A DNA stretch of 64,000 nucleotides from Bacteroidia bacterium. Its GTDB lineage: Bacteria > Bacteroidota > Bacteroidia > UKL13-3. The stretch covers positions 62,001-126,000 of the forward strand of contig JAKLJI010000007.1 of NCBI GenBank assembly GCA_023151275.1, read 5' to 3'. Both the position numbers and the translations under genes were made by a program. Shown here piece by piece: positions 1-64,000 of this stretch. The notes beneath the pieces are model-generated. The model had not been told where the DNA came from. It saw only the letters and a program-made list of their open reading frames with translations, and did not search any database. The stretch's first letter is position 1; each line of letters begins with the position of its first letter.

Positions 1-449
1 TAAAACGTGCGAATTCAAGCTATCAAAGTGGCCGAAAACGTGGAGATTGGTACAAGTGGAAACTTGATCCTTTTACGGTAGATGCGGTACTAATTTATGC
101 GCAAGCTGGTCATGGCCGAAGGGCAAATCTGTACACCGATTATACCTTTGCTTTAAAAAATTCAGATGATAATTTGATTCCTGTGGCTAAGGCCTATTCC
201 GGATTAACAGACGCTGAATTGATTGAAATTGATGCCTGGATTAAAGCCAATACCTATGAAAAATTTGGTCCGGTTCGTTCGGTTAAAGCTGAGCTTGTTT
301 TTGAAATTGGTTTTGAAGGAATTGCGGAATCATCCAGGCATAAATCTGGAATTGCTGTACGCTTTCCCCGGATTATCCGATGGCGGAAAGACAAATCTCC
401 TGGAGAAATAAATAACCTGGATGATTTGAAATGCTTAATCGGGAAGTGA
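1..449 (+). CDS. ATP-dependent DNA ligase, C-terminal part (5' end outside window)
   Basis: An open frame runs from the left edge (codons start at base 3) to the stop at 449 with no internal stop, so the gene begins upstream of the window. The visible ~148 residues hold ligase motif V (DWYKWKLDP), then an OB-fold-like stretch with GHGRRANLYTDYTFAL, KAYSGLTDAE and RHKSGIAVRFPRI. These match the C-terminus of bacterial ATP-dependent ligases of the ligase-associated DNA-damage group (Lhr-like helicase, exonuclease, PdeM) by recall of the family. The PdeM partner is at 15243. The last 15 bases overlap the convergent gene ending at 435. The catalytic lysine domain is not visible. Confidence 0.85.
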   Translation, partial: KRANSSYQSGRKRGDWYKWKLDPFTVDAVLIYAQAGHGRRANLYTDYTFALKNSDDNLIPVAKAYSGLTDAELIEIDAWIKANTYEKFGPVRSVKAELVFEIGFEGIAESSRHKSGIAVRFPRIIRWRKDKSPGEINNLDDLKCLIGK

Positions 450-1256
450 TGGCTCATTCATTGAAAGAATTTTATTCATTTCAGAAACTTCTTCATTCAA
501 TTTTATTGCTGATTCTTTTACCAATGGAATCAAACTAGTATCATTTTCATCAATCAACAAATCAACCAAACCTAGGATATTGGCCAATGGAGCTCTTACC
601 CGGTGCGAGTTGGCGTAGGAATAGGATTGAATTTGTCCGATATGTTTTTCTAACAAAGAGTTTTTCTCTTCCAGGTTTTTTTCGGCAAAAACCTGCTTGG
701 TAATATCTTTAGCGAATACCAGCCTGGATTTCCTTCCCTCAAAAAGAAAGGGAAAGCTAATAATTTCCATGTGTTTTAAACTTTTGTCGGGCATAACATG
801 TGCCCAAACTCCAGAGAAATGCTGGTTATCGGGCAAACTATCAATGGTACTGTGTAATCTGTCCTTTCCTTCAGGTGATAAGAAATCCATCATAGTTTTC
901 GACAAAATTTCAGCAGGTTTTAATCCATGGGCCTGGCATGCAGCTTTATTTGCCTGAAGTATTTGCAAGGTGTTCACATCGTAAATCCACATGGGAATTG
1001 GGGAGTCTTGAAATAGAAGTTCATACTGCCGATTGGCTTCACCTATTTTCCTAAAATAACCAGATATCAAACCGTATAAAATAAACCCGGTAACAGAAAC
1101 AAAAAAGACACCTTTGTAATTTTGGAAGGTGGTTAATTGTTCTGCATTGCTGCTAAGAAGCTCAATGTAAGAATCGCTGAGGAATATCCATAAGAAGCCA
1201 ATTAGCAAATAAATTGCAACAATCTTTAGGGCTTTATTCCGAACCAGATGATTCAC
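435..1256 (-). CDS. Membrane PAS protein with DHp-like histidine region, no kinase ATPase domain
   Basis: A 273-residue protein with two N-terminal membrane segments (about 9-27 and 48-65), a PAS domain (about 75-190) and a helical region with SYANSHRVRAPLANILGL. This resembles a histidine-kinase H-box with His218. The frame stops about 55 residues after that histidine, and no N, G1 or G2 box of a HATPase domain follows. It could be a phospho-acceptor or sensor partner acting with a kinase in trans, or a truncated kinase. The ORF end overlaps the ligase gene by 15 bases, and I see no HATPase remnant downstream because that sequence is ligase coding. No adjacent response regulator. Confidence 0.75.
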   Translation of the reverse strand: MNHLVRNKALKIVAIYLLIGFLWIFLSDSYIELLSSNAEQLTTFQNYKGVFFVSVTGFILYGLISGYFRKIGEANRQYELLFQDSPIPMWIYDVNTLQILQANKAACQAHGLKPAEILSKTMMDFLSPEGKDRLHSTIDSLPDNQHFSGVWAHVMPDKSLKHMEIISFPFLFEGRKSRLVFAKDITKQVFAEKNLEEKNSLLEKHIGQIQSYSYANSHRVRAPLANILGLVDLLIDENDTSLIPLVKESAIKLNEEVSEMNKILSMNEPSLPD

Positions 1257-1264
1257 GCTGATAA

Positions 1265-1301
1265 GGTAAAAAAAAATCCTGCGAATTGCAGGATTTTTTT
1301 T
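1265..1301 (-). terminator. Rho-independent terminator of the ferredoxin gene
   Basis: Perfect stem AATCCTGC/GCAGGATT (1275-1282 with 1288-1295), loop GAATT, flanked by A-run and T-run on the two sides. It lies just after the ferredoxin stop at 1321 when read on the minus strand. Confidence 0.85.
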
Positions 1302-1320
1302 ATGATTTTTGATAATAATG

Positions 1321-1665
1321 CTATGCGTGCATGCGATTCTTTTTCTCTAGCAACAGGTCTTGCGACTCAACATGGTCAGGATCTGGAACGCAGCAATCAA
1401 CCGGACAAACAGCTGCGCACTGAGGTTCTTCATGGAAACCAACGCATTCTGTGCATTTTGAAGTAACAATATAATAGGTATCGTCGCTCTTAGGTGCAAA
1501 ACGCTGATTTACGTCCACCGTTTCACCATCTACAGTAAGTGAACCGCTCAAGTTGTTTCCGTCTGCCCAGGCCCATTCAGCACCGGCTTCATAAATAGCG
1601 TTATTTGGACACTCTGGTTCGCATGCACCGCAGTTGATGCATTCGTCTGTGATCATGATTGCCAT
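1321..1665 (-). CDS. 2[4Fe-4S] ferredoxin (YfhL / Allochromatium type)
   Basis: A 114-residue electron carrier. Cluster 1 ligands are C9, C12, C15 and C19 in [12 protein letters not shown]. The second set is C71, C74, C83 and C87, with the long insertion [18 protein letters not shown] that marks the YfhL/Allochromatium ferredoxin subgroup. A middle loop of about 50 residues separates the two motifs. It is divergent from the LuxC-type reductase at 1733 and closed by a hairpin terminator. The ferredoxin/acyl-CoA reductase neighbourhood is common in Bacteroidota (recalled), but the redox partner is not shown by the sequence. Confidence 0.9.
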
Positions 1666-1683
1666 ATCAGTAAATATTTTAGG

Positions 1684-1710
1684 TTGATTAGTCCTGCAAT
1701 TTTAGTTTTG
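1684..1710 (+). promoter_or_regulatory. Bacteroidota-type promoter for the acyl-CoA reductase gene
   Basis: TAGTTTTG at 1703-1710 fits the -7 consensus TAnnTTTG, with TTG at 1684-1686 as a possible -33 element (16-base spacer). The predicted transcript would start about 1716, which excludes the TTG codon at 1715 and supports ATG 1733 as the translation start. Confidence 0.5.
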
Positions 1711-1732
1711 TTGCTTGAATACAGAAAGTAGA

Positions 1733-2752
1733 ATGAATCTAAATTATCCGACATATTCACAGAGGCTGGATGCTTTTGTAAAACTTGGCCAGATTTTTAA
1801 ACAGGTAAAAGAAGACAATAGCTTCATTCAGAAGGCTTTTGTATATAACAATTGGTTTACCCCGTCAAACCAATTGCTTGCCATACAGGCTTTGGGTAAT
1901 GAATTGAGTTTTGAAAAATTACAAAATTGGACCGAAGCTCATCCACCAGTTTTAGCTGAAAAAGAGCCCAAAAGGGTTGCAATTATTATGGCTGGCAATA
2001 TTCCATTGGTTGGATTTCATGACTTATTATCGGTTTTGATTTCAGGGCATTGTGCATTGGTTAAACCCTCCTCCGATGATGAAGTGTTGATGAAATGGGT
2101 GATAGATGAATTGATGAGTATAGAACCCTTGTTTGCCAATCAAATAGAGTGGGCAAAGGAAGGGAAGTTGAAGGAGTTTGATGCTGTAATTGCTACAGGT
2201 AGCAACAATAGCCATCGCTACTTTGAACAGTATTTCAAAAACAAAAAATCCTTATTGCGCAAAAACCGAAATAGCATTGCCATTTTACTGGGAAACGAAA
2301 CACATGAGCAATTGGAAGCCCTGGCGGATGATGTATTCATGTATTTTGGCTTAGGATGCAGGAATGTTTCTAAGGTGTTTTGGCCTAAAGGCTATTTTCC
2401 GGAACCTGTTTTTAGGGCCTTTGAGAAATATGCAGACATCATTCATCATCACAAATATGCCAATAACTATACCTACCATAAAGCCATCTTTTTGATGAAC
2501 CAAACCAAGCATTTCGACAACAACTTTATTTTGGTGAAGGAAGATGAAAAGTTGGCAAGTCCATTGGGTGTTTTGCTATTCCAGGAATATGAATCTCAAG
2601 AAGAGGTTACCAATTGGTTAAATGACCACAAAGATCAAATTCAATGCGTGGTTGGGGAGGGTTTTGGTCTGAATTTTGGTCAAAGTCAATGTCCAGCACT
2701 ATCAGATTATGCAGATGGGGTTGATACCCTGAGCTTTCTAGGAGGATTGTAA
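1733..2752 (+). CDS. Acyl-CoA reductase (LuxC family)
   Basis: A 339-residue aldehyde-dehydrogenase-fold protein of the LuxC type, which reduces acyl-CoA or acyl thioesters to aldehydes with NAD(P)H. YFGLGCRNVSKVF around residue 209 supplies the expected catalytic cysteine. VAIIMAGNIPLVGFHD (N-terminal third) and KPSSDDEVL are typical of the nucleotide-binding half. No luxD or luxE neighbours, so luciferase is not implied; Bacteroidota often keep this gene beside a ferredoxin and serine-biosynthesis genes (recalled). A TTG six codons upstream (1715) is rejected because it sits at the predicted transcription start. Confidence 0.88.
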   Translation: MNLNYPTYSQRLDAFVKLGQIFKQVKEDNSFIQKAFVYNNWFTPSNQLLAIQALGNELSFEKLQNWTEAHPPVLAEKEPKRVAIIMAGNIPLVGFHDLLSVLISGHCALVKPSSDDEVLMKWVIDELMSIEPLFANQIEWAKEGKLKEFDAVIATGSNNSHRYFEQYFKNKKSLLRKNRNSIAILLGNETHEQLEALADDVFMYFGLGCRNVSKVFWPKGYFPEPVFRAFEKYADIIHHHKYANNYTYHKAIFLMNQTKHFDNNFILVKEDEKLASPLGVLLFQEYESQEEVTNWLNDHKDQIQCVVGEGFGLNFGQSQCPALSDYADGVDTLSFLGGL

Positions 2753-3162
2753 GATTATTAAAATAAAATGGAAAAGGCCGGTCCTTCTTCTGACCAGCCT
2801 TTGGTGTGGATAACCACGATTTTTGCTGAAAGAAGGACAATCGGAATATTTTCTTTTCGGCCTTCCCAGCTAGCTTTTTGTTATTTACTCACTCCAACAT
2901 CGTCTTGAAAAACATTGTTTATTCAAGCCAATGCTTACTGTCGTTTTTGACACAACGATGATAGTCATTCCCTCAAAACGGCAATCAACAATTGAATAAT
3001 TGGGGCCATTCTACCCTCAAGTGTTGAAGATTCCTGTTTACTAGGTAAGATTTGAATGGATAAGCTGTGCAATATGAGGTCTGAAATACTCCCAAAAAAC
3101 AAAGAGGGTCGGCAAAATTTTGTCCGACCCTCTTTAAACAAGGTTAATTATTTTTTCTTCTT
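2753..3162. other. Intergenic region with nested inverted repeats
   Basis: A 410-base gap between convergent genes. AAAGGCCGGTC (2773-2783) pairs with 2792-2802 with one mismatch. GTCCTTCTT (2781-2789) can instead pair with AAGAAGGAC at 2830-2838, enclosing a small GTGG/CCAC hairpin. The two foldings are mutually exclusive. On the minus strand the first hairpin is followed by a T-rich stretch. I see no convincing coding frame; the right end carries the arginase terminator. Confidence 0.4.
3101..3135 (-). terminator. Terminator of the arginase gene
   Basis: A 12-bp perfect stem (3101-3112 with 3124-3135; core AAAGAGGGTCGG) and 11-base loop. On the minus strand it is followed by GTTTTTTG, 28 bases past the arginase stop. 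Confidence 0.9.
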
Positions 3163-4104
3163 TTAATTCTTGTCAATCAAGGTAAGAAACAAATCAGCTG
3201 CAATTTCTTCCATGGGATTGGTTCTATCAAGCAGAGGATTGACTTCAGTAATTTCTAAAGCAATTGTTTTTGGCGATTTCAACAAGCCTTTCAGCAATTC
3301 TGAAGCTTCTTGAAGAGTTAAACCATTCGGAACAGGTGTTCCGGTTCCAATTGAAATTTCAGGATCAAGGCTATCTACATCAAAAGAAACCAGAATATGG
3401 TCGCAATCGGAAAGGCGTTCAAGCGATTTGTTAATTACTTCCTGAATGCCCATGGCATCGCATTCGGCGGGGGAAAAACTCAAAATGCCTCTTTCGCGAA
3501 TGGTATCTATTTCATCTTCTTCCAGGTCGCGGATATCAATCAAAACCAAATCCTGGGCTAAAATTTTTGGACTAATTTTTTCGGAACCGAGTTCTAGCAA
3601 TTCCTGCCAAAGTTCAAGTTCAGATTTGCTTACCTCGTTGGCATCTTCAACCTCATGCTTCAAGCCTAAAGCAATTGCCAGAGGCATGCCATGCATATTT
3701 CCGGATGGAGTTGAAAAGGGATTGTGTAAGTCTGCATGCGCATCAATCCAAATTACGCCCAAGCGTTTTTCGGGGAATGCATTTTTAATTGCCGAAATGG
3801 CTGCAGAACCGTTGCTATGGTCGCCGGAGAGGATAACAGGAAATCCGGCATTGTTCTCCAATTCTTTCTGGATGCTTAAAACCGCACGTTTTTGAACTTC
3901 CAGAATGGAGTAAATGTTTTTCAAAAAAGGGTGTTCATTATCAGATTCAAGATCCTCTGAAAGAACTCTTTCGGGTTGATTGAGCGCATCCCAATCGGGA
4001 ATGCGTTTTTTTAATTGGTTTAACAAGGCCTGAGGCCCCAATTTTGCGCCTTTTTTTCCGGCGCCGAAGTCGGATTCAATGGTAATAAACTTTACATTTT
4101 TCAC
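3163..4104 (-). CDS. Arginase
   Basis: A 313-residue ureohydrolase converting arginine to ornithine and urea. Binuclear manganese ligands are visible in GDHS (94-97), DAHADLH (121-127) and SFDVDSLDP (about 239-247). GTGTPVPNGLT and EITEVNPLLD are arginase-type rather than agmatinase-type sequences. The gene is divergent from arginine decarboxylase at 4332, so both enzymes that compete for arginine share a ~230-base control region. A strong terminator follows. Formimidoylglutamase is the main alternative but lacks the EVNPLLD ending. Confidence 0.9.
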   Translation of the reverse strand: MKNVKFITIESDFGAGKKGAKLGPQALLNQLKKRIPDWDALNQPERVLSEDLESDNEHPFLKNIYSILEVQKRAVLSIQKELENNAGFPVILSGDHSNGSAAISAIKNAFPEKRLGVIWIDAHADLHNPFSTPSGNMHGMPLAIALGLKHEVEDANEVSKSELELWQELLELGSEKISPKILAQDLVLIDIRDLEEDEIDTIRERGILSFSPAECDAMGIQEVINKSLERLSDCDHILVSFDVDSLDPEISIGTGTPVPNGLTLQEASELLKGLLKSPKTIALEITEVNPLLDRTNPMEEIAADLFLTLIDKN

Positions 4105-4331
4105 AAAACCTCCCTAGGATGGTGGTAAGGCAAAGATAGGCAGGGAAGCCAATTTGCCTTGTTCATGTTAAATTTTAAGTAAGAAACGGACATAAATTCG
4201 CCTCAGGAAATCACTAATATGCTGGCAATCAAGTGCTGTGTTTAACTTGAAAATGTGTAAGTGGAGAAAGTCAAAAATTCAACATTACGAATCCTTGCTT
4301 TAGTTGTAAACTTGTAGAAAATTTATAAAAA

Positions 4332-5738
4332 TTGAATCCTGCACCTATTCGGAATCGGTACACCGATTTGATTCATCAAACCTTCTTTTTTCCTCGTCAT
4401 GGGTTTGAAGTTATTGACAATCAGTTGTTTTTTCATGGAATAAACCTGATGGAGCTTGTGGAGCGATTTGGAAGTCCACTGAAATTTACCTATTTGCCCA
4501 AAATTTCCTCGCAAATTGTAAAAGCCAGAGAGTTGTTTGAAGCTTCACGCTTAAAACACCAGTACCGCGGAAGTTACAATTATTGTTATTGCACCAAGAG
4601 CTCGCATTTTCGGTTTGTTTTGGATGAGGTACTTAAAAACAAGGTTGATTTAGAAACCTCATCTGCCTTCGATTTAGACATTATCCGTTCTTTGGAGAAA
4701 AGCGGTAAGTTCAATAAATCTCAATTCATTGTTTGCAATGGCTACAAGACAGAGGCTTATGCCCAAAAAATGGCAGCAATGGTGCAAGATGGATTTGAAA
4801 ATTTGGTTTGCGTTCTTGATAATCCGGATGAGTTTGACTTATACGCCAATTATATCAAAGGGCCTGCCAAGTTGGGGATTCGTATTGCAACCGAAGAAGA
4901 ACCCAATTTCCTAGTTTATACCTCGCGTTTGGGAATGAGTTACAAGCGGGTTCTTGAATTGTACCAGGAAAAGATTAAGAATCATCCCGATTTCCAACTG
5001 AAGATGCTTCACTTTTTTGTGAATTCAGGCATCAAGGATACAACCTATTATTGGAGTGAGCTGGCACGTTTGGTAAATGTGTATTGCGATGTGAAAGAGG
5101 TTTGCCCTGAATTGGATACCTTGGATATTGGTGGCGGAATGCCGATTTACACATCGCTGGGTGTGGAGTATGATTACGCGTACATGATTGATCAGATTGT
5201 TTACTACATCAAGTCAATTTGCGAAAGTCGCGGTGTGCCTGAACCCAATATTATTACAGAGTTTGGTTCATTTACTGTTGGTGAAAGTGGGGGAGTTTTG
5301 TATTCGATAATTGGCAAGAAGGAGCAAAACGACAAGGAGAAATGGTATATGATTGACAGCTCGTTTATCACCACTTTGCCAGATACATGGGGAATTGGAC
5401 AGAAGTTTATTTTGCTTGCATTGAATCAATGGGACAAAGAATTCCAGCGAATCAATTTGGGTGGATTAACTTGTGATGGGCAGGATTTCTACAATTCAGA
5501 TACCAATACCAACCAGGTATTTATGCCCAAAACGGCTGATGGAGAAAAATTATTTATGGGCTTTTTCCACACCGGAGCCTACCAGGAGAGCCTTGGCGGA
5601 TATGGAGGTATCCAACATTGCCTCATTCCAGCACCTAAACATCTACTGATTGACAGAGACTTGAACGGAGAGTTGACTTTTGAGGTTTTTGCACAAGAAC
5701 AATCTCCGGAGGAAATGTTGAAAATTTTGGGATATTGA
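4332..5738 (+). CDS. speA: Arginine decarboxylase (Bacteroidota type)
   Basis: A 468-residue PLP enzyme making agmatine from arginine, the first step to putrescine via agmatinase (44595). NYCYCTKSSHF contains the Schiff-base lysine (about residue 90); LDIGGGMP binds phosphate, and ITEFGSFTV and LTCDGQD follow in the expected order of the fold III decarboxylases. The start is TTG: an in-frame TAA at 4326 leaves no upstream choice, and the conserved N-terminus (YTDLIHQTFFFP) lies before the first ATG. An unusual start in a regulated gene may lower translation. The symbol reflects function; this family is distinct from Escherichia SpeA. Confidence 0.88.
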   Translation: MNPAPIRNRYTDLIHQTFFFPRHGFEVIDNQLFFHGINLMELVERFGSPLKFTYLPKISSQIVKARELFEASRLKHQYRGSYNYCYCTKSSHFRFVLDEVLKNKVDLETSSAFDLDIIRSLEKSGKFNKSQFIVCNGYKTEAYAQKMAAMVQDGFENLVCVLDNPDEFDLYANYIKGPAKLGIRIATEEEPNFLVYTSRLGMSYKRVLELYQEKIKNHPDFQLKMLHFFVNSGIKDTTYYWSELARLVNVYCDVKEVCPELDTLDIGGGMPIYTSLGVEYDYAYMIDQIVYYIKSICESRGVPEPNIITEFGSFTVGESGGVLYSIIGKKEQNDKEKWYMIDSSFITTLPDTWGIGQKFILLALNQWDKEFQRINLGGLTCDGQDFYNSDTNTNQVFMPKTADGEKLFMGFFHTGAYQESLGGYGGIQHCLIPAPKHLLIDRDLNGELTFEVFAQEQSPEEMLKILGY

Positions 5739-5770
5739 AAAGCACCCTTATATTTGCAAAAAAGAAAATT

Positions 5771-5908
5771 ATGGCAACCACCAGACTTAAAAGAAAAGAC
5801 AGAAGAAATAAGGTAACATCTGTACTGCGTAACACACGCATTAAGGTAAATACCGAGTTGGTAAAAGTAAAATCTCCAAACAAAGAGAAAACTGTAATTA
5901 TCGACTAA
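5771..5908 (+). CDS. Small basic protein, 45 residues
   Basis: ATG at 5771, stop at 5906-5908. The N-terminus MATTRLKRKDRRNK is strongly basic and the remainder (TRIKVNTELVKVKS) alternates polar and hydrophobic residues. Composition resembles small ribosome-associated or nucleic-acid-binding proteins. It lies 32 bases after arginine decarboxylase and 22 bases before a good terminator, so the two are probably one transcript. I have a weak recollection of similar short proteins in Bacteroidota but no function to assign. Confidence 0.7.
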   Translation: MATTRLKRKDRRNKVTSVLRNTRIKVNTELVKVKSPNKEKTVIID

Positions 5909-5930
5909 TCGTCTTTCTTTACCGAATTGA

Positions 5931-5958
5931 AAAGCTACCACCAGGTAGCTTTTTTTTT
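5931..5958 (+). terminator. Terminator of the arginine decarboxylase transcript
   Basis: Stem AAAGCTACC/GGTAGCTTT (5931-5939 with 5944-5952), ACCA loop, followed by a T-run to 5958. Confidence 0.9.
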
Positions 5959-5982
5959 GCCCTTTAGGGGAGATACGGGCAT

Positions 5983-6015
5983 AAAAAAACCGGACAGTTT
6001 AGCTATCCGGTTTTT
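5983..6015 (-). terminator. Terminator of tRNA-Leu
   Basis: ACCGGA/TCCGGT stem with 11-base loop. On the minus strand the T-run (complement of the A-run at 5983-5989) follows, starting two bases past the tRNA 3' end. Confidence 0.8.
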
Positions 6016-6017
6016 CG

Positions 6018-6101
6018 TGCCGTGAAGGAGACTCGAACTCCTACGCCCTTACGAGCACCACCCCCTCAAGATGGCGTGTCTACCAATTTCACCACCACGG
6101 C
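6018..6101 (-). tRNA. tRNA-Leu (anticodon GAG)
   Basis: An 84-base cloverleaf on the minus strand. Acceptor GCCGTGG/TCACGGC with discriminator A; anticodon stem CCATC/GGTGG closes the loop TTGAGGG, giving GAG. A long variable arm precedes the T arm AGGAG-TTCGAGT-CTCCT. The long variable arm and AxxxGGTAGAC D-loop are class II leucine features. CCA is not encoded. Confidence 0.95.
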
Positions 6102-6155
6102 TTGGGGGTGCAAATATGAGTATTCCACCTCAAAAGAGCAAATGAAAATTTTGTA

Positions 6156-6320
6156 TTAGCCTCCAATACCTTTGATTGGCGACAAAATCATTGAAACAGC
6201 GTCAATTACTGCAGTAAATCCATCCACAAGGGATTGGAAATCGACTACAACAAGGGTAATTGTTGCAGTTACCAGAGCAATCATTATCGCTCTTAAAATA
6301 TAAACCATTCCGAATTCCAT
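6156..6320 (-). CDS. Small hydrophobic membrane peptide, 54 residues (candidate)
   Basis: An open frame with ATG at 6318-6320 and TAA at 6156-6158. The N-terminal half is one predicted membrane helix (YILRAIMIALVTATITLVVV), followed by an amphipathic stretch DFQSLVDGFTAVIDAVSM and an ending SPIKGIGG. It sits alone between tRNA-Leu and the divergent epimerase gene. Composition (Ile, Val, Ala, Gly, few charges) is unlike random translation of this AT-rich DNA. It could be a membrane-active or small regulatory peptide; I recognise no family. Confidence 0.5.
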   Translation of the reverse strand: MEFGMVYILRAIMIALVTATITLVVVDFQSLVDGFTAVIDAVSMILSPIKGIGG

Positions 6321-6435
6321 AGCGTGGGTTGTTTAGGTTTTGTAGAATCGAAGGTAAACGGATGAAATAGTTTTCAAAAAACTATTCCACAAGTCGACTT
6401 ATTTTCTACTTTAGTGGGCAATATCATCATGTTAA

Positions 6436-7302
6436 GTGGAAAAACCAACAGAAACAATTAAGCTAGAATTTTCAACTGCCGGTGCCGAATTAATTTCGGC
6501 CGTTCATCTAGGAAACCGGCAAGAGTTTATTTGGACAGGCGAAGCTGCTGTTTGGCCGCGGCATACGCCGGTTTTGTTTCCTTTTGTTGGGAAGTCGGCA
6601 AGCAATACAATTCGCCTAAACAACAAATCCTGGCCCATGAGCCAACATGGATTTGCCCGCGATCAAGTTTTTGAAATTAATGAACTGTATACAGATTTGG
6701 TCAGTTTTTCATTGGTAGGGAATGCAGAAAAGTATCCCAATTTCCCTTTTCCCTTTTTGTTTCGGATAAGCTACCATCTAGAAGGAGATAAGCTCACTAT
6801 AACCTATTCCATTACCAACACCGGTGATGAGGATTTACATTGCTCGGTTGGAGCGCATCCCGGATTTTTGTTGCCTGTTGCCAGTTTAGACCACTTTTCC
6901 ATTTGGTTTGAAAAGGATGGTTCTGGCGAAGTTTCCTTTTTAAAGGATGGGCTGATTTCAGGCGAAAAACGCAGGTTGGACTTCCCTAACAATACTTTGC
7001 CGCTTAGTTCCGAGTTGTTTAAGGACGATGCCTTGGTATTTGAAAATCTAGAATCAAGAAAGATTTTGCTCGCCAAAAATTCGGGTGATTATGGAATTGA
7101 AATGGAGTATCCGGATTTCCCTTACCTTGGCATTTGGGCCAAATACCCCAATGAGTCTTTCGTTTGTTTGGAGCCCTGGCATGGATTGGCAGATGAATAC
7201 AATTTCACGGGCGACTTCTCCCAACGAAAGGGCATGATGTGCCTTCCTCAGGAGAGCACAAAAGAGTTAAGCTACTCTATTCGTTTTTTGACAAAAGTCT
7301 GA
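6436..7302 (+). CDS. Aldose 1-epimerase family protein (galactose mutarotase-like)
   Basis: A 288-residue beta-sandwich protein that probably interconverts sugar anomers or binds hexose phosphates. PVLFPFVGKS, MSQHGFARDQ and SVGAHPGF are at the positions of the family's sugar-binding loops; H73 and H140 (approximate) would be the catalytic pair. The start is GTG, since TAA at 6433 blocks upstream extension and the next ATG would remove the first beta strands. The 3' end overlaps the convergent VanZ-like gene by 31 bases. Bacteroidota have many paralogues, so the substrate cannot be named. Confidence 0.85.
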   Translation: MEKPTETIKLEFSTAGAELISAVHLGNRQEFIWTGEAAVWPRHTPVLFPFVGKSASNTIRLNNKSWPMSQHGFARDQVFEINELYTDLVSFSLVGNAEKYPNFPFPFLFRISYHLEGDKLTITYSITNTGDEDLHCSVGAHPGFLLPVASLDHFSIWFEKDGSGEVSFLKDGLISGEKRRLDFPNNTLPLSSELFKDDALVFENLESRKILLAKNSGDYGIEMEYPDFPYLGIWAKYPNESFVCLEPWHGLADEYNFTGDFSQRKGMMCLPQESTKELSYSIRFLTKV

Positions 7303-7634
7303 ATCAGGTAAAATGCGAAGGCCCCTAGCAAATAAACCAAGATATCCATTTTGTCTGAGGTAAAAGCTTGGTTGTAATTTGGAATGATCAATTCAAAAGC
7401 AATTCCAAAGAAAAGTGCGGTTCCCACTACCGCACTTTTCTTCCAATAATATGGTTTTCTAAGAATGAATGCTGATTGAATCCAGCCTGCCAGCGACAGA
7501 ACCAAGGGGACAATTAGGAAATCATCCACCCAAGAGCTGGCCCATTCTGGCATTGGGAGCAGGAGAGCTGCCAGGTGGAAAAAAGCCCAAATCAGAGAGA
7601 CAACCGCAAAACACAATCGGTGGAACTTGGGCAT
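7272..7634 (-). CDS. Small VanZ-like / magnesium-citrate-transporter-like membrane protein
   Basis: A 120-residue protein with about four membrane segments (5-26, 38-57, 65-84, 98-114). FELIIP and the later DKMDILVYLLGA are like the ExxxP...DxxDxxxYxxGA pattern of VanZ-like and so-called magnesium citrate secondary transporter proteins. The transporter label is an annotation tradition, not something the sequence proves. One base separates it from the next upstream gene (7636), so they are probably co-transcribed. Confidence 0.6.
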   Translation of the reverse strand: MPKFHRLCFAVVSLIWAFFHLAALLLPMPEWASSWVDDFLIVPLVLSLAGWIQSAFILRKPYYWKKSAVVGTALFFGIAFELIIPNYNQAFTSDKMDILVYLLGAFAFYLIQTFVKKRIE

Positions 7635-7635
7635 A

Positions 7636-7938
7636 TCAACCGGGCAATGCTAATAAAAGCAGGGTTATCAACGAAATCAAACCCATTAAAACGGCTTGTC
7701 CACTTTGGATAAATTTCTCAATAATTCGCAAAACCGGGTTTGAATCGCTTCCTTTTAATTTAAACCATTCCCACAACAAAGGCTGTTCCTGCTGTTTTTG
7801 CTCCAGCTCAGCCATTTCTTTCCGGTACGAATCATCAATGATTTCTCCGCAATGTGCACAAAATGCCTTGTTTCCATTGGTCCAATTCTGGCAATGTTCA
7901 CATTTTCGGATTGAAAAGGGCTCAGGCGAAGAGTTCAT
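7636..7938 (-). CDS. Zinc-ribbon protein with C-terminal membrane anchor
   Basis: About 100 residues. CEHCQNWTNGNKAFCAHCGE forms a CxxC-CxxC zinc ribbon near the N-terminus, a charged Glu/Gln-rich linker follows (EMAELEQKQQEQ), and the last ~25 residues form a membrane helix (AVLMGLISLITLLLLALPG). ATG 7938 is preferred over a start at 7989 because it places the ribbon at the N-terminus; it overlaps the upstream SRPBCC gene by 17 bases, which suggests translational coupling. Function unknown. Confidence 0.65.
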   Translation of the reverse strand: MNSSPEPFSIRKCEHCQNWTNGNKAFCAHCGEIIDDSYRKEMAELEQKQQEQPLLWEWFKLKGSDSNPVLRIIEKFIQSGQAVLMGLISLITLLLLALPG

Positions 7939-8377
7939 GTAGTTTTTTCTCGCGATAGGCGAAAATACCTTCAACTTGCTTATCCACAAAAAGCCAATGC
8001 AGAAATGGAGCCAAAATCCAACCTTTTGATTGATAGGTAATGGTATCAGTCATTATGGTAGCGTTCCCATCTGCCTTAAAGCTATGCCTGTGGTGCCAAA
8101 TGGTATAAGGACCGCTGGTTTGTTCATCCACAAATTCATAAGGTGGGTTCCAGCTACTTATTAAAGTCTTCCAGAACATGGGTATGCCAAAAAGCGAAAT
8201 CTTGTAACGGATTCTCGTTCCTGTATGCATGGCAATTGGAGTGGGCGTTAAAATCTTAAATCGCAAGGCGGGTGGGGTAATGGCATCCAGGTTTTCAGCT
8301 TTGCTAAAAAAATCAAATACTTCATCCAAGGGACGTTCAATGCGGGTGGTGGCGACCAAGGTCTTTTGTAACTTCAT
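7922..8377 (-). CDS. SRPBCC (START-like) ligand-binding protein
   Basis: About 151 residues of helix-grip fold: IERPLDEVFDFFSKAENLDAI, TPPALRFKIL, FVDEQTSGPYTIWHHRHSF and a C-terminal helix FAYREKKLHELF. These are hallmarks of SRPBCC proteins close to the polyketide-cyclase/dehydrase group; the ligand is unknown. The start is set by AAAGGA about five bases before ATG 8377, and family N-termini begin at this MKLQ. It is the first of three overlapping or abutting minus-strand genes and shares its upstream region with the XRE regulator at 8647. Confidence 0.8.
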   Translation of the reverse strand: MKLQKTLVATTRIERPLDEVFDFFSKAENLDAITPPALRFKILTPTPIAMHTGTRIRYKISLFGIPMFWKTLISSWNPPYEFVDEQTSGPYTIWHHRHSFKADGNATIMTDTITYQSKGWILAPFLHWLFVDKQVEGIFAYREKKLHELFA

Positions 8378-8449
8378 ATATCCTTTAACAAGAGAAGTAG
8401 GCATTCTGTTCTGCCATTTTTACAAGTTTACAAAGGTTTTTGAGGCTAA

Positions 8450-8619
8450 AACATCTGTTAAACCGAGTCAAAAACAAATGTTTAATTCGCTGTAAATCAA
8501 TAAAATAAAACCTAAAACCTGAAACAATTGTTAAATAAACTATGTAACAAAAGTTAATAAGATCGGTTAACAAATGTATTTCATGTTTAATTTTGTTAAA
8601 TTCTTGTTTTACATTTGTT
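8450..8619. promoter_or_regulatory. Array of AACA-N2-TGTT palindromes in the SRPBCC/XRE divergent promoter
   Basis: Perfect copies: AACATCTGTT (8450), AACAAATGTT (8473), AACAATTGTT (8523). One-mismatch copies: AACAAAAGTT (8546), AACAAATGTA (8569), TACATTTGTT (8610). Start-to-start spacings are 23, 50, 23, 23 and 41 bases. TACATTTG at 8610-8617 also matches the TAnnTTTG -7 box for the XRE gene, so the last site would overlap its promoter. Autoregulation by the XRE protein is an inference. Confidence 0.5.
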
Positions 8620-8646
8620 TTGTAGTCTTGTAAATCAGCATTATCC

Positions 8647-9102
8647 ATGGATGATCTCAATAAACGCGTGTTAAGTATAATGGAGCGCAAGCAAATGACC
8701 CGATCTGGCTTTGCTACTGCATTAGACATATCGCTTCCTGTGCTTACACATATTAGCTCAGGACGCAACAAGCCGGGATTGGATTTGATTACTAAAATCC
8801 TAAGTCGCTTTCCTGAAATCTCGCCAGATTGGCTGCTTTTAGGTGAAGGAGAAATGCACAGGCAGGTAGATCAACTCGTGGATTTTAAGGCCGAAATCGA
8901 CTTGTTAGAAGGCTTGAAAAAGGAATTGCAGGCACAGGAGCAACATCTGCTTCAGGTTTTGCAATATCATCAACTTTTATTAAAGGAAATCAGCTACTTA
9001 GGTGACCTAGATGCCTTACTTCAACGCAACAGGCAAGGGGCGAACTATTTGGGAGCAAAGCTCGACGAGCTGAAGTCAATGCTAAATGAGAAGGAAAAGT
9101 AG
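8647..9102 (+). CDS. XRE-family transcriptional regulator with C-terminal coiled coil
   Basis: A 151-residue protein. Residues 1-70 form a helix-turn-helix of the Cro/XRE class (RKQMTRSGFATALDISLPV, LTHISSGRNKPGLDLITKIL, then PEISPDWLLLGEG), a layout typical of Bacteroidota XRE proteins. Residues 75-150 are a long Leu/Gln/Glu-rich coiled coil for oligomerisation. The upstream region carries six regularly phased AACA-N2-TGTT-like sites and a TAnnTTTG box at 8610. No toxin or phage neighbours, so a chromosomal physiological regulator is more likely than an addiction module. Confidence 0.85.
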   Translation: MDDLNKRVLSIMERKQMTRSGFATALDISLPVLTHISSGRNKPGLDLITKILSRFPEISPDWLLLGEGEMHRQVDQLVDFKAEIDLLEGLKKELQAQEQHLLQVLQYHQLLLKEISYLGDLDALLQRNRQGANYLGAKLDELKSMLNEKEK

Positions 9103-9406
9103 AGGTTTGTTGTTCTAATTTCTTGATTTACTGTTTGTATTATTCCATGAATTGAGGGAGTTTTAATTCGTGCCTTTGTCGAAATGTCAGGTTTGATTTC
9201 TTGCCCTCTTAGGTATTGTTGACTCAAACTGAATCAAATTTTGATTATGGGAGGGTGTTTTCAAAATGAATCAGATTCCGAAATTGGAAAGATTGAGAAG
9301 TAGGAACGAAAATCGAACTAATGAGAAATTGAATACCCAAGACCAGCTTAACTGGAATGATGAATCAATTGGTTATTTAGTTGAATTATTAATTCTAATT
9401 TGCTTT
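9103..9406. other. Intergenic region, no supported gene
   Basis: A perfect palindrome AATCAAA-T-TTTGATT lies at 9232-9246. A 71-codon frame from 9266 overlaps the next gene antisense and has no family character. Nothing else seen. Confidence 0.4.
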
Positions 9407-10255
9407 TCAAGGTTTTCCCAGGGATTTCCTTGTTTTGAGCGAGTAAATCTCTGTAGGATTAAATTCTTGATGATAAATTAGATTTCTACCCTCAATCAAC
9501 ACATAGTCATTGTATTTTTTTGAGGTAAAATCAAACCGGGTTTGGTTTTGATTGGAAAATACTTCTTGTGGCAAGCTATGCGAGTTGTCTCTCCATATTT
9601 TTAGAAAATGGAATTTACCTGAATGAGAAAACAGGTAAATGCGGTCATTTTGCTCGTTTTCCCATATCCCAAGGGTATCGTGGTTTCGTAGCTTATTCAG
9701 TTCTTCGATATGCCTATTGAACAAGGAATCAAAGGGTTCGATACTAAAATCACATTCCAATTTTAAAAAGGGTGAAAGCTGGGCAAGGAATAACTTCACA
9801 TCCTTTGCTTCTATTGGTCGTCCTCGAACCAAATCTCTATCAAACCGATTTCTGTAAATTCCTCTTAGGTAATGAAAGAACCAAGCTGAATCTGCTTTCC
9901 CGGCTTGGTAGGCTGAATAAAAAATGGGGAAGTAATATTCATTTACCCAAGCCGACTTTTGATGAATTGCAACAAGGATAGGGATTTTTGAGTGAGCTGG
10001 AAACCCGTGGTACTTAAGGGTTATTATTACTTTTTTGAAGTTGCTGTTATCGTTGGAATCGCTGGTTTCAGGACCTCTTAGTTTTTGGTCTAAGTCCTTG
10101 ATAATTTGCCAATATGCCTCTATTTCAGATTTTGTGGTTAAGCTTTTGATTTCAGATTCTATGCCTTGACCAAAAGATTTCAAGTGAATAAATAGACCAA
10201 AGGATATTGGAAGGAGAATCTTTAGCATGTGAGCCATTCTGGGTAGTTTTTCCAT
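9407..10255 (-). CDS. Secreted protein of unknown function
   Basis: A 282-residue protein with a signal peptide (about residues 10-30, ending near KSFGQ; ATG at residue 7 or 10 is a plausible alternative start). The mature part is rich in Tyr, Phe, Asn and charged residues, with a helical middle (SEIEAYWQIIKDLDQKL) and a beta-rich C-terminus (RIYLFSHSGKFHFLKIW, YVLIEGRNLIYHQEF). No metal-binding or catalytic motif recognised. It stands alone between the XRE gene and the M48 peptidase. Probably periplasmic. Confidence 0.6.
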   Translation of the reverse strand: MEKLPRMAHMLKILLPISFGLFIHLKSFGQGIESEIKSLTTKSEIEAYWQIIKDLDQKLRGPETSDSNDNSNFKKVIITLKYHGFPAHSKIPILVAIHQKSAWVNEYYFPIFYSAYQAGKADSAWFFHYLRGIYRNRFDRDLVRGRPIEAKDVKLFLAQLSPFLKLECDFSIEPFDSLFNRHIEELNKLRNHDTLGIWENEQNDRIYLFSHSGKFHFLKIWRDNSHSLPQEVFSNQNQTRFDFTSKKYNDYVLIEGRNLIYHQEFNPTEIYSLKTRKSLGKP

Positions 10256-10322
10256 CCAATATGAATAAAAATGCGGACAATTTTAGCATTCTAACCTGTA
10301 ATGGGGTTCAATCAATAACCCC

Positions 10323-10352
10323 AAAAGGGCAAGGTATCCCAACCTTGTCCTT
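10323..10352 (-). terminator. Terminator of the M48 peptidase gene
   Basis: Ten-bp stem 10325-10334 with 10343-10352 (one G-T pair), loop TATCCCAA, followed on the minus strand by CCCTTTT. A second small hairpin GGGGTT/AACCCC (10303-10322) abuts it. Confidence 0.6.
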
Positions 10353-10380
10353 GCAATAAATCTAGATTAGCTCTAAAAGA

Positions 10381-11163
10381 CTAAGGAAGGCTTGATTTGA
10401 ACTCTTTGTACCTTTTTTCAAAGGCCTGGCCTTTTTTGCCTCCCAGATTTTTCCATTCTTCTTCAATTTTTTCAACCCGTTTGTCTGGGTTAGGGTGGGT
10501 GGAGACAAATTCAGGAACTCCTTGTCCACCTTTTTCATTGATTTTCTCGAAAAACCGGGCAGCTCCGCGGGCATCGTATTCTGTTTCGTACAAGTATCTC
10601 ACTGAGTTTAAATCGGCTTGGGTTTCATCAGCCCTGCTGAAAGTTAGTCCAAGTAATTCAATACCCAAGTTTACCAAACTACTATTGTCAATTCCCAAAA
10701 CAGCTTTAAGCAGGAGCGAAATTCCCATGCTTTTTAGCATCTGACCTGTTCCATGGCGAAGGTCGGCATGGGCAATTTCATGCGCCAATACACCGGCTAA
10801 GGCATCCTCCGAATCCAGGTATTTTACAATTCCGGTAAACACCACAATTTTTCCTCCTGGCAGGCAAAATGCATTCAGCATGCTATCGTCTTCAACCAAT
10901 TGAACCTGCCAATTGAAGTCGTCTTTGTGGGTTATTTTTCCAGAGTTCAAAATGGTTTGGGTAATGCGGTCGAGGTGGGCATAAGCTTCAGGATAATCTT
11001 CTTTGGCTAAGATTTTCCCCATTGATCCATTATCAAGCTGAACCTGAACCTGCTCGCCCAGGAAATTGTCTACACTCACAGGTACAAACGAGACCAAACT
11101 TTCGGTACATGAGCTAAAAAATAGCAAAAAGAAAAGGGTAAATGCGTGTAGGAGTTGTTTCAT
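10381..11163 (-). CDS. M48-family metallopeptidase, lipoprotein
   Basis: A 260-residue zinc endopeptidase. The lipobox FSSC with lipidated C19 anchors it to the membrane. HEIAH at 128-132 supplies two zinc ligands and the Glu of SRADETQAD the third. CLPGGKIVVFTGIV before it and STHPNPDKRVEKI near the C-terminus are standard for periplasmic M48 (BepA/LoiP-like) quality-control proteases. ATG 11163 is required for the signal sequence, yet it directly follows the T-run of the terminator of the upstream gene, leaving almost no leader of its own. Confidence 0.9.
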   Translation of the reverse strand: MKQLLHAFTLFFLLFFSSCTESLVSFVPVSVDNFLGEQVQVQLDNGSMGKILAKEDYPEAYAHLDRITQTILNSGKITHKDDFNWQVQLVEDDSMLNAFCLPGGKIVVFTGIVKYLDSEDALAGVLAHEIAHADLRHGTGQMLKSMGISLLLKAVLGIDNSSLVNLGIELLGLTFSRADETQADLNSVRYLYETEYDARGAARFFEKINEKGGQGVPEFVSTHPNPDKRVEKIEEEWKNLGGKKGQAFEKRYKEFKSSLP

Positions 11164-11198
11164 AAAAAAGGCCGGGAATTGATGATTTCCCGGCCTTT
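11164..11198 (-). terminator. Terminator of the M13 peptidase gene, abutting the M48 start codon
   Basis: Perfect 12-bp stem AAAGGCCGGGAA (11167-11178 with 11187-11198), 8-base loop, then a six-T run on the minus strand that ends immediately before ATG 11163. Confidence 0.9.
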
Positions 11199-11217
11199 CA
11201 AAGGTATAAAATTTCGC

Positions 11218-13239
11218 TTACCAGATTAAAGCTCTGTCGGCTTCAGTTTTGTACATTTTTTGTCCTTTTTTAACGCCAAATGCCTCATAAAATGCTGGCA
11301 TATTGCTTAATGGACCCAATACACGGAATTCACCTGGTGAATGCGGGTCGGTTAAAATCAATTGGCGCATAGCTTCAGGACGCGCATTGTTTTTCCAGAT
11401 TTGTGCGAAGCCAATGAAAAAGCGCTGTTCAGGAGTAAAACCACCGATTTTTTCACCCGGATTTTTCTTCAAATACATTTTGAAAGCATCGAAAGCAATG
11501 GTTAGACCTCCCAAATCGGCAATGTTTTCCCCAAGGGTAAGCTCTCCATTCACATGCAGGCTATCAGAAACAAAGAAGCCATTGTACTGCTCAACCAAAC
11601 GTTGTGTTTTCTTTTCAAATAGCTTTCTATCGTCTTCTGTCCACCAGCTTTTTAGGTTGCCATCTGCACCGTATTTGCTTCCTTGGTCGTCGAAACCGTG
11701 GGTTAATTCGTGACCAATTACTGCCCCAATGCTACCGTAGTTTACAGCTTCATCTGCATTTGCATCAAAAAATGGTGGTTGCATAATTGCTGCAGGGAAA
11801 ACAATTTCATTCAGGGTAGGATTGTAATAGGCATTTACTGTCTGAGGAAGCATTCCCCAACGGTTACGGTCGATAGGTTTGCCTAATTTCTCCACCATTT
11901 CGCGGTGACCAAACTCCGCAGCGCGCATGTAGTTTTCGAGGTAAGAGTCGCTTTTGATTTCCAATGAACTGTAATTAGTCCATTTGTCGGGATAGCCAAA
12001 TTTGCGGGTGAATGATGCTAGTTTTTCAAGTGCTTTGGCACGAGTTGCTTCACTCATCCATTCCAATTTTCCCAAGCGAATGCGGAAGGCTTCCATGATA
12101 TTGTCAACCATGGCATTCACCCGTTTTTTAGATTCAGGACTGAAGGTTTTCTCTACAAACAATTGGCCCAACAGCTCTCCAACAATTCCATTTGCGGCCG
12201 AAATTCCGCGTTTCCACATGGGCTTTTGTTCTTTGGTGCCGGTTAGTGTGGTGCCGTAGAATGCAAAATTCTCTTTTTCAAATGCCGAACCCAGGTAACC
12301 TGCAGCGGTATTCATGGCATGCCAACGGAGATAAGCTTTTAAATCTTCAAGAGGAGTGGCTGTAATCAGACTATCTAAGCGACTAAAAAATGCAGGTTGC
12401 GAAACAATCATGCTATCGATGGTGCTTAAACCGATTTCTTTGGTGTAGGTTCCCAGGTTGATGGCTGGATACTGGCTAAGAACTTGGCTAAACCCGCGCT
12501 TGTTGTATTGTTTTTCCTGATTGCGACGTTCGGTTCTGGTCATAGAGCCGGAAGCCAAAACGGTCTCAATTCCGATTACTTTTTCTGCAATTTTCTTATC
12601 CGATTCATTGTACAAAGCCGATAGGTTACCAATGAACTTTTTGTATTCTTCGCGAATCTCAACTGAGCGTTTGTCGTTTTTCAGGTAGTAATCGCGGTCG
12701 GGAAGGCTCAAACCGCCTTGGCCCATGTAGGCAATGTATTGGGTTGAATTCTTTAAATCCTGACCAATATAAAACCCAAAGAATCCACGAAATCCTTTTT
12801 TATTGAGTTTGGCAAGGGTTTGAATAAGTTCTGGCTTGGATGAAATGGCGTTTATTTGATCAAGCACCGGTTTTAATGGCGCTGAGCCTTGGGCATCCCG
12901 CTTTAAGGTGTCCATGTATAGTCGGTAGAAAGTTCCAACTTTTCCTTTTACTGAATTGGGGTCGGCTTGGGTATTTGCGGCAGCTTCTTCCAAAATTTGT
13001 CTGAGCGTTTCGTTATTACGCTCACTAACCAGGTTAAAGCTTCCCCAACGCGATTCACTTGCAGGAACCGGGTTGTTTTTTAACCAATTTCCATTGGCAA
13101 AGCGGTAAAAATCCTCACCGGGATTGATGGTTTTATCCATGGCCTCTTGGTCAATTCCTTTCAGTTTTTCTTTCATCACAGCAGCGGTACCAATTAGGAT
13201 GGCGCCAGCTGCAATTAATGTACTTACATGCTTCTTCAT
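11218..13239 (-). CDS. pepO: M13-family metallopeptidase (PepO/neprilysin-like)
   Basis: A 673-residue zinc oligoendopeptidase of normal family length. HELTH at 510-514 and E571 in GENIADLGG are the zinc-site residues; NAYYNPTLNEIVFPAAI and the ending TEADRALIW are family signatures. The N-terminus (HVSTLIAAGAILIGTAAVM) is a short hydrophobic segment, a signal peptide or anchor, so it acts in the periplasm or at the surface. A terminator lies 20 bases after the stop. Confidence 0.93.
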   Translation of the reverse strand: MKKHVSTLIAAGAILIGTAAVMKEKLKGIDQEAMDKTINPGEDFYRFANGNWLKNNPVPASESRWGSFNLVSERNNETLRQILEEAAANTQADPNSVKGKVGTFYRLYMDTLKRDAQGSAPLKPVLDQINAISSKPELIQTLAKLNKKGFRGFFGFYIGQDLKNSTQYIAYMGQGGLSLPDRDYYLKNDKRSVEIREEYKKFIGNLSALYNESDKKIAEKVIGIETVLASGSMTRTERRNQEKQYNKRGFSQVLSQYPAINLGTYTKEIGLSTIDSMIVSQPAFFSRLDSLITATPLEDLKAYLRWHAMNTAAGYLGSAFEKENFAFYGTTLTGTKEQKPMWKRGISAANGIVGELLGQLFVEKTFSPESKKRVNAMVDNIMEAFRIRLGKLEWMSEATRAKALEKLASFTRKFGYPDKWTNYSSLEIKSDSYLENYMRAAEFGHREMVEKLGKPIDRNRWGMLPQTVNAYYNPTLNEIVFPAAIMQPPFFDANADEAVNYGSIGAVIGHELTHGFDDQGSKYGADGNLKSWWTEDDRKLFEKKTQRLVEQYNGFFVSDSLHVNGELTLGENIADLGGLTIAFDAFKMYLKKNPGEKIGGFTPEQRFFIGFAQIWKNNARPEAMRQLILTDPHSPGEFRVLGPLSNMPAFYEAFGVKKGQKMYKTEADRALIW

Positions 13240-13279
13240 TTGGTAAAAATATAAATATATAGATTTATATGTTAAGGTT

Positions 13280-13807
13280 TTACAGGATTGGAATATTCAA
13301 CCTTCGAAAGGTTTCCCGAACTCGTCTTAGGGTACTTTGAATACCAGGAGATTTTAGGAGGTTAAGCTTTGGAATTAAAGGCAATACTTCAACGGCTAAT
13401 TCGGGCTGTAGCTTGATTAAACGGAGCAGGGTTTCAATTGAAAAAGCCTTTACAGCTACGGGTTGATTTTTGTCCTCAATGAATTTCAGGCAATAATCAA
13501 ACAAAGGCGATTGAATGGATTCATCCAAATCAATCTCCATAAAACAACGCATTATATTGCGGTTGGCTCCGGTATGGGGACTATTTTCAAATAGCGCTAA
13601 TAATTGGCTAGCAAACGGGTTAAGAATCTTGGGGTTGATTTGCGATAAATGGCAAAGAGCCCAAGAACCATACAAGCTGTTTCTGGTTTTCCTTTGAGCA
13701 AGAATCTTAAGCAATTGAGGAATTAACTCCGGCGATTGTTCGAGTTCTCTTGCAAATTTTTGCACATCAACTTTACTTCTTATAAAATCCAGTTGCTGCT
13801 CAAGCAT
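13280..13807 (-). CDS. HEAT-repeat-like protein of unknown function
   Basis: A 175-residue all-helical protein. Repeated amphipathic pairs such as LIPQLLKILAQRKTRNS, LYGSWALCHLSQINPKIL, KAFSIETLLRLIKLQPELA and VLPLIPKLNLLKS look like HEAT/ARM helices, so a protein-binding scaffold is likely. There is no signal peptide. Start ATG shares one base with the stop of the upstream DUF2911 gene (TAATG), which indicates translational coupling although the partner is an envelope protein. Confidence 0.6.
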   Translation of the reverse strand: MLEQQLDFIRSKVDVQKFARELEQSPELIPQLLKILAQRKTRNSLYGSWALCHLSQINPKILNPFASQLLALFENSPHTGANRNIMRCFMEIDLDESIQSPLFDYCLKFIEDKNQPVAVKAFSIETLLRLIKLQPELAVEVLPLIPKLNLLKSPGIQSTLRRVRETFRRLNIPIL

Positions 13808-14364
13808 TATTTTTTGATGGTGAATGGCACCTTAACAAGCGTTTTGTCCCAATGAATGATGATAGCAGGTTTTTGTATAGAATCTCCTGTTTCAAATGAA
13901 ATTTGAAGCATTTCTTTTCTATCTGCATTGTTGGTTGCCTGAACCTCTGTACGAAGTACATCTTTCTTAGGATCAGGTTCTGTTGCTCCCCATCGATCCC
14001 AATCTGAATTCATGCAAATGGTCCAGAGCTCAGCACCCGGATAGGCATAAAGGGCGTATTTTCCGGCTTTAAGTTCATTGCCATTGATGAGGATATCACC
14101 GTTCAATTCAAGCGTTGTGGCTTCATTAGCACCTACGCGCCAGTATTGTCCGTATGGTTGAATAGCCCCTGCTTGTTCTTCGCCAAATATTACCCTGCCT
14201 TTTGCTGAAGGCTGACAATAGCCAATTTGAATGGAAAGCCCATCTTTGCTGAAGCTAGCAGTGCTGTATGGACTGGCTTTTTTGGTGTTTTGTTTAAACC
14301 AGGTAAACAAAAGGGCCAAAGCAATTAAAACGCCGGCGGTAATGAGTAAAATTTTCTTTAGCAT
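13807..14364 (-). CDS. DUF2911-domain membrane-anchored protein
   Basis: A 185-residue protein with one N-terminal membrane helix (5-22). PSAKGRVIFG, YGQYWRVGANEATTLEL and LKAGKYALYAYPG are the DUF2911 core, a beta-sandwich family common in Bacteroidota with no established role. The soluble part should face the periplasm. Coupled by overlapping stop/start to the HEAT-like gene. Confidence 0.85.
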   Translation of the reverse strand: MLKKILLITAGVLIALALLFTWFKQNTKKASPYSTASFSKDGLSIQIGYCQPSAKGRVIFGEEQAGAIQPYGQYWRVGANEATTLELNGDILINGNELKAGKYALYAYPGAELWTICMNSDWDRWGATEPDPKKDVLRTEVQATNNADRKEMLQISFETGDSIQKPAIIIHWDKTLVKVPFTIKK

Positions 14365-14411
14365 ATCAGGGGGTCTTTTTTCAAACTTACAAAAAGGATT
14401 GAAAAAGGAAA

Positions 14412-14485
14412 CTCATTTCTTCGCTTGTTTTTCAGGATTTTCTATCAGTTTTTCTCAGGTTGAAGCGAAAGTTCAAAGAAATGAG
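14412..14485. other. Long interrupted inverted repeat downstream of the pseudouridine synthase
   Basis: CTCATTTC (14412-14419) pairs with GAAATGAG (14478-14485), and TTCGCTT (14420-14426) with AAGCGAA (14463-14469), separated by an 8-base bulge and a 36-base loop. It lies just beyond the stop at 14492 with no T-run, so it is not a standard terminator; a 3' mRNA structure is possible. Confidence 0.35.
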
Positions 14486-14491
14486 AATAAA

Positions 14492-15196
14492 TCACCAAAG
14501 CGATTTCAGGTATTCCAATTCAGCTTGTGTAATGTGTTCGGATTCACCAGGCAACAAATTACCCAGTTTAATTTCGCCAATTTGAACGCGTTTTAGTTCT
14601 AAAATTTCTAAGTTTAGTTTGTAACACATCCTTCGGATTTGCCGATTCATGCCTTCAAGCAACTGTATGGAAAGCAGGTTTTTATGTGTTAATTCTACTT
14701 GACAAGGTAAGGTTTTTCTACCCATCAAAATCATTCCATTTCGCATGGTTTCCAACTGTTCAAAATTGGGTTCAGGATGAATTTTTACTTCATACCTTTT
14801 CCAGACTTCACGACTTGAATTCCGGAGCAGCTTGTCGTGAATTTTGCCTTCGTTAGTCAAAAGTAACAAACCTTCTGATTCTTTGTCCAATCGTCCCAAA
14901 TGAAATAAATCCGAGGATGAATCTTTCAAAAAAGGCAATAAATTATCCGGTATTTCGGGATTCAGGGTGCATTCAATTCCTCTGGGTTTGTAGAATTTCA
15001 ATACCTGAAGCGGTTTACTGGGGTAAATGAGCTTACCCTCAACAAAAACTTGAGACAAGGGATGGAAAATCACATTTTTTATCTCAACATGTCCATCAAC
15101 CCAAACCTTACCTGCGGCAAGCAAGGCACTGGCCTCTTTGTTTGAAATTGCTAATTGCTGAACCAGAAGAAACTGGAGTTTTTGTCGAAATCCCAC
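14492..15196 (-). CDS. rRNA pseudouridine synthase, RsuA/RluB/RluF family
   Basis: A 234-residue RNA-modifying enzyme. The N-terminal S4 domain (residues 1-60; SNKEASALLAAGKVWVDG) binds RNA. GRLDKESEGLLLLTNEG contains the catalytic aspartate, preceded by LKFYKPRGIECT and followed by GMNRQIRRMCYKL, all in the order of the Rsu family. Length and the LNLEILELKRVQIG ending favour RluF/RluE-like 23S enzymes. Divergent from pdeM with a ~46-base gap. Confidence 0.9.
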   Translation of the reverse strand: MGFRQKLQFLLVQQLAISNKEASALLAAGKVWVDGHVEIKNVIFHPLSQVFVEGKLIYPSKPLQVLKFYKPRGIECTLNPEIPDNLLPFLKDSSSDLFHLGRLDKESEGLLLLTNEGKIHDKLLRNSSREVWKRYEVKIHPEPNFEQLETMRNGMILMGRKTLPCQVELTHKNLLSIQLLEGMNRQIRRMCYKLNLEILELKRVQIGEIKLGNLLPGESEHITQAELEYLKSLW

Positions 15197-15242
15197 TGAA
15201 AAATTTTGGGCAAATTAGAAAAATATGGCGCTATTTGCCTGC

Positions 15243-15872
15243 ATGGAATTTGAGTTTGCCGGCAATCATTTTCGTGCCATTCCCGGAAAAGCCTTGTATT
15301 GGGAGGAAGAATCGGCATTGCTCATAAGTGATTTGCATATTGGAAAGACCCAGCATTTCCGTAAAAATGGAATTCCCGTTCCGGTTTTGGCCGCAGATAA
15401 AAACCTGGAGAAATTGCATGCCTTATTGGAGTTTCCGGAACTTAAGGAAGTGATTATGGTTGGTGATTTGTTCCATTCGGACATGAATCAGGAATGGGAG
15501 CATTTTGTTGAGCTGCGCAAGCACTATGCCTCGGTTCGTTGGACACTAATACGTGGAAACCACGACCGGATTCCAGCGTATTTGCTCAAGGAAGCACAAA
15601 TTGAAGCATTGCATAAAACCGAAAGAAACGGCATTGAACTCATTCATGAACCGGAAGAAAATCCAAGTAAACCGAGCATAAGTGGGCATATACATCCGGC
15701 CATTACATTAAGAGGAAAAGGAAGATGGTCGGAAACACTGCCTTGTTTAGCTGTTTCAAGCCTACAGATTTTGTTACCGGCCTTTGGCAGTTTTACAGGC
15801 AAGCAGGTAATTCAAGCCCACGAAGGACAACGCATTTTTGTCTTTCCCGGCAATTCAGTTTTGGAAGTGTAG
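15243..15872 (+). CDS. pdeM: Ligase-associated DNA-damage-response phosphoesterase PdeM
   Basis: A ~209-residue calcineurin-type metallophosphoesterase. Metal-site motifs in order: SDLHIGKTQHFRKNGIPVP, GDLFHS, RGNHDR, and GHIHP. The HFRKNGIPVP segment after the first motif is the PdeM signature by recall. Family members act with an ATP-dependent ligase, an Lhr-type helicase and an exonuclease in DNA repair; here the ligase is at the left edge of the window and the other two are not visible. ATG 15243 (MEFEFAGNHF) fits family N-termini better than 15225, six codons upstream. Confidence 0.88.
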   Translation: MEFEFAGNHFRAIPGKALYWEEESALLISDLHIGKTQHFRKNGIPVPVLAADKNLEKLHALLEFPELKEVIMVGDLFHSDMNQEWEHFVELRKHYASVRWTLIRGNHDRIPAYLLKEAQIEALHKTERNGIELIHEPEENPSKPSISGHIHPAITLRGKGRWSETLPCLAVSSLQILLPAFGSFTGKQVIQAHEGQRIFVFPGNSVLEV

Positions 15873-15903
15873 GAGGGGGGATTTCAATCAGTATTTTTTC
15901 AGG

Positions 15904-16950
15904 TCAATCACCCTGAACAATCTTCCAGTGTCCGGTTTTATCACTGCCTATGCGCTCCAATTGGCCATTGGTTTTCAATATTTTGATTTTGCGCCTCACG
16001 GAACTTAAACTCAAATTGAGTTTTTCGCTGATTTCCTTGGCTGTAATGGCATTGTTCTGCTTAATTAATGCAAATACAGTGTCATTTACAGTGTCATTTA
16101 CAGTGTCAAGTTGAGGATTTACAGTGTCATTTACAGGGTCAGCCAGAATATGCAGTTCGCGGTTTTTGAGCGGATGCTTGGTTTGGAGGATTAGATTTGA
16201 AAGGAAGCGATTTAAAAACTCTTTGGTACTGAATATTCCTGCTGAAACATCTTCGTAGTTGGCTCGGACGAGTGCATTGCGGAAATACCAGGAATTCTCC
16301 GCAAATAGGTCGTTGATTACCTTTTTGAACCCCAATTTGCGCAAGTATTTTATCAAGAAAACAGCCGTAGTTCTGGTGTTTCCTTCCCCAAAAATATGAA
16401 TCTGCCACAGGTAGGAGATAAAGTGGGCTAAGTGTTCTACAATTTCATGTTCACTTAAGCCTTTGTAGCTAAATTTCCTTTCTTGTTCAAAATCATACTC
16501 CAAAGTTTCTTTCAAGCTGTCGGCGCTGGCATAGAGCACTGTTTCTCCATTCAATACCCACTCCTTTTTTGTGATGTTGTAATCCCTAATTTTTCCTGCA
16601 AATTCATAAATACCGGAAAACAATCTCCGATGAATAGACAAGTACTCGGCAGGCGAAAAGGTAAAGGTTTGTTCGCCTAGTATTTCAGCAATCCGAGCAG
16701 AGACTTTGTCAGCTTCTTCGGTACGATTATCATTTGTTTTGGATGGGTGTTGCTGGTAGTAACTTTCAATCCGCTTTTTAACCTCTTCAATAGAAATTTC
16801 GCCTTCAATATTGTGCTTGGCAGTTTTGATAAGGTATTCAGAAGGCTTTAAGCCATCCACTTGTTGTAAGCCAATGGCTGTCTTCCAAACTTTTGCTTTC
16901 TCAGCTTTGTTTGGTTCGCCTTGCCTCAAATACTCATCAAAGTTTTCCAT
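15904..16950 (-). CDS. Fic-domain protein with VbhA-like N-terminal region and C-terminal winged helix
   Basis: A 348-residue likely AMP- or nucleotide-transferase. Residues ~15-65 (TAIGLQQVDGLKPSEYLIKT) resemble the VbhA antitoxin fold fused to Fic. The Fic motif is HIFGEGNTRTT at 185-195: catalytic H185, F187, E189, N191 and R193 are kept, but G becomes T192 and the last Arg is lost. Residues 273-292 are VNDT tetrapeptide repeats. The C-terminus (AKEISEKLNLSLSSVRRKI) is a winged helix, so it may bind DNA and autoregulate. A 500-base AT-rich gap lies upstream and no separate antitoxin gene is present. Confidence 0.9.
   Translation of the reverse strand: MENFDEYLRQGEPNKAEKAKVWKTAIGLQQVDGLKPSEYLIKTAKHNIEGEISIEEVKKRIESYYQQHPSKTNDNRTEEADKVSARIAEILGEQTFTFSPAEYLSIHRRLFSGIYEFAGKIRDYNITKKEWVLNGETVLYASADSLKETLEYDFEQERKFSYKGLSEHEIVEHLAHFISYLWQIHIFGEGNTRTTAVFLIKYLRKLGFKKVINDLFAENSWYFRNALVRANYEDVSAGIFSTKEFLNRFLSNLILQTKHPLKNRELHILADPVNDTVNPQLDTVNDTVNDTVFALIKQNNAITAKEISEKLNLSLSSVRRKIKILKTNGQLERIGSDKTGHWKIVQGD
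16076..16140. repeat. 12-bp tandem repeat inside the Fic gene
   Basis: Unit acagtgtcattt occurs at 16076-16087, 16088-16099 and 16121-16132, with partial copies at 16100-16108 and 16133-16140. In frame it encodes VNDT on the minus strand. Copy-number change by slippage would keep the reading frame and alter only linker length. Confidence 0.9.
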
Positions 16951-17447
16951 TGTTTCTGGCTTGCAAATAGGGTTAAATCTTTCTCTTTAAAGATAGGGGA
17001 ATTTGGAGTAAAATACTTGGATTGGATGAGAATAATAAAACAAAATTTTGACCAAGTAAATGCTTGCTATATTAAATGATTGTCTTTGATATCGATTAAC
17101 TTTTTGTTGTTAAGTAATTGATTATTAGTTTTTTATGGTGAGTTTTGTTTTCAGGTTTATAGTGATTTATTAAGTGTAATTGGTAAAACTAGATTTTTAT
17201 AATAAAATTCACCTGCTAAGTTTGATAATGATTCAAAGTAGGAAAATCACTAATTATTGGTGGTTCATTCAGCAAAAATGATTTTGTGTTTTTAGAAATA
17301 TCAACCTAATTAATACACCTAAATTCCATCTTTAAATTGACTACTCTCTTTTTCAACCCAAATGCTATTTGTTACAATTTTTGATTCCGATTTCCGGTTC
17401 TGTTTTGCCTTGATTTTCTCTTGAGCAAGTTTTTGCGGTGGAAATTG
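16951..17447. other. AT-rich intergenic region upstream of the Fic gene
   Basis: About 500 bases of low-complexity AT-rich DNA with no frame that I can support, no clear hairpin terminator and no repeat array. It presumably contains the Fic promoter. Confidence 0.4.
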
Positions 17448-17882
17448 CTAAGGATTATCTTTTTGTGTCCAGGAAGCCCAACCTTGTTTACTCCAAAGCT
17501 CTGCCTGGAAATGAGCATATATTTTTTTGAAAACTATGGCTCTTTCAATTGTTTTAGCAGGAATCATCACCTCCTGCTCGCATTTTACAGTGACGATATA
17601 CCATATCTTGCCTTCCTTTTCTTGGGGTTCAATTTTAGAGGACGTTACAGTAAAAATTCGCCATTCAGTGTGTTCCTCCCAAAATCCTTTTTCTGCAATT
17701 TGCTTTTCCACTTCTAATATCTCATCAGCCATTGCTGTGTAATCCTCTAACGGTTTTAGGTAAGTATTTACAGTTTTATTCCTTACTTTCAATATATATA
17801 CCAAGAGTAAAATAATGGTAGCTAAAAGTGCTATAATCATATATTGAATTAATAATCTTTGATTTAACCCAAAACGTATCAA
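17448..17882 (-). CDS. Membrane-anchored protein of unknown function
   Basis: A 144-residue protein with one N-terminal membrane helix (about 13-32) and a soluble mixed alpha/beta part containing HTEWRIFTVTSSKIEPQEKE, IWYIVTVKCEQEVMI and a C-terminal AELWSKQGWASW. The ORF begins with ATG, and a second ATG at residue 15 would leave only the helix. It sits alone between the Fic upstream gap and folC. No family recognised. Confidence 0.55.
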   Translation of the reverse strand: MIRFGLNQRLLIQYMIIALLATIILLLVYILKVRNKTVNTYLKPLEDYTAMADEILEVEKQIAEKGFWEEHTEWRIFTVTSSKIEPQEKEGKIWYIVTVKCEQEVMIPAKTIERAIVFKKIYAHFQAELWSKQGWASWTQKDNP

Positions 17883-17919
17883 AAAACTGAATAAACACCG
17901 CCCAATTCACTGCCCCCTC

Positions 17920-19206
17920 TCAAAACCCCTCCAAAGCCTCTGCTACCACAAATGTGCTGCCGCCTATGAAGATTAAATCGCTTGGGTCTGCTTCTTTTTT
18001 CGCTGCGTTTACTGCTTCAATTACCGAAGGGTATGTTTCTCCCAGTAGTCCTTTGCCACTTGCTTGTGCCTGCAATTCTTTGGCTTCTAGGGCACGCGGT
18101 AAATTGGCGGCACAAAAGTAGTAAGTCGCATCTTTGGGTAACATGCTTAACACTTTACTTATGTCTTTGTCCTTTACCATGCCAATTACCATGCGCAGGG
18201 TTTTGTATTTCTGATTCGCCAATTGCTCCAATACCCATTTCAAACCATGTTCATTGTGCCCGGTATCGCAAATGCATAAGGGATTTTCAGAAAGCTTTTG
18301 CCAACGGCCTTGCAATCCGGTATTTTGTTGAACCCGCGAAAGTCCAAAGCGAATATCCGTCTCCGAAATTTTGTAGGTTTCACGCAATACATCCAAAGCC
18401 GTAAGTACCCCACGAATGTTGTTGATTTGATAATTGCCCTCCAGGTCGCATTTCAGGTTCTTTAGGTCCAGTCCTGAGTTAAGCCGAGCGGAGTATTCGT
18501 TATTTCCTGTCCGTTCAAGTTGTGTCAAACTTTTGGCGAGGTAAATGGGAGCTTCTATTTCATCCGACTTTTTCCGAAAAACTTCTTCCGTTTCAGGTTC
18601 CGTTTCTGAAACAACTACTGGTGTTTTTGGCTTGATAATTCCTGCTTTTTCAAAGGCAATTTGAGGCAAGGTATTGCCAAGCATATCCATGTGGTCGAAG
18701 CCAATATTGGTAATCAGCGAAAGTTCAGGTTTGATGATGTTGGTGGAATCCAAACGGCCTCCCAATCCGGTTTCTATGATGGCAATATCCACCTTTTCCT
18801 TGGCAAAATACTGGAAGCACAAAGCAACTGTCCATTCAAAAAAGGAAGGCTTTATGGTATCGAAATCAGCTTTGTAGGTTTCAACAAATTGAATCACTTC
18901 CTGTTCCGGAATCATAGTTCCGTTGATGCGGATGCGTTCCCTAAAATCGAGCAGGTGTGGGGAGGTGTATAATCCGGTTTTGTAGCCTGCTTCCTGAAAA
19001 ACCGATGCCAACATATGACTTGAGGAGCCTTTGCCATTGGTGCCGGCAATATGAATGGTTTTAAATTGTGTTTCAGGATGTCCGAGCAACTTGCTAAGCG
19101 CAAGTGAATTTGTGAGGTCTTTTTTGAATGCGGCTGCTCCAATTCGGGTGAACATGGGAAGCTGAGCATACAAATAATCAAGGGTTTCCCGGTAGCTGAG
19201 TGCCAT
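17920..19206 (-). CDS. folC: Bifunctional folylpolyglutamate / dihydrofolate synthase
   Basis: A 428-residue ATP-dependent Mur-ligase-fold enzyme that adds glutamate to folates. The P-loop is HIAGTNGKGSSSHML; YTSPHLLDFRERI, IETGLGGRLDSTNI and TNIGFDHMDMLG follow in the normal order, and the C-terminal domain has QGRWQ and CDTGHNEHGL. Length is typical. Its ATG overlaps the tonB stop by one base, the tonB-folC order seen in many Bacteroidota. Confidence 0.93.
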   Translation of the reverse strand: MALSYRETLDYLYAQLPMFTRIGAAAFKKDLTNSLALSKLLGHPETQFKTIHIAGTNGKGSSSHMLASVFQEAGYKTGLYTSPHLLDFRERIRINGTMIPEQEVIQFVETYKADFDTIKPSFFEWTVALCFQYFAKEKVDIAIIETGLGGRLDSTNIIKPELSLITNIGFDHMDMLGNTLPQIAFEKAGIIKPKTPVVVSETEPETEEVFRKKSDEIEAPIYLAKSLTQLERTGNNEYSARLNSGLDLKNLKCDLEGNYQINNIRGVLTALDVLRETYKISETDIRFGLSRVQQNTGLQGRWQKLSENPLCICDTGHNEHGLKWVLEQLANQKYKTLRMVIGMVKDKDISKVLSMLPKDATYYFCAANLPRALEAKELQAQASGKGLLGETYPSVIEAVNAAKKEADPSDLIFIGGSTFVVAEALEGF

Positions 19207-20039
19207 TAGTTTTTAAATCGGAATACAAATGTCATGTAGCCATATTGTTCTTCTGGACCATCCGGTTTGGGCGAAAATTTGGTTTGAAGTGCTCCTTGTC
19301 TAGCTTTTTCCAGTAGCGAGGATTCGATGGTTGTTGAGCCATCCTGACCCGGTACCGCTTTAATTACATTACCATCTCTATCCACCACAATACGCACAAC
19401 AACTTTACCAACCGAGCGCGAATTGTCTTCAATGGAAGGCATTTTCTTCATGCTTCTTCCTGAAAGTTGGTAATCAATTCCATCGCCACCTCTGCCTTTT
19501 CCGCTGTTTCCTTTTCCTTCTCCATCCGGGTCTCCATTGATATCGCCATCCGGACGACCTTCGTTACCTGGAATATCGCCATCGCCATATCCGCCGCCTT
19601 GTTGGCCTGATTTATTGCTTTTTTTGAAGAGCAAACTTTGGTTTACTTTCTTGGGCAGTTCCAATTGTTGCTTGGGTTGATCAACCGGCTTTGGGTCTTT
19701 CTTATCAACCTTATCTTTTTTCTCCTTGATTTTTTCTGGAACGGCAACACTTTCCGGATCATCCGAAGCCAAATCCTCTGGCTGGTCGGCTTGCTCAGAA
19801 ATTGGGGTATAAGTTTCGTTGGGTTGCGGATTTTCAACAGGTGCCGGATCAGGTCCACCCATGTTTTCCTCTCCCAAACTCATCATCATTCCCTGAGATT
19901 CTAGGGGAGGATTGGGTGGATAAATGAAATAGAGCAAAAGAAATGCAATTATCAACCCATGAAACAGCCCGGAGCCAAGAATGCCGGCAATGCGGTGCTT
20001 ATTGGTTTTGCGCTCGATGATGTAATTTTCAGTTGTCAT
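19206..20039 (-). CDS. TonB-family energy transducer
   Basis: A 277-residue protein with a single N-terminal anchor (about 19-41, ending IYPPNPPLES), a long Pro/Glu/Lys then Gly/Asp-rich periplasm-spanning linker (50-190), and a short C-terminal TonB domain (VGKVVVRIVVDRDGNVIKA, EKARQGALQTKFSP, YGYMTFVFRF). It should couple the proton gradient to outer-membrane transporters through ExbB and ExbD, which are absent here; only 32 bases separate its ATG from the upstream terminator. Confidence 0.85.
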   Translation of the reverse strand: MTTENYIIERKTNKHRIAGILGSGLFHGLIIAFLLLYFIYPPNPPLESQGMMMSLGEENMGGPDPAPVENPQPNETYTPISEQADQPEDLASDDPESVAVPEKIKEKKDKVDKKDPKPVDQPKQQLELPKKVNQSLLFKKSNKSGQQGGGYGDGDIPGNEGRPDGDINGDPDGEGKGNSGKGRGGDGIDYQLSGRSMKKMPSIEDNSRSVGKVVVRIVVDRDGNVIKAVPGQDGSTTIESSLLEKARQGALQTKFSPKPDGPEEQYGYMTFVFRFKN

Positions 20040-20071
20040 AATTTGTCACTGTAAACATAAGCCTCAAAACG

Positions 20072-20113
20072 AAAAAGCCCCTTGAATCTTGTTCACGATT
20101 CAAGGGGCTTTTT
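20072..20113 (-). terminator. Terminator of the ompA-like gene
   Basis: A 17-bp perfect stem (core AGCCCCTTGAATC, 20072-20088 with 20097-20113) and 8-base loop, flanked by A-run and T-run, 18 bases past the stop at 20132. The T-runs on both sides would also stop plus-strand transcription. Confidence 0.92.
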
Positions 20114-20131
20114 TTGTAGATATTCATCCAA

Positions 20132-22027
20132 TTAGGGCAGGATTTTGAATTCAGTCCTTCTGTTTTGCTGCCTTCCTTCAGCTGTTTTGTTGTCGGAAAT
20201 AGGCTGTGTTTCTGCGTACCCTTTTGAAGTTAGGCGATTGGCTGCAATTTGTTTGCTCACCAAATAATCCAAAACGGCTTTGGCACGGTTGGTAGAAAGT
20301 GTGCTGTTTTTCTTTGGATCGCCAGTATTATCGGTATGTCCACCAATTTCAATGCGAACCTTCGGATTGGCATTTAAAAACTGAATCAATTTTTCCAATT
20401 CCACCTTCGATTCCTCTTTCAAGGTAAACTTATCGGTGTCAAAGAAAATGTTTTTCAGTACCACTTTAGAGCCTGCTTTTATGGGTTGAAGCGGCACTTT
20501 TAGCTCCAAAGGCTCTGTAGCACTTTGATTTTTTAGCGCAAAATTTTCCGAATAGAAGAGGTAGTTTTCTGCTGAAACATTCAAGGCATAATCTTTATTC
20601 CCTTGCAGGCTCACTAAAAATTCACCGCTTGCTTTGTTGGAGTAAGATTCAACTACACTTTTACCGGTGGCTAAATCAATCAATTCAACTCGTGCTGATA
20701 ATTTCCGGAGTGTTTCAGCATCAAATACAGTTCCCTTAACATAACCTGTTTTGGCAGGTTTTACATCCTCATTTAGCTCAAATTGGTATATATCCAATCC
20801 ACCATAACTATCTGCACCCTGGCGAGCAATGTAGGCATCCGTTCCATTGGAAGCAATTACCAAACAGGTTTCATCCAAATCGGTATTGATGGGATAGCCC
20901 ATGTTTTTTGGTTTTTGCCAACGTCCGTCCACTTTTCTGGCTACAAACAAATCAATACCACCCATGCCCGGATGTCCATTGCTGTTGAAGTATAGCGTAT
21001 TGTCGTCTTTAGCAATAAATGGCGATTGCTCTTCTCCAGTGGTATTGATTTCGGGACCCATATTTACCGGGGGCGACCATCTTCCATTTTTAAAAGTGGT
21101 GTACCAGATATCACTTCCTCCATAACCACCCGGGCGGTTGCTGGAAAAGTAAACGGTTTTGCCATCAAAGCTAACACTGGGTTGACTTTCCCATGCCGAT
21201 GAATTTACCGGTGCGCCCAAATTTTTGGGTTCAGCCCAGGTTAATCCATCTAGTTTGGATAAGTACAAATCGCAACTGCCAAGCCCACCCGGTTTGTTGC
21301 AGGCCGTATAAAAAATGTATTGACCATCAGCACTCAAAGAAACTGTGCCTTCATTGCGTTCTGTATTGATTGGTGCGCCCAAATTCATGGCAGGAAGCCA
21401 TTCGTTGTTGCGTTTATTGGCCAAATAAAACTCTTCGTTTCTTCCACCTTCCAAGCGGGTAAAAATAAAGGTTTGTCCATCTGAAGTAATGCCTGGAAAG
21501 TATTCATTTTCATAACTATTGATGGAAGGGCCCATGTTAACAGGTTGAAAAGGAACCGGATTTTTGATGGCCTGAATGGCAAATTCAATATTGGATTTTA
21601 TGCGCTGCATTTCAGGTCCTTTTCTAAAATGGTCGGGATATTCCAAAAAGCGTTTGGCATTCACTAAGGCTTCGTCGTATTGTTTCTGGGTGTATAAAAT
21701 CTTGGCGGTTCCGTAATAGCTCATGGGAAATTCAGGATTCAGGTTTTTGATTTTCTGATAAATCTCCAAGGCATCACTATACCGCTCATTTTGCGATTTT
21801 ATCTCGGCCTTTAGCATGTAGGCATCTATGAAATTGGGGTCATAGGTAATTGCTTTTTCAGTAAAGTTTAAAGCTTTCATGCCATCACCTTCCTGAAAAG
21901 CCTTTAAGGCCTCACCGAACTGGTATTCGGCTTTTTTGTTTTTTGTACCCGAAAAGGGCAAATCCTGGGCAAATGCCGAGCCAGCCAGCAGTAAGCAGGA
22001 TAATAATGTAATTACTATTCGATTCAT
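20132..22027 (-). CDS. OmpA-family protein with TPR and PD40 beta-propeller repeats (PorE-like)
   Basis: A 631-residue envelope protein. Signal peptide 1-20; TPR helices about 30-140; a WD40-like PD40 propeller about 165-410 with repeated PSVSFDGKTVYFSSNRPGGYGG-type blades; a carboxypeptidase-regulatory-like domain about 425-500; and an OmpA peptidoglycan-binding domain from about 525 (IFFDTDKFTL, IGGHTDNTGD, NRAKAVLDYL). This architecture is shared with PorE, a T9SS component, and with many other Bacteroidota proteins, so the T9SS role is only possible. Start overlaps the sixA stop as ATGA. Confidence 0.9.
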   Translation of the reverse strand: MNRIVITLLSCLLLAGSAFAQDLPFSGTKNKKAEYQFGEALKAFQEGDGMKALNFTEKAITYDPNFIDAYMLKAEIKSQNERYSDALEIYQKIKNLNPEFPMSYYGTAKILYTQKQYDEALVNAKRFLEYPDHFRKGPEMQRIKSNIEFAIQAIKNPVPFQPVNMGPSINSYENEYFPGITSDGQTFIFTRLEGGRNEEFYLANKRNNEWLPAMNLGAPINTERNEGTVSLSADGQYIFYTACNKPGGLGSCDLYLSKLDGLTWAEPKNLGAPVNSSAWESQPSVSFDGKTVYFSSNRPGGYGGSDIWYTTFKNGRWSPPVNMGPEINTTGEEQSPFIAKDDNTLYFNSNGHPGMGGIDLFVARKVDGRWQKPKNMGYPINTDLDETCLVIASNGTDAYIARQGADSYGGLDIYQFELNEDVKPAKTGYVKGTVFDAETLRKLSARVELIDLATGKSVVESYSNKASGEFLVSLQGNKDYALNVSAENYLFYSENFALKNQSATEPLELKVPLQPIKAGSKVVLKNIFFDTDKFTLKEESKVELEKLIQFLNANPKVRIEIGGHTDNTGDPKKNSTLSTNRAKAVLDYLVSKQIAANRLTSKGYAETQPISDNKTAEGRQQNRRTEFKILP

Positions 22028-22530
22028 TTTTCGACGTTAATAAGTTTTGGGTGCACAAACCGTACCAATTTTCCCGGTTGAGAACCAACCAATTTCCAGG
22101 TATCGATTTTGAATTCAACAATGGCCACTCCTGAGGTTGGCAAATGTTCAATAAAATGTTGGCTTAAGGCGCCAATCAAACCAGTAAACCCGGGATTATG
22201 GCCAAATATGGCCACTTTATTTTCTTTTTCAGGAAGTGAGCGAACCACATGAATCAAGTCGGAAACTGAAGCTTCATAAATGCTCGATTCCAATTCAAGT
22301 TTTTGTGAAATTCCCCATTCTTCATGGAAAATGCGTGCAGTTTTTTGGGCCCGCTTTGCGGTAGAGGCTACACAAAAGGTTGGTACCCATTTTTCCTTGC
22401 GTAAGGTTTGGGCTACTAATTTGGCATCCGTTTTTCCACGTTCTGTAAGCGGTCTTTCGTGGTCTGATTCAAAACCAGGTTCTTTTGAAGCCTTGGCATG
22501 TCGAACAATATACAAAGTTTTCATGCGCAA
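22024..22530 (-). CDS. sixA: SixA-type phosphohistidine phosphatase
   Basis: A 168-residue histidine phosphatase. LYIVRHAKAS carries the nucleophile RHA motif, PLTERGKTDA and STAKRAQKTA supply the substrate-binding arginines, and IFGHNPGF the second catalytic histidine. SixA removes phosphate from histidine phosphotransfer proteins in Escherichia; the Hpt protein at 43372 is a conceivable but unproven target. ATG 22530 and the ATG two codons on are both possible starts. Overlaps the ompA-like start by 4 bases. Confidence 0.88.
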   Translation of the reverse strand: MRMKTLYIVRHAKASKEPGFESDHERPLTERGKTDAKLVAQTLRKEKWVPTFCVASTAKRAQKTARIFHEEWGISQKLELESSIYEASVSDLIHVVRSLPEKENKVAIFGHNPGFTGLIGALSQHFIEHLPTSGVAIVEFKIDTWKLVGSQPGKLVRFVHPKLINVEK

Positions 22531-22532
22531 GC

Positions 22533-22997
22533 TTATTGTTCTTCTGAATTGCCTGAGGAACGGCTATGGTGTTTGTGTTTCTTGCGTTCCGATTTTTCTT
22601 CATCGCCTGAATGGAAGCAGAAAATGCCAACAAATAACCATCCTAAGATCATAAGCACACCACCAATGGGGGCAAACATGGCCATGGTTTTAAAGTCGGA
22701 ACTGGCCCATAAGGCTCGGGTTGAATGCAATAAAAGGCTGCTCATAAAAACCAGGGTTCCGCTAAGCAGTAATATCAATCCAATAAAGAGCCGGTCATTA
22801 AAAAGCCTGCTTTTCAATGAAATAATGAGCATTCCTAAGGATTGAAATAGCAAGTATTTGACTCCAATTTCCCAGGTTGATAAATCCTGCTCTTCAAGTA
22901 GTTTTTTCATGAGATGAGAACCCATGGCACCTGCTGCAATTCCAAAAGCGAGCAGAATTAATGAAACACGTGCAAAAAATTGGTAGTTGCTTTTCAT
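22533..22997 (-). CDS. DUF423-family membrane protein
   Basis: A 154-residue protein with four membrane helices. AAGAMGSHLMKKLL, WEIGVKYLLFQSLGMLII and FAPIGGVLMILGWLFVG are the DUF423 (YgdD/TMEM256) core motifs. The tail after residue 130 is a charged extension rich in Ser, Lys, His and Glu that is not part of the family. Function is unknown across the family. The stop is 2 bases before sixA. Confidence 0.85.
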   Translation of the reverse strand: MKSNYQFFARVSLILLAFGIAAGAMGSHLMKKLLEEQDLSTWEIGVKYLLFQSLGMLIISLKSRLFNDRLFIGLILLLSGTLVFMSSLLLHSTRALWASSDFKTMAMFAPIGGVLMILGWLFVGIFCFHSGDEEKSERKKHKHHSRSSGNSEEQ

Positions 22998-23118
22998 TGG
23001 TTTGACTAACTAGTTACTGAATTCAAAAATGCTCAGTAAAATTGAATAATCCTTCACTTGTGAACAAGTTGGCAAATTAAAATTCGCATCGGGTTTTATT
23101 TTCGTTTTATCTCTTTTC

Positions 23119-25827
23119 ATGAATAAACAACTTCTTAACCTGCTCAGTATCATTGGTGCCGTCGCGGTTGCTTTGGTGATTTACCTTTATTTCTTCCGCA
23201 TGGGAGATAAGCGTATTCAACCAGCTTTAATTGTGCCGGAATCTGCTTTTTTGGTTTTAGAGAGCAGCCAGAGCAGTAATGTGTTGAATGATTTAAAGCA
23301 ACTGGACATTGTTAAAATCCTTCAACGCAATGAGGATATTGCAGATTTCATGGGGCAAATTAGCATGCTTGACTCCTTATTTAAAACAACTGCATCTGGT
23401 GCAAACTGGTTTGAATCGGGTGAAGCGGTTTTTTCTTTTCATGCTTTTCCCAATCAAACCCAGGGCTTCTTTATGGCAGTTCAGACCAAAAAAGAGGTTC
23501 AATCCAAACAAATTGAAAAGTTGGTTAGCAGGGTTTACCCAGGTCGGTTTCAGCTAACGCGGAGGAAATTCTCGGGTAATGTGGTTTGGGATTTTAACGA
23601 TTTTGGAGGCTCACAAAACTTTAGCGTTGCCTGGAAAAGTGGGCTCTTGTTATTTAGTTTTGATGGTTCTTTGGTTGAACAAGCACTTTATAAACTGGTC
23701 AATTTAAATCCGGAGAATTCAAACCGCGAAAGCAGTCAAATGCTTATGAATGCCAGTCGTGAATTGAGTATTTACATCAATTATAAAATTGCACCTGATT
23801 TTCTGAGAAGCATAAGCCTTGATTCGTCTACTTCCGCCATTGGAAACTTTGCCGAAAAGGGATTTTATGAGGTAGAAAGTTCGGATGATGAATTGCTGTT
23901 AAAGGGTGCTGCAATAACCTCTGAATCGGATTTTCAGTTTTTAGACTTGTTCAACGCGCAAAAACCAATCGAGAATAACATGTTGGATGCCTATCCTTCC
24001 AACACGGTGTATTCCATGCATTTTTCTATCAACGATTACCAAAAATGGATTCCCAACCTCAACGAATATTTGTATTCCATAGCCAGGTTCAGAACCTACG
24101 AAACCTTTAAAGACAGTCTTGAATACCTGTATCAAAAGGGTATGTACCGAAAAATTACGGGAACTATTGGTTCCAGCTTTGGATTGATGGCCTTGCAGGA
24201 AAATGGGATTTGGCAGGATTCAAGTCGTGTGGTGTATTTTGATTTGATCGATCCAAACGGTTTCAGTCGCCAAATGGATGAAATTCGGAATATCAGGAAG
24301 CAAAAATCCATTGCTGATTCTCTTGAAATACTAGCCTCGGATACCTCTTCGAGGATTCATCCATTTTATTTGGCAGATTACCCCAAAGTTTTGTTTGGTG
24401 ATTTGTTTGAAGGCGAACAATTGAATCATTACGTGATTCATGATAATCGGGTTTATTTGTCTTCCCATTATCAAGTACTTGAGCGCCTGTTGCAGCGCAT
24501 GGAAAGGGGTGAGCTCTTGAAAGAAAATCAACTGTTCAAAAAGTTGAGAAAACGGATGGTTCAAAAAAGCAATATCGAAATGCTGGTCAACGCCGATATT
24601 GCTCCGCGATTTATGCTTGGCTATTTAAATGAGAAATGGTACGGCATGGTGGCCAGAAATATGGCTGCTTATCGAAAAGCAGGGATGATTGGCATTCAGT
24701 TTGGTGGCAGTATTGATAAAATTTTTCCAGCCCAAATTGCATTCAGTTTCCAGGAAGGAAAAACCGATAAAACTGAAAAACTCTGGGAGATTAACCTGGA
24801 TACTTTACTCCTTGAAAATCCTTGGTCGGTTTATTCTCCTGAACGTAGTTCTCAAGTGGTTTTGGCGCTTGATGCTAAAAATCAATTGTATATGATTGAT
24901 GAAAGTGGTCATATTCTGTGGAAGAAAGGATTGGAGGCTCCGATTATTTCACCGGTTGTAGAGATTGATTTATTTAAAAACGGCAAAGCGCAATACCTGT
25001 TCAATACCTCGCGCTATGTTTACATTATTGATGAAAGCGGAAAAAATATTCCGGGATGGCCGGTTTGGATTCCTACCTCAACCGAATACCCGCTTTGCCT
25101 AACCCAATTGAATGAAGCTCGCGATCCTGGAATATTTGCTGTTGGTCGCTATTACAAACTAAGTGCCTGGAATCAACAAGGTTTATTAATTGGACCATGG
25201 AACCCACTAAGTATTTATCCAAATATCAAATCAGGTTTAGTTGCCATTGAGGCCGAGGGTAAAAAGCAACTCGTGGCTTTCAATGAAAAAGGGAATTTCA
25301 GCAGGTACTCGCTTTCGGGAAATTTCCTTGGAACTTGCTGGGCTGATAGCATTTCATACCTCAAAGGATTGGTGTATCAAAAAGATACCGGCAACTTGCA
25401 GTTGGTGGTTTCAGACAGCTTAGCAGTGTATCAGTTAAGCTGGAATCCTATCCATGGAATTACTGGCAAAAAAATGGTTTTAACCAAACAGGCTCAAGGA
25501 ATTAGTAGGCGCAATTCAGCTATTCTAGTTCAAACTAAAAATGGAAATGCGGTTTTAGATGAGCGTGGTAATATTCAGTTTGATATTTCCTACGCCGATT
25601 CCTTATCCGGAAACCTGAGCTGGATGCCATTCCCGGGAACCATTAAAGCGATTTGGTATGAAAACAATTCCATGCAATTGAATGCAGCATGGGCAACCAA
25701 GCGCAAAACAGAACCCTTCCCGCTGCCTTCAAGTGGTAAATTCTTGGCAGGTGATATTTTCCACAATCAGGAAAATTACCTGCTCAATGCTATGGGCTCA
25801 AACCTGATGTTGTACCGTATCAAGTAA
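23119..25827 (+). CDS. Large membrane-anchored protein with C-terminal propeller-like repeats
   Basis: A 902-residue protein. One N-terminal membrane helix (about 6-26) places the rest in the periplasm. Residues ~35-560 are an alpha/beta region reminiscent of DUF3352-type proteins (WFESGEAVFSFHAFP, LLLFSFDGSLVEQALYKL). From about 570 come repeats such as VVLALDAKNQLYMIDESGHI and YIIDESGKNIPGWPVWIP that look like PQQ/beta-propeller blades. It precedes a flippase-like membrane protein by 6 bases. I cannot name a function; a surface-polymer or envelope-assembly role is a guess from context. Confidence 0.6.
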   Translation: MNKQLLNLLSIIGAVAVALVIYLYFFRMGDKRIQPALIVPESAFLVLESSQSSNVLNDLKQLDIVKILQRNEDIADFMGQISMLDSLFKTTASGANWFESGEAVFSFHAFPNQTQGFFMAVQTKKEVQSKQIEKLVSRVYPGRFQLTRRKFSGNVVWDFNDFGGSQNFSVAWKSGLLLFSFDGSLVEQALYKLVNLNPENSNRESSQMLMNASRELSIYINYKIAPDFLRSISLDSSTSAIGNFAEKGFYEVESSDDELLLKGAAITSESDFQFLDLFNAQKPIENNMLDAYPSNTVYSMHFSINDYQKWIPNLNEYLYSIARFRTYETFKDSLEYLYQKGMYRKITGTIGSSFGLMALQENGIWQDSSRVVYFDLIDPNGFSRQMDEIRNIRKQKSIADSLEILASDTSSRIHPFYLADYPKVLFGDLFEGEQLNHYVIHDNRVYLSSHYQVLERLLQRMERGELLKENQLFKKLRKRMVQKSNIEMLVNADIAPRFMLGYLNEKWYGMVARNMAAYRKAGMIGIQFGGSIDKIFPAQIAFSFQEGKTDKTEKLWEINLDTLLLENPWSVYSPERSSQVVLALDAKNQLYMIDESGHILWKKGLEAPIISPVVEIDLFKNGKAQYLFNTSRYVYIIDESGKNIPGWPVWIPTSTEYPLCLTQLNEARDPGIFAVGRYYKLSAWNQQGLLIGPWNPLSIYPNIKSGLVAIEAEGKKQLVAFNEKGNFSRYSLSGNFLGTCWADSISYLKGLVYQKDTGNLQLVVSDSLAVYQLSWNPIHGITGKKMVLTKQAQGISRRNSAILVQTKNGNAVLDERGNIQFDISYADSLSGNLSWMPFPGTIKAIWYENNSMQLNAAWATKRKTEPFPLPSSGKFLAGDIFHNQENYLLNAMGSNLMLYRIK

Positions 25828-25833
25828 TTTTCA

Positions 25834-26784
25834 ATGAAGGGAAAACATTGGATTCAGAACCTCGTTTTTGCCCTTCTTGGCCTTAGCTTGGTATATGGAA
25901 CTTTTTCAAACCTAAGCTTCAAAGAGGTTGGTACTATTCTAAAACAGGGTGATTACATCATGGTTATTCCTGTCTTATTCACTTCTGTCGCAGTAATCTT
26001 GTTTCGCGCCTGGCGCTGGAAACTCCTGTATCGGGCGGCTGGTAGAAATGAGCCGTCAGCCTTGTTGTTTCATGCCCTTTCTTTTGGATACTTGGTCAAT
26101 TTTGCCATTCCCAGATTGGGTGAATTAACGCGTGCCGCATTGCTGAAAGAGCAAAGAAAGGTTCCGCTGAATTTGTCACTTTCAACCATCGTTTTTGAGC
26201 GATTAAGTGATTTTGTGGCTTTGTTAATTTTGGTAGCTGCTGCCTTTGTTCTTGAATCGATTTCCGGAAAAGGCATGCTCCATCAGTTTACGAATACTGC
26301 AACCTGGAATCAATCCCAACTGCTGATTTGGGGTTCTATACTCATTCTGGTTGTAGGTTTACTTTGTTGGTTGATTTATTTAAAGCGAAAAATGCTCGGG
26401 GCATGGCTGGCAGAACTGATTGAGCATTTTCGAGAATTGTTACGCTTGAAGGAAAGGGGATTATTTTTAGTTTATACCTTGGGCATTTGGACGGGATTTT
26501 ACCTGATGACTTTTCTCTGGGTCTTTCTTTTTCCGGAAAGTGCCCATTTGGGTTGGTATGCCTGCTTTCAGGTCATGATTCTTGGGGTAATTGCCAGAAC
26601 TTTGCCCATTCATGCCGGCTCGGCAGGTGCCTATCATTTTGTGGTGAGTCAAGCTTTCATTTTGTTAGGAATTGACGACCATCATGCCAAAGCGCTGGCC
26701 TTAATTATCCATGGTTTTCAATCCATCCTTACCTTGGTATTGGGAACCGCCTCGTATATTTGGCTTCTTTTTTACCGAAAATAA
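25834..26784 (+). CDS. Lysylphosphatidylglycerol-synthase-TM family flippase-like protein
   Basis: A 316-residue polytopic membrane protein (7-8 helices). FRAWRWKLLYRAAG, GYLVNFAIPRLGELTRAALLK-type loop, VFERLSDFVALLI and the C-terminal GSAGAYHFVVSQAF are hallmarks of the PF03706 / UPF0104 family (AglD- and MprF-N-terminus-like). Members move or modify lipids and lipid-linked sugars, but the MprF synthase half is missing, so no aminoacylation is implied. It sits between the 902-residue protein and the T9SS-exported protein, with very short gaps. Confidence 0.8.
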   Translation: MKGKHWIQNLVFALLGLSLVYGTFSNLSFKEVGTILKQGDYIMVIPVLFTSVAVILFRAWRWKLLYRAAGRNEPSALLFHALSFGYLVNFAIPRLGELTRAALLKEQRKVPLNLSLSTIVFERLSDFVALLILVAAAFVLESISGKGMLHQFTNTATWNQSQLLIWGSILILVVGLLCWLIYLKRKMLGAWLAELIEHFRELLRLKERGLFLVYTLGIWTGFYLMTFLWVFLFPESAHLGWYACFQVMILGVIARTLPIHAGSAGAYHFVVSQAFILLGIDDHHAKALALIIHGFQSILTLVLGTASYIWLLFYRK

Positions 26785-26785
26785 C

Positions 26786-27934
26786 ATGGCTATACGATAT
26801 CGATTTTTCTTTTTGGTTCTCATTTTGTTGGCTTCAAATCAGATTCATGCCCAATTTCCGGCGCTTGGCAAAGATTCAAGCCTGGATATTGCCACCTGGA
26901 ATTTGGAATGGTTTGGGGATACCGAAAATGGACCAACCAATGAAAATACCCAGCAAACCAATGTGCGGAATTTGATTATGCAAACCGATTTTGATGTGTT
27001 TGCTGTTCAAGAGGTGAGCAACGAACAGGCTTTCAATACCATGAATACCTTACTCGATTTTAAATACGGCAATATGCTTGCACCCATTTCGCCTACTCAA
27101 AAAATGGCTTTGTATTGGAAGAAAGACATGTTTACGCTGATTGCCTCCGAAAGCAAATTAATACTAACCGACCAACCCAGCAATTTTGTTGAACGCTTTC
27201 CCTTGCAAGTTGCTTTGGCCACAAAGGGAGGCACACAAACTGATACCTTGTATTTTATCGTTCTGCATTTGAAAGCGTTCTCTGATCAATCCTCTTACAA
27301 TACCCGAAGCAATGCTTCAAAATCTTTGAAAACCTATCTAGAATCAAACCTATCTAAAAAGAAGTTTATTGTTTTGGGCGATTGGAACGACGATTTGGAC
27401 CAATCCATCTACAACAACCAGGCTTCACCCTACAAAAATTTCCTGGATGCTGGTTATACCTTTCCGAGCAGGGAATTGACTTTGGCAGGAAAAAAATCTT
27501 ATGCGTTTGGAAACGAAATGATTGATCATCTGCTTCAAAGCAAAAGCCTGGATTCATTTTACTATTCGGGATCTGCCAAGGTATTCGACAATGCAGCATC
27601 CTTTGTTTCCAATTTCAGCAACAATACATCCGACCATTTTCCGGTGTATGCAGCCTACAATTGGAAAAAACTAACAACACGTGTAATTCCAACCGGCATA
27701 CACTCAATTCAAAAAGAAGCATTTAGTGTTTATCCAAATCCTGCGGGAAACCAAGTTCGTATTCACAATTGGAAATCAGGAATGACATGGCGTTTGCTCA
27801 ATGCCCAAGGGCAGGAGTTGGGTGAAGGAGAGAATGAATCAGTTTCCTTGGAAAACCTAACAAATGGAATTTACTGGCTTCAAATTCAAAGCGAAATTGG
27901 TAGCCAGGCCATTCGCATTTTGCGACAGGATTAA
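26786..27934 (+). CDS. Endonuclease/exonuclease/phosphatase-fold protein exported by T9SS
   Basis: A 382-residue protein. Signal peptide about 1-23 (ending QIHAQ). The EEP catalytic domain shows IATWNLEWFGD, DVFAVQEVSN, FIVLHLKAF, VLGDWNDD and DHFPVYA, covering the metal-binding and catalytic Asp/His residues. The last ~70 residues (VYPNPAGNQVRIHNW, then LENLTNGIYWLQIQ) are a type A T9SS sorting domain. It is therefore a cell-surface or released nuclease or phosphodiesterase. ATG 26786 is chosen because the signal peptide begins there, one base after the previous stop. Confidence 0.88.
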   Translation: MAIRYRFFFLVLILLASNQIHAQFPALGKDSSLDIATWNLEWFGDTENGPTNENTQQTNVRNLIMQTDFDVFAVQEVSNEQAFNTMNTLLDFKYGNMLAPISPTQKMALYWKKDMFTLIASESKLILTDQPSNFVERFPLQVALATKGGTQTDTLYFIVLHLKAFSDQSSYNTRSNASKSLKTYLESNLSKKKFIVLGDWNDDLDQSIYNNQASPYKNFLDAGYTFPSRELTLAGKKSYAFGNEMIDHLLQSKSLDSFYYSGSAKVFDNAASFVSNFSNNTSDHFPVYAAYNWKKLTTRVIPTGIHSIQKEAFSVYPNPAGNQVRIHNWKSGMTWRLLNAQGQELGEGENESVSLENLTNGIYWLQIQSEIGSQAIRILRQD

Positions 27935-27973
27935 ATCAGTAAAGAGTTGATAATCAAGCCGAAACTCCTAAGT

Positions 27974-30289
27974 TCAATCTATGGAGTGCCTGATAAACTT
28001 CACTTTCACCAGCTTTGAGGTTGGCGTATTGCTTTTTTCTGCAACAGAATCAATGGGAATTAATACGTTGGCTTCCGGGAAATAGGTTGCACAACATTGC
28101 TTAGCAATGGGGAAATCAACCAAGATGTATTTCCTAGAAATGCGGGTTGTACCTCCATCTGAATTCGATAAATCGACAAGTTCTCCAGCCTTGAAACCCA
28201 AACGTTCACGATCTTCGGGATGAATAAAAACAACTCTGCGTTCATTCTCAACCCCACGGTAACGGTCGTTCAAACCATAAATAGTGGTATTAAATTGGTC
28301 GTGACTGCGAATGCTCATCATCATCAATTCATCTGAAGCTAATTCGGTTTTATGCAATCTGCCTGCAAAGAAATGCGCTTTCTGGTCGAAGGTATTGAAC
28401 TTGCCAACGCGTGAACCGTTTGGAAGGTAAAATCCACCGGCTTCTCTAACCCGTTCATTGTACTGGTCAAAACCTGGAATGGTAGCTTCGATATCCTTCC
28501 GGATAAAATCGTAATGAATGGCATACTTATCCCAATTGATTTTGGATTTGCTGCCCAAAACCGCTTTCGCCATCTTAACCACAATCAAGGGTTCACTTAA
28601 TAAACTATCTGAAACGGGTTTTAAATGTCCGGAAGATTGCTGAACTACACCCATGGAATTTTCACAGGAAATAAATTGGGCTTCACCATTTACTATGTCC
28701 TTGTCGCTTCGTCCCAGGCATGGAAGTATCAAAGCTTCTTTGCCTGTAATGAGGTGACTCCGATTCAGCTTGGTGCTGATTTGAACTGTTAAATTACAAT
28801 TCTCAAGTGCTTTCGCTGTGTAAAGTGTATCAGGAGTCGCACTTAGGAAATTCCCGCCCATAGCCACAAAAACCGAGGCTTTCTTTTCGTACATGGCCTT
28901 AATGGCATCAACCACATCGTACCCATGTTTGCGTGGAGGATTAAACCCAAAAACCTGTTGAATGGAATTCAAAAAAGCTTCTGAAGGCTTTTCATAAATG
29001 CCCATGGTACGATCACCTTGCACATTGCTATGGCCACGCACCGGACAAGTTCCGGCACCCGGTTTACCAATGCTGCCTTTCATTAGGAGAATATTTACAA
29101 GCTCCTGAATGGTGCCAACGGCATTTTTATGTTGGGTTAAACCCATGGCCCAACAGGCAATAATTTTGGTTTTTGATTCAAGAACTTTTGCCGTTTCTTG
29201 AATTTGTTCCAAACTCACACCCGATAATTCGGCTAGATCGGAAAGCGAATAGCCTTCAAGTTCCTTGCTCCATGCTTCAAAACCGCTTGTGTTTCGGCGG
29301 ATGAATTCATTATCGAGAACCTTATTCGGATTTTTTTGCTCAGCTTCAAGCAATAATTTTGAAATGGCTTTTAGCAAGGCCATGTCGCCATTCAGCTTTA
29401 CCTGAAGGAAAATATCAGTGAGCTTACTCTTGATGCCCAAAGCACCTTTCACCGTTTGTGGATTGGCAAATGAAATTAAACCGGTTTCTGGAAGTGGATT
29501 CACCGAAATGATGGTGCATCCGTTTTCCTTGGCTTTTTGCAAGGCTGATAACATTCGTGGGTGATTGGTACCCGGATTTTGCCCAAGAATGAGAATGACT
29601 TCAGCTTCGTAAAAATCTTCCAATTTTACAGAGCCCTTTCCAATTCCCACCGATTCACTCAAAGCAACACCGCTCGATTCGTGGCACATGTTTGAGCAAT
29701 CGGGGAGGTTGTTTGTGCCAAATTCACGAACAAAAAGCTGGTACAAAAATGCGGCTTCGTTGCTGGTTCTACCGGAGGTATAAAAAATAGCCTCATCCGG
29801 CGATTTTAAGTCGTTGAGGTGTTTGGCCAATATTCCAAAAGCTTCATCCCAACTTACTGGAATATAATAATCAGAACCTTCCGGTTTGAACATGGGCTCT
29901 GCCAAGCGGCCCTTTTTTCCAATTTCGTAATCGTTTAGTAAACTCAATTCCGAAATCGGATTGAGGCCGAAGAATTTGCGGTCGAGTTTCTTGGAGGTAG
30001 CTTCTTCGGCAATTGCCTTGGCGCCATTTTCGCAATATTCTGCAATCGGAGAGCGCTCATCATCCGGATCGGGCCAAGCGCAACCCGGACAATCAAACCC
30101 TTTTTTCTGGTTGAGTTTGGCTAAGGCGCTAAGTCCGCGAAGGGTTCCTACTTCACCTAGCACATGTTCCATAGCCACCTTCACGCCACCCAAACCCGCA
30201 GCAGTTTCTTTGGGTGCTGAGAGTTTCATGTCGAGCAACTCCTCCGGGTTTTCGGGGTTGACTTTGGTGGTTTTATTCAACTTGGCCAT
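27974..30289 (-). CDS. FdhF/YdeP-family molybdopterin oxidoreductase
   Basis: A 771-residue molybdenum enzyme related to formate dehydrogenase alpha subunits. N-terminal FDCPGCAWPDP with a later Cys (EYCENGA) is the YdeP-type start; SNMCHESSGVAL holds the region that binds the metal, LILGQNPGTNHPRML and GNFLSATPDT bind the bis-MGD cofactor, and a C-terminal barrel (RLGFKAGELVDL) closes it. The full set of four cysteines of classical FDH [4Fe-4S] is not seen. FdhD and MobA-type genes upstream supply sulfuration and cofactor assembly. Substrate unknown. Confidence 0.9.
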   Translation of the reverse strand: MAKLNKTTKVNPENPEELLDMKLSAPKETAAGLGGVKVAMEHVLGEVGTLRGLSALAKLNQKKGFDCPGCAWPDPDDERSPIAEYCENGAKAIAEEATSKKLDRKFFGLNPISELSLLNDYEIGKKGRLAEPMFKPEGSDYYIPVSWDEAFGILAKHLNDLKSPDEAIFYTSGRTSNEAAFLYQLFVREFGTNNLPDCSNMCHESSGVALSESVGIGKGSVKLEDFYEAEVILILGQNPGTNHPRMLSALQKAKENGCTIISVNPLPETGLISFANPQTVKGALGIKSKLTDIFLQVKLNGDMALLKAISKLLLEAEQKNPNKVLDNEFIRRNTSGFEAWSKELEGYSLSDLAELSGVSLEQIQETAKVLESKTKIIACWAMGLTQHKNAVGTIQELVNILLMKGSIGKPGAGTCPVRGHSNVQGDRTMGIYEKPSEAFLNSIQQVFGFNPPRKHGYDVVDAIKAMYEKKASVFVAMGGNFLSATPDTLYTAKALENCNLTVQISTKLNRSHLITGKEALILPCLGRSDKDIVNGEAQFISCENSMGVVQQSSGHLKPVSDSLLSEPLIVVKMAKAVLGSKSKINWDKYAIHYDFIRKDIEATIPGFDQYNERVREAGGFYLPNGSRVGKFNTFDQKAHFFAGRLHKTELASDELMMMSIRSHDQFNTTIYGLNDRYRGVENERRVVFIHPEDRERLGFKAGELVDLSNSDGGTTRISRKYILVDFPIAKQCCATYFPEANVLIPIDSVAEKSNTPTSKLVKVKFIRHSID

Positions 30290-30292
30290 AGC

Positions 30293-30658
30293 TTAGCAAT
30301 GAGCGTTGGGGTTTGGATAATTATCCGATTGATCTTCAAAGGTATTGTCGAGACAAACAAAATCCTTTTCAATCAAAATAAACAAGGAATTGCCAGCTCC
30401 GGTTTGGTATTCGTTTTGAAAACCAATTCGTTCGGTACTTGTCCATTCGGCGGCAATTTCTTCCGGCATACCCAAGGTGATAACTTGTCCATTGAGTTTG
30501 GCTGTCAATTCGGAGTCTTGGTTTTTTTCAAGAATATAGGTGAAATCACCGTTCAGGAAACGGGTTTTTTCTTCAAGTTTTCCGGTTTGTGCAAAGCGTT
30601 CAACTTCAGATTTACCGAGGCGGAATCGGATTGAATCTCCTTTAATACGGATTTTCAT
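30293..30658 (-). CDS. Small partner protein of the molybdoenzyme (DUF7009-like)
   Basis: A 121-residue soluble protein, three bases upstream of the molybdoenzyme gene and almost certainly co-translated. It begins MKIRIKGDSIRFRLGKSEVERF and ends with acidic, Cys-containing EDQSDNYPNPNAHC. I recall similar short proteins beside YdeP-type oxidoreductases in Bacteroidota, annotated as DUF7009; the exact family name is from memory. A chaperone, subunit or cofactor-handling role is inferred from position only. Confidence 0.65.
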   Translation of the reverse strand: MKIRIKGDSIRFRLGKSEVERFAQTGKLEEKTRFLNGDFTYILEKNQDSELTAKLNGQVITLGMPEEIAAEWTSTERIGFQNEYQTGAGNSLFILIEKDFVCLDNTFEDQSDNYPNPNAHC

Positions 30659-30722
30659 GCGTGTACGGATTTGGATTATGCTGCTAGTATAAGCAATCCC
30701 TTTGAATAATGCTGAAGAAATT

Positions 30723-30960
30723 AGCCATGGCGATGGCTATTGGCTTTTGCTTTTGAAATGGGTAAACGATTTGAAATTCTGGGCCAATTAAGATCGTCCA
30801 CGTACATTAATGGCCATAGCCATCGCCAAAAGCTATAGCTTCACCAGTTTAAATCGTTCACGTAAACCAAAGTAAAAGGCCCACCATCCAAAACCGGTTA
30901 CGCACCTAAAGCTATCGCCATCGCCAAAAGCTATAGCTACAACAATTTCAATCGTTCACG
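30723..30960. repeat. Mosaic of direct and inverted repeats in the molybdoenzyme island
   Basis: Two 44-bp direct copies, 30819-30862 and 30917-30960 (98 bases apart), begin gccatcgccaaaagctatag and end aatcgttcacg and differ at about four positions. A degenerate inverted copy covers roughly 30723-30778, and agatcgtccacg at 30791-30802 repeats the unit's end. Downstream gccaaaagc motifs continue to 31000. The whole 346-base spacer (30659-31004) holds no gene. This looks like a dispersed intergenic repeat family. Confidence 0.7.
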
Positions 30961-31004
30961 GAATTCAAAAAGCCAAAAGCAAATGGCCAAAAGCAAACAG
31001 CCAA

Positions 31005-31826
31005 TTAACAATACATATTAAACCTATCGGGTTTCAGAAATCCAACTACACGAATTCCTGCATCCGATGCCAGCTTTATCGCCAAAGAAGAGGGTGCTCC
31101 AATTGAACATACCAACGGGAAGCCTGCCATTGCAATTTTTTGAATCAGTTCAAAACTTAATCGTCCGCTAAGTAGAACGCCCATTTTTTGCCTTTCTTCC
31201 TGATTTAGACCATGTGTGGCGCCAACCAGTTTATCCATGGCATTGTGTCGGCCCACATCTTCCCGAACATATTCAATTTCACCCTTAAAGTTAAACAACG
31301 CCGCTGCATGAATACCACCTGTAAACCGAAATGCCAGCTGCTTTTCTCGCAAGGCATCAGGCAGTTGCATTAAAATTTGATTGTCTGGAAGTTCAATTTT
31401 CCGGGAATTTATGGGGCAGTTTTGCATCACCGCTTCAATGGATGATTTCCCGCAAACTCCACAACTCGAACTCATGTAGAAGTTTCGCGAAAAGCGAGAA
31501 CTGTCCCAGATTAGGTTAGAGTCCAATTCTACTTTTACTGTATTTCCTTGTTCTTCAGGTTTTACCGAGGTGCAATGCCAAATTTGTTTGATTTGGTTCG
31601 CACTTTCTACAATTCCTTCGGTCAACAAGAACCCTAGCACCAATTCAAAATCCTGTCCGGGTGTGCGCATGGTTACGCTCAAGCTCATTTCTTTGCGCTC
31701 ATCTTCAGGTCCGTACCGAAGCAAAATTTGCAGAGGTTCTTCAACCACCAGTAAATCGGATTCTAATTCTGTTTTTCCGGCCTGAATACGCTGAATGCTA
31801 ACTTGTTGTACGCTGGATTTATTCAT
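31005..31826 (-). CDS. fdhD: Formate dehydrogenase accessory sulfurtransferase FdhD
   Basis: A 273-residue protein that transfers sulfur from a cysteine desulfurase to the molybdenum cofactor of formate-dehydrogenase-like enzymes. SSCGVCGKSS with C122 and C125 is the sulfur-carrying CxxC loop; FTGGIHAAAL, VREDVGRHNAMDKLVG and LSGRLSFELIQKI are family signatures. Overlaps the upstream THEP1-MobA gene by 8 bases. The cysteine desulfurase at 45485 could be its sulfur donor, but that is not shown. Confidence 0.93.
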   Translation of the reverse strand: MNKSSVQQVSIQRIQAGKTELESDLLVVEEPLQILLRYGPEDERKEMSLSVTMRTPGQDFELVLGFLLTEGIVESANQIKQIWHCTSVKPEEQGNTVKVELDSNLIWDSSRFSRNFYMSSSCGVCGKSSIEAVMQNCPINSRKIELPDNQILMQLPDALREKQLAFRFTGGIHAAALFNFKGEIEYVREDVGRHNAMDKLVGATHGLNQEERQKMGVLLSGRLSFELIQKIAMAGFPLVCSIGAPSSLAIKLASDAGIRVVGFLKPDRFNMYC

Positions 31827-32874
31827 GCTTGAACCAATTTTGTGCTTGTTGTTGGGTATCGATGCTTCTCAATGCAAGTGGATTGATTCCTATTAATTCC
31901 TGAAATCCAGTTTTTTCCAATATGCGGCGAAGGGATTGCTCACCTTGATCGTGAAAAAACTCCAGTTGGCAAAGTAAATCAAGGGGATAGAAAGCAAACA
32001 GCGGCTCCGGACCAAAATCTGATACTGCTGCAAGCGGCCTGTTTGACTTGGATTTCAGCAGGTTACCTATTTCCCTTTTCCCAATTCCCGGCATATCGCA
32101 AGCAATTAGGTAGGCACCTGCCAACGGATAGGTATTGTGATAACTTAGCAAAGCCGACATGGGGCCGCAGGGTTCGTAGTCTTCCAAATCATACAAACAT
32201 TCTATCGAACCATGTTCAATTTGGTTTGGATAAGCTAAACTTAGAAGCGGAATTTGGTTGTTGGCTTCCAAAAGCTCATTTAGATAAAGGTATTGGGCTT
32301 GACCGTGGTAATTCAATAAGGCCTTTGGACTTCCCATTCGTTTGGATTCTCCACCAGCCAAAATAATCCATCGCGCTTGAATTTGATTCCTGAATTCATC
32401 CAAATCATAAACCGAGGCGTGGTATTCCTTCAATAAATCAATCGCTAAATCAAGCAAGCTATCGCGAACCACAAACACCAATTTGGAATCCGGATAGGAG
32501 GGCAATAGGCCAAGCAATTCCATCAAACCCTGATAAAATCCTGATTGGTGTTCCAATTCCAATTTGCCAATTTCATCCAGTAGAATGTACTTTTTTCCAG
32601 ATTTCAAATCGGTTATGGCTTGATTTATTCCCAATTCAAATGCCTTTGAATCGAAATGGAATTTGCCAATTGAAAGACAATTGGAATCAGGTGTGGCCAA
32701 CTCGAATGGGATTTGTTGCTTGATGGATGGAAACCAAAGTATTCGGCCAGTGGGAGAGTTGGGACTCAAAAATCCACCAAAACAAGTAGCTGAATCTGTC
32801 CAAGCTCTTAATAAACTTGTTTTACCTGAACGGATTGGAGCTGAAAGAATGAAAAGTTGTTTACTCTTCTGCAT
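31819..32874 (-). CDS. Fusion of a THEP1-type NTPase with a MobA-like nucleotidyltransferase
   Basis: A 351-residue two-domain protein. Residues 1-160 resemble THEP1/NTPase_1: Walker A SAPIRSGKTS (11-20), CFGGFLSPNS (31-40) and Walker B ILLDEIGKLELE (97-108). Residues 168-351 are a MobA-type transferase: IILAGGESKRMGSPKALL (170-187), YEPCGPMSALLSY, CDMPGIG and a final LRSIDTQQQA. MobA attaches GMP to molybdopterin. The NTPase domain may stand in for MobB, which is usually the P-loop partner of MobA. Overlaps the membrane-protein gene by 14 bases upstream and fdhD by 8 downstream. Confidence 0.82.
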   Translation of the reverse strand: MQKSKQLFILSAPIRSGKTSLLRAWTDSATCFGGFLSPNSPTGRILWFPSIKQQIPFELATPDSNCLSIGKFHFDSKAFELGINQAITDLKSGKKYILLDEIGKLELEHQSGFYQGLMELLGLLPSYPDSKLVFVVRDSLLDLAIDLLKEYHASVYDLDEFRNQIQARWIILAGGESKRMGSPKALLNYHGQAQYLYLNELLEANNQIPLLSLAYPNQIEHGSIECLYDLEDYEPCGPMSALLSYHNTYPLAGAYLIACDMPGIGKREIGNLLKSKSNRPLAAVSDFGPEPLFAFYPLDLLCQLEFFHDQGEQSLRRILEKTGFQELIGINPLALRSIDTQQQAQNWFKHE

Positions 32875-33871
32875 CTTCCATTAATGCTAAAAATACAAAG
32901 GTTTCGATGGTATGAAGCAGGTAGCGGAAGTTTTTTCGGGAACCTTGGTTTATTTGTTGTGCCAGTTCCCAATTCCGTTTCATGCCGGGGAGCAGGGTTT
33001 GTACCTTCAAGAAATCGGAGTTGTTTTTGAGGCTTGATTTGGATGCCCAGTATTGCAATAAACGATTAAGCAACGGACCAAGCAAGTACACAAAAACAAA
33101 GAGGGCAAACAAATTGCGACAGGCAATGTAGAGCAGTTGTTTTTTATCCCAAGAAGCCAGGTAAAGGACGCCTAGAATGGCGAATGTGATTAGAAAAGGA
33201 AGGTACTTTTTGAGAGCCGACTTTCCGCGAGAGCCTGCCTGTTGCAATTCGGGCAATTCTTTGATTTTTGCTTTCAACAACTCCTGGTTACTCAGCATCC
33301 CTTTTTGAATTCTGGCTATCCAAAAGGGGAGTAAAATGCCCCAGAAGAAGTAAATGCCCAGGTAAATGGAAATCAAAAAAAAGCTTAGTGAATGTTCCTT
33401 CCCGAAACCAAAATCCTTATTTACTTGATTTCCGAATTGGTCTAAGGCATCCCAAAAGGCTTTGCCATAAAGAAAAGTAGTTACCAGCAATTTTTGAGTG
33501 GCAGATTCCAACATGGCTAAAACTGCAAAAAGCAACTGGGTTACTTTATTTGAACGCATCAATCCAAGGAAAATCCAAGCGGCAAATCCTTGAAAGCCAA
33601 CAGCAATATAGGCCATTGCAGGCGAGTGTGGACTTGCAATCAACTTCACCAACATGACCATCAAGGTGTATTGAAACAATAAAAAAGGACGCTTTTTTAC
33701 CTCAAGTGATTGAGAAAGCAGGATTAACATGATTACTGAAAAGCCTCCCAAAACAATTCCAGTAAACGGAATTTTGAGTGCATGCATAAATCCACCCAAA
33801 CCAGATTCGGCAAAAGCCCAAAGTGCAACAAGTTTTAGATTATCGGGTTCAGTATTTTTCGAGTTATTCAT
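32861..33871 (-). CDS. Polytopic membrane protein of the molybdoenzyme operon
   Basis: A 336-residue protein with about eight or nine membrane segments. The N-terminal region (LWAFAESGLGGFMHALKIPF then TGIVLGGFSVIM) recalls small-molecule-binding transporter subunits such as ECF S components, but I cannot assign a family. A charged loop near 195-220 separates two membrane halves. It is the first gene of the run leading to THEP1-MobA and fdhD and overlaps the former by 14 bases, so a molybdate, cofactor-precursor or substrate transport role is a contextual guess. Confidence 0.6.
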   Translation of the reverse strand: MNNSKNTEPDNLKLVALWAFAESGLGGFMHALKIPFTGIVLGGFSVIMLILLSQSLEVKKRPFLLFQYTLMVMLVKLIASPHSPAMAYIAVGFQGFAAWIFLGLMRSNKVTQLLFAVLAMLESATQKLLVTTFLYGKAFWDALDQFGNQVNKDFGFGKEHSLSFFLISIYLGIYFFWGILLPFWIARIQKGMLSNQELLKAKIKELPELQQAGSRGKSALKKYLPFLITFAILGVLYLASWDKKQLLYIACRNLFALFVFVYLLGPLLNRLLQYWASKSSLKNNSDFLKVQTLLPGMKRNWELAQQINQGSRKNFRYLLHTIETFVFLALMEDAEE

Positions 33872-33880
33872 GGTTGCAGC

Positions 33881-34885
33881 TCAATCCGGATTAACAAAAG
33901 GGGTTTCAATAAAAAAGGTACCTGGTTTGGGGCTGGGCTGTTCTTTGTCCATCAAACGAAACAACAGGCTGCAAGCTTCTTGCCCTAAACGAAAACCCGA
34001 TGTTTTCACAAAAGGGATTTTAAACTCACACAATTCGGGTAGCATGCCATCGCTCATTAATACCATTTTCATTTCTCTGGGAAGGTTCAGTTTGAGTCGG
34101 TGTGAAGCTTTTAAAACCCCTTCAAAAATCTCATCGGTCATCATAAAGAGCAGCTCAGGATGTTTTTTTGATTTCCAAAAGGTTTCAAAGATCAGCTCTG
34201 CTTCCTTGGCATTATGCGCAAAATGAAACATAGTGGGGACTGGTTTTATTCCATGTTCAAACAAAGCCCTTCTAAACCCGCTAATGCGCTCATTTGTAAT
34301 GGAATAACGTTCGTCTCCAAACATTCCTGCTACCTTATTAAAACTTGGGTGCTTGGTAAGCAAATAATTCATGGCTTCAAAAGCAGCCTGCTCACCATCC
34401 ATGGAAACCTTATAGGAACCTGGATTTCCGCTGATTCGGTCGAAATAAATTACTGGTATGCCTGATTCTTCAATTCGTTGAAAATGAGAACAATCAGAAC
34501 TATGCTGGGTAAGTGAAACCAAAATGCCATCAACACCCAATTGTTCGCAGATTTCAGCATTCTGAATTTCGCGTTCAACATTCTCATTTGATTGAAGAAT
34601 AAGGAGTTGGAAACCTTTGTCGTGAACAGTTTGCTCGATGGCTTTAATCAAACCCGGAAAAAAGTAATGGGTAATCTCGGGAATGATTAATCCAATAATA
34701 CCCGATTTTCCTCTTCTGAGGTTTATCGCATTCTGATTGGGCTTATAGCCCAGTTTTTCAGCGAGTTCTTTGATTTCTTCCTTCTTTTTTTTGCTCACGT
34801 CGGGATGATCCCGCAGAGCTCTGGAAACTGTTGACGGATTAATCTTTAAATGCCTCGCAATGTCTTTTATGGTTGCCCTGCCCAT
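33881..34885 (-). CDS. LacI-family transcriptional regulator
   Basis: A 334-residue repressor. The N-terminal helix-turn-helix and hinge (TIKDIARHLKINPSTVSRAL) begin the protein, followed by a periplasmic-binding-protein-like core (GIIGLIIPEITHYFF, GVDGILVSLTQ, VIYFDRI) and a C-terminal half with FVKTSGFRLGQEAC. The effector is probably a sugar. It ends 10 bases before the membrane-protein gene and is divergent from the cupin at 34976. The intergenic region has an imperfect TAAA-N4-TTTA site at 34901-34912 that could be an operator. Confidence 0.92.
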   Translation of the reverse strand: MGRATIKDIARHLKINPSTVSRALRDHPDVSKKKKEEIKELAEKLGYKPNQNAINLRRGKSGIIGLIIPEITHYFFPGLIKAIEQTVHDKGFQLLILQSNENVEREIQNAEICEQLGVDGILVSLTQHSSDCSHFQRIEESGIPVIYFDRISGNPGSYKVSMDGEQAAFEAMNYLLTKHPSFNKVAGMFGDERYSITNERISGFRRALFEHGIKPVPTMFHFAHNAKEAELIFETFWKSKKHPELLFMMTDEIFEGVLKASHRLKLNLPREMKMVLMSDGMLPELCEFKIPFVKTSGFRLGQEACSLLFRLMDKEQPSPKPGTFFIETPFVNPD

Positions 34886-34951
34886 GGTTACTTCGACATC
34901 TAAATACGTTTATTTTTTAAACAAAGCAAAACATGTAAATCATTCCAGACT

Positions 34952-34959
34952 TATATTTG
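34952..34959 (+). promoter_or_regulatory. -7 promoter box of the cupin gene
   Basis: TATATTTG matches TAnnTTTG exactly and lies 17 bases before ATG 34976. No clear -33 element is seen. Confidence 0.5.
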
Positions 34960-34975
34960 GATAAAATCGATTGCC

Positions 34976-35338
34976 ATGGAAAAGAAGTTTATACTACAAA
35001 ATAAGCCATTTGTGGTACCTACTACAGATGGAAAACTAATTGAAGAACATTTTGGAAATGCCTCCAACGGTCAGAGCCATTTCTCAATTGCACACATGAT
35101 TGCGCCACCGGGTTGGTCGGAACCACACCAAACACCTGAATTCGATGAAGTTACCATTATGATATCAGGCAAAAAGCAAATTGAAATCGACGGAGAGATT
35201 ATCGAATTGCAGGCCGGGGAGACCATTTTGATAAAAGCGGGTGCCCGAATTCGCTATTCCAACCCCTTTGATGAACCGGCAAATTACTGGAGTGTTTGCG
35301 TTCCTGCATTTTCTCCGGAATCGGTGAATCGGGAATAA
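34976..35338 (+). CDS. Cupin-domain protein with degenerate metal site
   Basis: A 120-residue single cupin barrel. Motif 1 (PPGWSEPHQTPEFDEVTIMI) keeps one histidine and two acidic residues, but the usual HxH pair is reduced, and motif 2 (AGETILIKAGARIRYSNP) has Arg where the ligand His is expected. It may bind a sugar or another small ligand rather than catalyse metal chemistry. Divergent from LacI, which may control it. Similar single-domain cupins are annotated as EutQ-like or sugar-epimerase-like, without proof. Confidence 0.75.
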   Translation: MEKKFILQNKPFVVPTTDGKLIEEHFGNASNGQSHFSIAHMIAPPGWSEPHQTPEFDEVTIMISGKKQIEIDGEIIELQAGETILIKAGARIRYSNPFDEPANYWSVCVPAFSPESVNRE

Positions 35339-36450
35339 TTCAACCCAATTTTTCCCTGACAATTTTTCATTAGTCCAGGAGATTGGTGAATAATTGCTAA
35401 TTCAAACTCGCAGATAGTTCTGTTAATAATTCGTCTTCAAATCAAATTGCTTTAGAGCCTTTGTTTGATATGGAATGAATTTTTCTCAATTCAGATTTAC
35501 CTTTTCAATCAAAAATTTTTAAAGCCAGTTTTTCATAAATTTAATTCATGTAATATGTTTATATATAATGAAATATGTTGCCCTATTTCATCTTTTTGTT
35601 GAATAAATTCTGAAGAATTGGAAATTCGACTAGAAGATTTAGGTTGACAAGATTTGAGTGTATATTTTATTGATAAATAATAAATTACGAATTTGTTTGT
35701 GAATTTACACTTCATATATTTGGTTCGATTTTCAATAATTCTCAAGTTTGAATTCATATTTATTAGCATAAATTCTTATCAAACAGCATTTTAAAGTAGA
35801 ATAATTGAAGCTAAATCCGGAGTGAAGCTTAAAATTGGATCATTGATTTATTTAACGGCCTGTTAATCAACACTAACAAGCGCTAGGTTGGTATTTTCCT
35901 AGGTAGAATTATTGACTTCAGAGGTTAAATAAGGCTGTGTAAAATTATTAGTTAATCGATTAAAATAGTGAAAGTTATATTGTTTGATATGAGGTTTTGG
36001 TTGATGCATTTGGAGAGGCGTGTAGGGATTTATCGACTAATGCTTGGTAGGTAATATTGGAGTTTAGGTTTTCTTCTTCTGGTTTCGATGAAGAATCAAT
36101 GAATTTTTTGGCTGCCAAGGTGGCAAGAATAAATCCAGAAACTATCATTTCAATACACAATACCCTAAATTAAAACAGAACAAAAAGGCAAATTGGAAGT
36201 AATTGGCCAGGGGCTTTGACTAAAAAATGCATTTATCTTTTTTTAAGTTCCCGATTTTTCTGAACTTGCTTTCTTCAAAGTCAAGTTTCAAGACAGTTAG
36301 CCATTTCAGTAAGATGATTCAATCCAGAACTTTTTCAAATTGCACAACCTGCCATCAATTAAATATGTGATTTTCATGTTTTTATATTTTTAAAAAGTCA
36401 TCAATTGCTATGCTAATTATGTTCCTAAATCCCGAATCCCTAGAGCTCAA
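35339..36450. other. AT-rich 1.1-kb gap with at most one small gene
   Basis: Very AT-rich DNA between the cupin and the P-type ATPase genes. A 78-codon frame at 35533-35769 (minus) has no family character. A 57-residue frame ending at 35975 is listed separately. No tRNA, terminator hairpin or tandem repeat is evident. Confidence 0.4.
35975..36148 (-). CDS. Possible small membrane-anchored protein
   Basis: A 57-residue frame from ATG 36148 with a short hydrophobic N-terminus (MIVSGFILATLAAKKFI) followed by a polar, Ser/Asn/Thr-rich tail. A near-match to TAnnTTTG (TAATTTAG) lies upstream on the minus strand. It is the only plausible coding frame in a 1.1-kb gap, but composition alone cannot prove it. 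Confidence 0.3.
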   Translation of the reverse strand: MIVSGFILATLAAKKFIDSSSKPEEENLNSNITYQALVDKSLHASPNASTKTSYQTI

Positions 36451-39018
36451 ATGAAGTTTCACCAACAAAATACACAACAACTCCTTCAATCAACCCAAAG
36501 TCGGGAGATAGGATTAAGTCAAAATGAGGTAAACGAACGCCAATTGCAATTTGGACTTAATCAACTGAAAACCAAAAATAAAAAGCCAATCTGGCTCTTG
36601 TTTTTGAGTCAATTCAAGGATTTTATGATTTTGATTTTGATGGTGGCGGCCATTTTATCTGGAATCATGGGAGATTCAACAGATACCCTTATTATTCTGG
36701 TAATTGTGTTTTTGAACGCTTTGATTGGCTTTTTTCAGGAATACCGCGCAGGAAAAGCCCTGGATGCGCTGAAAAAACTAGCGGGTACCTCAGCTTTGGT
36801 TATTCGGTCGGGTCATCAGCAAATTATTGATTCAATCGAGTTGGTACCTGGTGATTTGGTGGAATTGGAAAGTGGAAATCAGGTTCCTGCAGATATTCGT
36901 TTAATTGAAGTACACAGCTTATTGGTGGATGAATCCTCGCTAACCGGAGAGTCGATTCCGGTTGAAAAGCATAATCAACTAATTGAAGAGGAAGAGATTC
37001 CATTGGGAGATCAGTCGAATATGGTTTTTAAAGGCACCTTAGTAACCAATGGCCGAGCGAAAGGAATAGTTGTTGCGACGGGCATGGAAACTGAGTTAGG
37101 AAAGATTGCCGGTTTGTTGGAGGAAGAGGAGCCTGAAACACCACTCCAGCGGAAAATGGACGAATTTGGAAAAAAGCTGACTTATTTGGTTTTGATTATT
37201 TGCGTCATTTTGTTTGTAAGTGGCTGGTTAAGAGGTGAAGAGCCTTTTCAATTGTTACTATTATCAATTAGTTTGGCCGTTGCTGCCATTCCAGAAGCAC
37301 TTCCTGCGCTAATAACCATTGCTTTATCCCGCGGGGCAGCTCGACTGGCAAAGAAGAATGCGCTTATTCGGAAACTTCCTGCAGTTGAAACCCTTGGCTC
37401 GGTAAGTTTTATTTGTTCTGATAAAACGGGAACACTGACGCTCAATCAGATGCAAGTAACTTGCTACGAGTATTGGCCTGATTACAAGGAGAATTCACTA
37501 TCTGAAAAGTCGGATTTGGGATTGGCCATGTGTTTAAATCAGGATAGTCGATTTGACCAGGAGGGTAAACTCATTGCCGAGGCTACTGAGATGGCCTTGG
37601 TAAAAAAAGGCATGGAGCTTTGTACTAAACCGCTTGAGCAAGTAATTGGCAAATTTCCAAGAATTGCAGAATTGCCCTTTGATTCAGATAGAAAGCGAAT
37701 GAGCACCTTGCACCAACATCCGGAAGGCATTTTGGTAATCACAAAAGGCGCATCAGAAAGCATAGCAACGATTTTAAAATCCGAGGAGGAAAGGGATTAT
37801 TTACTGAAAACCAGTGCATTTTGGGCAAAAAAGGGCTTGCGCGTATTGGCTTATAGTTATGTTTGGCAAGATGATGCAGCTGTCGAAAATGCCGAACAAG
37901 AACAGCATTTGATTGGCTTGGTAGGCTTGATAGATCCTGCCAGACCGGAAGTCGCTCAATCTATAAAAGACTGTAAAACAGCGGGAATAATCCCGGTTAT
38001 GATTACCGGAGATCATCCGGATACCGCGGCAAGCATCGCTCGGGAAATTGGCATTTTGGGGGAAGGACATCGGGTATTAAGTGGCCAGGAATTGCAGGCC
38101 ATGGGAGAGGATAAACTCGAAAAAAACATAGAGGATATTCGCGTATATGCGCGCGTTTCGCCTGAGCAAAAACTCAAGATAATCAAAGCTATACGCAATC
38201 GTGGTCATTATGTGGCAATGACTGGTGATGGCGTCAACGATGCGCCATCCTTAAAAGCGTCAAACATTGGCGTAGCCATGGGAATTAATGGCACAGATGT
38301 AAGCAAAGAAGCAGCACATTTGATTTTGTTAGACGATCACTTTGCAACAATTATCAAAGCGGTAAAAGAAGGAAGAAGGATATTCGACAATATCCGAAAG
38401 TTTGTAAAATACATGATGACCTGCAATGGTGCCGAAATATGGACGATTTTTCTGGCTCCATTTCTGGGAATGCCCATGCCATTATTACCCATTCATATCC
38501 TTTGGATTAACTTGGTAACCGATGGCTTGCCGGCCTTGGCTCTGGCCTCTGAAAAGGCTGAGGATGATATTTTGCATAGACCGCCTAGGCCGCAAAATGA
38601 AAGCCTTTTTTCGCATGGGGTTGGTTTTCATATTGTTTGGGTAGGTTTACTCATGGCCGGATTAACCTTAGGAACCCAGTATTGGTCGTTGAATAAAGGA
38701 TTAGAGCACTGGCAAACCATGGTTTTTACAGTTTTATCGATGGCTCAAATTGGGCATGTGCTAGCCATTCGTAGTGAACGTACATTTTTATTCAAGCAAG
38801 GATTTAGTGGAAATCTGCCATTATTAGGCGCTGTGTTGATTACCGTGGGCTTGCAACTTTCGGTTATTTATTTGCCATTCATGAATGCCATTTTCAAAAC
38901 ACAACCATTAAGCGTGGAAGAGTTGGCAATCAGTTTTGGTGCTGCTGCAGTTTTGTTTCATGCCGTTGAGTTTGAAAAATTTATCCGCAGAATTCGAGAA
39001 AGAAGGGCTGCCAATTAA
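36451..39018 (+). CDS. Calcium-type P-ATPase (P2 family)
   Basis: An 855-residue cation pump. Actuator-domain VDESSLTGESIPVEK; membrane helix 4 AAIPEALPALITIALSRGAA (calcium pumps usually read PEGLP); phosphorylation site SDKTGTLTLNQ with Asp324; nucleotide-binding KGASE; hinge TGDGVNDAPSLK at 591-602; helix 6 LWINLVTDGLPALALA. The order and ten helices match bacterial Ca2+ or Mn2+ P-ATPases (PMR1/SERCA-like). Monocistronic, with no clear partner. The PEALP variation makes the ion less certain than the family. Confidence 0.9.
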   Translation: MKFHQQNTQQLLQSTQSREIGLSQNEVNERQLQFGLNQLKTKNKKPIWLLFLSQFKDFMILILMVAAILSGIMGDSTDTLIILVIVFLNALIGFFQEYRAGKALDALKKLAGTSALVIRSGHQQIIDSIELVPGDLVELESGNQVPADIRLIEVHSLLVDESSLTGESIPVEKHNQLIEEEEIPLGDQSNMVFKGTLVTNGRAKGIVVATGMETELGKIAGLLEEEEPETPLQRKMDEFGKKLTYLVLIICVILFVSGWLRGEEPFQLLLLSISLAVAAIPEALPALITIALSRGAARLAKKNALIRKLPAVETLGSVSFICSDKTGTLTLNQMQVTCYEYWPDYKENSLSEKSDLGLAMCLNQDSRFDQEGKLIAEATEMALVKKGMELCTKPLEQVIGKFPRIAELPFDSDRKRMSTLHQHPEGILVITKGASESIATILKSEEERDYLLKTSAFWAKKGLRVLAYSYVWQDDAAVENAEQEQHLIGLVGLIDPARPEVAQSIKDCKTAGIIPVMITGDHPDTAASIAREIGILGEGHRVLSGQELQAMGEDKLEKNIEDIRVYARVSPEQKLKIIKAIRNRGHYVAMTGDGVNDAPSLKASNIGVAMGINGTDVSKEAAHLILLDDHFATIIKAVKEGRRIFDNIRKFVKYMMTCNGAEIWTIFLAPFLGMPMPLLPIHILWINLVTDGLPALALASEKAEDDILHRPPRPQNESLFSHGVGFHIVWVGLLMAGLTLGTQYWSLNKGLEHWQTMVFTVLSMAQIGHVLAIRSERTFLFKQGFSGNLPLLGAVLITVGLQLSVIYLPFMNAIFKTQPLSVEELAISFGAAAVLFHAVEFEKFIRRIRERRAAN

Positions 39019-39220
39019 TTAAAGTGGAATGAAGCATTGGAGAGTAATAGGTATAAAAGTGTCTTTATTCTATTTAACATAATATTAATTATCGGTAATT
39101 TTAACCCAGTACATGAATACATATTAATTGGTCAATTTTGGAGCCTTTTCCGGGCTCTGTAGACCTGATATTCAATTTGAAACAACCAATCCTTTTCTTA
39201 AGCCGAAATCACTCATTCTT

Positions 39221-39679
39221 ATGCGCAACCTGAATACCTTGGTCCTTTTTTTCTTTTTGCCGAGTTTTCTAATTGCTAAAAAAAAATCTCCCTCAAAGCT
39301 TAAACGTTAAATACACTTTATTCAAAACACGATATTAAGTCGGCCAACGATTTAACTGTTAGCCTGGTCGGAACTTCTATGCCTCCAACTAGGCTTTCCA
39401 TCAATTCAGACATCGTTTTTAGTCAAACCGACCGTTTTTTCAATTTCAAAAAGACAATGCTTTTAGGTGATTCAGCCTATGAATATCATTTTATTGATAA
39501 ACAAGGAAATACACTAATTGTTGGCTCAAAATCAGCATTTTCTGTGGCCATGGAATACATAATAGATTAATGGCCAGTCTGATTTTAAGATTTTCAACAC
39601 GAACCTTGATTCTGGGGTTTATTTAATTGAGGTAGAATGTGGTCAACAAACCTTCAGGAAGAAAATACTTGTCAAATAA
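39221..39679 (+). pseudogene. Decayed T9SS-exported protein (signal peptide, frameshifts, sorting-domain remnant)
   Basis: Frame 2 starts at ATG 39221 with a signal peptide (MRNLNTLVLFFFLPSFLIAK) and reaches a stop at 39310, just past a nine-A run at 39278-39286. Frame 1 from 39304 to 39570 reads SDIVFSQTD, then EYHFIDKQGNTLIVGS. Frame 2 resumes at 39566-39679 with NLDSGVYLIEVECGQQTFRKK and ends ILVK, the typical tail of a type A T9SS sorting domain. Together the pieces give signal peptide plus sorting domain broken by at least two frameshifts. Slippage at the A-run is the alternative to decay. Confidence 0.65.
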
Positions 39680-39715
39680 TCACTTCTTTAGAATCCAGAA
39701 AAACGGAATGCGCTA

Positions 39716-41086
39716 CTACCCCAGGTTACTGAATTGAATGGTTATTTGATTGTCATTATCACCCTCTGAATGGTAATAAACCTCTGCTTGGTGGTAATGG
39801 ATGATTCGTTGAACAATTCTCAGGCCCAAGCCTGAACCGGGAAGATTTTGTGAATTTGAACCGCGTGCAAAGGCCTGAAACATGCTGTTTGAATTTTCAA
39901 ATCGTGGAACTGGCCCATTGTTTCTAAAATTCAGCATAAATCCATGTTCTTCCTGAATCAAGGTTACATGCACGGTTTTGTCGTCCGAATATAAGTACCC
40001 ATTTTTCAACAAGTTTGAAAAGGCGATTTTCAACAAGACCTCATCTCCCCACACTTCCAAACTGGTTTCTTCCGAGCTGCGGTTATCAATTTCAAATGCC
40101 ATTCTGAAATCTGGGTTTTGCCGACTAAAATCATCTGAGGCTTCAAAAATGATTTCATCAACGCGAACAGAAACAAAATTTTTCCGCGCATCTGCCTCAT
40201 CCATTCTGGAAAGAATAAGCAAGGAAGTCACAATTTGTGCCAATTGGTCAGTATCGTCTTTTATGCTAAAAAGCACATGTCGCTGGTTATCTGAAAGTTC
40301 TTTGTCTTGAAGCAGGTTTTGCAATTGGGAACTAATTCTAGCCATTGGAGTTCGCAGCTCATGGGAAGCATTTCCGGTAAATTCCCGTTGCAATCGGGAT
40401 GATTTTTCGAGCCTTACCAGCAAGTGGTTGAATGATTTTGCTAATGTGCTTATTTCGTCTCGCTTAGAGCCAATATGGATGGGCTTGTTTAGGTTTTGAA
40501 AGGTGGTATTTTGAATGGTATCGCGAAGTCGATCCATGGGCATCAAAGCCCGTCTTACGATTAAATTAGCTAACAATATTACGGTTAACAAACCCAGCAC
40601 AAATGCCCAAAGCAAAAGGTTTCTTAGGTAATTCAACTTGGCATTGCCGTAAAAATCTTCCGCTTTAACAGCTATGAGATAATCTTGGTCACCAATATTG
40701 TACCTGCAAACAAAAACCTCGGCACTGCCTTCTTGAAAATAAACAGGAACAAAATCAGTTTTATTGAGTAATTCTCCCGGGTTGCTTATGATTAGGTCAG
40801 AAGCATCTGAGGTAAAAACCAGCTCAGCTTTTTGATTGTAGAGCACAAATTTTTGATTCACCAGATTCGCATTTCCCATTTTTATTAAAGCAGGATTCAG
40901 CACATCCGATTTGGAAGCAATCCAATCCAATTCTCTCGCTTTTTGGTCGGCTTGCGCAGAAAGCCTTTCTTTAAAGTCCTCCCTCCTATAATCGGCAAAG
41001 AGTTTAAAAATACTAAGAAAGAGAATGCCTACAACCAGTGAAAACAGGATGCTAAACCAAATGGAAAACCTGGATTTCAGGGTCAT
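39716..41086 (-). CDS. Two-component sensor histidine kinase
   Basis: A 456-residue membrane kinase. Membrane helices 9-30 and 154-177 bracket a ~120-residue periplasmic sensor; HAMP about 178-230; H-box NASHELRTPMARI with His242; N-box FSNLLKNGYLY (the usual final Asn is Gly-Tyr); G-box GSGLGLRIVQRII. It follows its response regulator by one base, so the two form an operon. The signal is unknown; the pair resembles copper or envelope-stress systems only in size. Confidence 0.92.
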   Translation of the reverse strand: MTLKSRFSIWFSILFSLVVGILFLSIFKLFADYRREDFKERLSAQADQKARELDWIASKSDVLNPALIKMGNANLVNQKFVLYNQKAELVFTSDASDLIISNPGELLNKTDFVPVYFQEGSAEVFVCRYNIGDQDYLIAVKAEDFYGNAKLNYLRNLLLWAFVLGLLTVILLANLIVRRALMPMDRLRDTIQNTTFQNLNKPIHIGSKRDEISTLAKSFNHLLVRLEKSSRLQREFTGNASHELRTPMARISSQLQNLLQDKELSDNQRHVLFSIKDDTDQLAQIVTSLLILSRMDEADARKNFVSVRVDEIIFEASDDFSRQNPDFRMAFEIDNRSSEETSLEVWGDEVLLKIAFSNLLKNGYLYSDDKTVHVTLIQEEHGFMLNFRNNGPVPRFENSNSMFQAFARGSNSQNLPGSGLGLRIVQRIIHYHQAEVYYHSEGDNDNQITIQFSNLG

Positions 41087-41087
41087 T

Positions 41088-41783
41088 TTAGTCCATCTTT
41101 ATGTAATACCCAAATCCGGGACGAGTATGAATGAGTTTCCTCGAAAATCCTTTATCCACCTTATTCCTAAGGAAATTGATATACACCTCAATGGTATTGG
41201 TTCCGGTTTCAAAATTGATGTCCCAAACCTCTTCTGCAATCACTTGCTTGGACAACGCTTTTCCTTTTCCTCTGGCTAAAGCAAGTAGAAGTTTGTACTC
41301 TTTGGGGGTTAACATGATTTGTTTTCCTGCCCTAAAAACCTGCATCGATTCTGGTATTATTTCCAGGTCGTGAATTTTTATACTTTCTGCTCCCTCAGTC
41401 ATTTTTAGGGAGCGACGGATCAATGCGCGAATTCTGGCATGCAATTCCTCAAAATGAAAGGGTTTGCTTAAATAGTCATCTGCTCCTGAGTCTAAAGCCT
41501 TCACTTTATGATCGAGGTCGCCAAATGCAGTTAACATGATTATTGGCGCGGATTGGTTGTGCTCACGTATTTTTTTGCAAACATCAATACCATTTATAAT
41601 AGGTACATTAATATCCAGGATAAACAGGCTTGGTTCCAATTGCTTGTAATTGGTAAGTATCTCTAAGCCATCTGGAAAGGTGTAAACATCATACCCCAAG
41701 GTTTCAAGAAATATTTTTATTTCATTGGATAGCTTGGGATCGTCCTCCAGCACCAGTATTTGTTGCTTTTCTGATTGACTCAT
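41088..41783 (-). CDS. OmpR-family response regulator
   Basis: A 231-residue protein. Receiver domain with acidic pocket LVLEDD (10-15), phospho-acceptor Asp57 in FILDINVPII, and K in DYLSKPFHF; then a winged-helix DNA-binding domain (LTPKEYKLLLALARGKGKAL, TIEVYINFLRNKVD, IHTRPGFGYYI). Cotranscribed with the kinase at 39716. The 5' region up to the tRNA-Arg terminator holds its promoter. Confidence 0.95.
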   Translation of the reverse strand: MSQSEKQQILVLEDDPKLSNEIKIFLETLGYDVYTFPDGLEILTNYKQLEPSLFILDINVPIINGIDVCKKIREHNQSAPIIMLTAFGDLDHKVKALDSGADDYLSKPFHFEELHARIRALIRRSLKMTEGAESIKIHDLEIIPESMQVFRAGKQIMLTPKEYKLLLALARGKGKALSKQVIAEEVWDINFETGTNTIEVYINFLRNKVDKGFSRKLIHTRPGFGYYIKMD

Positions 41784-41840
41784 AGTTTCCGAAAATACAA
41801 ATTTTTCTATTTTTTTCTGGGATAAAAAGCCAATAAAATA

Positions 41841-41869
41841 AAAAAGCCCCCGAATAATTCAGGGGCTTT
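41841..41869 (-). terminator. Terminator of tRNA-Arg
   Basis: AAAGCCCC/GGGGCTTT outer stem with GAAT/ATTC inner pairs (41843-41869), followed by T-run on the minus strand, one base past the tRNA end. Confidence 0.85.
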
Positions 41870-41870
41870 G

Positions 41871-41944
41871 TGGTCTCGACAGGATTCAAACCTGTAACCT
41901 TCTGATCCGTAGTCAGATGCTCTATTCAGTTGAGCTACGAAACC
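41871..41944 (-). tRNA. tRNA-Arg (anticodon ACG)
   Basis: A 74-base cloverleaf on the minus strand: acceptor GGTTTCG/CGAGACC with discriminator A, D arm GCTCAACTGAATAGAGC, anticodon stem TCTGA/TCAGA around loop CTACGGA, T arm CAGG-TTTGAAT-CCTG. ACG would be read as ICG after deamination by TadA. CCA is not encoded. Confidence 0.95.
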
Positions 41945-42048
41945 GTTTTGGGAATGCAAAGGTATGAAACTGCCTTAGAATTGCAAGCATTCCGAGCGAT
42001 TTATTTTTACTCGGAATGCTTAGTTGCTAACATTCAGCAGTTTTTAAT

Positions 42049-42516
42049 TTACAATCTTTCTAAAGTTTCGTTAATTGCTTTGAAATCCGGCAAGTCTCCA
42101 GCACTTTCTAATACCTGTGCAAATTGGATTGTTCCGGTTTTATCTACTACAAAAGCTGCTCTTCTAGAAACACCTTTCATATTGAAAACGAATGTGTCGT
42201 ATAGAGCACCATAGGCAGCTGAAACTTCTTTGTTAAAATCGGACAATAGCGTAAAGTTAAGGTTTTGAGCTGCTTTAAAGCTTCCCAAGGTGAAAAGGCT
42301 ATCTACAGAAATAGCAACCACATCACATTTGTCGTTGTGATACATGCTGATGGCATCACGCACTGTGCAAAGTTGAGTAGTACAAACACCGGTAAATGCA
42401 GCTGGAAAAAAGTGGATGATCAAATTTTTTCCTGCAAAGTCTTCCAGTGAAACTTCTTTTTTGTCGGTATCAAATAATTTGAATGAAGGGGCTTTGTCGC
42501 CAATTTTCAGGGTCAT
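42049..42516 (-). CDS. Peroxiredoxin (AhpE/Bcp-like)
   Basis: A 155-residue thioredoxin-fold peroxidase. The active site is FPAAFTGVCTTQLC with peroxidatic Cys45 and a possible resolving Cys50; IIHFFPAAF and VVAISVDSLFTLG are at normal positions. It reduces hydrogen peroxide or organic peroxides with a thiol donor; thioredoxin (reductase at 51112) or bacillithiol is plausible. The Cys-x4-Cys spacing is of the Bcp/PrxQ type. Cytosolic, alone downstream of tRNA-Arg. Confidence 0.9.
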   Translation of the reverse strand: MTLKIGDKAPSFKLFDTDKKEVSLEDFAGKNLIIHFFPAAFTGVCTTQLCTVRDAISMYHNDKCDVVAISVDSLFTLGSFKAAQNLNFTLLSDFNKEVSAAYGALYDTFVFNMKGVSRRAAFVVDKTGTIQFAQVLESAGDLPDFKAINETLERL

Positions 42517-42558
42517 AGTCTTATTTATTGATTAGATTGTTTGTCAAAGTAAAGGAAA

Positions 42559-43278
42559 CTAATCAGGATTTGTTTTGAATGGGGCTAATCTTTTTATCAA
42601 TTTTAGTTCATGGGTATGTTTGCCAATTTCGGCATTGAAAATCCCAAAACTATCTAACTCATCAATCCTAACTTTTCCGGAAGCATGAATGATCTTCCCA
42701 TTTCCAAGGCAAATACCCACATGCGTAATTCTGCCCTCTTTGTTAGCAAAATAGGCTAAGTCGCATTCCTTGGCCTCTACAGCAAAATCAACGGTTTCAC
42801 CAAGCAAAGCTTGCTGTTTGGCATCTCTGGGTAAATCAACGCCAAAGCAAGAATAAACAACTTGAACAAATCCGGAGCAATCAATTCCCATAAACGACTT
42901 CCCACCCCACAAATAAGGGGCGTTTAAAAACTGCATGGCAAAATCCGAGAAGGGCTTATCCGGTTTCAGCAACAGGTTTTTGGGCAAATTTCCTCTTTTC
43001 AAAAAGAAGGAGCCTGTTGGCAAATAGCCAAAATCTTCATCCAAAAAATAGGGGAAATTGCAAATTCTCAGGCGTTCAAATTCTTCTTTTTGGGAATAAA
43101 ATTGGGTTTGATTTAACCAGCCTTCATACCCATCGCTCTGGTTTTTTATGCGCAGCCACTCCCCTTCTTGTTCAAAAACCTGATAGCTTTCCCCAAATAA
43201 AAGTTGGGTACACAATTCAGATTGGGAAGTTTTTTCTGTTCGCAAGGGCGTGATTCCCAAAAGATTAATTCCATTCAT
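42559..43278 (-). CDS. NlpC/P60 (C40) cell-wall hydrolase with SH3-like N-terminus
   Basis: A 239-residue protein. Residues ~1-60 are an SH3b-like domain (GESYQVFEQEGEWLRIKN). The NlpC/P60 papain-like domain has GIDCSGFVQ with C134, THVGI with H186 and IIHASGKV with H198, a normal Cys-His-His triad. It should cleave peptide bonds in peptidoglycan stems. No signal peptide is visible at this start, so it may work on recycled muropeptides in the cytoplasm. This layout is common in Bacteroidota (YkfC-like). Confidence 0.88.
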   Translation of the reverse strand: MNGINLLGITPLRTEKTSQSELCTQLLFGESYQVFEQEGEWLRIKNQSDGYEGWLNQTQFYSQKEEFERLRICNFPYFLDEDFGYLPTGSFFLKRGNLPKNLLLKPDKPFSDFAMQFLNAPYLWGGKSFMGIDCSGFVQVVYSCFGVDLPRDAKQQALLGETVDFAVEAKECDLAYFANKEGRITHVGICLGNGKIIHASGKVRIDELDSFGIFNAEIGKHTHELKLIKRLAPFKTNPD

Positions 43279-43371
43279 AGTGCAGAGTTGACCAAGGTTG
43301 TGGTACAGTTAACAAATTTGGTAAAAATTTATGCCATTCTAGTTAATAAAATAGTAATCTTGTAGGGCGAC

Positions 43372-43725
43372 ATGGGAAAAATAATTGATTTAAGCTACCT
43401 CAATGAAATCTCTGGAGGAGATCAGGGTTTTATCCGCGAAATGCTGGAACTTTTTGTAAATTCAACTGCAACCGAGGCTCCTTTGTTTAAGGAGTTATTG
43501 GATAAGGGTGATTATGCAGGAATTGGTCATCTCGCTCATAAAATGAAAGCCCCAATTCAAATGCTGGGTGCCAATAATTTGTTTTTGCTCATTCGTGATT
43601 TGGAATTGTTTGGCAAGGAAGCCTCACACACCGATAAAATTCCTGGGATGGTTGAAGAAGTTAACAACCAGGTGAATTTGGCCTGCGAAGAAATCAACCA
43701 GATTTTAGCCGGAACAATGGAATAG
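43372..43725 (+). CDS. Histidine phosphotransfer (Hpt) domain protein
   Basis: A 117-residue single Hpt domain, a four-helix bundle. HLAHKMKAPIQMLGA contains the phospho-accepting histidine (H56 by the HxxKG-like spacing). It would relay phosphate between hybrid kinases and response regulators; the kinase-less PAS protein at 435 and the SixA phosphatase at 22024 are possible partners elsewhere in the window. It stands alone upstream of map. Confidence 0.85.
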   Translation: MGKIIDLSYLNEISGGDQGFIREMLELFVNSTATEAPLFKELLDKGDYAGIGHLAHKMKAPIQMLGANNLFLLIRDLELFGKEASHTDKIPGMVEEVNNQVNLACEEINQILAGTME

Positions 43726-43758
43726 TGGCAGAAGGCCACAGATTTCCCGTAAAAGGCT

Positions 43759-43766
43759 TAGTTTTG
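43759..43766 (+). promoter_or_regulatory. -7 promoter box of the map operon
   Basis: TAGTTTTG fits TAnnTTTG and lies 16 bases before the GTG start at 43783, implying a very short leader. It is identical to the box at 1703. Confidence 0.5.
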
Positions 43767-43782
43767 TCGAAATAAAAACTAC

Positions 43783-44589
43783 GTGGCTTTCAGAGATACC
43801 CGAAGCAAGATTATTATAAAAACGCCCGAACAAATTGAGGGCATTTTTCGCAGCTCCCAACTTGCAGCTAAAACACTTAAGGCTGTTGAACCTTTTGTTA
43901 AACCTGGCGTTACAACCGAATTTCTTAACAAAATTTGCGCAGATTTTATGCGCGATCATGGCGCAAAAGCCGCTACACTTGGATACCATGGATACCCTAA
44001 AGAATCCTGTATTTCTGTAAACGATGTAATTTGTCATGGAATTCCCGGTCCGTATGAGTTGCGCGACGGAGATATTGTAAATATTGATGTTACAACCATA
44101 TTGGACGGCTATTTTGGGGATACCTCAAAAATGTTTGAAGTGGGACAAACCACTGAACATGCAAAACGATTGATTGCCGTAACCAAAGAATGCCTGAATA
44201 TTGGTATTCAACAGGTGTTTTCAGGAAATCAGGTTGGAAATATCGGTTTCCACATTAACCAGCATGCCGTGAAAAATGGCTACTCCACTGTTTATGAATT
44301 TTGTGGGCATGGCGTAGGTATTCGCTTCCACGAAGAGCCGGAAATCAGCCATATTGCAGATAAGAATACCGGACCGGTATTGGCTCCGGGAATGATTTTT
44401 ACCATCGAACCCATGATAAACGCCGGAAAAGCCCGAGCCAAAGTGGATAAAAAAGACGGGTGGACGGCTCGTACCATCGACGGGAAATTATCAGCCCAAT
44501 TTGAACATACAATTTGTGTTACTAAAGGCAAGCCTTATGTACTCACAGATATTGATAATGAATTTGAAGTACCAGCAGAAATCTTTTAA
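43783..44589 (+). CDS. map: Methionine aminopeptidase, type I
   Basis: A 268-residue metalloprotease that removes N-terminal methionine from new proteins. Ligands and motifs: HGIPGPYELRDGDIVNIDVT, GYFGDTSKMF, FCGHGVGIRFHEEPEI and FTIEPMINAG. These supply the two Asp, His and two Glu ligands. The start is GTG, with a -7 box close upstream. It is the first gene of a run with agmatinase (5-base gap), a cysteine desulfurase and a DUF3078 protein. Confidence 0.95.
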   Translation: MAFRDTRSKIIIKTPEQIEGIFRSSQLAAKTLKAVEPFVKPGVTTEFLNKICADFMRDHGAKAATLGYHGYPKESCISVNDVICHGIPGPYELRDGDIVNIDVTTILDGYFGDTSKMFEVGQTTEHAKRLIAVTKECLNIGIQQVFSGNQVGNIGFHINQHAVKNGYSTVYEFCGHGVGIRFHEEPEISHIADKNTGPVLAPGMIFTIEPMINAGKARAKVDKKDGWTARTIDGKLSAQFEHTICVTKGKPYVLTDIDNEFEVPAEIF

Positions 44590-44594
44590 ATCAG

Positions 44595-45485
44595 ATGAAA
44601 TATTATTCTTCCAAGAAGAATTTCTTGGCCATTCCGGAAAAAGACCTTTTTAGTTACGAAAAGTCTCGTTACGTAATCCAATCCGCACCTTACGAATATA
44701 CAAGTTCTTATTTGGCTGGTTCATACAAAGGGCCGGGTGCCATGATTAAAGCTTCGCAGTATGTAGAATTGTACGATGAAGAATTGGACCAGGAGTCCTA
44801 CAGATTAGGAGGAATTTGCACGCTTGAACCTATGGATTTTGACGGAAAAGTCAACCTTCAAGCCGTAAAACATATCGAAAAGAAAACCAATAAACTGCTT
44901 CAGGATGGCAAGTTCCCCATCACTTTTGGAGCAGAACACACCATAAGCTTGGGTTGTGTGATGGCCGTTAAACATCATGTTCCTGATGTTCATGTGTTGC
45001 AGTTGGATGCCCATAGTGATTTACGCCAGGAATACCATAACAATCCATTTTCACATGCTTCAGTTATGGCAAGAATTCATGATCTTGAGGTTCCTCTGAC
45101 CCAAGTTGGAATTCGTGCCCAGTGTATAGAAGAGTCTCAGCTTATCAAATCAAGCAATAATATTCATACCTTCTACGCACATCAGGTTAGAAATAACCCA
45201 AATTGGGCCGATGAAGCCCTGAAGACCTTGGGCGATAATGTGTACATTTCGGTTGATGCGGATGGATTTGACCCGAGTATTGTTCCCGCTGTAGGAACTG
45301 CTGAACCCAATGGATTATTCTGGAATGAAACAGTTAACTTTTTAAAAAGAGTATTTGCAGAGAAAAATGTAGTTGGTTTTGATATTGTTGAAATTGCTCC
45401 TGTAAAAGGAAATATCTTAACCGAGTACACCATGGCCAAATTGGCCTACAAAATGATTGGATACCACACAATTTCGAAGAAATAA
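44595..45485 (+). CDS. speB: Agmatinase
   Basis: A 296-residue ureohydrolase making putrescine and urea from agmatine. Manganese ligands: FGAEHT, LDAHSDLR and SVDADGFDPS; EPNGLFWNE and FDIVEIAPVK are agmatinase-type. It completes the route started by arginine decarboxylase at 4332. Its stop overlaps the ATG of the next gene (TAATG), so translation is coupled to the cysteine desulfurase. Confidence 0.9.
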   Translation: MKYYSSKKNFLAIPEKDLFSYEKSRYVIQSAPYEYTSSYLAGSYKGPGAMIKASQYVELYDEELDQESYRLGGICTLEPMDFDGKVNLQAVKHIEKKTNKLLQDGKFPITFGAEHTISLGCVMAVKHHVPDVHVLQLDAHSDLRQEYHNNPFSHASVMARIHDLEVPLTQVGIRAQCIEESQLIKSSNNIHTFYAHQVRNNPNWADEALKTLGDNVYISVDADGFDPSIVPAVGTAEPNGLFWNETVNFLKRVFAEKNVVGFDIVEIAPVKGNILTEYTMAKLAYKMIGYHTISKK

Positions 45486-46630
45486 TGCAGTTGCCCGTTT
45501 ATTTTGATAATGCCGCAACCACTCCTGTAGACCCGGAGGTGATTGATTTGATGGCTGAACTCATGAAATCTGATTTTGGAAATCCATCATCAACCCATGC
45601 GCACGGCAGAAAATCCCGCACCCTTATTGAAGAGGTGCGAAAGAAAATCGCCCATTACCTGAATTGCAGTCCGGGTGAAATTTTCTTCACTTCAGGTGGA
45701 ACAGAAGCCGACAATATGGCTCTTCGGAAATCAGTTGATGATTTAGGTGTAAAGCATATCATCAGCTCTCCAATTGAGCACCATGCGGTTACACATACCT
45801 GCGAAGAATTGCGGGATAAGGGCAAAGTGGTATACCATTTGGTGAAATTATTGCCAAATGGCCATATTGATTTAGCTCATTTAGAGGAATTGCTCGCCAA
45901 GTACCCATCAGCATTGGTTTCGTTAATGCATGCCAACAACGAAATTGGAAATGTGCTCGATTTGGAAAAAGTATCTGCGCTGTGTTTGCAATATGGGGCT
46001 TTGTTTCATAGCGATACGGTTCAAACCATTGGGCATTTGCCTATCGACCTTCAAAAAACGCCTTTGGACTTCTTGGCTTGTGCTGCGCATAAATTCAACG
46101 GTCCAAAAGGCATTGGCTTCATTTATATCAATTCCAAAAATCGGATTCATCCTTTCATTTCCGGTGGAGCGCAGGAAAGAAATATGCGGGGCGGAACTGA
46201 AAACATGCATGGTATTTTGGGCTTAGGAAAAGCCATGGATATCGCCTATTCGCATTTGGACGAAATTGCGGCGCATATCCAAGGCATTAAATCCTACATG
46301 ATTGAGCGATTAAGGGCCACCATTCCTGGTGTTCAGTTCAATGGCGATGCGGATGGAAGCTCCCTTTTCACCGTTTTGAATGTAAACCTCCCTCCCACAC
46401 CCATTGCAGAAATGATTCTGTTTAAGCTGGACATTGCAGGAATTTGCGCAAGTGGAGGAAGTGCATGTTCATCCGGCTCAAATGTGGGTTCTCATGTTTT
46501 AAGTGCCTTGGGTGTTTCACCAGACAGACCAAGCGTTCGCTTTTCGTTTGGTAAGCAAAATACATGCGAAGAAGTTGATTACGTAGTTGAAAAACTAGCC
46601 GAAATGTTAAAAGTAAATCAAAGTGCCTAA
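45485..46630 (+). CDS. Cysteine desulfurase (NifS/IscS family)
   Basis: A 381-residue PLP enzyme releasing sulfur from cysteine as a persulfide. Cofactor lysine in CAAHKFNGPKG (about residue 203); catalytic loop ASGGSACSSGSNV with C328; N-terminal DNAATTPVDP and HAHGRKSR are standard. There is no iscU or suf gene next to it, so it may serve tRNA thiolation, Fe-S assembly in trans, or FdhD. Coupled to speB by a one-base overlap. Confidence 0.93.
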   Translation: MQLPVYFDNAATTPVDPEVIDLMAELMKSDFGNPSSTHAHGRKSRTLIEEVRKKIAHYLNCSPGEIFFTSGGTEADNMALRKSVDDLGVKHIISSPIEHHAVTHTCEELRDKGKVVYHLVKLLPNGHIDLAHLEELLAKYPSALVSLMHANNEIGNVLDLEKVSALCLQYGALFHSDTVQTIGHLPIDLQKTPLDFLACAAHKFNGPKGIGFIYINSKNRIHPFISGGAQERNMRGGTENMHGILGLGKAMDIAYSHLDEIAAHIQGIKSYMIERLRATIPGVQFNGDADGSSLFTVLNVNLPPTPIAEMILFKLDIAGICASGGSACSSGSNVGSHVLSALGVSPDRPSVRFSFGKQNTCEEVDYVVEKLAEMLKVNQSA

Positions 46631-46631
46631 G

Positions 46632-47519
46632 ATGAAAAAATATCTACTCTTACTGCTGCTTATTCCTTTTCTGACAAAGCTTTCAGCACAAAGCGACAGT
46701 CTTCCGGTAATAAAATGGAAGCACAATTTTCAAACTGGAATCAATCTCAACCAATCCAGTTTTTCGGATAACTGGAAAGGCGGTGGTGTTAACTCCTATG
46801 CGGCTGGTTGGTTTTTAAACCATGTGGGAACCAGAGAATCCGATAAGTGGGCTTTGCGTTCCGATTTGCAGATGGCTTTGGGTTTTCTGGAAAACCAAGG
46901 TGATAAAGCACGTAAAAATTCAGACCGGATTTTTTACGACTTTAAAGCAGGTTATAAATTGAATTCCAAATGGAACTTTTTCGGTTCAGTTAACTTCCTT
47001 ACGCAGTTTATTGAAGGGTATGATTCCAAGTTAAAGAGTAAGGTTAACGAAACCAAAGATTCACTCATATCAAACCTATTTGCACCAGCCTACCTAACTT
47101 CATCTTTTGGTATGGAATACAAACCAGTGCCCTTTTTACAAATGCGTTTTGGGGTTGGAACCTTACGCCAGACTTTTGTATTGGATGAAAAAATTGCAAA
47201 TGCGCAATTGTATGGTCTGAAGAATCCCGGCGATAAAGTAAGGAATCAAGCAGTATTGCAGTATGTTGTGAACTTTGATAAGGAATTGGTGAAAAACATC
47301 AATCTGAAATGGCGTTATATGGTCAATTTTGATTATTTCAACGCTTCAAAACCCAATGCCTTTGTACATATTTTCAATGCTAACCTAACCCTGAAAGCCA
47401 CCAAATACATCAGCACCAACGTGGCTTTTAACCTGATAAAGGATTATGATCAAGACAAGAACATCCAGTTTTCTCAGGTTCTTGCTTTGGGAGTAATGTA
47501 TCAATATAACCGTCAATAA
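46632..47519 (+). CDS. DUF3078 outer-membrane beta-barrel-like protein
   Basis: A 295-residue protein with signal peptide (KKYLLLLLLIPFLTKLSAQ). WKHNFQTGINLNQSSFSDNW, GGVNSYAAGWFLNH and many alternating aromatic strands to the C-terminus mark DUF3078, a Bacteroidota family expected to form an outer-membrane barrel. ATG 46632 is used, directly after the upstream stop; a GTG three codons earlier overlaps that gene. Confidence 0.85.
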   Translation: MKKYLLLLLLIPFLTKLSAQSDSLPVIKWKHNFQTGINLNQSSFSDNWKGGGVNSYAAGWFLNHVGTRESDKWALRSDLQMALGFLENQGDKARKNSDRIFYDFKAGYKLNSKWNFFGSVNFLTQFIEGYDSKLKSKVNETKDSLISNLFAPAYLTSSFGMEYKPVPFLQMRFGVGTLRQTFVLDEKIANAQLYGLKNPGDKVRNQAVLQYVVNFDKELVKNINLKWRYMVNFDYFNASKPNAFVHIFNANLTLKATKYISTNVAFNLIKDYDQDKNIQFSQVLALGVMYQYNRQ

Positions 47520-47553
47520 AACAAAAGCAGCTTCCCGGCTGTGTTTACTTTGC

Positions 47554-48108
47554 ATGACATTTAAAATTTACACCAAAACAGGCGATAAAGGCGAAACTTC
47601 TTTGATTGGAGGCGTTCGCGTTCCTAAATTTCATTTACGTATTGAGAGCTACGGAACTGTTGACGAATTGAACTCCTATATTGGATTGGTAAAGGATTCT
47701 TTAGGTAAAGGCAAAGATGTAGAAGTGCTTCAAGAGATTCAGGATAGGCTATTTACAATTGGTTCGGTATTGGCAAGCGATCCTGAAAAATCAAACATGA
47801 AGGTTCCGGATTTGCATACTTCCGATATTGAATTGCTGGAAAATGCCATTGATTTAATGAACGAATCGCTGCCGGAATTGAGAAATTTTGTGCTTCCGGG
47901 CGGTCATATTACAGCCTCCTATTGCCATGTTGCTCGTTGTGTTTGCAGGCGCGCAGAGCGTTTGGTGGTTCATTTAGGCGTTGAATCTGAGGTTCCTGAA
48001 ATTATTGGCGTGTACTTGAATCGGTTAAGCGATTACCTTTTCGTTCTATCCAGAAAGATTGTATTGGATAACAATGCTGAAGAAATTCCCTGGAAACCTA
48101 GAATTTGA
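47554..48108 (+). CDS. Cob(I)alamin adenosyltransferase, PduO type
   Basis: A 184-residue four-helix-bundle enzyme that makes adenosylcobalamin from ATP and reduced cobalamin. KIYTKTGDKGETSLIGG is the ATP-binding N-terminal loop; ESYGTVDELNSYIGL, RAERLVVHLG and YLNRLSDYLFVLSRK complete the signature. No cobalamin-synthesis neighbours, which points to salvage. 34-base gap after the DUF3078 gene. Confidence 0.93.
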   Translation: MTFKIYTKTGDKGETSLIGGVRVPKFHLRIESYGTVDELNSYIGLVKDSLGKGKDVEVLQEIQDRLFTIGSVLASDPEKSNMKVPDLHTSDIELLENAIDLMNESLPELRNFVLPGGHITASYCHVARCVCRRAERLVVHLGVESEVPEIIGVYLNRLSDYLFVLSRKIVLDNNAEEIPWKPRI

Positions 48109-48181
48109 TTCAATCCAGCCTTTTTTACTTGATTTGATTTTCTTGAATCATCTTGATTCTCCAATCCACCTGCGGACAAAT

Positions 48182-48619
48182 TCATTTTTTTGAGTCAGAA
48201 TTGAATCTGAGAATCTCTTTTGCTTTTGAAATTTGAAGCCGATTTGCCGGCAAATTCCAGGAATACCGACCTCCTTCAAGCTGAATTTCCAATTGAGGGG
48301 TTGATATCCGGCCCGTGGAATTGATAACTTGAACATGTTGTATGCTCTCCCAAGGGAAATAACTCCTTCCCCATTTTCCAGGAACTAAAATGCTTCTGAC
48401 AACTATTCCCTGGTCCGAAATATGAAATGATTTCAGCTGGGTTAGTAGGCGAAATATCCCGATACCTAAACATGCAACTCCAATCCAAAATGAAAATTCT
48501 GCCGGATTTGAAACTCTGTAAATCTTATAGGAACCCAAGCCAATCCAACTAAATGGCTCAAGGTATAGAAATGGATTAGAAATTGGTGTTGGAACAATTT
48601 TGAAGGTAGAATCGGCCAT
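48182..48619 (-). CDS. Membrane protein with PH-like domain
   Basis: A 145-residue protein. Two hydrophobic segments (about 17-33 and 42-60) precede a beta-rich C-terminal half (FHISDQGIVVRSILVPGKWG, YFPWESIQHVQVINS, LEIQLEGGRYSWNLP) that resembles bacterial PH (bPH_2/YdbT) domains. Function unknown. It follows the HU/SPOR gene by 14 bases and is probably in the same transcript. Confidence 0.6.
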   Translation of the reverse strand: MADSTFKIVPTPISNPFLYLEPFSWIGLGSYKIYRVSNPAEFSFWIGVACLGIGIFRLLTQLKSFHISDQGIVVRSILVPGKWGRSYFPWESIQHVQVINSTGRISTPQLEIQLEGGRYSWNLPANRLQISKAKEILRFNSDSKK

Positions 48620-48633
48620 TGAATTGAGGAATT

Positions 48634-50013
48634 TTACTTCCCTTCAAAAACCCATGCCTTTGCCAAATCGCCACTCTTTCCTGATTGAAATTTTTCCGCC
48701 TCCAGACGCGAATCAAAGCGTTTGTAAAGAACCAATAGGTATTTATGCGAACTTGGATTGACAATCTCTGCGTCAGGAAATCCATTTCTTTTCAATTCAG
48801 CTTTCAGCTTTTCGGCGTTCTCGCGACTTTTAAAAGCACCAGCTACCAATCCATAACCACCAACTCTAACCGGCTCAGCAGCTTGTTTGTCTACTATTGG
48901 TTTTGTTGGTGCGCTTAAAGCTGGTAAGTTATTTTCTTTAACAGAACTGGCCTTTTGAGCCTCCGGTTCTTCCAATTCAGACGCCTCATCTTCAACCACG
49001 GCTGGTTTTGGATTGATTTCCTGACTTAAGTCTATAGAAGCAAGAATATTTGGGTCAATTGGTTGACCATAGGACGAGCTGTCCAGCACAAAATCAGCTG
49101 GTTTGCGAATAAAACTCCCTGGATTTTGAAAAACTTGTGTGTTTTGATTGGAATGCTTAACCTCTCCCAATTCGCTCGGATTTGAGCTATCGGAACCAGT
49201 GGTTCCTTCAACCAGGTTATCAACCGGAACCATATTGGCAACCGACTCCGGAGTTGGGGCTTTTTGTTGAGTGGTATCGGCTTGAACAGGATTTTTTCTC
49301 AGGAAATAAACCACATTAGCTACCAAAAGTAGTGTTAAAACAGTGGCAATAATTGGGAACAATTGAATTCCACCTTTTTTGCCATATGTTTTTTGAGCAA
49401 CCTGTGCCTTATCCAACATTTCCCGAAGTTCGAGTAGCGCTTTTTCACGAACCAAGTTCGGCTCTTCCAAATCTGAAGGTAACTGGGTTCTATCAACTAC
49501 CAATTTGCGTGTTTGTTCCGCAGCAGGTTGAAAGCGTACTTCTTTCAAACCGAAAGACCAGGCAGAAACCCATTGGTTCAAATCGGCTTCAAACTGTAAG
49601 GAGGAAGATGAATCTAATGAAAAAGTTCCTAATCCATTTACTAGTAGCTTTTTATGTAGCCCAATATAAATGAATGCTTGATTTACCTCAAATGCAATAC
49701 GCGTTTCAGCTTCTTTAGTGGAGCAATTCCAAATACCAGAACAGAAAATCAGGAAATTAGGGTCGGTTTTCTGAACCATTCCTTTCCAAATTGGAAGTAA
49801 TTGGAAGGGTTTGAATACATGCTGATTGGGATCTGGATGAGCAGGATTCTCAAGCAGTTGAAACTCTCCCAGTCCGGCAATTGCACAATGGGAATGTGCA
49901 TGCAGGTAATGTACCAATAACTGAAAGGTTGTCAATTTTTTAGCTTCCACTTTTCTTAATCCTATCACAAATTTCGACACTGTTCGCAAAACCTCTCCAC
50001 AAGGTTTCAACAT
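48634..50013 (-). CDS. HU-CCDC81-like and SPOR-domain membrane protein
   Basis: A 459-residue protein in three parts: two HU/CCDC81-like N-terminal domains (about 28-110, AHSHCAIAGLGEFQLLENP; and 115-175, LLVNGLGTFSL), one membrane helix (about 219-237, LFPIIATVLTLLLVANVVYF), a long acidic disordered periplasmic linker, and a C-terminal SPOR domain (about 385-459, YGLVAGAFKSRENAEKLKAE). SPOR binds denuded peptidoglycan at division sites; the cytoplasmic HU-like part might bind DNA or protein. This architecture is known in Bacteroidota but not well understood. Confidence 0.75.
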   Translation of the reverse strand: MLKPCGEVLRTVSKFVIGLRKVEAKKLTTFQLLVHYLHAHSHCAIAGLGEFQLLENPAHPDPNQHVFKPFQLLPIWKGMVQKTDPNFLIFCSGIWNCSTKEAETRIAFEVNQAFIYIGLHKKLLVNGLGTFSLDSSSSLQFEADLNQWVSAWSFGLKEVRFQPAAEQTRKLVVDRTQLPSDLEEPNLVREKALLELREMLDKAQVAQKTYGKKGGIQLFPIIATVLTLLLVANVVYFLRKNPVQADTTQQKAPTPESVANMVPVDNLVEGTTGSDSSNPSELGEVKHSNQNTQVFQNPGSFIRKPADFVLDSSSYGQPIDPNILASIDLSQEINPKPAVVEDEASELEEPEAQKASSVKENNLPALSAPTKPIVDKQAAEPVRVGGYGLVAGAFKSRENAEKLKAELKRNGFPDAEIVNPSSHKYLLVLYKRFDSRLEAEKFQSGKSGDLAKAWVFEGK

Positions 50014-50133
50014 TCACAGCGGAGGGCTAAGATAGGGCAAATTTGAATGCCTGCAAGATGGGCAAACGGAATTTGCTGAGGAATAAGCTGATAAAAAATT
50101 AATGCGACATTTTACTTTAAATCCATATCAAAC

Positions 50134-50166
50134 AAAAAAGCCACAGGTGAAATCCCGTGGCTTTTT
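50134..50166 (-). terminator. Terminator of the lipoprotein gene
   Basis: AAAAAAGCCAC/GTGGCTTTTTT stem (50134-50144 with 50156-50166), about 12-base loop, A- and T-flanked, 18 bases after the stop at 50184. Confidence 0.9.
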
Positions 50167-50183
50167 TCAAATAGGTTTGAGGC

Positions 50184-50954
50184 TTATTTGCAAATGTAGC
50201 TGTAAGTAGCGATGCTTTGTTCGCCAGAATCCTCATCTGTTGCAATCTCTGAAAGGACTTTTCCATCCGCATCAAAGGTGTAGGTGAAATTGGTAGTTAC
50301 AGGATCTGCATCCGGTGCAGTTTCAATTGATTTCTTGAGCAAGTTTTTAGATCCGGCTCCTGCAATTCCAAGTCCTTGAACGTAAATTTTCGACAAGGAT
50401 GCATTTCTGCTATCTGTTTTGTCGGTATAATAGGTGTATTCCGTAATGGTTTTAGCCTCAGGTTCGTCTTCAGAATAGGAAGTTGATTTTACCATATTTC
50501 CGTTAGCGTATTCAAAATCTGTGATAGTAACTTGATTGATTACTAAAACACTAAGGGTTTGTTTCTGACGGATTACTTGACCTTCGGCATTGTAGGTATA
50601 ATCCATAGTAAGTGTGCCAGGGAATCCTTGAATAGTGAAGTTTGCTTTTGCTGTAGATGGATAGTTAGAGCCGTTTAAGGTAACCTCAACTGCAAAATCC
50701 AATGAATCGCTGTCGATTGCATAGTTAACTTTATTACCATTATAAGTTAGGTTGATTACAGTTCCTTCTGGAGTTGTAAGTTGAGTAGCACGGTTGCTGG
50801 CATCCCAAGTTACTTTTCCTCCGTCAACACTGTCTAGAAGGCAGGTTTTTGCGCCTCCACCCGAATTGTTGCTGGTGCTGGTTGATTCTTTTTTACAAGC
50901 TGTTTGTGTCAACGCCCAGGTTGAAACAAACATCAGAAATAGAACTTTTTTCAT
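50184..50954 (-). CDS. Lipoprotein with RHS/YD-like beta repeats, function unknown
   Basis: A 256-residue protein. The lipobox LTQTAC with C20 is followed by a Ser/Thr/Asn/Gly-rich tether (30-36). The mature part has repeated strands such as GKVTWDASNRATQLTTPEG, MDYTYNAEGQVIRQKQT, FTYTFDADGKVLSEIA that resemble the YD-type and DUF4595 lipoproteins of Bacteroidota. It should be anchored at the outer membrane. Single gene with its own terminator. Confidence 0.7.
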   Translation of the reverse strand: MKKVLFLMFVSTWALTQTACKKESTSTSNNSGGGAKTCLLDSVDGGKVTWDASNRATQLTTPEGTVINLTYNGNKVNYAIDSDSLDFAVEVTLNGSNYPSTAKANFTIQGFPGTLTMDYTYNAEGQVIRQKQTLSVLVINQVTITDFEYANGNMVKSTSYSEDEPEAKTITEYTYYTDKTDSRNASLSKIYVQGLGIAGAGSKNLLKKSIETAPDADPVTTNFTYTFDADGKVLSEIATDEDSGEQSIATYSYICK

Positions 50955-51111
50955 ATTGTATGCTGCGAAATTGTGACATTTTGGACTAAGAAGCTAATCA
51001 TTTTGTTCTAACGGTAGCATTTTAGGATTCCTTACGGTCAAAATGTCGGCTTGAGGAACTTGTTTATAACTGGTAAGGTATTTGGGGTATTTTGCTTACA
51101 AATTTCTTTTT

Positions 51112-52059
51112 ATGAGTGAAACAACTGAACACATTGAATGCCTGATCGTGGGAAGCGGTCCTGCTGGCTATACTGCCGCTATTTATGCAGCTCGTGCCGA
51201 CATGAAACCTGTTATGTATGCAGGTATGCAACCCGGAGGCCAATTAACCATTACCACTGATGTTGAGAACTATCCTGGTTTTCCTGATGGAGTTATGGGG
51301 CCTGAAATGATGGAAATGTTCCGTAAACAAGCCGAACGTTTTGGAACAGATATTCGCTACGGTATGATTACCAAGGTTGATTTTTCCGGTAAGCCCCCCT
51401 ACCGCTTGCAGGTCGACGAAAAACATGATATCCTTGCTGAAACCGTAATTATTGCAACCGGAGCTAGTGCAAAATGGTTGGGAATTCCATCTGAAACTAA
51501 ATTGAATGGTCGCGGCGTTTCGGCTTGCGCAGTTTGTGACGGTTTCTTCTTCCGCGGAAAAGACGTTGCTATTGTTGGTGCCGGAGATACAGCCTGTGAA
51601 GAGGCCAGCTACCTCGCAAAAATTTGCAGTAAAGTGTATATGTTGGTTCGCAGAGATGAATTCAGAGCTTCAAAACCCATGCAACAACGTGTATTGAACA
51701 CACCAAATATTGAGGTATTGTTTGATACCGAAACCGATGAGATTTTAGGAGAAGACAAAGTAACTGGCGTACGTGTAAAAAACAGAAAAACCGGGGCTAC
51801 CCGCGAAATTGATATTCAAGGTTTCTTTGTAGCCATTGGTCACCAGCCCAATACAGAAGTATTCAAACCATTCATTACCATGGATGAAACCGGATACATT
51901 CAAACCATTCCGGGTACCAGCAAAACCAATATTGAAGGTGTATTTGCCTGTGGCGATGCTCAGGACAAAGTGTACAGGCAAGCTGTAACTGCGGCAGGAA
52001 GTGGTTGTATGGCTGCTTTAGACGCAGAGCGTTATATGGCCGCTAAGCAAACTTTTTAA
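51112..52059 (+). CDS. trxB: Thioredoxin-disulfide reductase
   Basis: A 315-residue FAD/NADPH flavoenzyme that reduces thioredoxin. FAD site LIVGSGPAGYTAAIYAA; redox disulfide SACAVCDGFF with C139 and C142; NADPH site AIVGAGDTACEEASYLA; C-terminal FACGDAQDKVYRQAVTAAGSG. ATG 51112 is preferred to a TTG ten codons earlier because family N-termini begin here. It is followed after 3 bases by ytxJ, so a thiol-redox operon. Confidence 0.95.
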   Translation: MSETTEHIECLIVGSGPAGYTAAIYAARADMKPVMYAGMQPGGQLTITTDVENYPGFPDGVMGPEMMEMFRKQAERFGTDIRYGMITKVDFSGKPPYRLQVDEKHDILAETVIIATGASAKWLGIPSETKLNGRGVSACAVCDGFFFRGKDVAIVGAGDTACEEASYLAKICSKVYMLVRRDEFRASKPMQQRVLNTPNIEVLFDTETDEILGEDKVTGVRVKNRKTGATREIDIQGFFVAIGHQPNTEVFKPFITMDETGYIQTIPGTSKTNIEGVFACGDAQDKVYRQAVTAAGSGCMAALDAERYMAAKQTF

Positions 52060-52062
52060 TTT

Positions 52063-52404
52063 ATGAACTGGATTTCCATTCAGAATCCGGAAGAACTGGA
52101 GCAAATCGACCAGTGGTCGAAAGAAGCTCCGGTTCTTCTTTTTAAACATAGCACCCGCTGCTCAATTAGCTCTGCAGCATTAAACCGTCTCGAAACTGCC
52201 TGGAAAGAAGAAAATTCTGCTGCATTGAAGCCGGTTTATATTGACCTCATCCGATTTCGTCCACTATCCAATGCCATTGCCACACGGTATGGAATTGAGC
52301 ACGAAAGTCCTCAAGCTTTGGTGATTTCAAATGGTAAATGCGTGTATTCCGAATCTCATTTTGGCATAAATTACCACGATTTATTGGCTGCGGCTAAAGT
52401 TTAG
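52063..52404 (+). CDS. ytxJ: YtxJ-family bacillithiol-system redox protein
   Basis: A 113-residue thioredoxin-fold monothiol protein. LLFKHSTRCSISSAAL places a single redox cysteine (C33) at the active site; the VYIDLIRFRPLSNAIA and HESPQALVI segments are family-typical. YtxJ proteins are thought to remove bacillithiol from mixed disulfides, so this suggests bacillithiol is the organism's low-molecular-weight thiol. Downstream of trxB by 3 bases; tail overlaps the convergent gene at 52394 by 11 bases. Confidence 0.85.
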   Translation: MNWISIQNPEELEQIDQWSKEAPVLLFKHSTRCSISSAALNRLETAWKEENSAALKPVYIDLIRFRPLSNAIATRYGIEHESPQALVISNGKCVYSESHFGINYHDLLAAAKV

Positions 52405-53791
52405 GCTCAGCCAAAATTATCTCTTCCCGTTCTACTCGAACTTGGCCGGGTAAAGCTCCTTTGGGTTTTCTGACAAACTTTTTTGGTGTTACACTTACCG
52501 CTATCATGCTCATGCTGCGTGATTTGGAGAAATAGGCCGCCAATTCTGCGGCACGTTGAATAACAGGTTCAGGAAAGTTTTTCCCTTGTTGATGCCTAAT
52601 GATGACATGACTCCCACTTACTCCTTTGGCATGAAGCCACAAATCGTCTTTGTGTGCAAACTTGAGAGTTAGCTCATCGTTATTTTCCGAGTTTCTTCCA
52701 ACGTAAATGCGAAAACCTAAGCAATCAAACTCCTTGAATCCAGAAGCGTTTTTTTGTGGCAAATTCTCATTCTTACCCGTTTTTTTGAGCTCGCGTAAAG
52801 CTTCACTGGCTTCAATTCTACTCAGTTGGTCATTCAAAAGGACTAATTTTTCTTTAGCCTGCGCGATAAGTGATCTTGCTTGTTCGAATTCAAGTTTCTG
52901 ATTTTTGGCTTTGCGGTAATAGCGAGCGGCATTGTCTTGCGGACTTAACTCCTCTTGCAGTTTGATGGTAATTTCTTGGTCTCGAAAAAAGTCATGCAAA
53001 TGAGCCAACTTCATTCCCTTTTTAAGGTTGTGCAGGTTTGCCATCAAGATATGACCAATCTCTTCGGGATTTGTAGTTTCTTCTAGTTTTTGAAGTCGGA
53101 TAGTATTGTTGCGAAGAACACTTTCCTGCTTTTTGATTTGCTCATGAAGCTTTTTAATCTGCCTTTCTTTCTCAACTAAAAACCGCTTTTTCTGAATGGC
53201 ACGGCTTGAGAAATAATCAAGTGCCTCAAGCAAATCAAAGGTAAATAGTAGTTTTTGGCCCTCAGATTGTTCATCATTGGTTAAAAAGAAATCATCCTCA
53301 ATCTGGTAAACCCAATACCCTTTATTAGCAGGCAGGGAAAGGGATTCAGACCAGTGCGGCAATTCAAGTTGTTGGTCATTTTTGATGCTTTTGCGGAAGC
53401 TTTCCAGGAATGTTTGGTTCTCGAAACCAAGCAGATTTCCGGTTGGTCCCCAAGCTTTAATCCAAATGGTTGCTTGATTGAATAATATCCCAAACGACCT
53501 TTCATTTTCTAGAGGCAATACAGAAAGTACTTCCATGCCAATAAAATTTCGAAACAAGGGTTGAACTCCTGATGGTCTTGATAGCTCATAGCCGTGAAAT
53601 AGGAAAAGCGACTGGCGGATACTTGTATTGAATACCAGAGTAAAACCTTGTTGATCGGGAAAGCGAAAAACGAGGTAAGCCTCTTCTTCTTGTTTGCAGA
53701 AGGCATCACCCAAAACAGCAGTACTGAGGTTGCCATTCAAAACAAAAGCCAATTCGGCGATAAGTTCCGACTGCTGGTGAATGCTTTTCAT
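52394..53791 (-). CDS. Divergent NFACT (RqcH/fibronectin-binding-like) protein
   Basis: A 465-residue protein. The N-terminal ~200 residues are a divergent NFACT-N-like domain, the middle (about 205-345) a long coiled coil (KERQIKKLHEQIKKQESVL), and the C-terminus an NFACT-R domain with KDDLWLHAKGVSGSHVIIR and RQ-to-YFSKSRSMS. RqcH tails stalled nascent chains with alanine on free 50S subunits. At 465 residues it is shorter than typical RqcH (~560), and I do not find the conserved N-terminal Asp-Arg pair, so tailing activity is uncertain. Confidence 0.75.
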   Translation of the reverse strand: MKSIHQQSELIAELAFVLNGNLSTAVLGDAFCKQEEEAYLVFRFPDQQGFTLVFNTSIRQSLFLFHGYELSRPSGVQPLFRNFIGMEVLSVLPLENERSFGILFNQATIWIKAWGPTGNLLGFENQTFLESFRKSIKNDQQLELPHWSESLSLPANKGYWVYQIEDDFFLTNDEQSEGQKLLFTFDLLEALDYFSSRAIQKKRFLVEKERQIKKLHEQIKKQESVLRNNTIRLQKLEETTNPEEIGHILMANLHNLKKGMKLAHLHDFFRDQEITIKLQEELSPQDNAARYYRKAKNQKLEFEQARSLIAQAKEKLVLLNDQLSRIEASEALRELKKTGKNENLPQKNASGFKEFDCLGFRIYVGRNSENNDELTLKFAHKDDLWLHAKGVSGSHVIIRHQQGKNFPEPVIQRAAELAAYFSKSRSMSMIAVSVTPKKFVRKPKGALPGQVRVEREEIILAEPKL

Positions 53792-53794
53792 AAA

Positions 53795-54565
53795 CTAAGC
53801 ACCTTTGAACTCAATTTCAAGTCCATCATAGGCCAATTGGACATTAGCAGGCAATTCCTTCTCCAAATCAGCTTGAAGTCCCAATTGGTGACTAATATGA
53901 GTTAAAAATCCCCGTTCTGGCTGAATGCGTTCCATTATTTCAAGGGCTTCATTCAGGGTAAAATGCGAAATATGGGATTCTCGTCGAAGCGCATTTAGTA
54001 CCAGAAAGCGGCAGCCTTTAAGTTTTTCAATTTCCTCCTCGGGAATCCGGTTTGCGTCTGTGATGTAGGCAAATTCACCAAAACGAAATCCCAGCACCGG
54101 CATTTTATGATGATAAACCCGGATAGGTTGAATGTTCAAACCTGCCGCAAAAAATGGATTTTCATCGATAGAATTAAGGTTCATTTCGGGCACACCTGGG
54201 TATTTGGGTTCCTCGAAGGCGTAGTAAAACTCTTTTCGAATGGCCTTTTCAACCCAAGGCTCACAAAATACATCAACGGCTTTTTTCATCCGAAAATTGA
54301 AGCCACGAATATCATCCAGGCCCGCCATGTGATCGCGGTGCGCATGTGTAAAAAGCAATGCATCGAGTTTTTTCAATTCAGCCCTAAGCATTTGCTCTCT
54401 AAAATCCGGACCTGAATCAACCACAATTGTGCTGTTTTCGTCCTGAATAAGGAGACTGGATCTCAAACGTTTATCACGAAAATCGGAAGACTTGCAAACC
54501 ATGCAATCGCAAGCAATGATAGGCACGCCTTGCGAAGTTCCGGTACCAAGGAAAACAGCTTTCAT
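53795..54565 (-). CDS. MBL-fold hydrolase, PhnP-like
   Basis: A 256-residue metallo-beta-lactamase-fold protein. FLGTGTSQGVPIIACDCMVC starts it; the metal site is FTHAHRDHMAGLDD, with later DANRIP and THISHQLG supplying Asp and His. The CDCxVC pair is like PhnP and related cyclic-phosphate phosphodiesterases. ATG 54565 is preferred to one three codons upstream. No phn genes here, so the substrate is probably another phosphodiester. Ends 3 bases upstream of the NFACT gene, likely co-transcribed. Confidence 0.85.
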   Translation of the reverse strand: MKAVFLGTGTSQGVPIIACDCMVCKSSDFRDKRLRSSLLIQDENSTIVVDSGPDFREQMLRAELKKLDALLFTHAHRDHMAGLDDIRGFNFRMKKAVDVFCEPWVEKAIRKEFYYAFEEPKYPGVPEMNLNSIDENPFFAAGLNIQPIRVYHHKMPVLGFRFGEFAYITDANRIPEEEIEKLKGCRFLVLNALRRESHISHFTLNEALEIMERIQPERGFLTHISHQLGLQADLEKELPANVQLAYDGLEIEFKGA

Positions 54566-54675
54566 TGGTGGCAAAATACGGAATTATTTCAAGGAATCTG
54601 GGAACTTAAACTCGAAAAGCTGAAGGAAAGGAATTTCTTGACTGGAATGGAAAAGTTAAATTACCTGGTGGATTG

Positions 54676-55341
54676 TTAATTTTCCGAACTTATGCTAATT
54701 AACTGCTCAATCCACTGATTGAATCGCGGGGATTTGGCTCTGATTTTTTGGACTCCAATAGCCTCTGCGAAATAGTGCCCATAAAGTGGTTTATTGTATC
54801 CTTTTATTATCCTTTTTAGTCGATGACTTGGGGATGTTTCCTTTGTAGAGTTGATCATTTCAGGATTATCGTACTCTTCGAAGGTCTTTTTCAGTTCATC
54901 AATTCCAACAAGTTCGTTTTTAGGAACCTGGTCATAAAAAACTTGAATATCATTGAACAACAAACCCTCAAATTCATGCGATTGGAGATAGGGAAAGAAA
55001 CTATGCCTAAATTTCTCTGAAACGTCTTGTTGCATAGCACTTTCCAAGAAATCCATTCTTGAATATTTGTCCTGAATATCCTCTCCTTGCGCCCAACGTG
55101 GAAAATTGTTTTTTTGGTAAACTCCATAGTAATCCAGCAGTGTTGTTACAAAAACCTTTGGTTCTAAAAGGTAGTTTTCTATTTCTTTTCTTAGAACCAA
55201 CCAATTAACAATACCGCCCATCGATCTCTTTATTAAAGGAGCCTGGATGAAAATATCAAAATGAATTAAATGCGGAGCTAAGACATTTTGGCAAAACTCT
55301 CTTTCAGTTTCGCCTTCGCAAATAATTATGACTCTTTTCAT
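54676..55341 (-). CDS. DUF4276 TOPRIM-like effector candidate
   Basis: A 221-residue protein. VIIICEGETEREFCQNVL (residues 4-21) supplies a TOPRIM-like Glu, TTLLDYYGVYQ (about 66-76) an acidic position with a degenerate DxD, and YLQSHEFEGLLFND a further conserved acidic stretch, as in DUF4276. TOPRIM folds are usually nucleases or primases. It overlaps the ATPase gene by 4 bases, so the two are translationally coupled. Nuclease toxicity is inferred from similar ATPase-TOPRIM pairs, not seen here. Confidence 0.78.
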   Translation of the reverse strand: MKRVIIICEGETEREFCQNVLAPHLIHFDIFIQAPLIKRSMGGIVNWLVLRKEIENYLLEPKVFVTTLLDYYGVYQKNNFPRWAQGEDIQDKYSRMDFLESAMQQDVSEKFRHSFFPYLQSHEFEGLLFNDIQVFYDQVPKNELVGIDELKKTFEEYDNPEMINSTKETSPSHRLKRIIKGYNKPLYGHYFAEAIGVQKIRAKSPRFNQWIEQLISISSEN

Positions 55342-56405
55342 AGGCTATAATTTGGCTGCCCACCATTAATAATGTTTCTTTTCCATAAATCATCAATGGT
55401 ATAATCTTCTAGCCAATGATTTAGGCCTTCGCTATTAAGCCTGTTAAACTTGGTTTCTCCATTTATTTGATCAACAGTAATAATTTCTTCTGGTGAGAAA
55501 TAGCTAATAAAATCAGTTGATTGAGTGGCAACTATTACTTGGCAGCCCCTATTTGCAGCTGATTTAACCATACCAGAAAGTTTTGCAATTGCAGTAGGAT
55601 GTAAACCTAATTCAGGCTCATCAATTACAAGTGTATCAGGAAGTGATGGTTGAAGGAATAAGACTGTTAATGCAATGAAACGGAGTGTACCATCTGAAAA
55701 GTCATTTGTTCCAAAAAGGACATCACTAAATTTATCCTTCCATTGCAGTCTGACATTATTTTCCTGATTTGGTGCGAAATAAAAATCGGAGAAGTAAGGT
55801 GCAATGGATTGGATATTTTTTACTATCCTGTTATAAACTATTCTATTGGTTTCTTGAATGTTATAAAGGAAAGCAGCCAAGTTCATACCATCCTCATAAA
55901 AATAAAAAATATCGTTTTGAATGTTGCTGAAATTTGAAAATGGAGAGTTAGAACTTGTATCGTGAAAATGGTACTTTCTAAAGCCATCTAAATATTTTAT
56001 TATGTACTTAGCTCGGTAGTTGTCTGTACTTTTTATTCGAGCTTCCAATCCTGCACGATTAATATTTTTTGGATTTCCATTGTACAAAAGATTTTCTGAA
56101 AGAAAGACAAAACCATCTGTTCCCGATTTCAAAATTGCTGAATAGCCATTCTGACCATTATCGAATTCTATCTTAAATGATATTGTGTCAGTGTTTTTTT
56201 TTCCTTTATGTAAAAATTTATTATCACCACCCTTTAGGGCAATGAATTCATTTAACCCTTTGTTGTATAACCTATTAAGAAAATCGAAAAATGAAATAAA
56301 ATTGCTTTTTCCGCTTCCATTCGCGCCAATCAAAATATTAATTGGTGCTAGATTTATTCTCGCACTTTTAATTGACTTATAACCATTAATTTCTATGTAA
56401 TCCAT
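55338..56405 (-). CDS. AAA-family (SMC/RecF-like) ATPase of a two-gene cassette
   Basis: A 355-residue ABC/SMC-type ATPase (AAA_21). ATG 56405 is chosen over 56441 because the fold begins MDYIEINGYKSIKSA. Walker A ILIGANGSGKSN (about 24-35), signature FSDGTLRFIALT, Walker B TLVIDEPELGLHP and H-loop VIVATQSTDF are all present; the middle (about 100-220) is a helical insert. Close kin serve as sensors in antiphage systems with TOPRIM partners (PARIS, AbiL, OLD/Gabija). The region is more AT-rich than its neighbours. Confidence 0.85.
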   Translation of the reverse strand: MDYIEINGYKSIKSARINLAPINILIGANGSGKSNFISFFDFLNRLYNKGLNEFIALKGGDNKFLHKGKKNTDTISFKIEFDNGQNGYSAILKSGTDGFVFLSENLLYNGNPKNINRAGLEARIKSTDNYRAKYIIKYLDGFRKYHFHDTSSNSPFSNFSNIQNDIFYFYEDGMNLAAFLYNIQETNRIVYNRIVKNIQSIAPYFSDFYFAPNQENNVRLQWKDKFSDVLFGTNDFSDGTLRFIALTVLFLQPSLPDTLVIDEPELGLHPTAIAKLSGMVKSAANRGCQVIVATQSTDFISYFSPEEIITVDQINGETKFNRLNSEGLNHWLEDYTIDDLWKRNIINGGQPNYSL

Positions 56406-56585
56406 TGTGAAAATTTTTAATGCATTATGAGTGGTAATCAAGTTTTTTCATTTCTTAAAGGACCACTTTAGCGCTCAACCATCATAATATCAATATTTTA
56501 TCCCAATTTAATGAATTTTGAATTTAACTCCAATAGCTACAAAGTTTCTTAAATAGGATCATCATAACTCAAATTTGAAAACCAG

Positions 56586-58031
56586 CTACGTTATCTTCAC
56601 ATGCACCTTTTGGTTCTGTTGTTTTTCTTTTTCCCATTCAACGGCCAGGAACATATAGGCCCAACTGAAGTAAATGATGTATCCGGTTGGTTGTTGTCCC
56701 AAAACCTGATTTCCATAACTCGCAACTGCAATTCCGAAAAAGCCGGCCGTTAGGGCAATGATTTTTTGCCTTAACCCCGGCTCTCGTATTCGAAAGCAGT
56801 TGATGACCCCATAGCCTAAAATAATCATTAGCGAGATAATATGTAACCAAAGTCCTATTATCCCTGTTTCAACCCAAACTTTTACATACCAGGAATCGAG
56901 GGCAGTTTCAGCAAGGAATGAGCCTGGGGTGAATCGTTGTCCCCAGCTTCCACCGGAACCAATTCCGCCACCCAGTGGTCGCGTGGCCAGGTAGGCTTTA
57001 AGTTTTTTCTGATTGTCTAATCGGACTTGTAAGGATGCATCATTGGGGTCTAAACCCGTTCGCATGCGGTGTATTTGATAGTTTCCATCACCAATATGCG
57101 TGTATTTTAAGATGCCAAATAGCAGGGCCCCAATCATTCCGCCAATGATAAGAATGCGCACATTTCCAATTAAGAATAGATATAAGGCTCCTCCACCTGC
57201 AATAACGAATAAGGGTCCTCTACTTCCCGAAAGTGCATAGGCCCAAAAACATACGGCCACCAAAAACCAGTACCAGCGTTTTACCTTCTTTTCATAGGGC
57301 CCAATGGCCATTAACAAAGCAAATAAGGTAGTATGGGCCATGGCAGCACCAAACTGTCCCGCGTCCGAATAAAAGGAGAAAATCCGAAGCTGCCCTTGAA
57401 TTTCGTGCGTAATACTTCCTCCATTGTCCAACCATTTGCGCTCTCCTGCCGTCACCCCTAAGTAATGCATTTTAAACCCATAAAAAGCCGAAACCAAGCT
57501 CCAAATCATCCAGTAATTGATGAATCGGTCCATTTCTTTTTCGGTATCCATGAGCAAATAAATCAGGGCAATGATTTGCATGGGATAGAAGGATAAACCT
57601 CGCGCTGCATAAAACCAGGCTTCTTTGCTTCGAGCTTCCGGATTTACAAGTTCAACCAGGGTAAATAAAAACCAACCAAACATGAGCCAGAACAAAGGAC
57701 TTGAAAAACTTCGTCCGGAGGCTCCAGGTTGTGAGCGTTTAAAAATGGTAGCGACAATGCAAATTAGCAAAAGAAAATCAACGCCCAATCCCCAAGGAAT
57801 ATTTGCTTCAATAAAGCGGGTCATTCCGTTGGAAACAAACGACAAGTGGAAACTAGCTAGAAATGCGACAACAGGTTGGTAGAAAATCCAGATAAGAAAT
57901 GCAACTACAAAGGGCAAAGCTATCAACGTGGCAACCGTGCCCATTTGCCCCTTGCCAATCATAAACCCCAAAATGGCAGCTATGAGCAGGTATCCGGTTA
58001 GTGGCCGCAAATCCTGGAGCAACTGCTTCAT
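56586..58031 (-). CDS. O-antigen-ligase/Wzy-like polysaccharide polymerase
   Basis: A 481-residue integral membrane protein with about 12 helices. Typical Wzy_C/O-antigen-ligase loop sequence: ALSGSRGPLFVIAGGGALYL, and a periplasmic region with RMRTGLDPNDASLQVRLDNQ and GGGIGSGGSWGQRF. It probably links or polymerises polysaccharide repeats at the outer face of the inner membrane. Last gene of the leftward operon that begins at 61087, 6 bases after the chain-length gene. Confidence 0.82.
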   Translation of the reverse strand: MKQLLQDLRPLTGYLLIAAILGFMIGKGQMGTVATLIALPFVVAFLIWIFYQPVVAFLASFHLSFVSNGMTRFIEANIPWGLGVDFLLLICIVATIFKRSQPGASGRSFSSPLFWLMFGWFLFTLVELVNPEARSKEAWFYAARGLSFYPMQIIALIYLLMDTEKEMDRFINYWMIWSLVSAFYGFKMHYLGVTAGERKWLDNGGSITHEIQGQLRIFSFYSDAGQFGAAMAHTTLFALLMAIGPYEKKVKRWYWFLVAVCFWAYALSGSRGPLFVIAGGGALYLFLIGNVRILIIGGMIGALLFGILKYTHIGDGNYQIHRMRTGLDPNDASLQVRLDNQKKLKAYLATRPLGGGIGSGGSWGQRFTPGSFLAETALDSWYVKVWVETGIIGLWLHIISLMIILGYGVINCFRIREPGLRQKIIALTAGFFGIAVASYGNQVLGQQPTGYIIYFSWAYMFLAVEWEKEKQQNQKVHVKIT

Positions 58032-58037
58032 ACTAAC

Positions 58038-60242
58038 CTAGTATTTTTGGCCACCAAGGGCCATCTTTAACTTCCGGCGAATAACCGAACGCTTCTTCGG
58101 TATTTCACCGTAAATGCCTTCCAGCAAATCGGGCTCAACATGATTCAAAATCACTTTGATTTTTCCTTCGGCAATTTTCTGATAGTTTTTTAACTGAAAT
58201 TTATCTGCACTTGTCCATGATTTTTGGGCATGAACCACCAAAATGGACAAAGCTGATTGAGCAATTAAATTAGAAGGTATTGGATTGGTTTTCAATCCTG
58301 GAATTTCAAGAATGGTATAAGAAATTTCCTCAAACGGTCCGGCTTCATTCTCCTGAATAAAGTCCATAATGCCATTGTAGTCAATAATTTGATCCACCAC
58401 CCTATACGCATAGGTTAGCACTTTTGGGTTTTCTTCACTTAGGTTTGGAGTATGGTTGGCTGAAGTTTCGGGATACAAGTAAAGCACCTTGTTTCTGATT
58501 CTCGATAACTTCTTAACCAATTCCTCGGCAAAAAAGGTTTTTCCTTCCCCGTTTTTGGTGCTGAAAATGGTAATCAGGTGATTATTTGAACTTGGAGATG
58601 CCGACTTCAAATCAAGGAAAACCTCATTAACTACTTGCTGCATCAAAGAGGAAGCAACTTCATCAATTCCAATTAATTTGGTGTTGATGCCTTGTTTTTC
58701 CGGAATTGCATTCAACAAGGGTAAGCCCAGCGTTGGCTCTACTTTTTCTGGAGAACGCAAGGATTTGTTCATCAATTCCTTAGCAATGTAATAGGAAAGC
58801 AGAAGGATAAACCCGGCAGCAAAACTTGCAATAATTAATAGTGCCCGTTTTGATGGTAAAGGTTGAAGCGGATAATAGGGATTGTCAACCACCTTCAGGT
58901 TATTACTCATCTCAAGGCTTTGCTGCCTTAATTTTGCAAGGTTAAGTCCGTGTAAAACAGACAGGTACTCTTTCTCGTTCACCGCAATCTCGCGCTCTAA
59001 TCGTCCCAATGTTGATCCCAAAGGTGCAAATTCCTGGTAAATGCCATCGTATTGTTTCATGCGCATTTCAAAAACCTGAAGTCGGCCTTTTGACTCTTCC
59101 AATTCCACAATCTTGGACAACCATTCGTTGAGCAAAGATTCTTGAGGAACCCATTCAATGGAGTTATTAAACTCGTAGTAGTCGCGAGCTTTTTCTTTTA
59201 GCCGAATTTTGATTGCTTCTGCCTGATCTTTTAAATCGGCAATATCATCAGCTTTGGCTTTATAAACAGTCGCATTGGTAATTTTGAAATTGATATTCGC
59301 AAGTTCCTGCCTTAAATTCACTAACTCCTCATTGTATCCAACAAAGTCGGAGTAGTTGTTCATTTTTTCTTCAATTCGAGCTACGGCTTTCTGAGCCGCT
59401 TCAAGACGCATTTTTTCTTTGTAATAGTCTGTTGAAAGGTCTTCTTTTGATTCAGCTACAAACTTGGCTTGCTCGTAATAATTGATGATTTTATTATTCA
59501 CACCAAAATCGCGCAGTTTATTCTCAGAACCTTGAAGCGCATTAAATGCATGTTGCAATTGCTGCTCAAAGTACTTTACCACATTCATGGTTTCGGAACC
59601 TTTGATTCCTCTGTACCTGGCAGAAAAGGCTTCAATGTAAAACTTCATGGCATTCCAACAAACGCCGGGGTCGTTCGACTTCAGGGTCATTTCCAACATG
59701 TCGGAATTGTTTTTCCGATTAACAGTCACACTTCCCGAAATGCTTCCTAAGAAATAATAAGAACCTGGATTGGTAAGCAAATACCTGACAATGTTTTTGT
59801 TAGAGCTGTCTTTTACTGCATACAAATTGGCAACTGTTTTGCGCATATTGCCATCAACAACAAGTCTTGCTCTTTCTTCTGCAGGAACCAGGTCTTGCAA
59901 CTTTTCAAACCCCTTTAATCCTAAAATATTCGGGTCTGGTTCTTTTAACAACAGGTGCTGAGCCAATAAGTTAATGGCAACTTCCTCAACCGTTTCCCTA
60001 CCCTTGATGGTTGTTATGAGGTTATCAAATGCGTTATTGACTTTGAAGTTATCCAGGCGCTCATTTCCGTCATCTGTAATGCTGTAACCTGAGGCAAGAC
60101 CTGTATAAATGGTAGTTTGGGTTTCGTATTCTTTTGGAAGATCGCGTGTAAAGAAAATAACAGCGCCTGCCAGCATAACTGGAAAAAGAACCAGCCAGCG
60201 CGCATTTTTCATTACTATTCTCGAAAAGACAATCAGATTCAT
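58038..60242 (-). CDS. Polysaccharide chain-length/BY-kinase-like protein with degenerate kinase motifs
   Basis: A 734-residue protein. N-terminal membrane helix (14-30), Wzz-type periplasmic domain with long coiled coils (210-430), GNVR-like PYYPLQPLPSKRALL before the second helix (about 465-485), then a cytoplasmic Rossmann domain. Walker A is TIFSTKNGEGKTFFAEEL (about 560). The usual Walker A' VLLID is KVLYLYPE and Walker B iiIDtPP is TILEIPGL, so both catalytic aspartates are missing; no C-terminal tyrosine cluster is present, only a final Tyr. Likely a structural regulator without kinase activity. Confidence 0.85.
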   Translation of the reverse strand: MNLIVFSRIVMKNARWLVLFPVMLAGAVIFFTRDLPKEYETQTTIYTGLASGYSITDDGNERLDNFKVNNAFDNLITTIKGRETVEEVAINLLAQHLLLKEPDPNILGLKGFEKLQDLVPAEERARLVVDGNMRKTVANLYAVKDSSNKNIVRYLLTNPGSYYFLGSISGSVTVNRKNNSDMLEMTLKSNDPGVCWNAMKFYIEAFSARYRGIKGSETMNVVKYFEQQLQHAFNALQGSENKLRDFGVNNKIINYYEQAKFVAESKEDLSTDYYKEKMRLEAAQKAVARIEEKMNNYSDFVGYNEELVNLRQELANINFKITNATVYKAKADDIADLKDQAEAIKIRLKEKARDYYEFNNSIEWVPQESLLNEWLSKIVELEESKGRLQVFEMRMKQYDGIYQEFAPLGSTLGRLEREIAVNEKEYLSVLHGLNLAKLRQQSLEMSNNLKVVDNPYYPLQPLPSKRALLIIASFAAGFILLLSYYIAKELMNKSLRSPEKVEPTLGLPLLNAIPEKQGINTKLIGIDEVASSLMQQVVNEVFLDLKSASPSSNNHLITIFSTKNGEGKTFFAEELVKKLSRIRNKVLYLYPETSANHTPNLSEENPKVLTYAYRVVDQIIDYNGIMDFIQENEAGPFEEISYTILEIPGLKTNPIPSNLIAQSALSILVVHAQKSWTSADKFQLKNYQKIAEGKIKVILNHVEPDLLEGIYGEIPKKRSVIRRKLKMALGGQKY

Positions 60243-60253
60243 TGGGTATCAGG

Positions 60254-61087
60254 CTATTTTATTTTAAGGGTAGTCAGTTTTACACCCACCCAATTTTCAA
60301 GGAAATAGTAATAGGTCATGAAATCCTTTTTGGTCAGCTCCAAGTTACTTTCAGCAAGGGCCTGAAGGTTTTTTAACCTGGAAAGTTCCTGAGGGTGGAT
60401 TTTTCCCCGCTTCATTTCTACAGTTGCAATCTCGGCAGTAAGTTTTGCACTTTCTACGTCTTGAGTACGAATCCAAAGAAGTTTTTGGGCTGCCATTAGG
60501 TTGAAGTAATCCTGAATGATCAACCTTCTCAAATCCATAATTTGGTCGTCTTTTTTGGCCTTGGCCATATCAACTTCAGCCTTTAACTGCTTAATGCGGG
60601 CAGGTCTTCCAAATATCTCAGTGAATGGCAAGGTGAAGTTAAATCCGGCACGCCAACCAACACCCAAGGAATTATTTAGAACAGAACCGTCTGAATTAAT
60701 AGTGGTTAGGTTGGTTTGATTTCCGTACGTATAGTTAAAAAAGCCGGTCATCCCATTCAACCAAAGGTATTTGGTGTACTTTAAATTGTAATCAGCCTTG
60801 CGAATGCTCGCGTTTTCAAAGCGCACATTGGGGTTGTTTGCCAAAGCCAAGGTTATCAATGAATCAATTCCAGGTAATTGAGTGGATAAATCCACATCCG
60901 GATCAAACGAAATGGTATCGATTATGATTCCTCTTAGTTCATGCGGCTTTTGTGGCGGTGCTTGCTGTGCCGATTTGATTCTTCTAACTGCCGAAGAGTC
61001 CTGCCCCTGAGCATATAACATACTTGAAAACCCAAGTTCGCACAGGAGTAAAAGGACAATTAACAGAAATGAAGGTACACGATTCAC
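60254..61087 (-). CDS. Short TolC-like outer-membrane export protein
   Basis: A 277-residue protein with signal peptide (about 1-26, ending MLYAQ). SLITLALANNPNVRFENASI opens the TolC/OEP helix pattern, followed by coiled-coil helices (FGRPARIKQLKAEVDMAKAK, RRLIIQDYFNLMAAQKLL). Normal TolC proteins are ~450 residues with two tandem halves; this one keeps about one. It is the first gene of the EPS operon and probably spans or docks at the outer membrane. An OPX/Wza gene is not seen. Confidence 0.75.
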   Translation of the reverse strand: MNRVPSFLLIVLLLLCELGFSSMLYAQGQDSSAVRRIKSAQQAPPQKPHELRGIIIDTISFDPDVDLSTQLPGIDSLITLALANNPNVRFENASIRKADYNLKYTKYLWLNGMTGFFNYTYGNQTNLTTINSDGSVLNNSLGVGWRAGFNFTLPFTEIFGRPARIKQLKAEVDMAKAKKDDQIMDLRRLIIQDYFNLMAAQKLLWIRTQDVESAKLTAEIATVEMKRGKIHPQELSRLKNLQALAESNLELTKKDFMTYYYFLENWVGVKLTTLKIK

Positions 61088-61241
61088 AAATTCAAAAATA
61101 AGTCTAAACCTTGAGCCTAGTTGAAAAGATGCTAAAAGACCTAGGGTTGATTGTGCAAAATTGTGAACACCAACCAGAAACTTTCTTTCCTCCCATTAAA
61201 CCTTTGCCTAAACTTGTAATCCAAGCAAGCAAGTTAATCGT

Positions 61242-61703
61242 ATGAAAAAAATAATAGCAATCGCGGTTTTGAGCATCATGGTGATGGGACAAAACAATTT
61301 GTTTGCCCAAAAAGGGCGTGGTGGTTATGCAAATGGCAAAGGAAAGCAGGAAGCACAAAAAATCGCTGCCAAGCTCAATTTAAATGATGAGCAAAAAGAA
61401 AAAGTCAAAGAAATCCGCTCTCGCCATCGCAATGAAATCCAGGAGCAACTGAAAGCAAACCCCAAAATGGAAAAAAGGGAAAGACGTCAGTTGATGCTGG
61501 AGCACATGAAGTCGGCCGATGCTGAAATTCAATCGATATTAACTCCTGAACAACAAACCATTTACAAGCAAGAAAAAGAAAGGCTTAAAAATGAACGCAT
61601 GGAAAAACGAGAACTAAGTAAAGGGAAGAAAAAAGGAAATAAAGTAAAAGAGGCTGAACCAGAAGAAAAGGAATTGGAGGATGCCTTGATTGAATCCTTG
61701 TAA
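61242..61703 (+). CDS. Spy/CpxP-like periplasmic protein
   Basis: A 153-residue protein. Signal peptide 1-22 (ending NNLFAQ). The mature part is helical and very basic: AKLNLNDEQKEKVKEIRSRH, QLMLEHMKSADAEIQSILT and PEQQTIYKQEKERLK match the LTxxQ pattern of Spy/CpxP (LNLNDEQKEKV and ILTPEQQTIY). These are periplasmic chaperone or metal-sensing proteins. The tail turns Lys/Glu-rich. A terminator follows at 61722. Confidence 0.8.
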   Translation: MKKIIAIAVLSIMVMGQNNLFAQKGRGGYANGKGKQEAQKIAAKLNLNDEQKEKVKEIRSRHRNEIQEQLKANPKMEKRERRQLMLEHMKSADAEIQSILTPEQQTIYKQEKERLKNERMEKRELSKGKKKGNKVKEAEPEEKELEDALIESL

Positions 61704-61721
61704 GAGCAATCATTTGTAAAT

Positions 61722-61758
61722 AAAGCCAGAGAAACTCAAACAGATTCTCTGGCTTTTT
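61722..61758 (+). terminator. Terminator of the Spy-like gene
   Basis: AAAGCCAGAGAA/TTCTCTGGCTTT stem (61722-61733 with 61745-61756), 11-base loop, then T-run. It ends 13 bases before the queG start codon. Confidence 0.9.
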
Positions 61759-61771
61759 CTATTTTGCGGCC

Positions 61772-62698
61772 GTGAATGTGCTTCAACTTAGGACTTCCAT
61801 CGTGAAAAAACATGCGCTTCGCCTTGGCTTTGATGCCGTTGGGATAAGCCGCGTTCGGTTTTTGGAAGAAGAGGCTCCACGACTTGAATCATGGCTTAAA
61901 GCGGGTAAAAATGGCGAAATGGGCTACATGGAAAACCATTTCGATAAGCGACTCGACCCATCAAAACTGGTTGATGGAGCTAAATCCGTAATTAGCCTGT
62001 TGTTTAACTACTACCCTTCTCAATCGTTGAATAGGTCGCCAAAGGTTTCAAAATACGCTTGGGGAGAGGATTACCATTTGGTGGTAAAAGACAAATTGCA
62101 TGAATTGCTAGAATGCCTTCGGGAAGAAATTGGCGAAATTGGAGGTCGGGCTTTTGTGGATACTGCTCCTGTTTTGGAAAAGGCTTGGGCCAAACAAAGT
62201 GGATTGGGTTGGATTGGTAAGAATTCAAATTTGCTGGTAAAAGGAAAAGGCAGCTTTTTCTTTTTGAGTGAATTAATCATTGATTTGGACTTGGAGCCCG
62301 ATAGCCCGGTTGCCGACTTTTGTGGTACTTGCAAAGCTTGCATTGAAGCATGTCCCACTAAGGCTATAAGCCCGTACAGTGTTGATGGAAGCAAATGCAT
62401 CTCCTATTTTACCATCGAATTGAAAAATAAAATTCCAGCTCAATTCAAGGGGCAATTTGACGATTGGATGTTTGGTTGTGATGTGTGCATGGATGTTTGT
62501 CCCTGGAACCGATTTTCAAGTCCAAACCAAGAAGAGCGTTTCAAACCTTTGGATTTTCTGAGAAACGCTGAATTGAAGGATTGGCTTGAATTAACCGAAG
62601 AGGTTTTCAAAAAAGAATTCAAAAATTCACCCCTAAAACGAAGTAAATACAACGGAATCAAAAGAAACATTGACTTCCTGATAAATCCTGCTGAATGA
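61772..62698 (+). CDS. queG: Epoxyqueuosine reductase
   Basis: A 308-residue iron-sulfur, cobalamin-dependent enzyme of the last step of queuosine tRNA modification. [20 protein letters not shown] and [20 protein letters not shown] are the QueG core. [4Fe-4S] ligands: C184, C187, C190, C194 in [15 protein letters not shown], and C236, C239, C243 in [11 protein letters not shown]. Start is GTG at 61772, right after the upstream terminator. Overlaps the next gene as ATGA. Cobalamin dependence matches the adenosyltransferase at 47554 only loosely. Confidence 0.92.
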
Positions 62699-63900
62699 AA
62701 TTACGCTTTTTAAAACTTGTTTTCATTGTTTTCCTGCTTGTTGGCAATCTCTTTGCGCAAACGCATTATGGACTATACATGTCCATGAATTTCCCCACGG
62801 TTAGTGGGCATATCCCCAATTATGTAGGGAGAGGATTGGGAGGATTTGGCGCCTTTATTCAGGCCCCATTTTCGCCCTATCACAGCAATTCTTTTATTAA
62901 TCGGTTTGATTTTAGCGCAGAAAGTGGACTAACCTATATTGGCTTTCGTGATAAGCAAAGCGACTTCAGGTATAATAATTATTATTTCGACCCTTCCTTT
63001 TACATCAATTTTATTCCAGATCGCCAATCGGATGCCATGCGCATCATGTTAGGCTTCAGGCCTAGTTATCTCCTTTTTCAAAACAACGAGGATTTTAACA
63101 TGGGCAATTACCAAATTGTAAGAAATGAATGGCGAAATGCCTACCAACAAGGTGATTTAGATTTTGGATTAGCAACAGGCATCAGTGTTTCTTTAGGCAG
63201 TATTGCGCGCGCTGAACTCAAATACACACATTCATTTACACAACAGTTAAGTAATTCCTATGTACGTGGTCGTCCCTCGTTTGTGGAGTTTGGTTTGAAA
63301 TTGAGTGCCGTTGATATTCGTGAATCTTTGATGCAGCGGGATAAAGATTTGGCTCAGCAGTTGGAAAATGCAAGCAAAGGAACCTTGTTGGTTATGCTTA
63401 GCAGCACCGATGCCAAGGTGCTTGAAAAAATGAAAAAAGCCGGTAAACAAGAAGAAGCTGCATTTCTGGTTAGGATGGAGCAAATTGCTGCGCAAAATCA
63501 AAAGCAAGCATTTGAACGCTATTTTGATTTTTGCAAAGTGCTTTACTTCTCAGACACATCTGCCAATGAAGTTGCAGCCGGAAATTTCAGAGGTGTAATG
63601 GATAGTGAAGGTAGGCCCGCAAGCTTTGATACCAGCAATTACATGCTTGCTGCCTTTTGTGAGGATGCTTCGGACTATACCAATAAAATTGATTACGGCT
63701 TATACTTCTACGACAAGAATTTTCAACAGCTCAAAAAACCATTCAACGTTTCGGCTAATTTTTTGGGAATTTTTGCGGGAGGAGATCCTGTAAATTATTT
63801 CAAAAGAGCACGTTATCTGCATACTTCGTCGGAATTTACCAAAGTGGTTAAACGAGCCAGCGCACGCTTGCAACGTAGCAAAGCTGTTCGGCAAAACTGA
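62695..63900 (+). CDS. Outer-membrane beta-barrel-like protein with C-terminal soluble domain
   Basis: A 401-residue protein with signal peptide (about 1-20, ending NLFAQ). Residues ~22-205 alternate aromatic and polar strands ([28 protein letters not shown]-type, [11 protein letters not shown]) like PorT-type 8-stranded barrels. From about 215 a helical segment ([34 protein letters not shown]) leads to an alpha/beta C-terminal domain. No family recognised for that domain; Bacteroidota pair such parts in envelope sensors. Coupled to queG by a 4-base overlap. Confidence 0.6.
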
Positions 63901-63914
63901 TATTTTAACTAACT

Positions 63915-63949
63915 TGCCTGAAGATGAAAAACCGCTCTTCAGGCATTTT
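63915..63949 (+). terminator. Hairpin overlapping the start of the last gene (terminator or start-codon structure)
   Basis: TGCCTGAAGA (63915-63924) pairs perfectly with TCTTCAGGCA (63936-63945), 11-base loop, then TTTT. It lies 14 bases after the stop at 63900. ATG 63924 uses the last base of the left arm and the loop. Confidence 0.55.
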
Positions 63950-64000
63950 GCTTTCTCTTCTTTTACTGCTTTTACTTGCAGCAACATTTCCATTCAAACT
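63924..64000 (+). CDS. Start of a secreted protein (3' end outside window)
   Basis: ATG 63924 opens a frame that runs off the edge and begins with a strong signal peptide (MKNRSSGILLSLLLLLLLAA). Only 25 residues are visible, so no function can be given. The start codon lies inside the 63915 hairpin, which raises either translational control or a start further on. Confidence 0.55.
   Translation, partial: MKNRSSGILLSLLLLLLLAATFPFK

Follow-up and report, generated by a model that had tools for sequence, protein, structure and literature searches.

What fills the one large gap in an otherwise tightly packed operon, and how did it come to be there? The question is raised by a group of molybdoenzyme genes in the window, the stretch of 64,000 nucleotides of a Bacteroidia genome that was analysed. 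The operon lies entirely on the minus strand, with fdhD (PF02634, 31005-31826) upstream, the DUF7009 gene (PF22668, 30293-30658) next and the molybdopterin oxidoreductase (PF00384 and PF01568, 27974-30289) at its end. Other neighbours in the operon overlap or lie 3 bp apart, whereas fdhD and the DUF7009 gene are separated by 346 bp, and repeats fill this gap from 30722 to 31004, so that the preliminary description was right to see a mosaic interrupting an otherwise tight operon here. Measured by alignment, with the stop codon included, the gap is 349 nt in this genome, against 23 nt (about 20 bp between the genes) in both family relatives with the same gene order (G022 and G011, of one genus; loci L146 and L153); in 17 other named pairs of the two genes it ranges from 22 to 234 nt. 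This lineage has thus probably gained some 300 bp here. Over the whole window the only match to Rfam at gathering scores is a tRNA at 41871-41944, with none over the mosaic.

The mosaic was first noticed as two 44-bp copies 98 bases apart that differ at about four sites, and this is borne out by a direct repeat of 59 nt (30813-30871 and 30911-30969, spacing 98, 85% identical) whose best 44-nt stretch has four differing sites. The 21-nt heart of this repeat occurs twice in the 64 kb with up to three mismatches, as opposed to 0.00 expected from 100 shuffles. The degenerate inverted copy that had been described upstream is also present, with 30728-30747 being 85% complementary to 30809-30828. Short pieces had been said to trail to 31000, and a tail of GCCAAAAGC words does follow; there are four occurrences, all within 30825-30994, against 1.5 expected, but since 3 of 100 shuffles also reach four, this word by itself is weak evidence. 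The mosaic runs past the end first given for it (30960) and reaches 31004, where it abuts the fdhD stop codon.

A dispersed repeat family nearly private to one genome

The preliminary description had proposed looking for the unit elsewhere in its own genome, and it is found there in many copies. A 321-bp query (E <= 1) gave 124 places, and a 58-nt sequence model built from 41 copies (threshold E <= 0.01) gave 97 matches on 14 of the 76 contigs, in about 30 arrays, or 91 matches when an exact duplication in contig C26, where six are repeated, is removed. Among 61 other genomes of the family, 12 have one or two model matches each, at E 4e-4 or weaker, and two of the three congeners have one match each and the third none. 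As judged from these sequence searches, the repeat is close to private to this genome. A hidden Markov model (HMM) run on 20 fetched stretches of the genome and on the window gave 108 matches in 29 arrays, including six matches and one array in the duplicate (L038). The duplication itself, between L037 and L038, 17 kb apart on a 34-kb contig, is exact over at least 11,975 bp, array included, and is either real or an assembly artefact. Most arrays lie between called open reading frames (ORFs) and most are near gene ends, as given by a crude ORF caller that assigned L033:10146 to a doubtful ORF although a stop codon is 7 nt away.

The monomer, about 57 nt in total, is a box of 6-7-nt GCC/GCT-A words followed by a core of about 25 nt. 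The boxes are of two types, A (words GCCATCGCCAAAAGCTATAGC) and B (GGCCAAAAGCCAAAAGC), which often alternate, and the core reads roughly ATTTCAAATCGTTCACGAAATCAAA or near AAATCGTTCACGAAATCAAA. Within arrays, tandem units recur at offsets of about 58, 111-121 and 150 nt, with 83-94% identity among the best matches listed, while different arrays are mostly 70-75% identical over 200-430 nt (again among the best matches listed, with no identity filter); two L042 arrays 1 kb apart, 94% identical over 199 nt, are an exception. Since likeness is greater within loci than between them, growth appears to be local and the copies at different loci look old. Higher identity within arrays is also what would be seen if the repeat were a neutral minisatellite, born by slippage near gene ends, enlarged by unequal exchange and having no ability to spread; one monomer at about 30 places, however, needs dispersal, and this origin is considered improbable, ranking third among the explanations weighed here.

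Several other repeats were observed in these regions. A further hairpin repeat, CCACCCCTTACGGGGTTTCAAT / CCACCCGCCGGAGGCGGGTT, lies between or beside array arms in L034 (3380-3900, in tandem at about 160 bp), L045 (8590-8830), L033, L037 and L042. Four arrays of this genome (L040, L043, L050 and L183) stand beside a shared motif GGTCAAC.. with TTTTTTAGGAC or TTTCAGGAC, which resembles an insertion-sequence end, and those of L043 and L183 are near contig ends. The window also holds a degenerate 12-bp tandem repeat of 5.8 copies at 16075-16141 (TACAGTGTCATT).

Composition of the mosaic

When read against this monomer, the gap between the DUF7009 start and the fdhD stop is a quasi-palindrome. The outer end of its left arm is an 18-nt palindrome, TAGCCATGGCGATGGCTA (30722-30739), with a stem of seven pairs on both strands; it overlaps an A-type word box in minus orientation (30728-30748), involved in inverted repeats I1-I3, which is followed by a minus-strand core, GTAAACGATTTGAAATTCTGGGCC (30762-30785), matched by the monomer HMM. 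At the orientation switch a core-like AAGATCGTCCACG can be read on the plus strand (30790-30802), and the core form AATCGTCCACG is common in L036. The right arm, on the plus strand, holds monomer 1, an A-type word box with the core AAATCGTTCACG (30813-30871; model match C74:92815-92871, E 5.5e-12), and monomer 2 (30911-30969; model match C74:92914-92969, E 3.0e-11), and between them a degenerate B-type box, AAAAGGCCC, with a core-like AAAACCGGTTACG (30867-30903) was recognized by reading against other arrays. The arm ends in a heptad tail, AAGCCAAAAGCAAATGGCCAAAAGCAAACAGCC (30966-31004), a tandem repeat of period 14 with a cluster of heptad pattern matches at 30971-31001. On the minus strand, which is the sense strand of the operon, two overlapping terminator-like stem-loops are predicted at 30971-31003, directly after the fdhD stop; the 1-kb region around the mosaic has six terminator-like sites, four of them inside it, compared with 1.6 in shuffles.

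Mobility and the search for a transposase

REPINs and BIMEs are dispersed, intergenic, inverted and hairpin-forming units, present in many copies per genome. The resemblance to a REP/BIME suggested by the preliminary description holds insofar as the repeat is dispersed, intergenic, inverted and of many copies (97 matches), and PF01797, the Y1 transposase family, is matched in 53 of 62 family genomes; the association of REP with a REP-associated tyrosine transposase (RAYT), which had been named as a thing to look for, was not supported by the search. This genome has two Y1 proteins (L139, C44:49636-49980; L140, C75:96753-97088), neither with REP-class motifs. Both carry DH[IV]H, WQ and YI[ES]NQ(K/H)EHH, and in PMC6006769 the motifs of subclass 1.2 are DH[IV]H, WQ and YIKNQKEHH, with class 2 (REP) forms ending in NP, so that the motifs of the two proteins are close to those of subclass 1.2 and not to those of class 2. 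By eye, each Y1 gene stands beside its own GC-rich hairpins (GACCCCAAAGGGGTCG; CGCCCCTTCGGGGC with CTATGGACTTCGCCCATAG) instead of the repeat unit, and no RAYT gene flanked by this unit was found among the PF01797 matches of the genome. These hairpins do not fit neatly with the same source's description of subclass 1.2 as generally being without typical IS200 terminal structures (PMC6006769).

Across the 62 family genomes the counts of arrays and Y1 matches show no significant correlation (rho 0.22, p 0.08, falling to rho 0.02 when genus g6 is excluded). Y1 matches are also lacking in three genomes that have at least 10 pattern matches. By eye, alignment A1 shows no REP-type palindrome with a GTAG or CGTC foot, though some cores contain CGTC (AATCGTCCACG). 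On the strength of the motifs, the other hairpins and the lack of a significant correlation of counts, the RAYT association was rejected, and a classical REP/BIME mobilized by a RAYT is very improbable and, for this genome, close to refuted. A small non-autonomous element, also suggested by the preliminary description, would be a possible alternative. Phage or plasmid carriage was likewise rejected, blastn at 1e-5 giving no match in phage and plasmid records and no 20-mer of the core being found exactly in viral contigs.

Heptad repeats in related genomes

Relatives in the family carry degenerate 7-mer arrays, RGCYAAN, without the core of this genome; they are patchily distributed intergenic inverted repeats of a type that the mosaic resembles. 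Of 64 genomes of the family, 34 matched a three-heptad pattern, and of 395 in the phylum, 87; a reversed control matched 14 of the 64 and 39 of the 395 (the latter counted from the table). The control itself picks up other 7-nt microsatellites, and because pattern and control both include pure microsatellites of this kind, the pattern overstates the degenerate one. The pattern has no match in the three congeners or in 80 named loci around related fdhF genes. That the reversed control finds such microsatellites agrees with the minisatellite origin, as does genome G023, which has both perfect (AGCAAAC)n arrays and degenerate ones.

Three of the perfect arrays of G023 (L236, L237 and L247) have a common 5' flank of about 45 nt and end a few bases from a start codon, as if a single unit had been copied to three genes. 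Also in G023, a heptad array directly follows a tRNA gene in what by eye is an apparent 16S-23S rRNA spacer, in two copies (L230 and L241). A notion of genome-wide heptad "dialects" arising by concerted evolution was dropped, since G042 and G056, whose arms at the sdh locus differ, carry standard heptads elsewhere too.

Orientation of the arms relative to genes

Left arms of the arrays tend to be minus and right arms plus, and the arrays are therefore quasi-palindromes that point at their flanking genes. An array that directly follows a plus-strand gene tends towards minus orientation, and one before the stop of a minus-strand gene towards plus. In all five gaps where the HMM calls both strands (the window, L034, L035, L039 and L044) the order is minus then plus, and the window fits the rule, with its plus arm abutting the fdhD stop and its minus arm nearest the DUF7009 start. 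The boundary rule was followed 19:5 in this genome (p 0.007; 25 pure arrays, one of them far from a gene, with three mixed arrays and the duplicate L038 omitted), where 16 of these 25 have a called gene end no more than 60 nt away. In G023, a single-contig genome with many arrays that stop a few bases short of an ATG, it was followed 24:4 (p 0.0002; 30 clusters, two far), and at the best locus of each of 30 family genomes, this one included, 20:11, which is not significant (p 0.15; 35 clusters, three inside ORFs and one far). All p-values for boundary and polarity treat arrays as independent.

A first strict count of polarity between opposite-strand heptad neighbours gave seven minus-plus and three plus-minus cases, two of the latter (L040 and L170) being overlapping matches of palindromic words. 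With overlaps removed and two mismatches allowed, the family gives 15 minus-plus against one plus-minus (p 0.0005; the 20 fetched regions of this genome excluded, its L183 being among the 30 family loci), and the same sets without mismatches give 8:0. One real exception, a non-overlapping plus-minus pair under the strict pattern, is in L042 of this genome. Such polarity is not expected of a neutral minisatellite. Placement near gene ends in a preferred orientation is in turn a point for a functional RNA element, in which stem-loops after stops or before starts would tune mRNA stability, termination or translation in operons.

The sdhA-sdhB gap across species

The sdhA-sdhB gap allows the arms to be compared at one locus. 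Inverted heptads occupy it in 12 genomes of genus g3 (gap about 111-117 bp), two of which, G042 and G056, are strongly diverged. Of seven further g3 genomes, two (G048 and G050) retain a single arm. The gap of G041 measures 70 bp and lacks heptads, that of G005 and of G018 is bare and 30 bp long, no upstream gene was obtained for G051, and G046 was left out. In all four genomes of the window's own genus the gap is 26-27 bp without the repeat, which counts against an RNA element.

The sense strand of the filled gaps folds with z-scores from -5.4 to -0.7, 10 of the 12 being at -2 or below. RNAalifold gave 18 pairs, nine of them with a paired change, in a structure derived from the same alignment on which it was tested; 90.3% of the cells pair, none of 500 shuffles pairs as highly, and sliding the partner destroys the pairing. 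The folding and the paired changes both agree with an RNA element. Of the nine paired changes, however, G056 accounts for six, G042 for two and G052 for one, and since eight thus fall in two diverged genomes, they stand for few events. The heptad GC columns, which recur every 7 bp, are 0.912 identical, compared with 0.776 for the other arm columns and 0.694 for the loop; the difference between the two classes of arm columns was reached in 3 of 10,000 permutations, and this extra conservation is not expected of a minisatellite either. Because species of one genus differ in whether the gap is filled or bare, the locus offers a ready system for the question of DNA or RNA.

A DNA-level repeat or an RNA element

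A stem acting as sense RNA should show G-U in excess of A-C oppositions. The input was 10 of the 12 sdhA-sdhB rows and 13 other hairpins, of which one and two, respectively, fell below the score limit and were dropped. The ratio of G-U to A-C was 26:36 at sdhA-sdhB (from 9 of the 12 rows) and 45:38 for the other hairpins (11 of the 13), or 26:31 without that of the window. The latter by itself gives 19 G-U to 7 A-C for the sense strand, so that an RNA role is favoured at this place. Start-side and stop-side arrays (24 and 23, with 18 others set aside) do not differ significantly in the letters of their arms (p 0.12 and 0.88). Wobble selection on RNA was therefore rejected, there being no general sign of it and a lean at the window only.

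The sense RNA of the window's gap folds better than shuffles in two computations (z -3.2 and -4.2), and in all 11 pure-orientation arrays of this genome that were folded (14 of 28 passed the length filter, three of these being mixed) greater stability belongs to the strand that shows the array in minus reading. Both results, together with the terminator-like sites at the fdhD stop, speak for an RNA element; the strand differences in stability, nevertheless, follow base composition. In 26 arrays, two mixed ones being left out, the minus reading has 24 terminator-like sites against 11.3 in shuffles and the other reading 6 against 1.3. Tandem intrinsic terminators were judged a weak candidate for the sole function, the number being about twice the shuffled one, with 7 of the 24 sites in one array (L037) and none in 12 of the 26 arrays. 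Further points against an RNA element are two arrays that lie beyond an obvious terminator (L033 and L049, by eye) and the two G023 arrays in apparent rRNA spacers.

As the wobble tests give no general RNA signal, a DNA-level repeat is favoured, and with the arm-letter, fold and terminator results, DNA-level persistence was ranked first and the RNA role second, the latter being possible, if unlikely. It is thus proposed, with moderate confidence, that the mosaic is one locus of a dispersed, nearly private, intergenic palindromic repeat that is kept up and spread at the DNA level without a RAYT and confined by selection to the gaps between genes. That it spreads at all we infer from its distribution alone. 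Hairpin or cruciform formation, together with misalignment during replication or recombination, would keep and spread it, in a manner likened to that of BIMEs and REPINs. Arrays would grow by tandem duplication and be tolerated at gene ends. Locally, the mosaic would place a strongly folding spacer between fdhD and the mRNA of the DUF7009 gene and the molybdoenzyme, possibly uncoupling their expression.

A far more tentative extension, more probably wrong than right, is that Bacteroidota hold RAYT-independent intergenic inverted repeats written in a 7-bp code, with GC every seven bases and variable letters between. Their arms would point at the flanking genes and be kept at orthologous loci with both arms changing jointly, they could recruit a private core, as in this genome, and a protein or replication process reading the 7-bp register would spread and maintain them.

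Comparison with known systems

Repeats with a seven-base period include the STRRs of cyanobacteria. Those considered here are located within operons and next to core genes, sdhAB being an example, and their outward polarity, conserved GC every 7 bp and joint arm change (in two genomes) make them a testable case of a repeat persisting without the known REP transposase. Of the open-licence papers listed in literature searches, none is, judging by title and abstract, about degenerate inverted heptads in Bacteroidota.

The TAACTGA heptamers of some Bacteroidetes are, according to MacGregor 2015 (PMC4679880), intergenic 7-nt direct repeats that follow the same orientation rule relative to genes in one genome. 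Both systems are intergenic, of 7-nt period and of preferred orientation to gene starts and stops (here 19:5 in this genome and 24:4 in G023; 20:11, not significant, at mixed loci). There, however, an exact heptamer stands in direct runs; the present words are degenerate ones (RGCYAAN in the relatives, a mixture of 6-7-nt GCC/GCT-A types, not TAACTGA, in this genome) that form inverted arms, alternating with a core in this genome. Heptanucleotide simple sequence repeats (Mrazek 2007, as cited in PMC4679880; see also PMC4692102) share the seven-base period, but the present repeats differ from them in their degenerate words and in inverted arms of preferred polarity. REPINs and BIMEs are likewise dispersed, intergenic, inverted and hairpin-forming units of many copies; the present family differs in that no REP palindrome was seen by eye and no cognate RAYT found, its arms are arrays of short words, and local tandem growth is strong. 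The closest systems in print are the TAACTGA heptamers (MacGregor 2015) and the REPINs (PMC3116915, among others).
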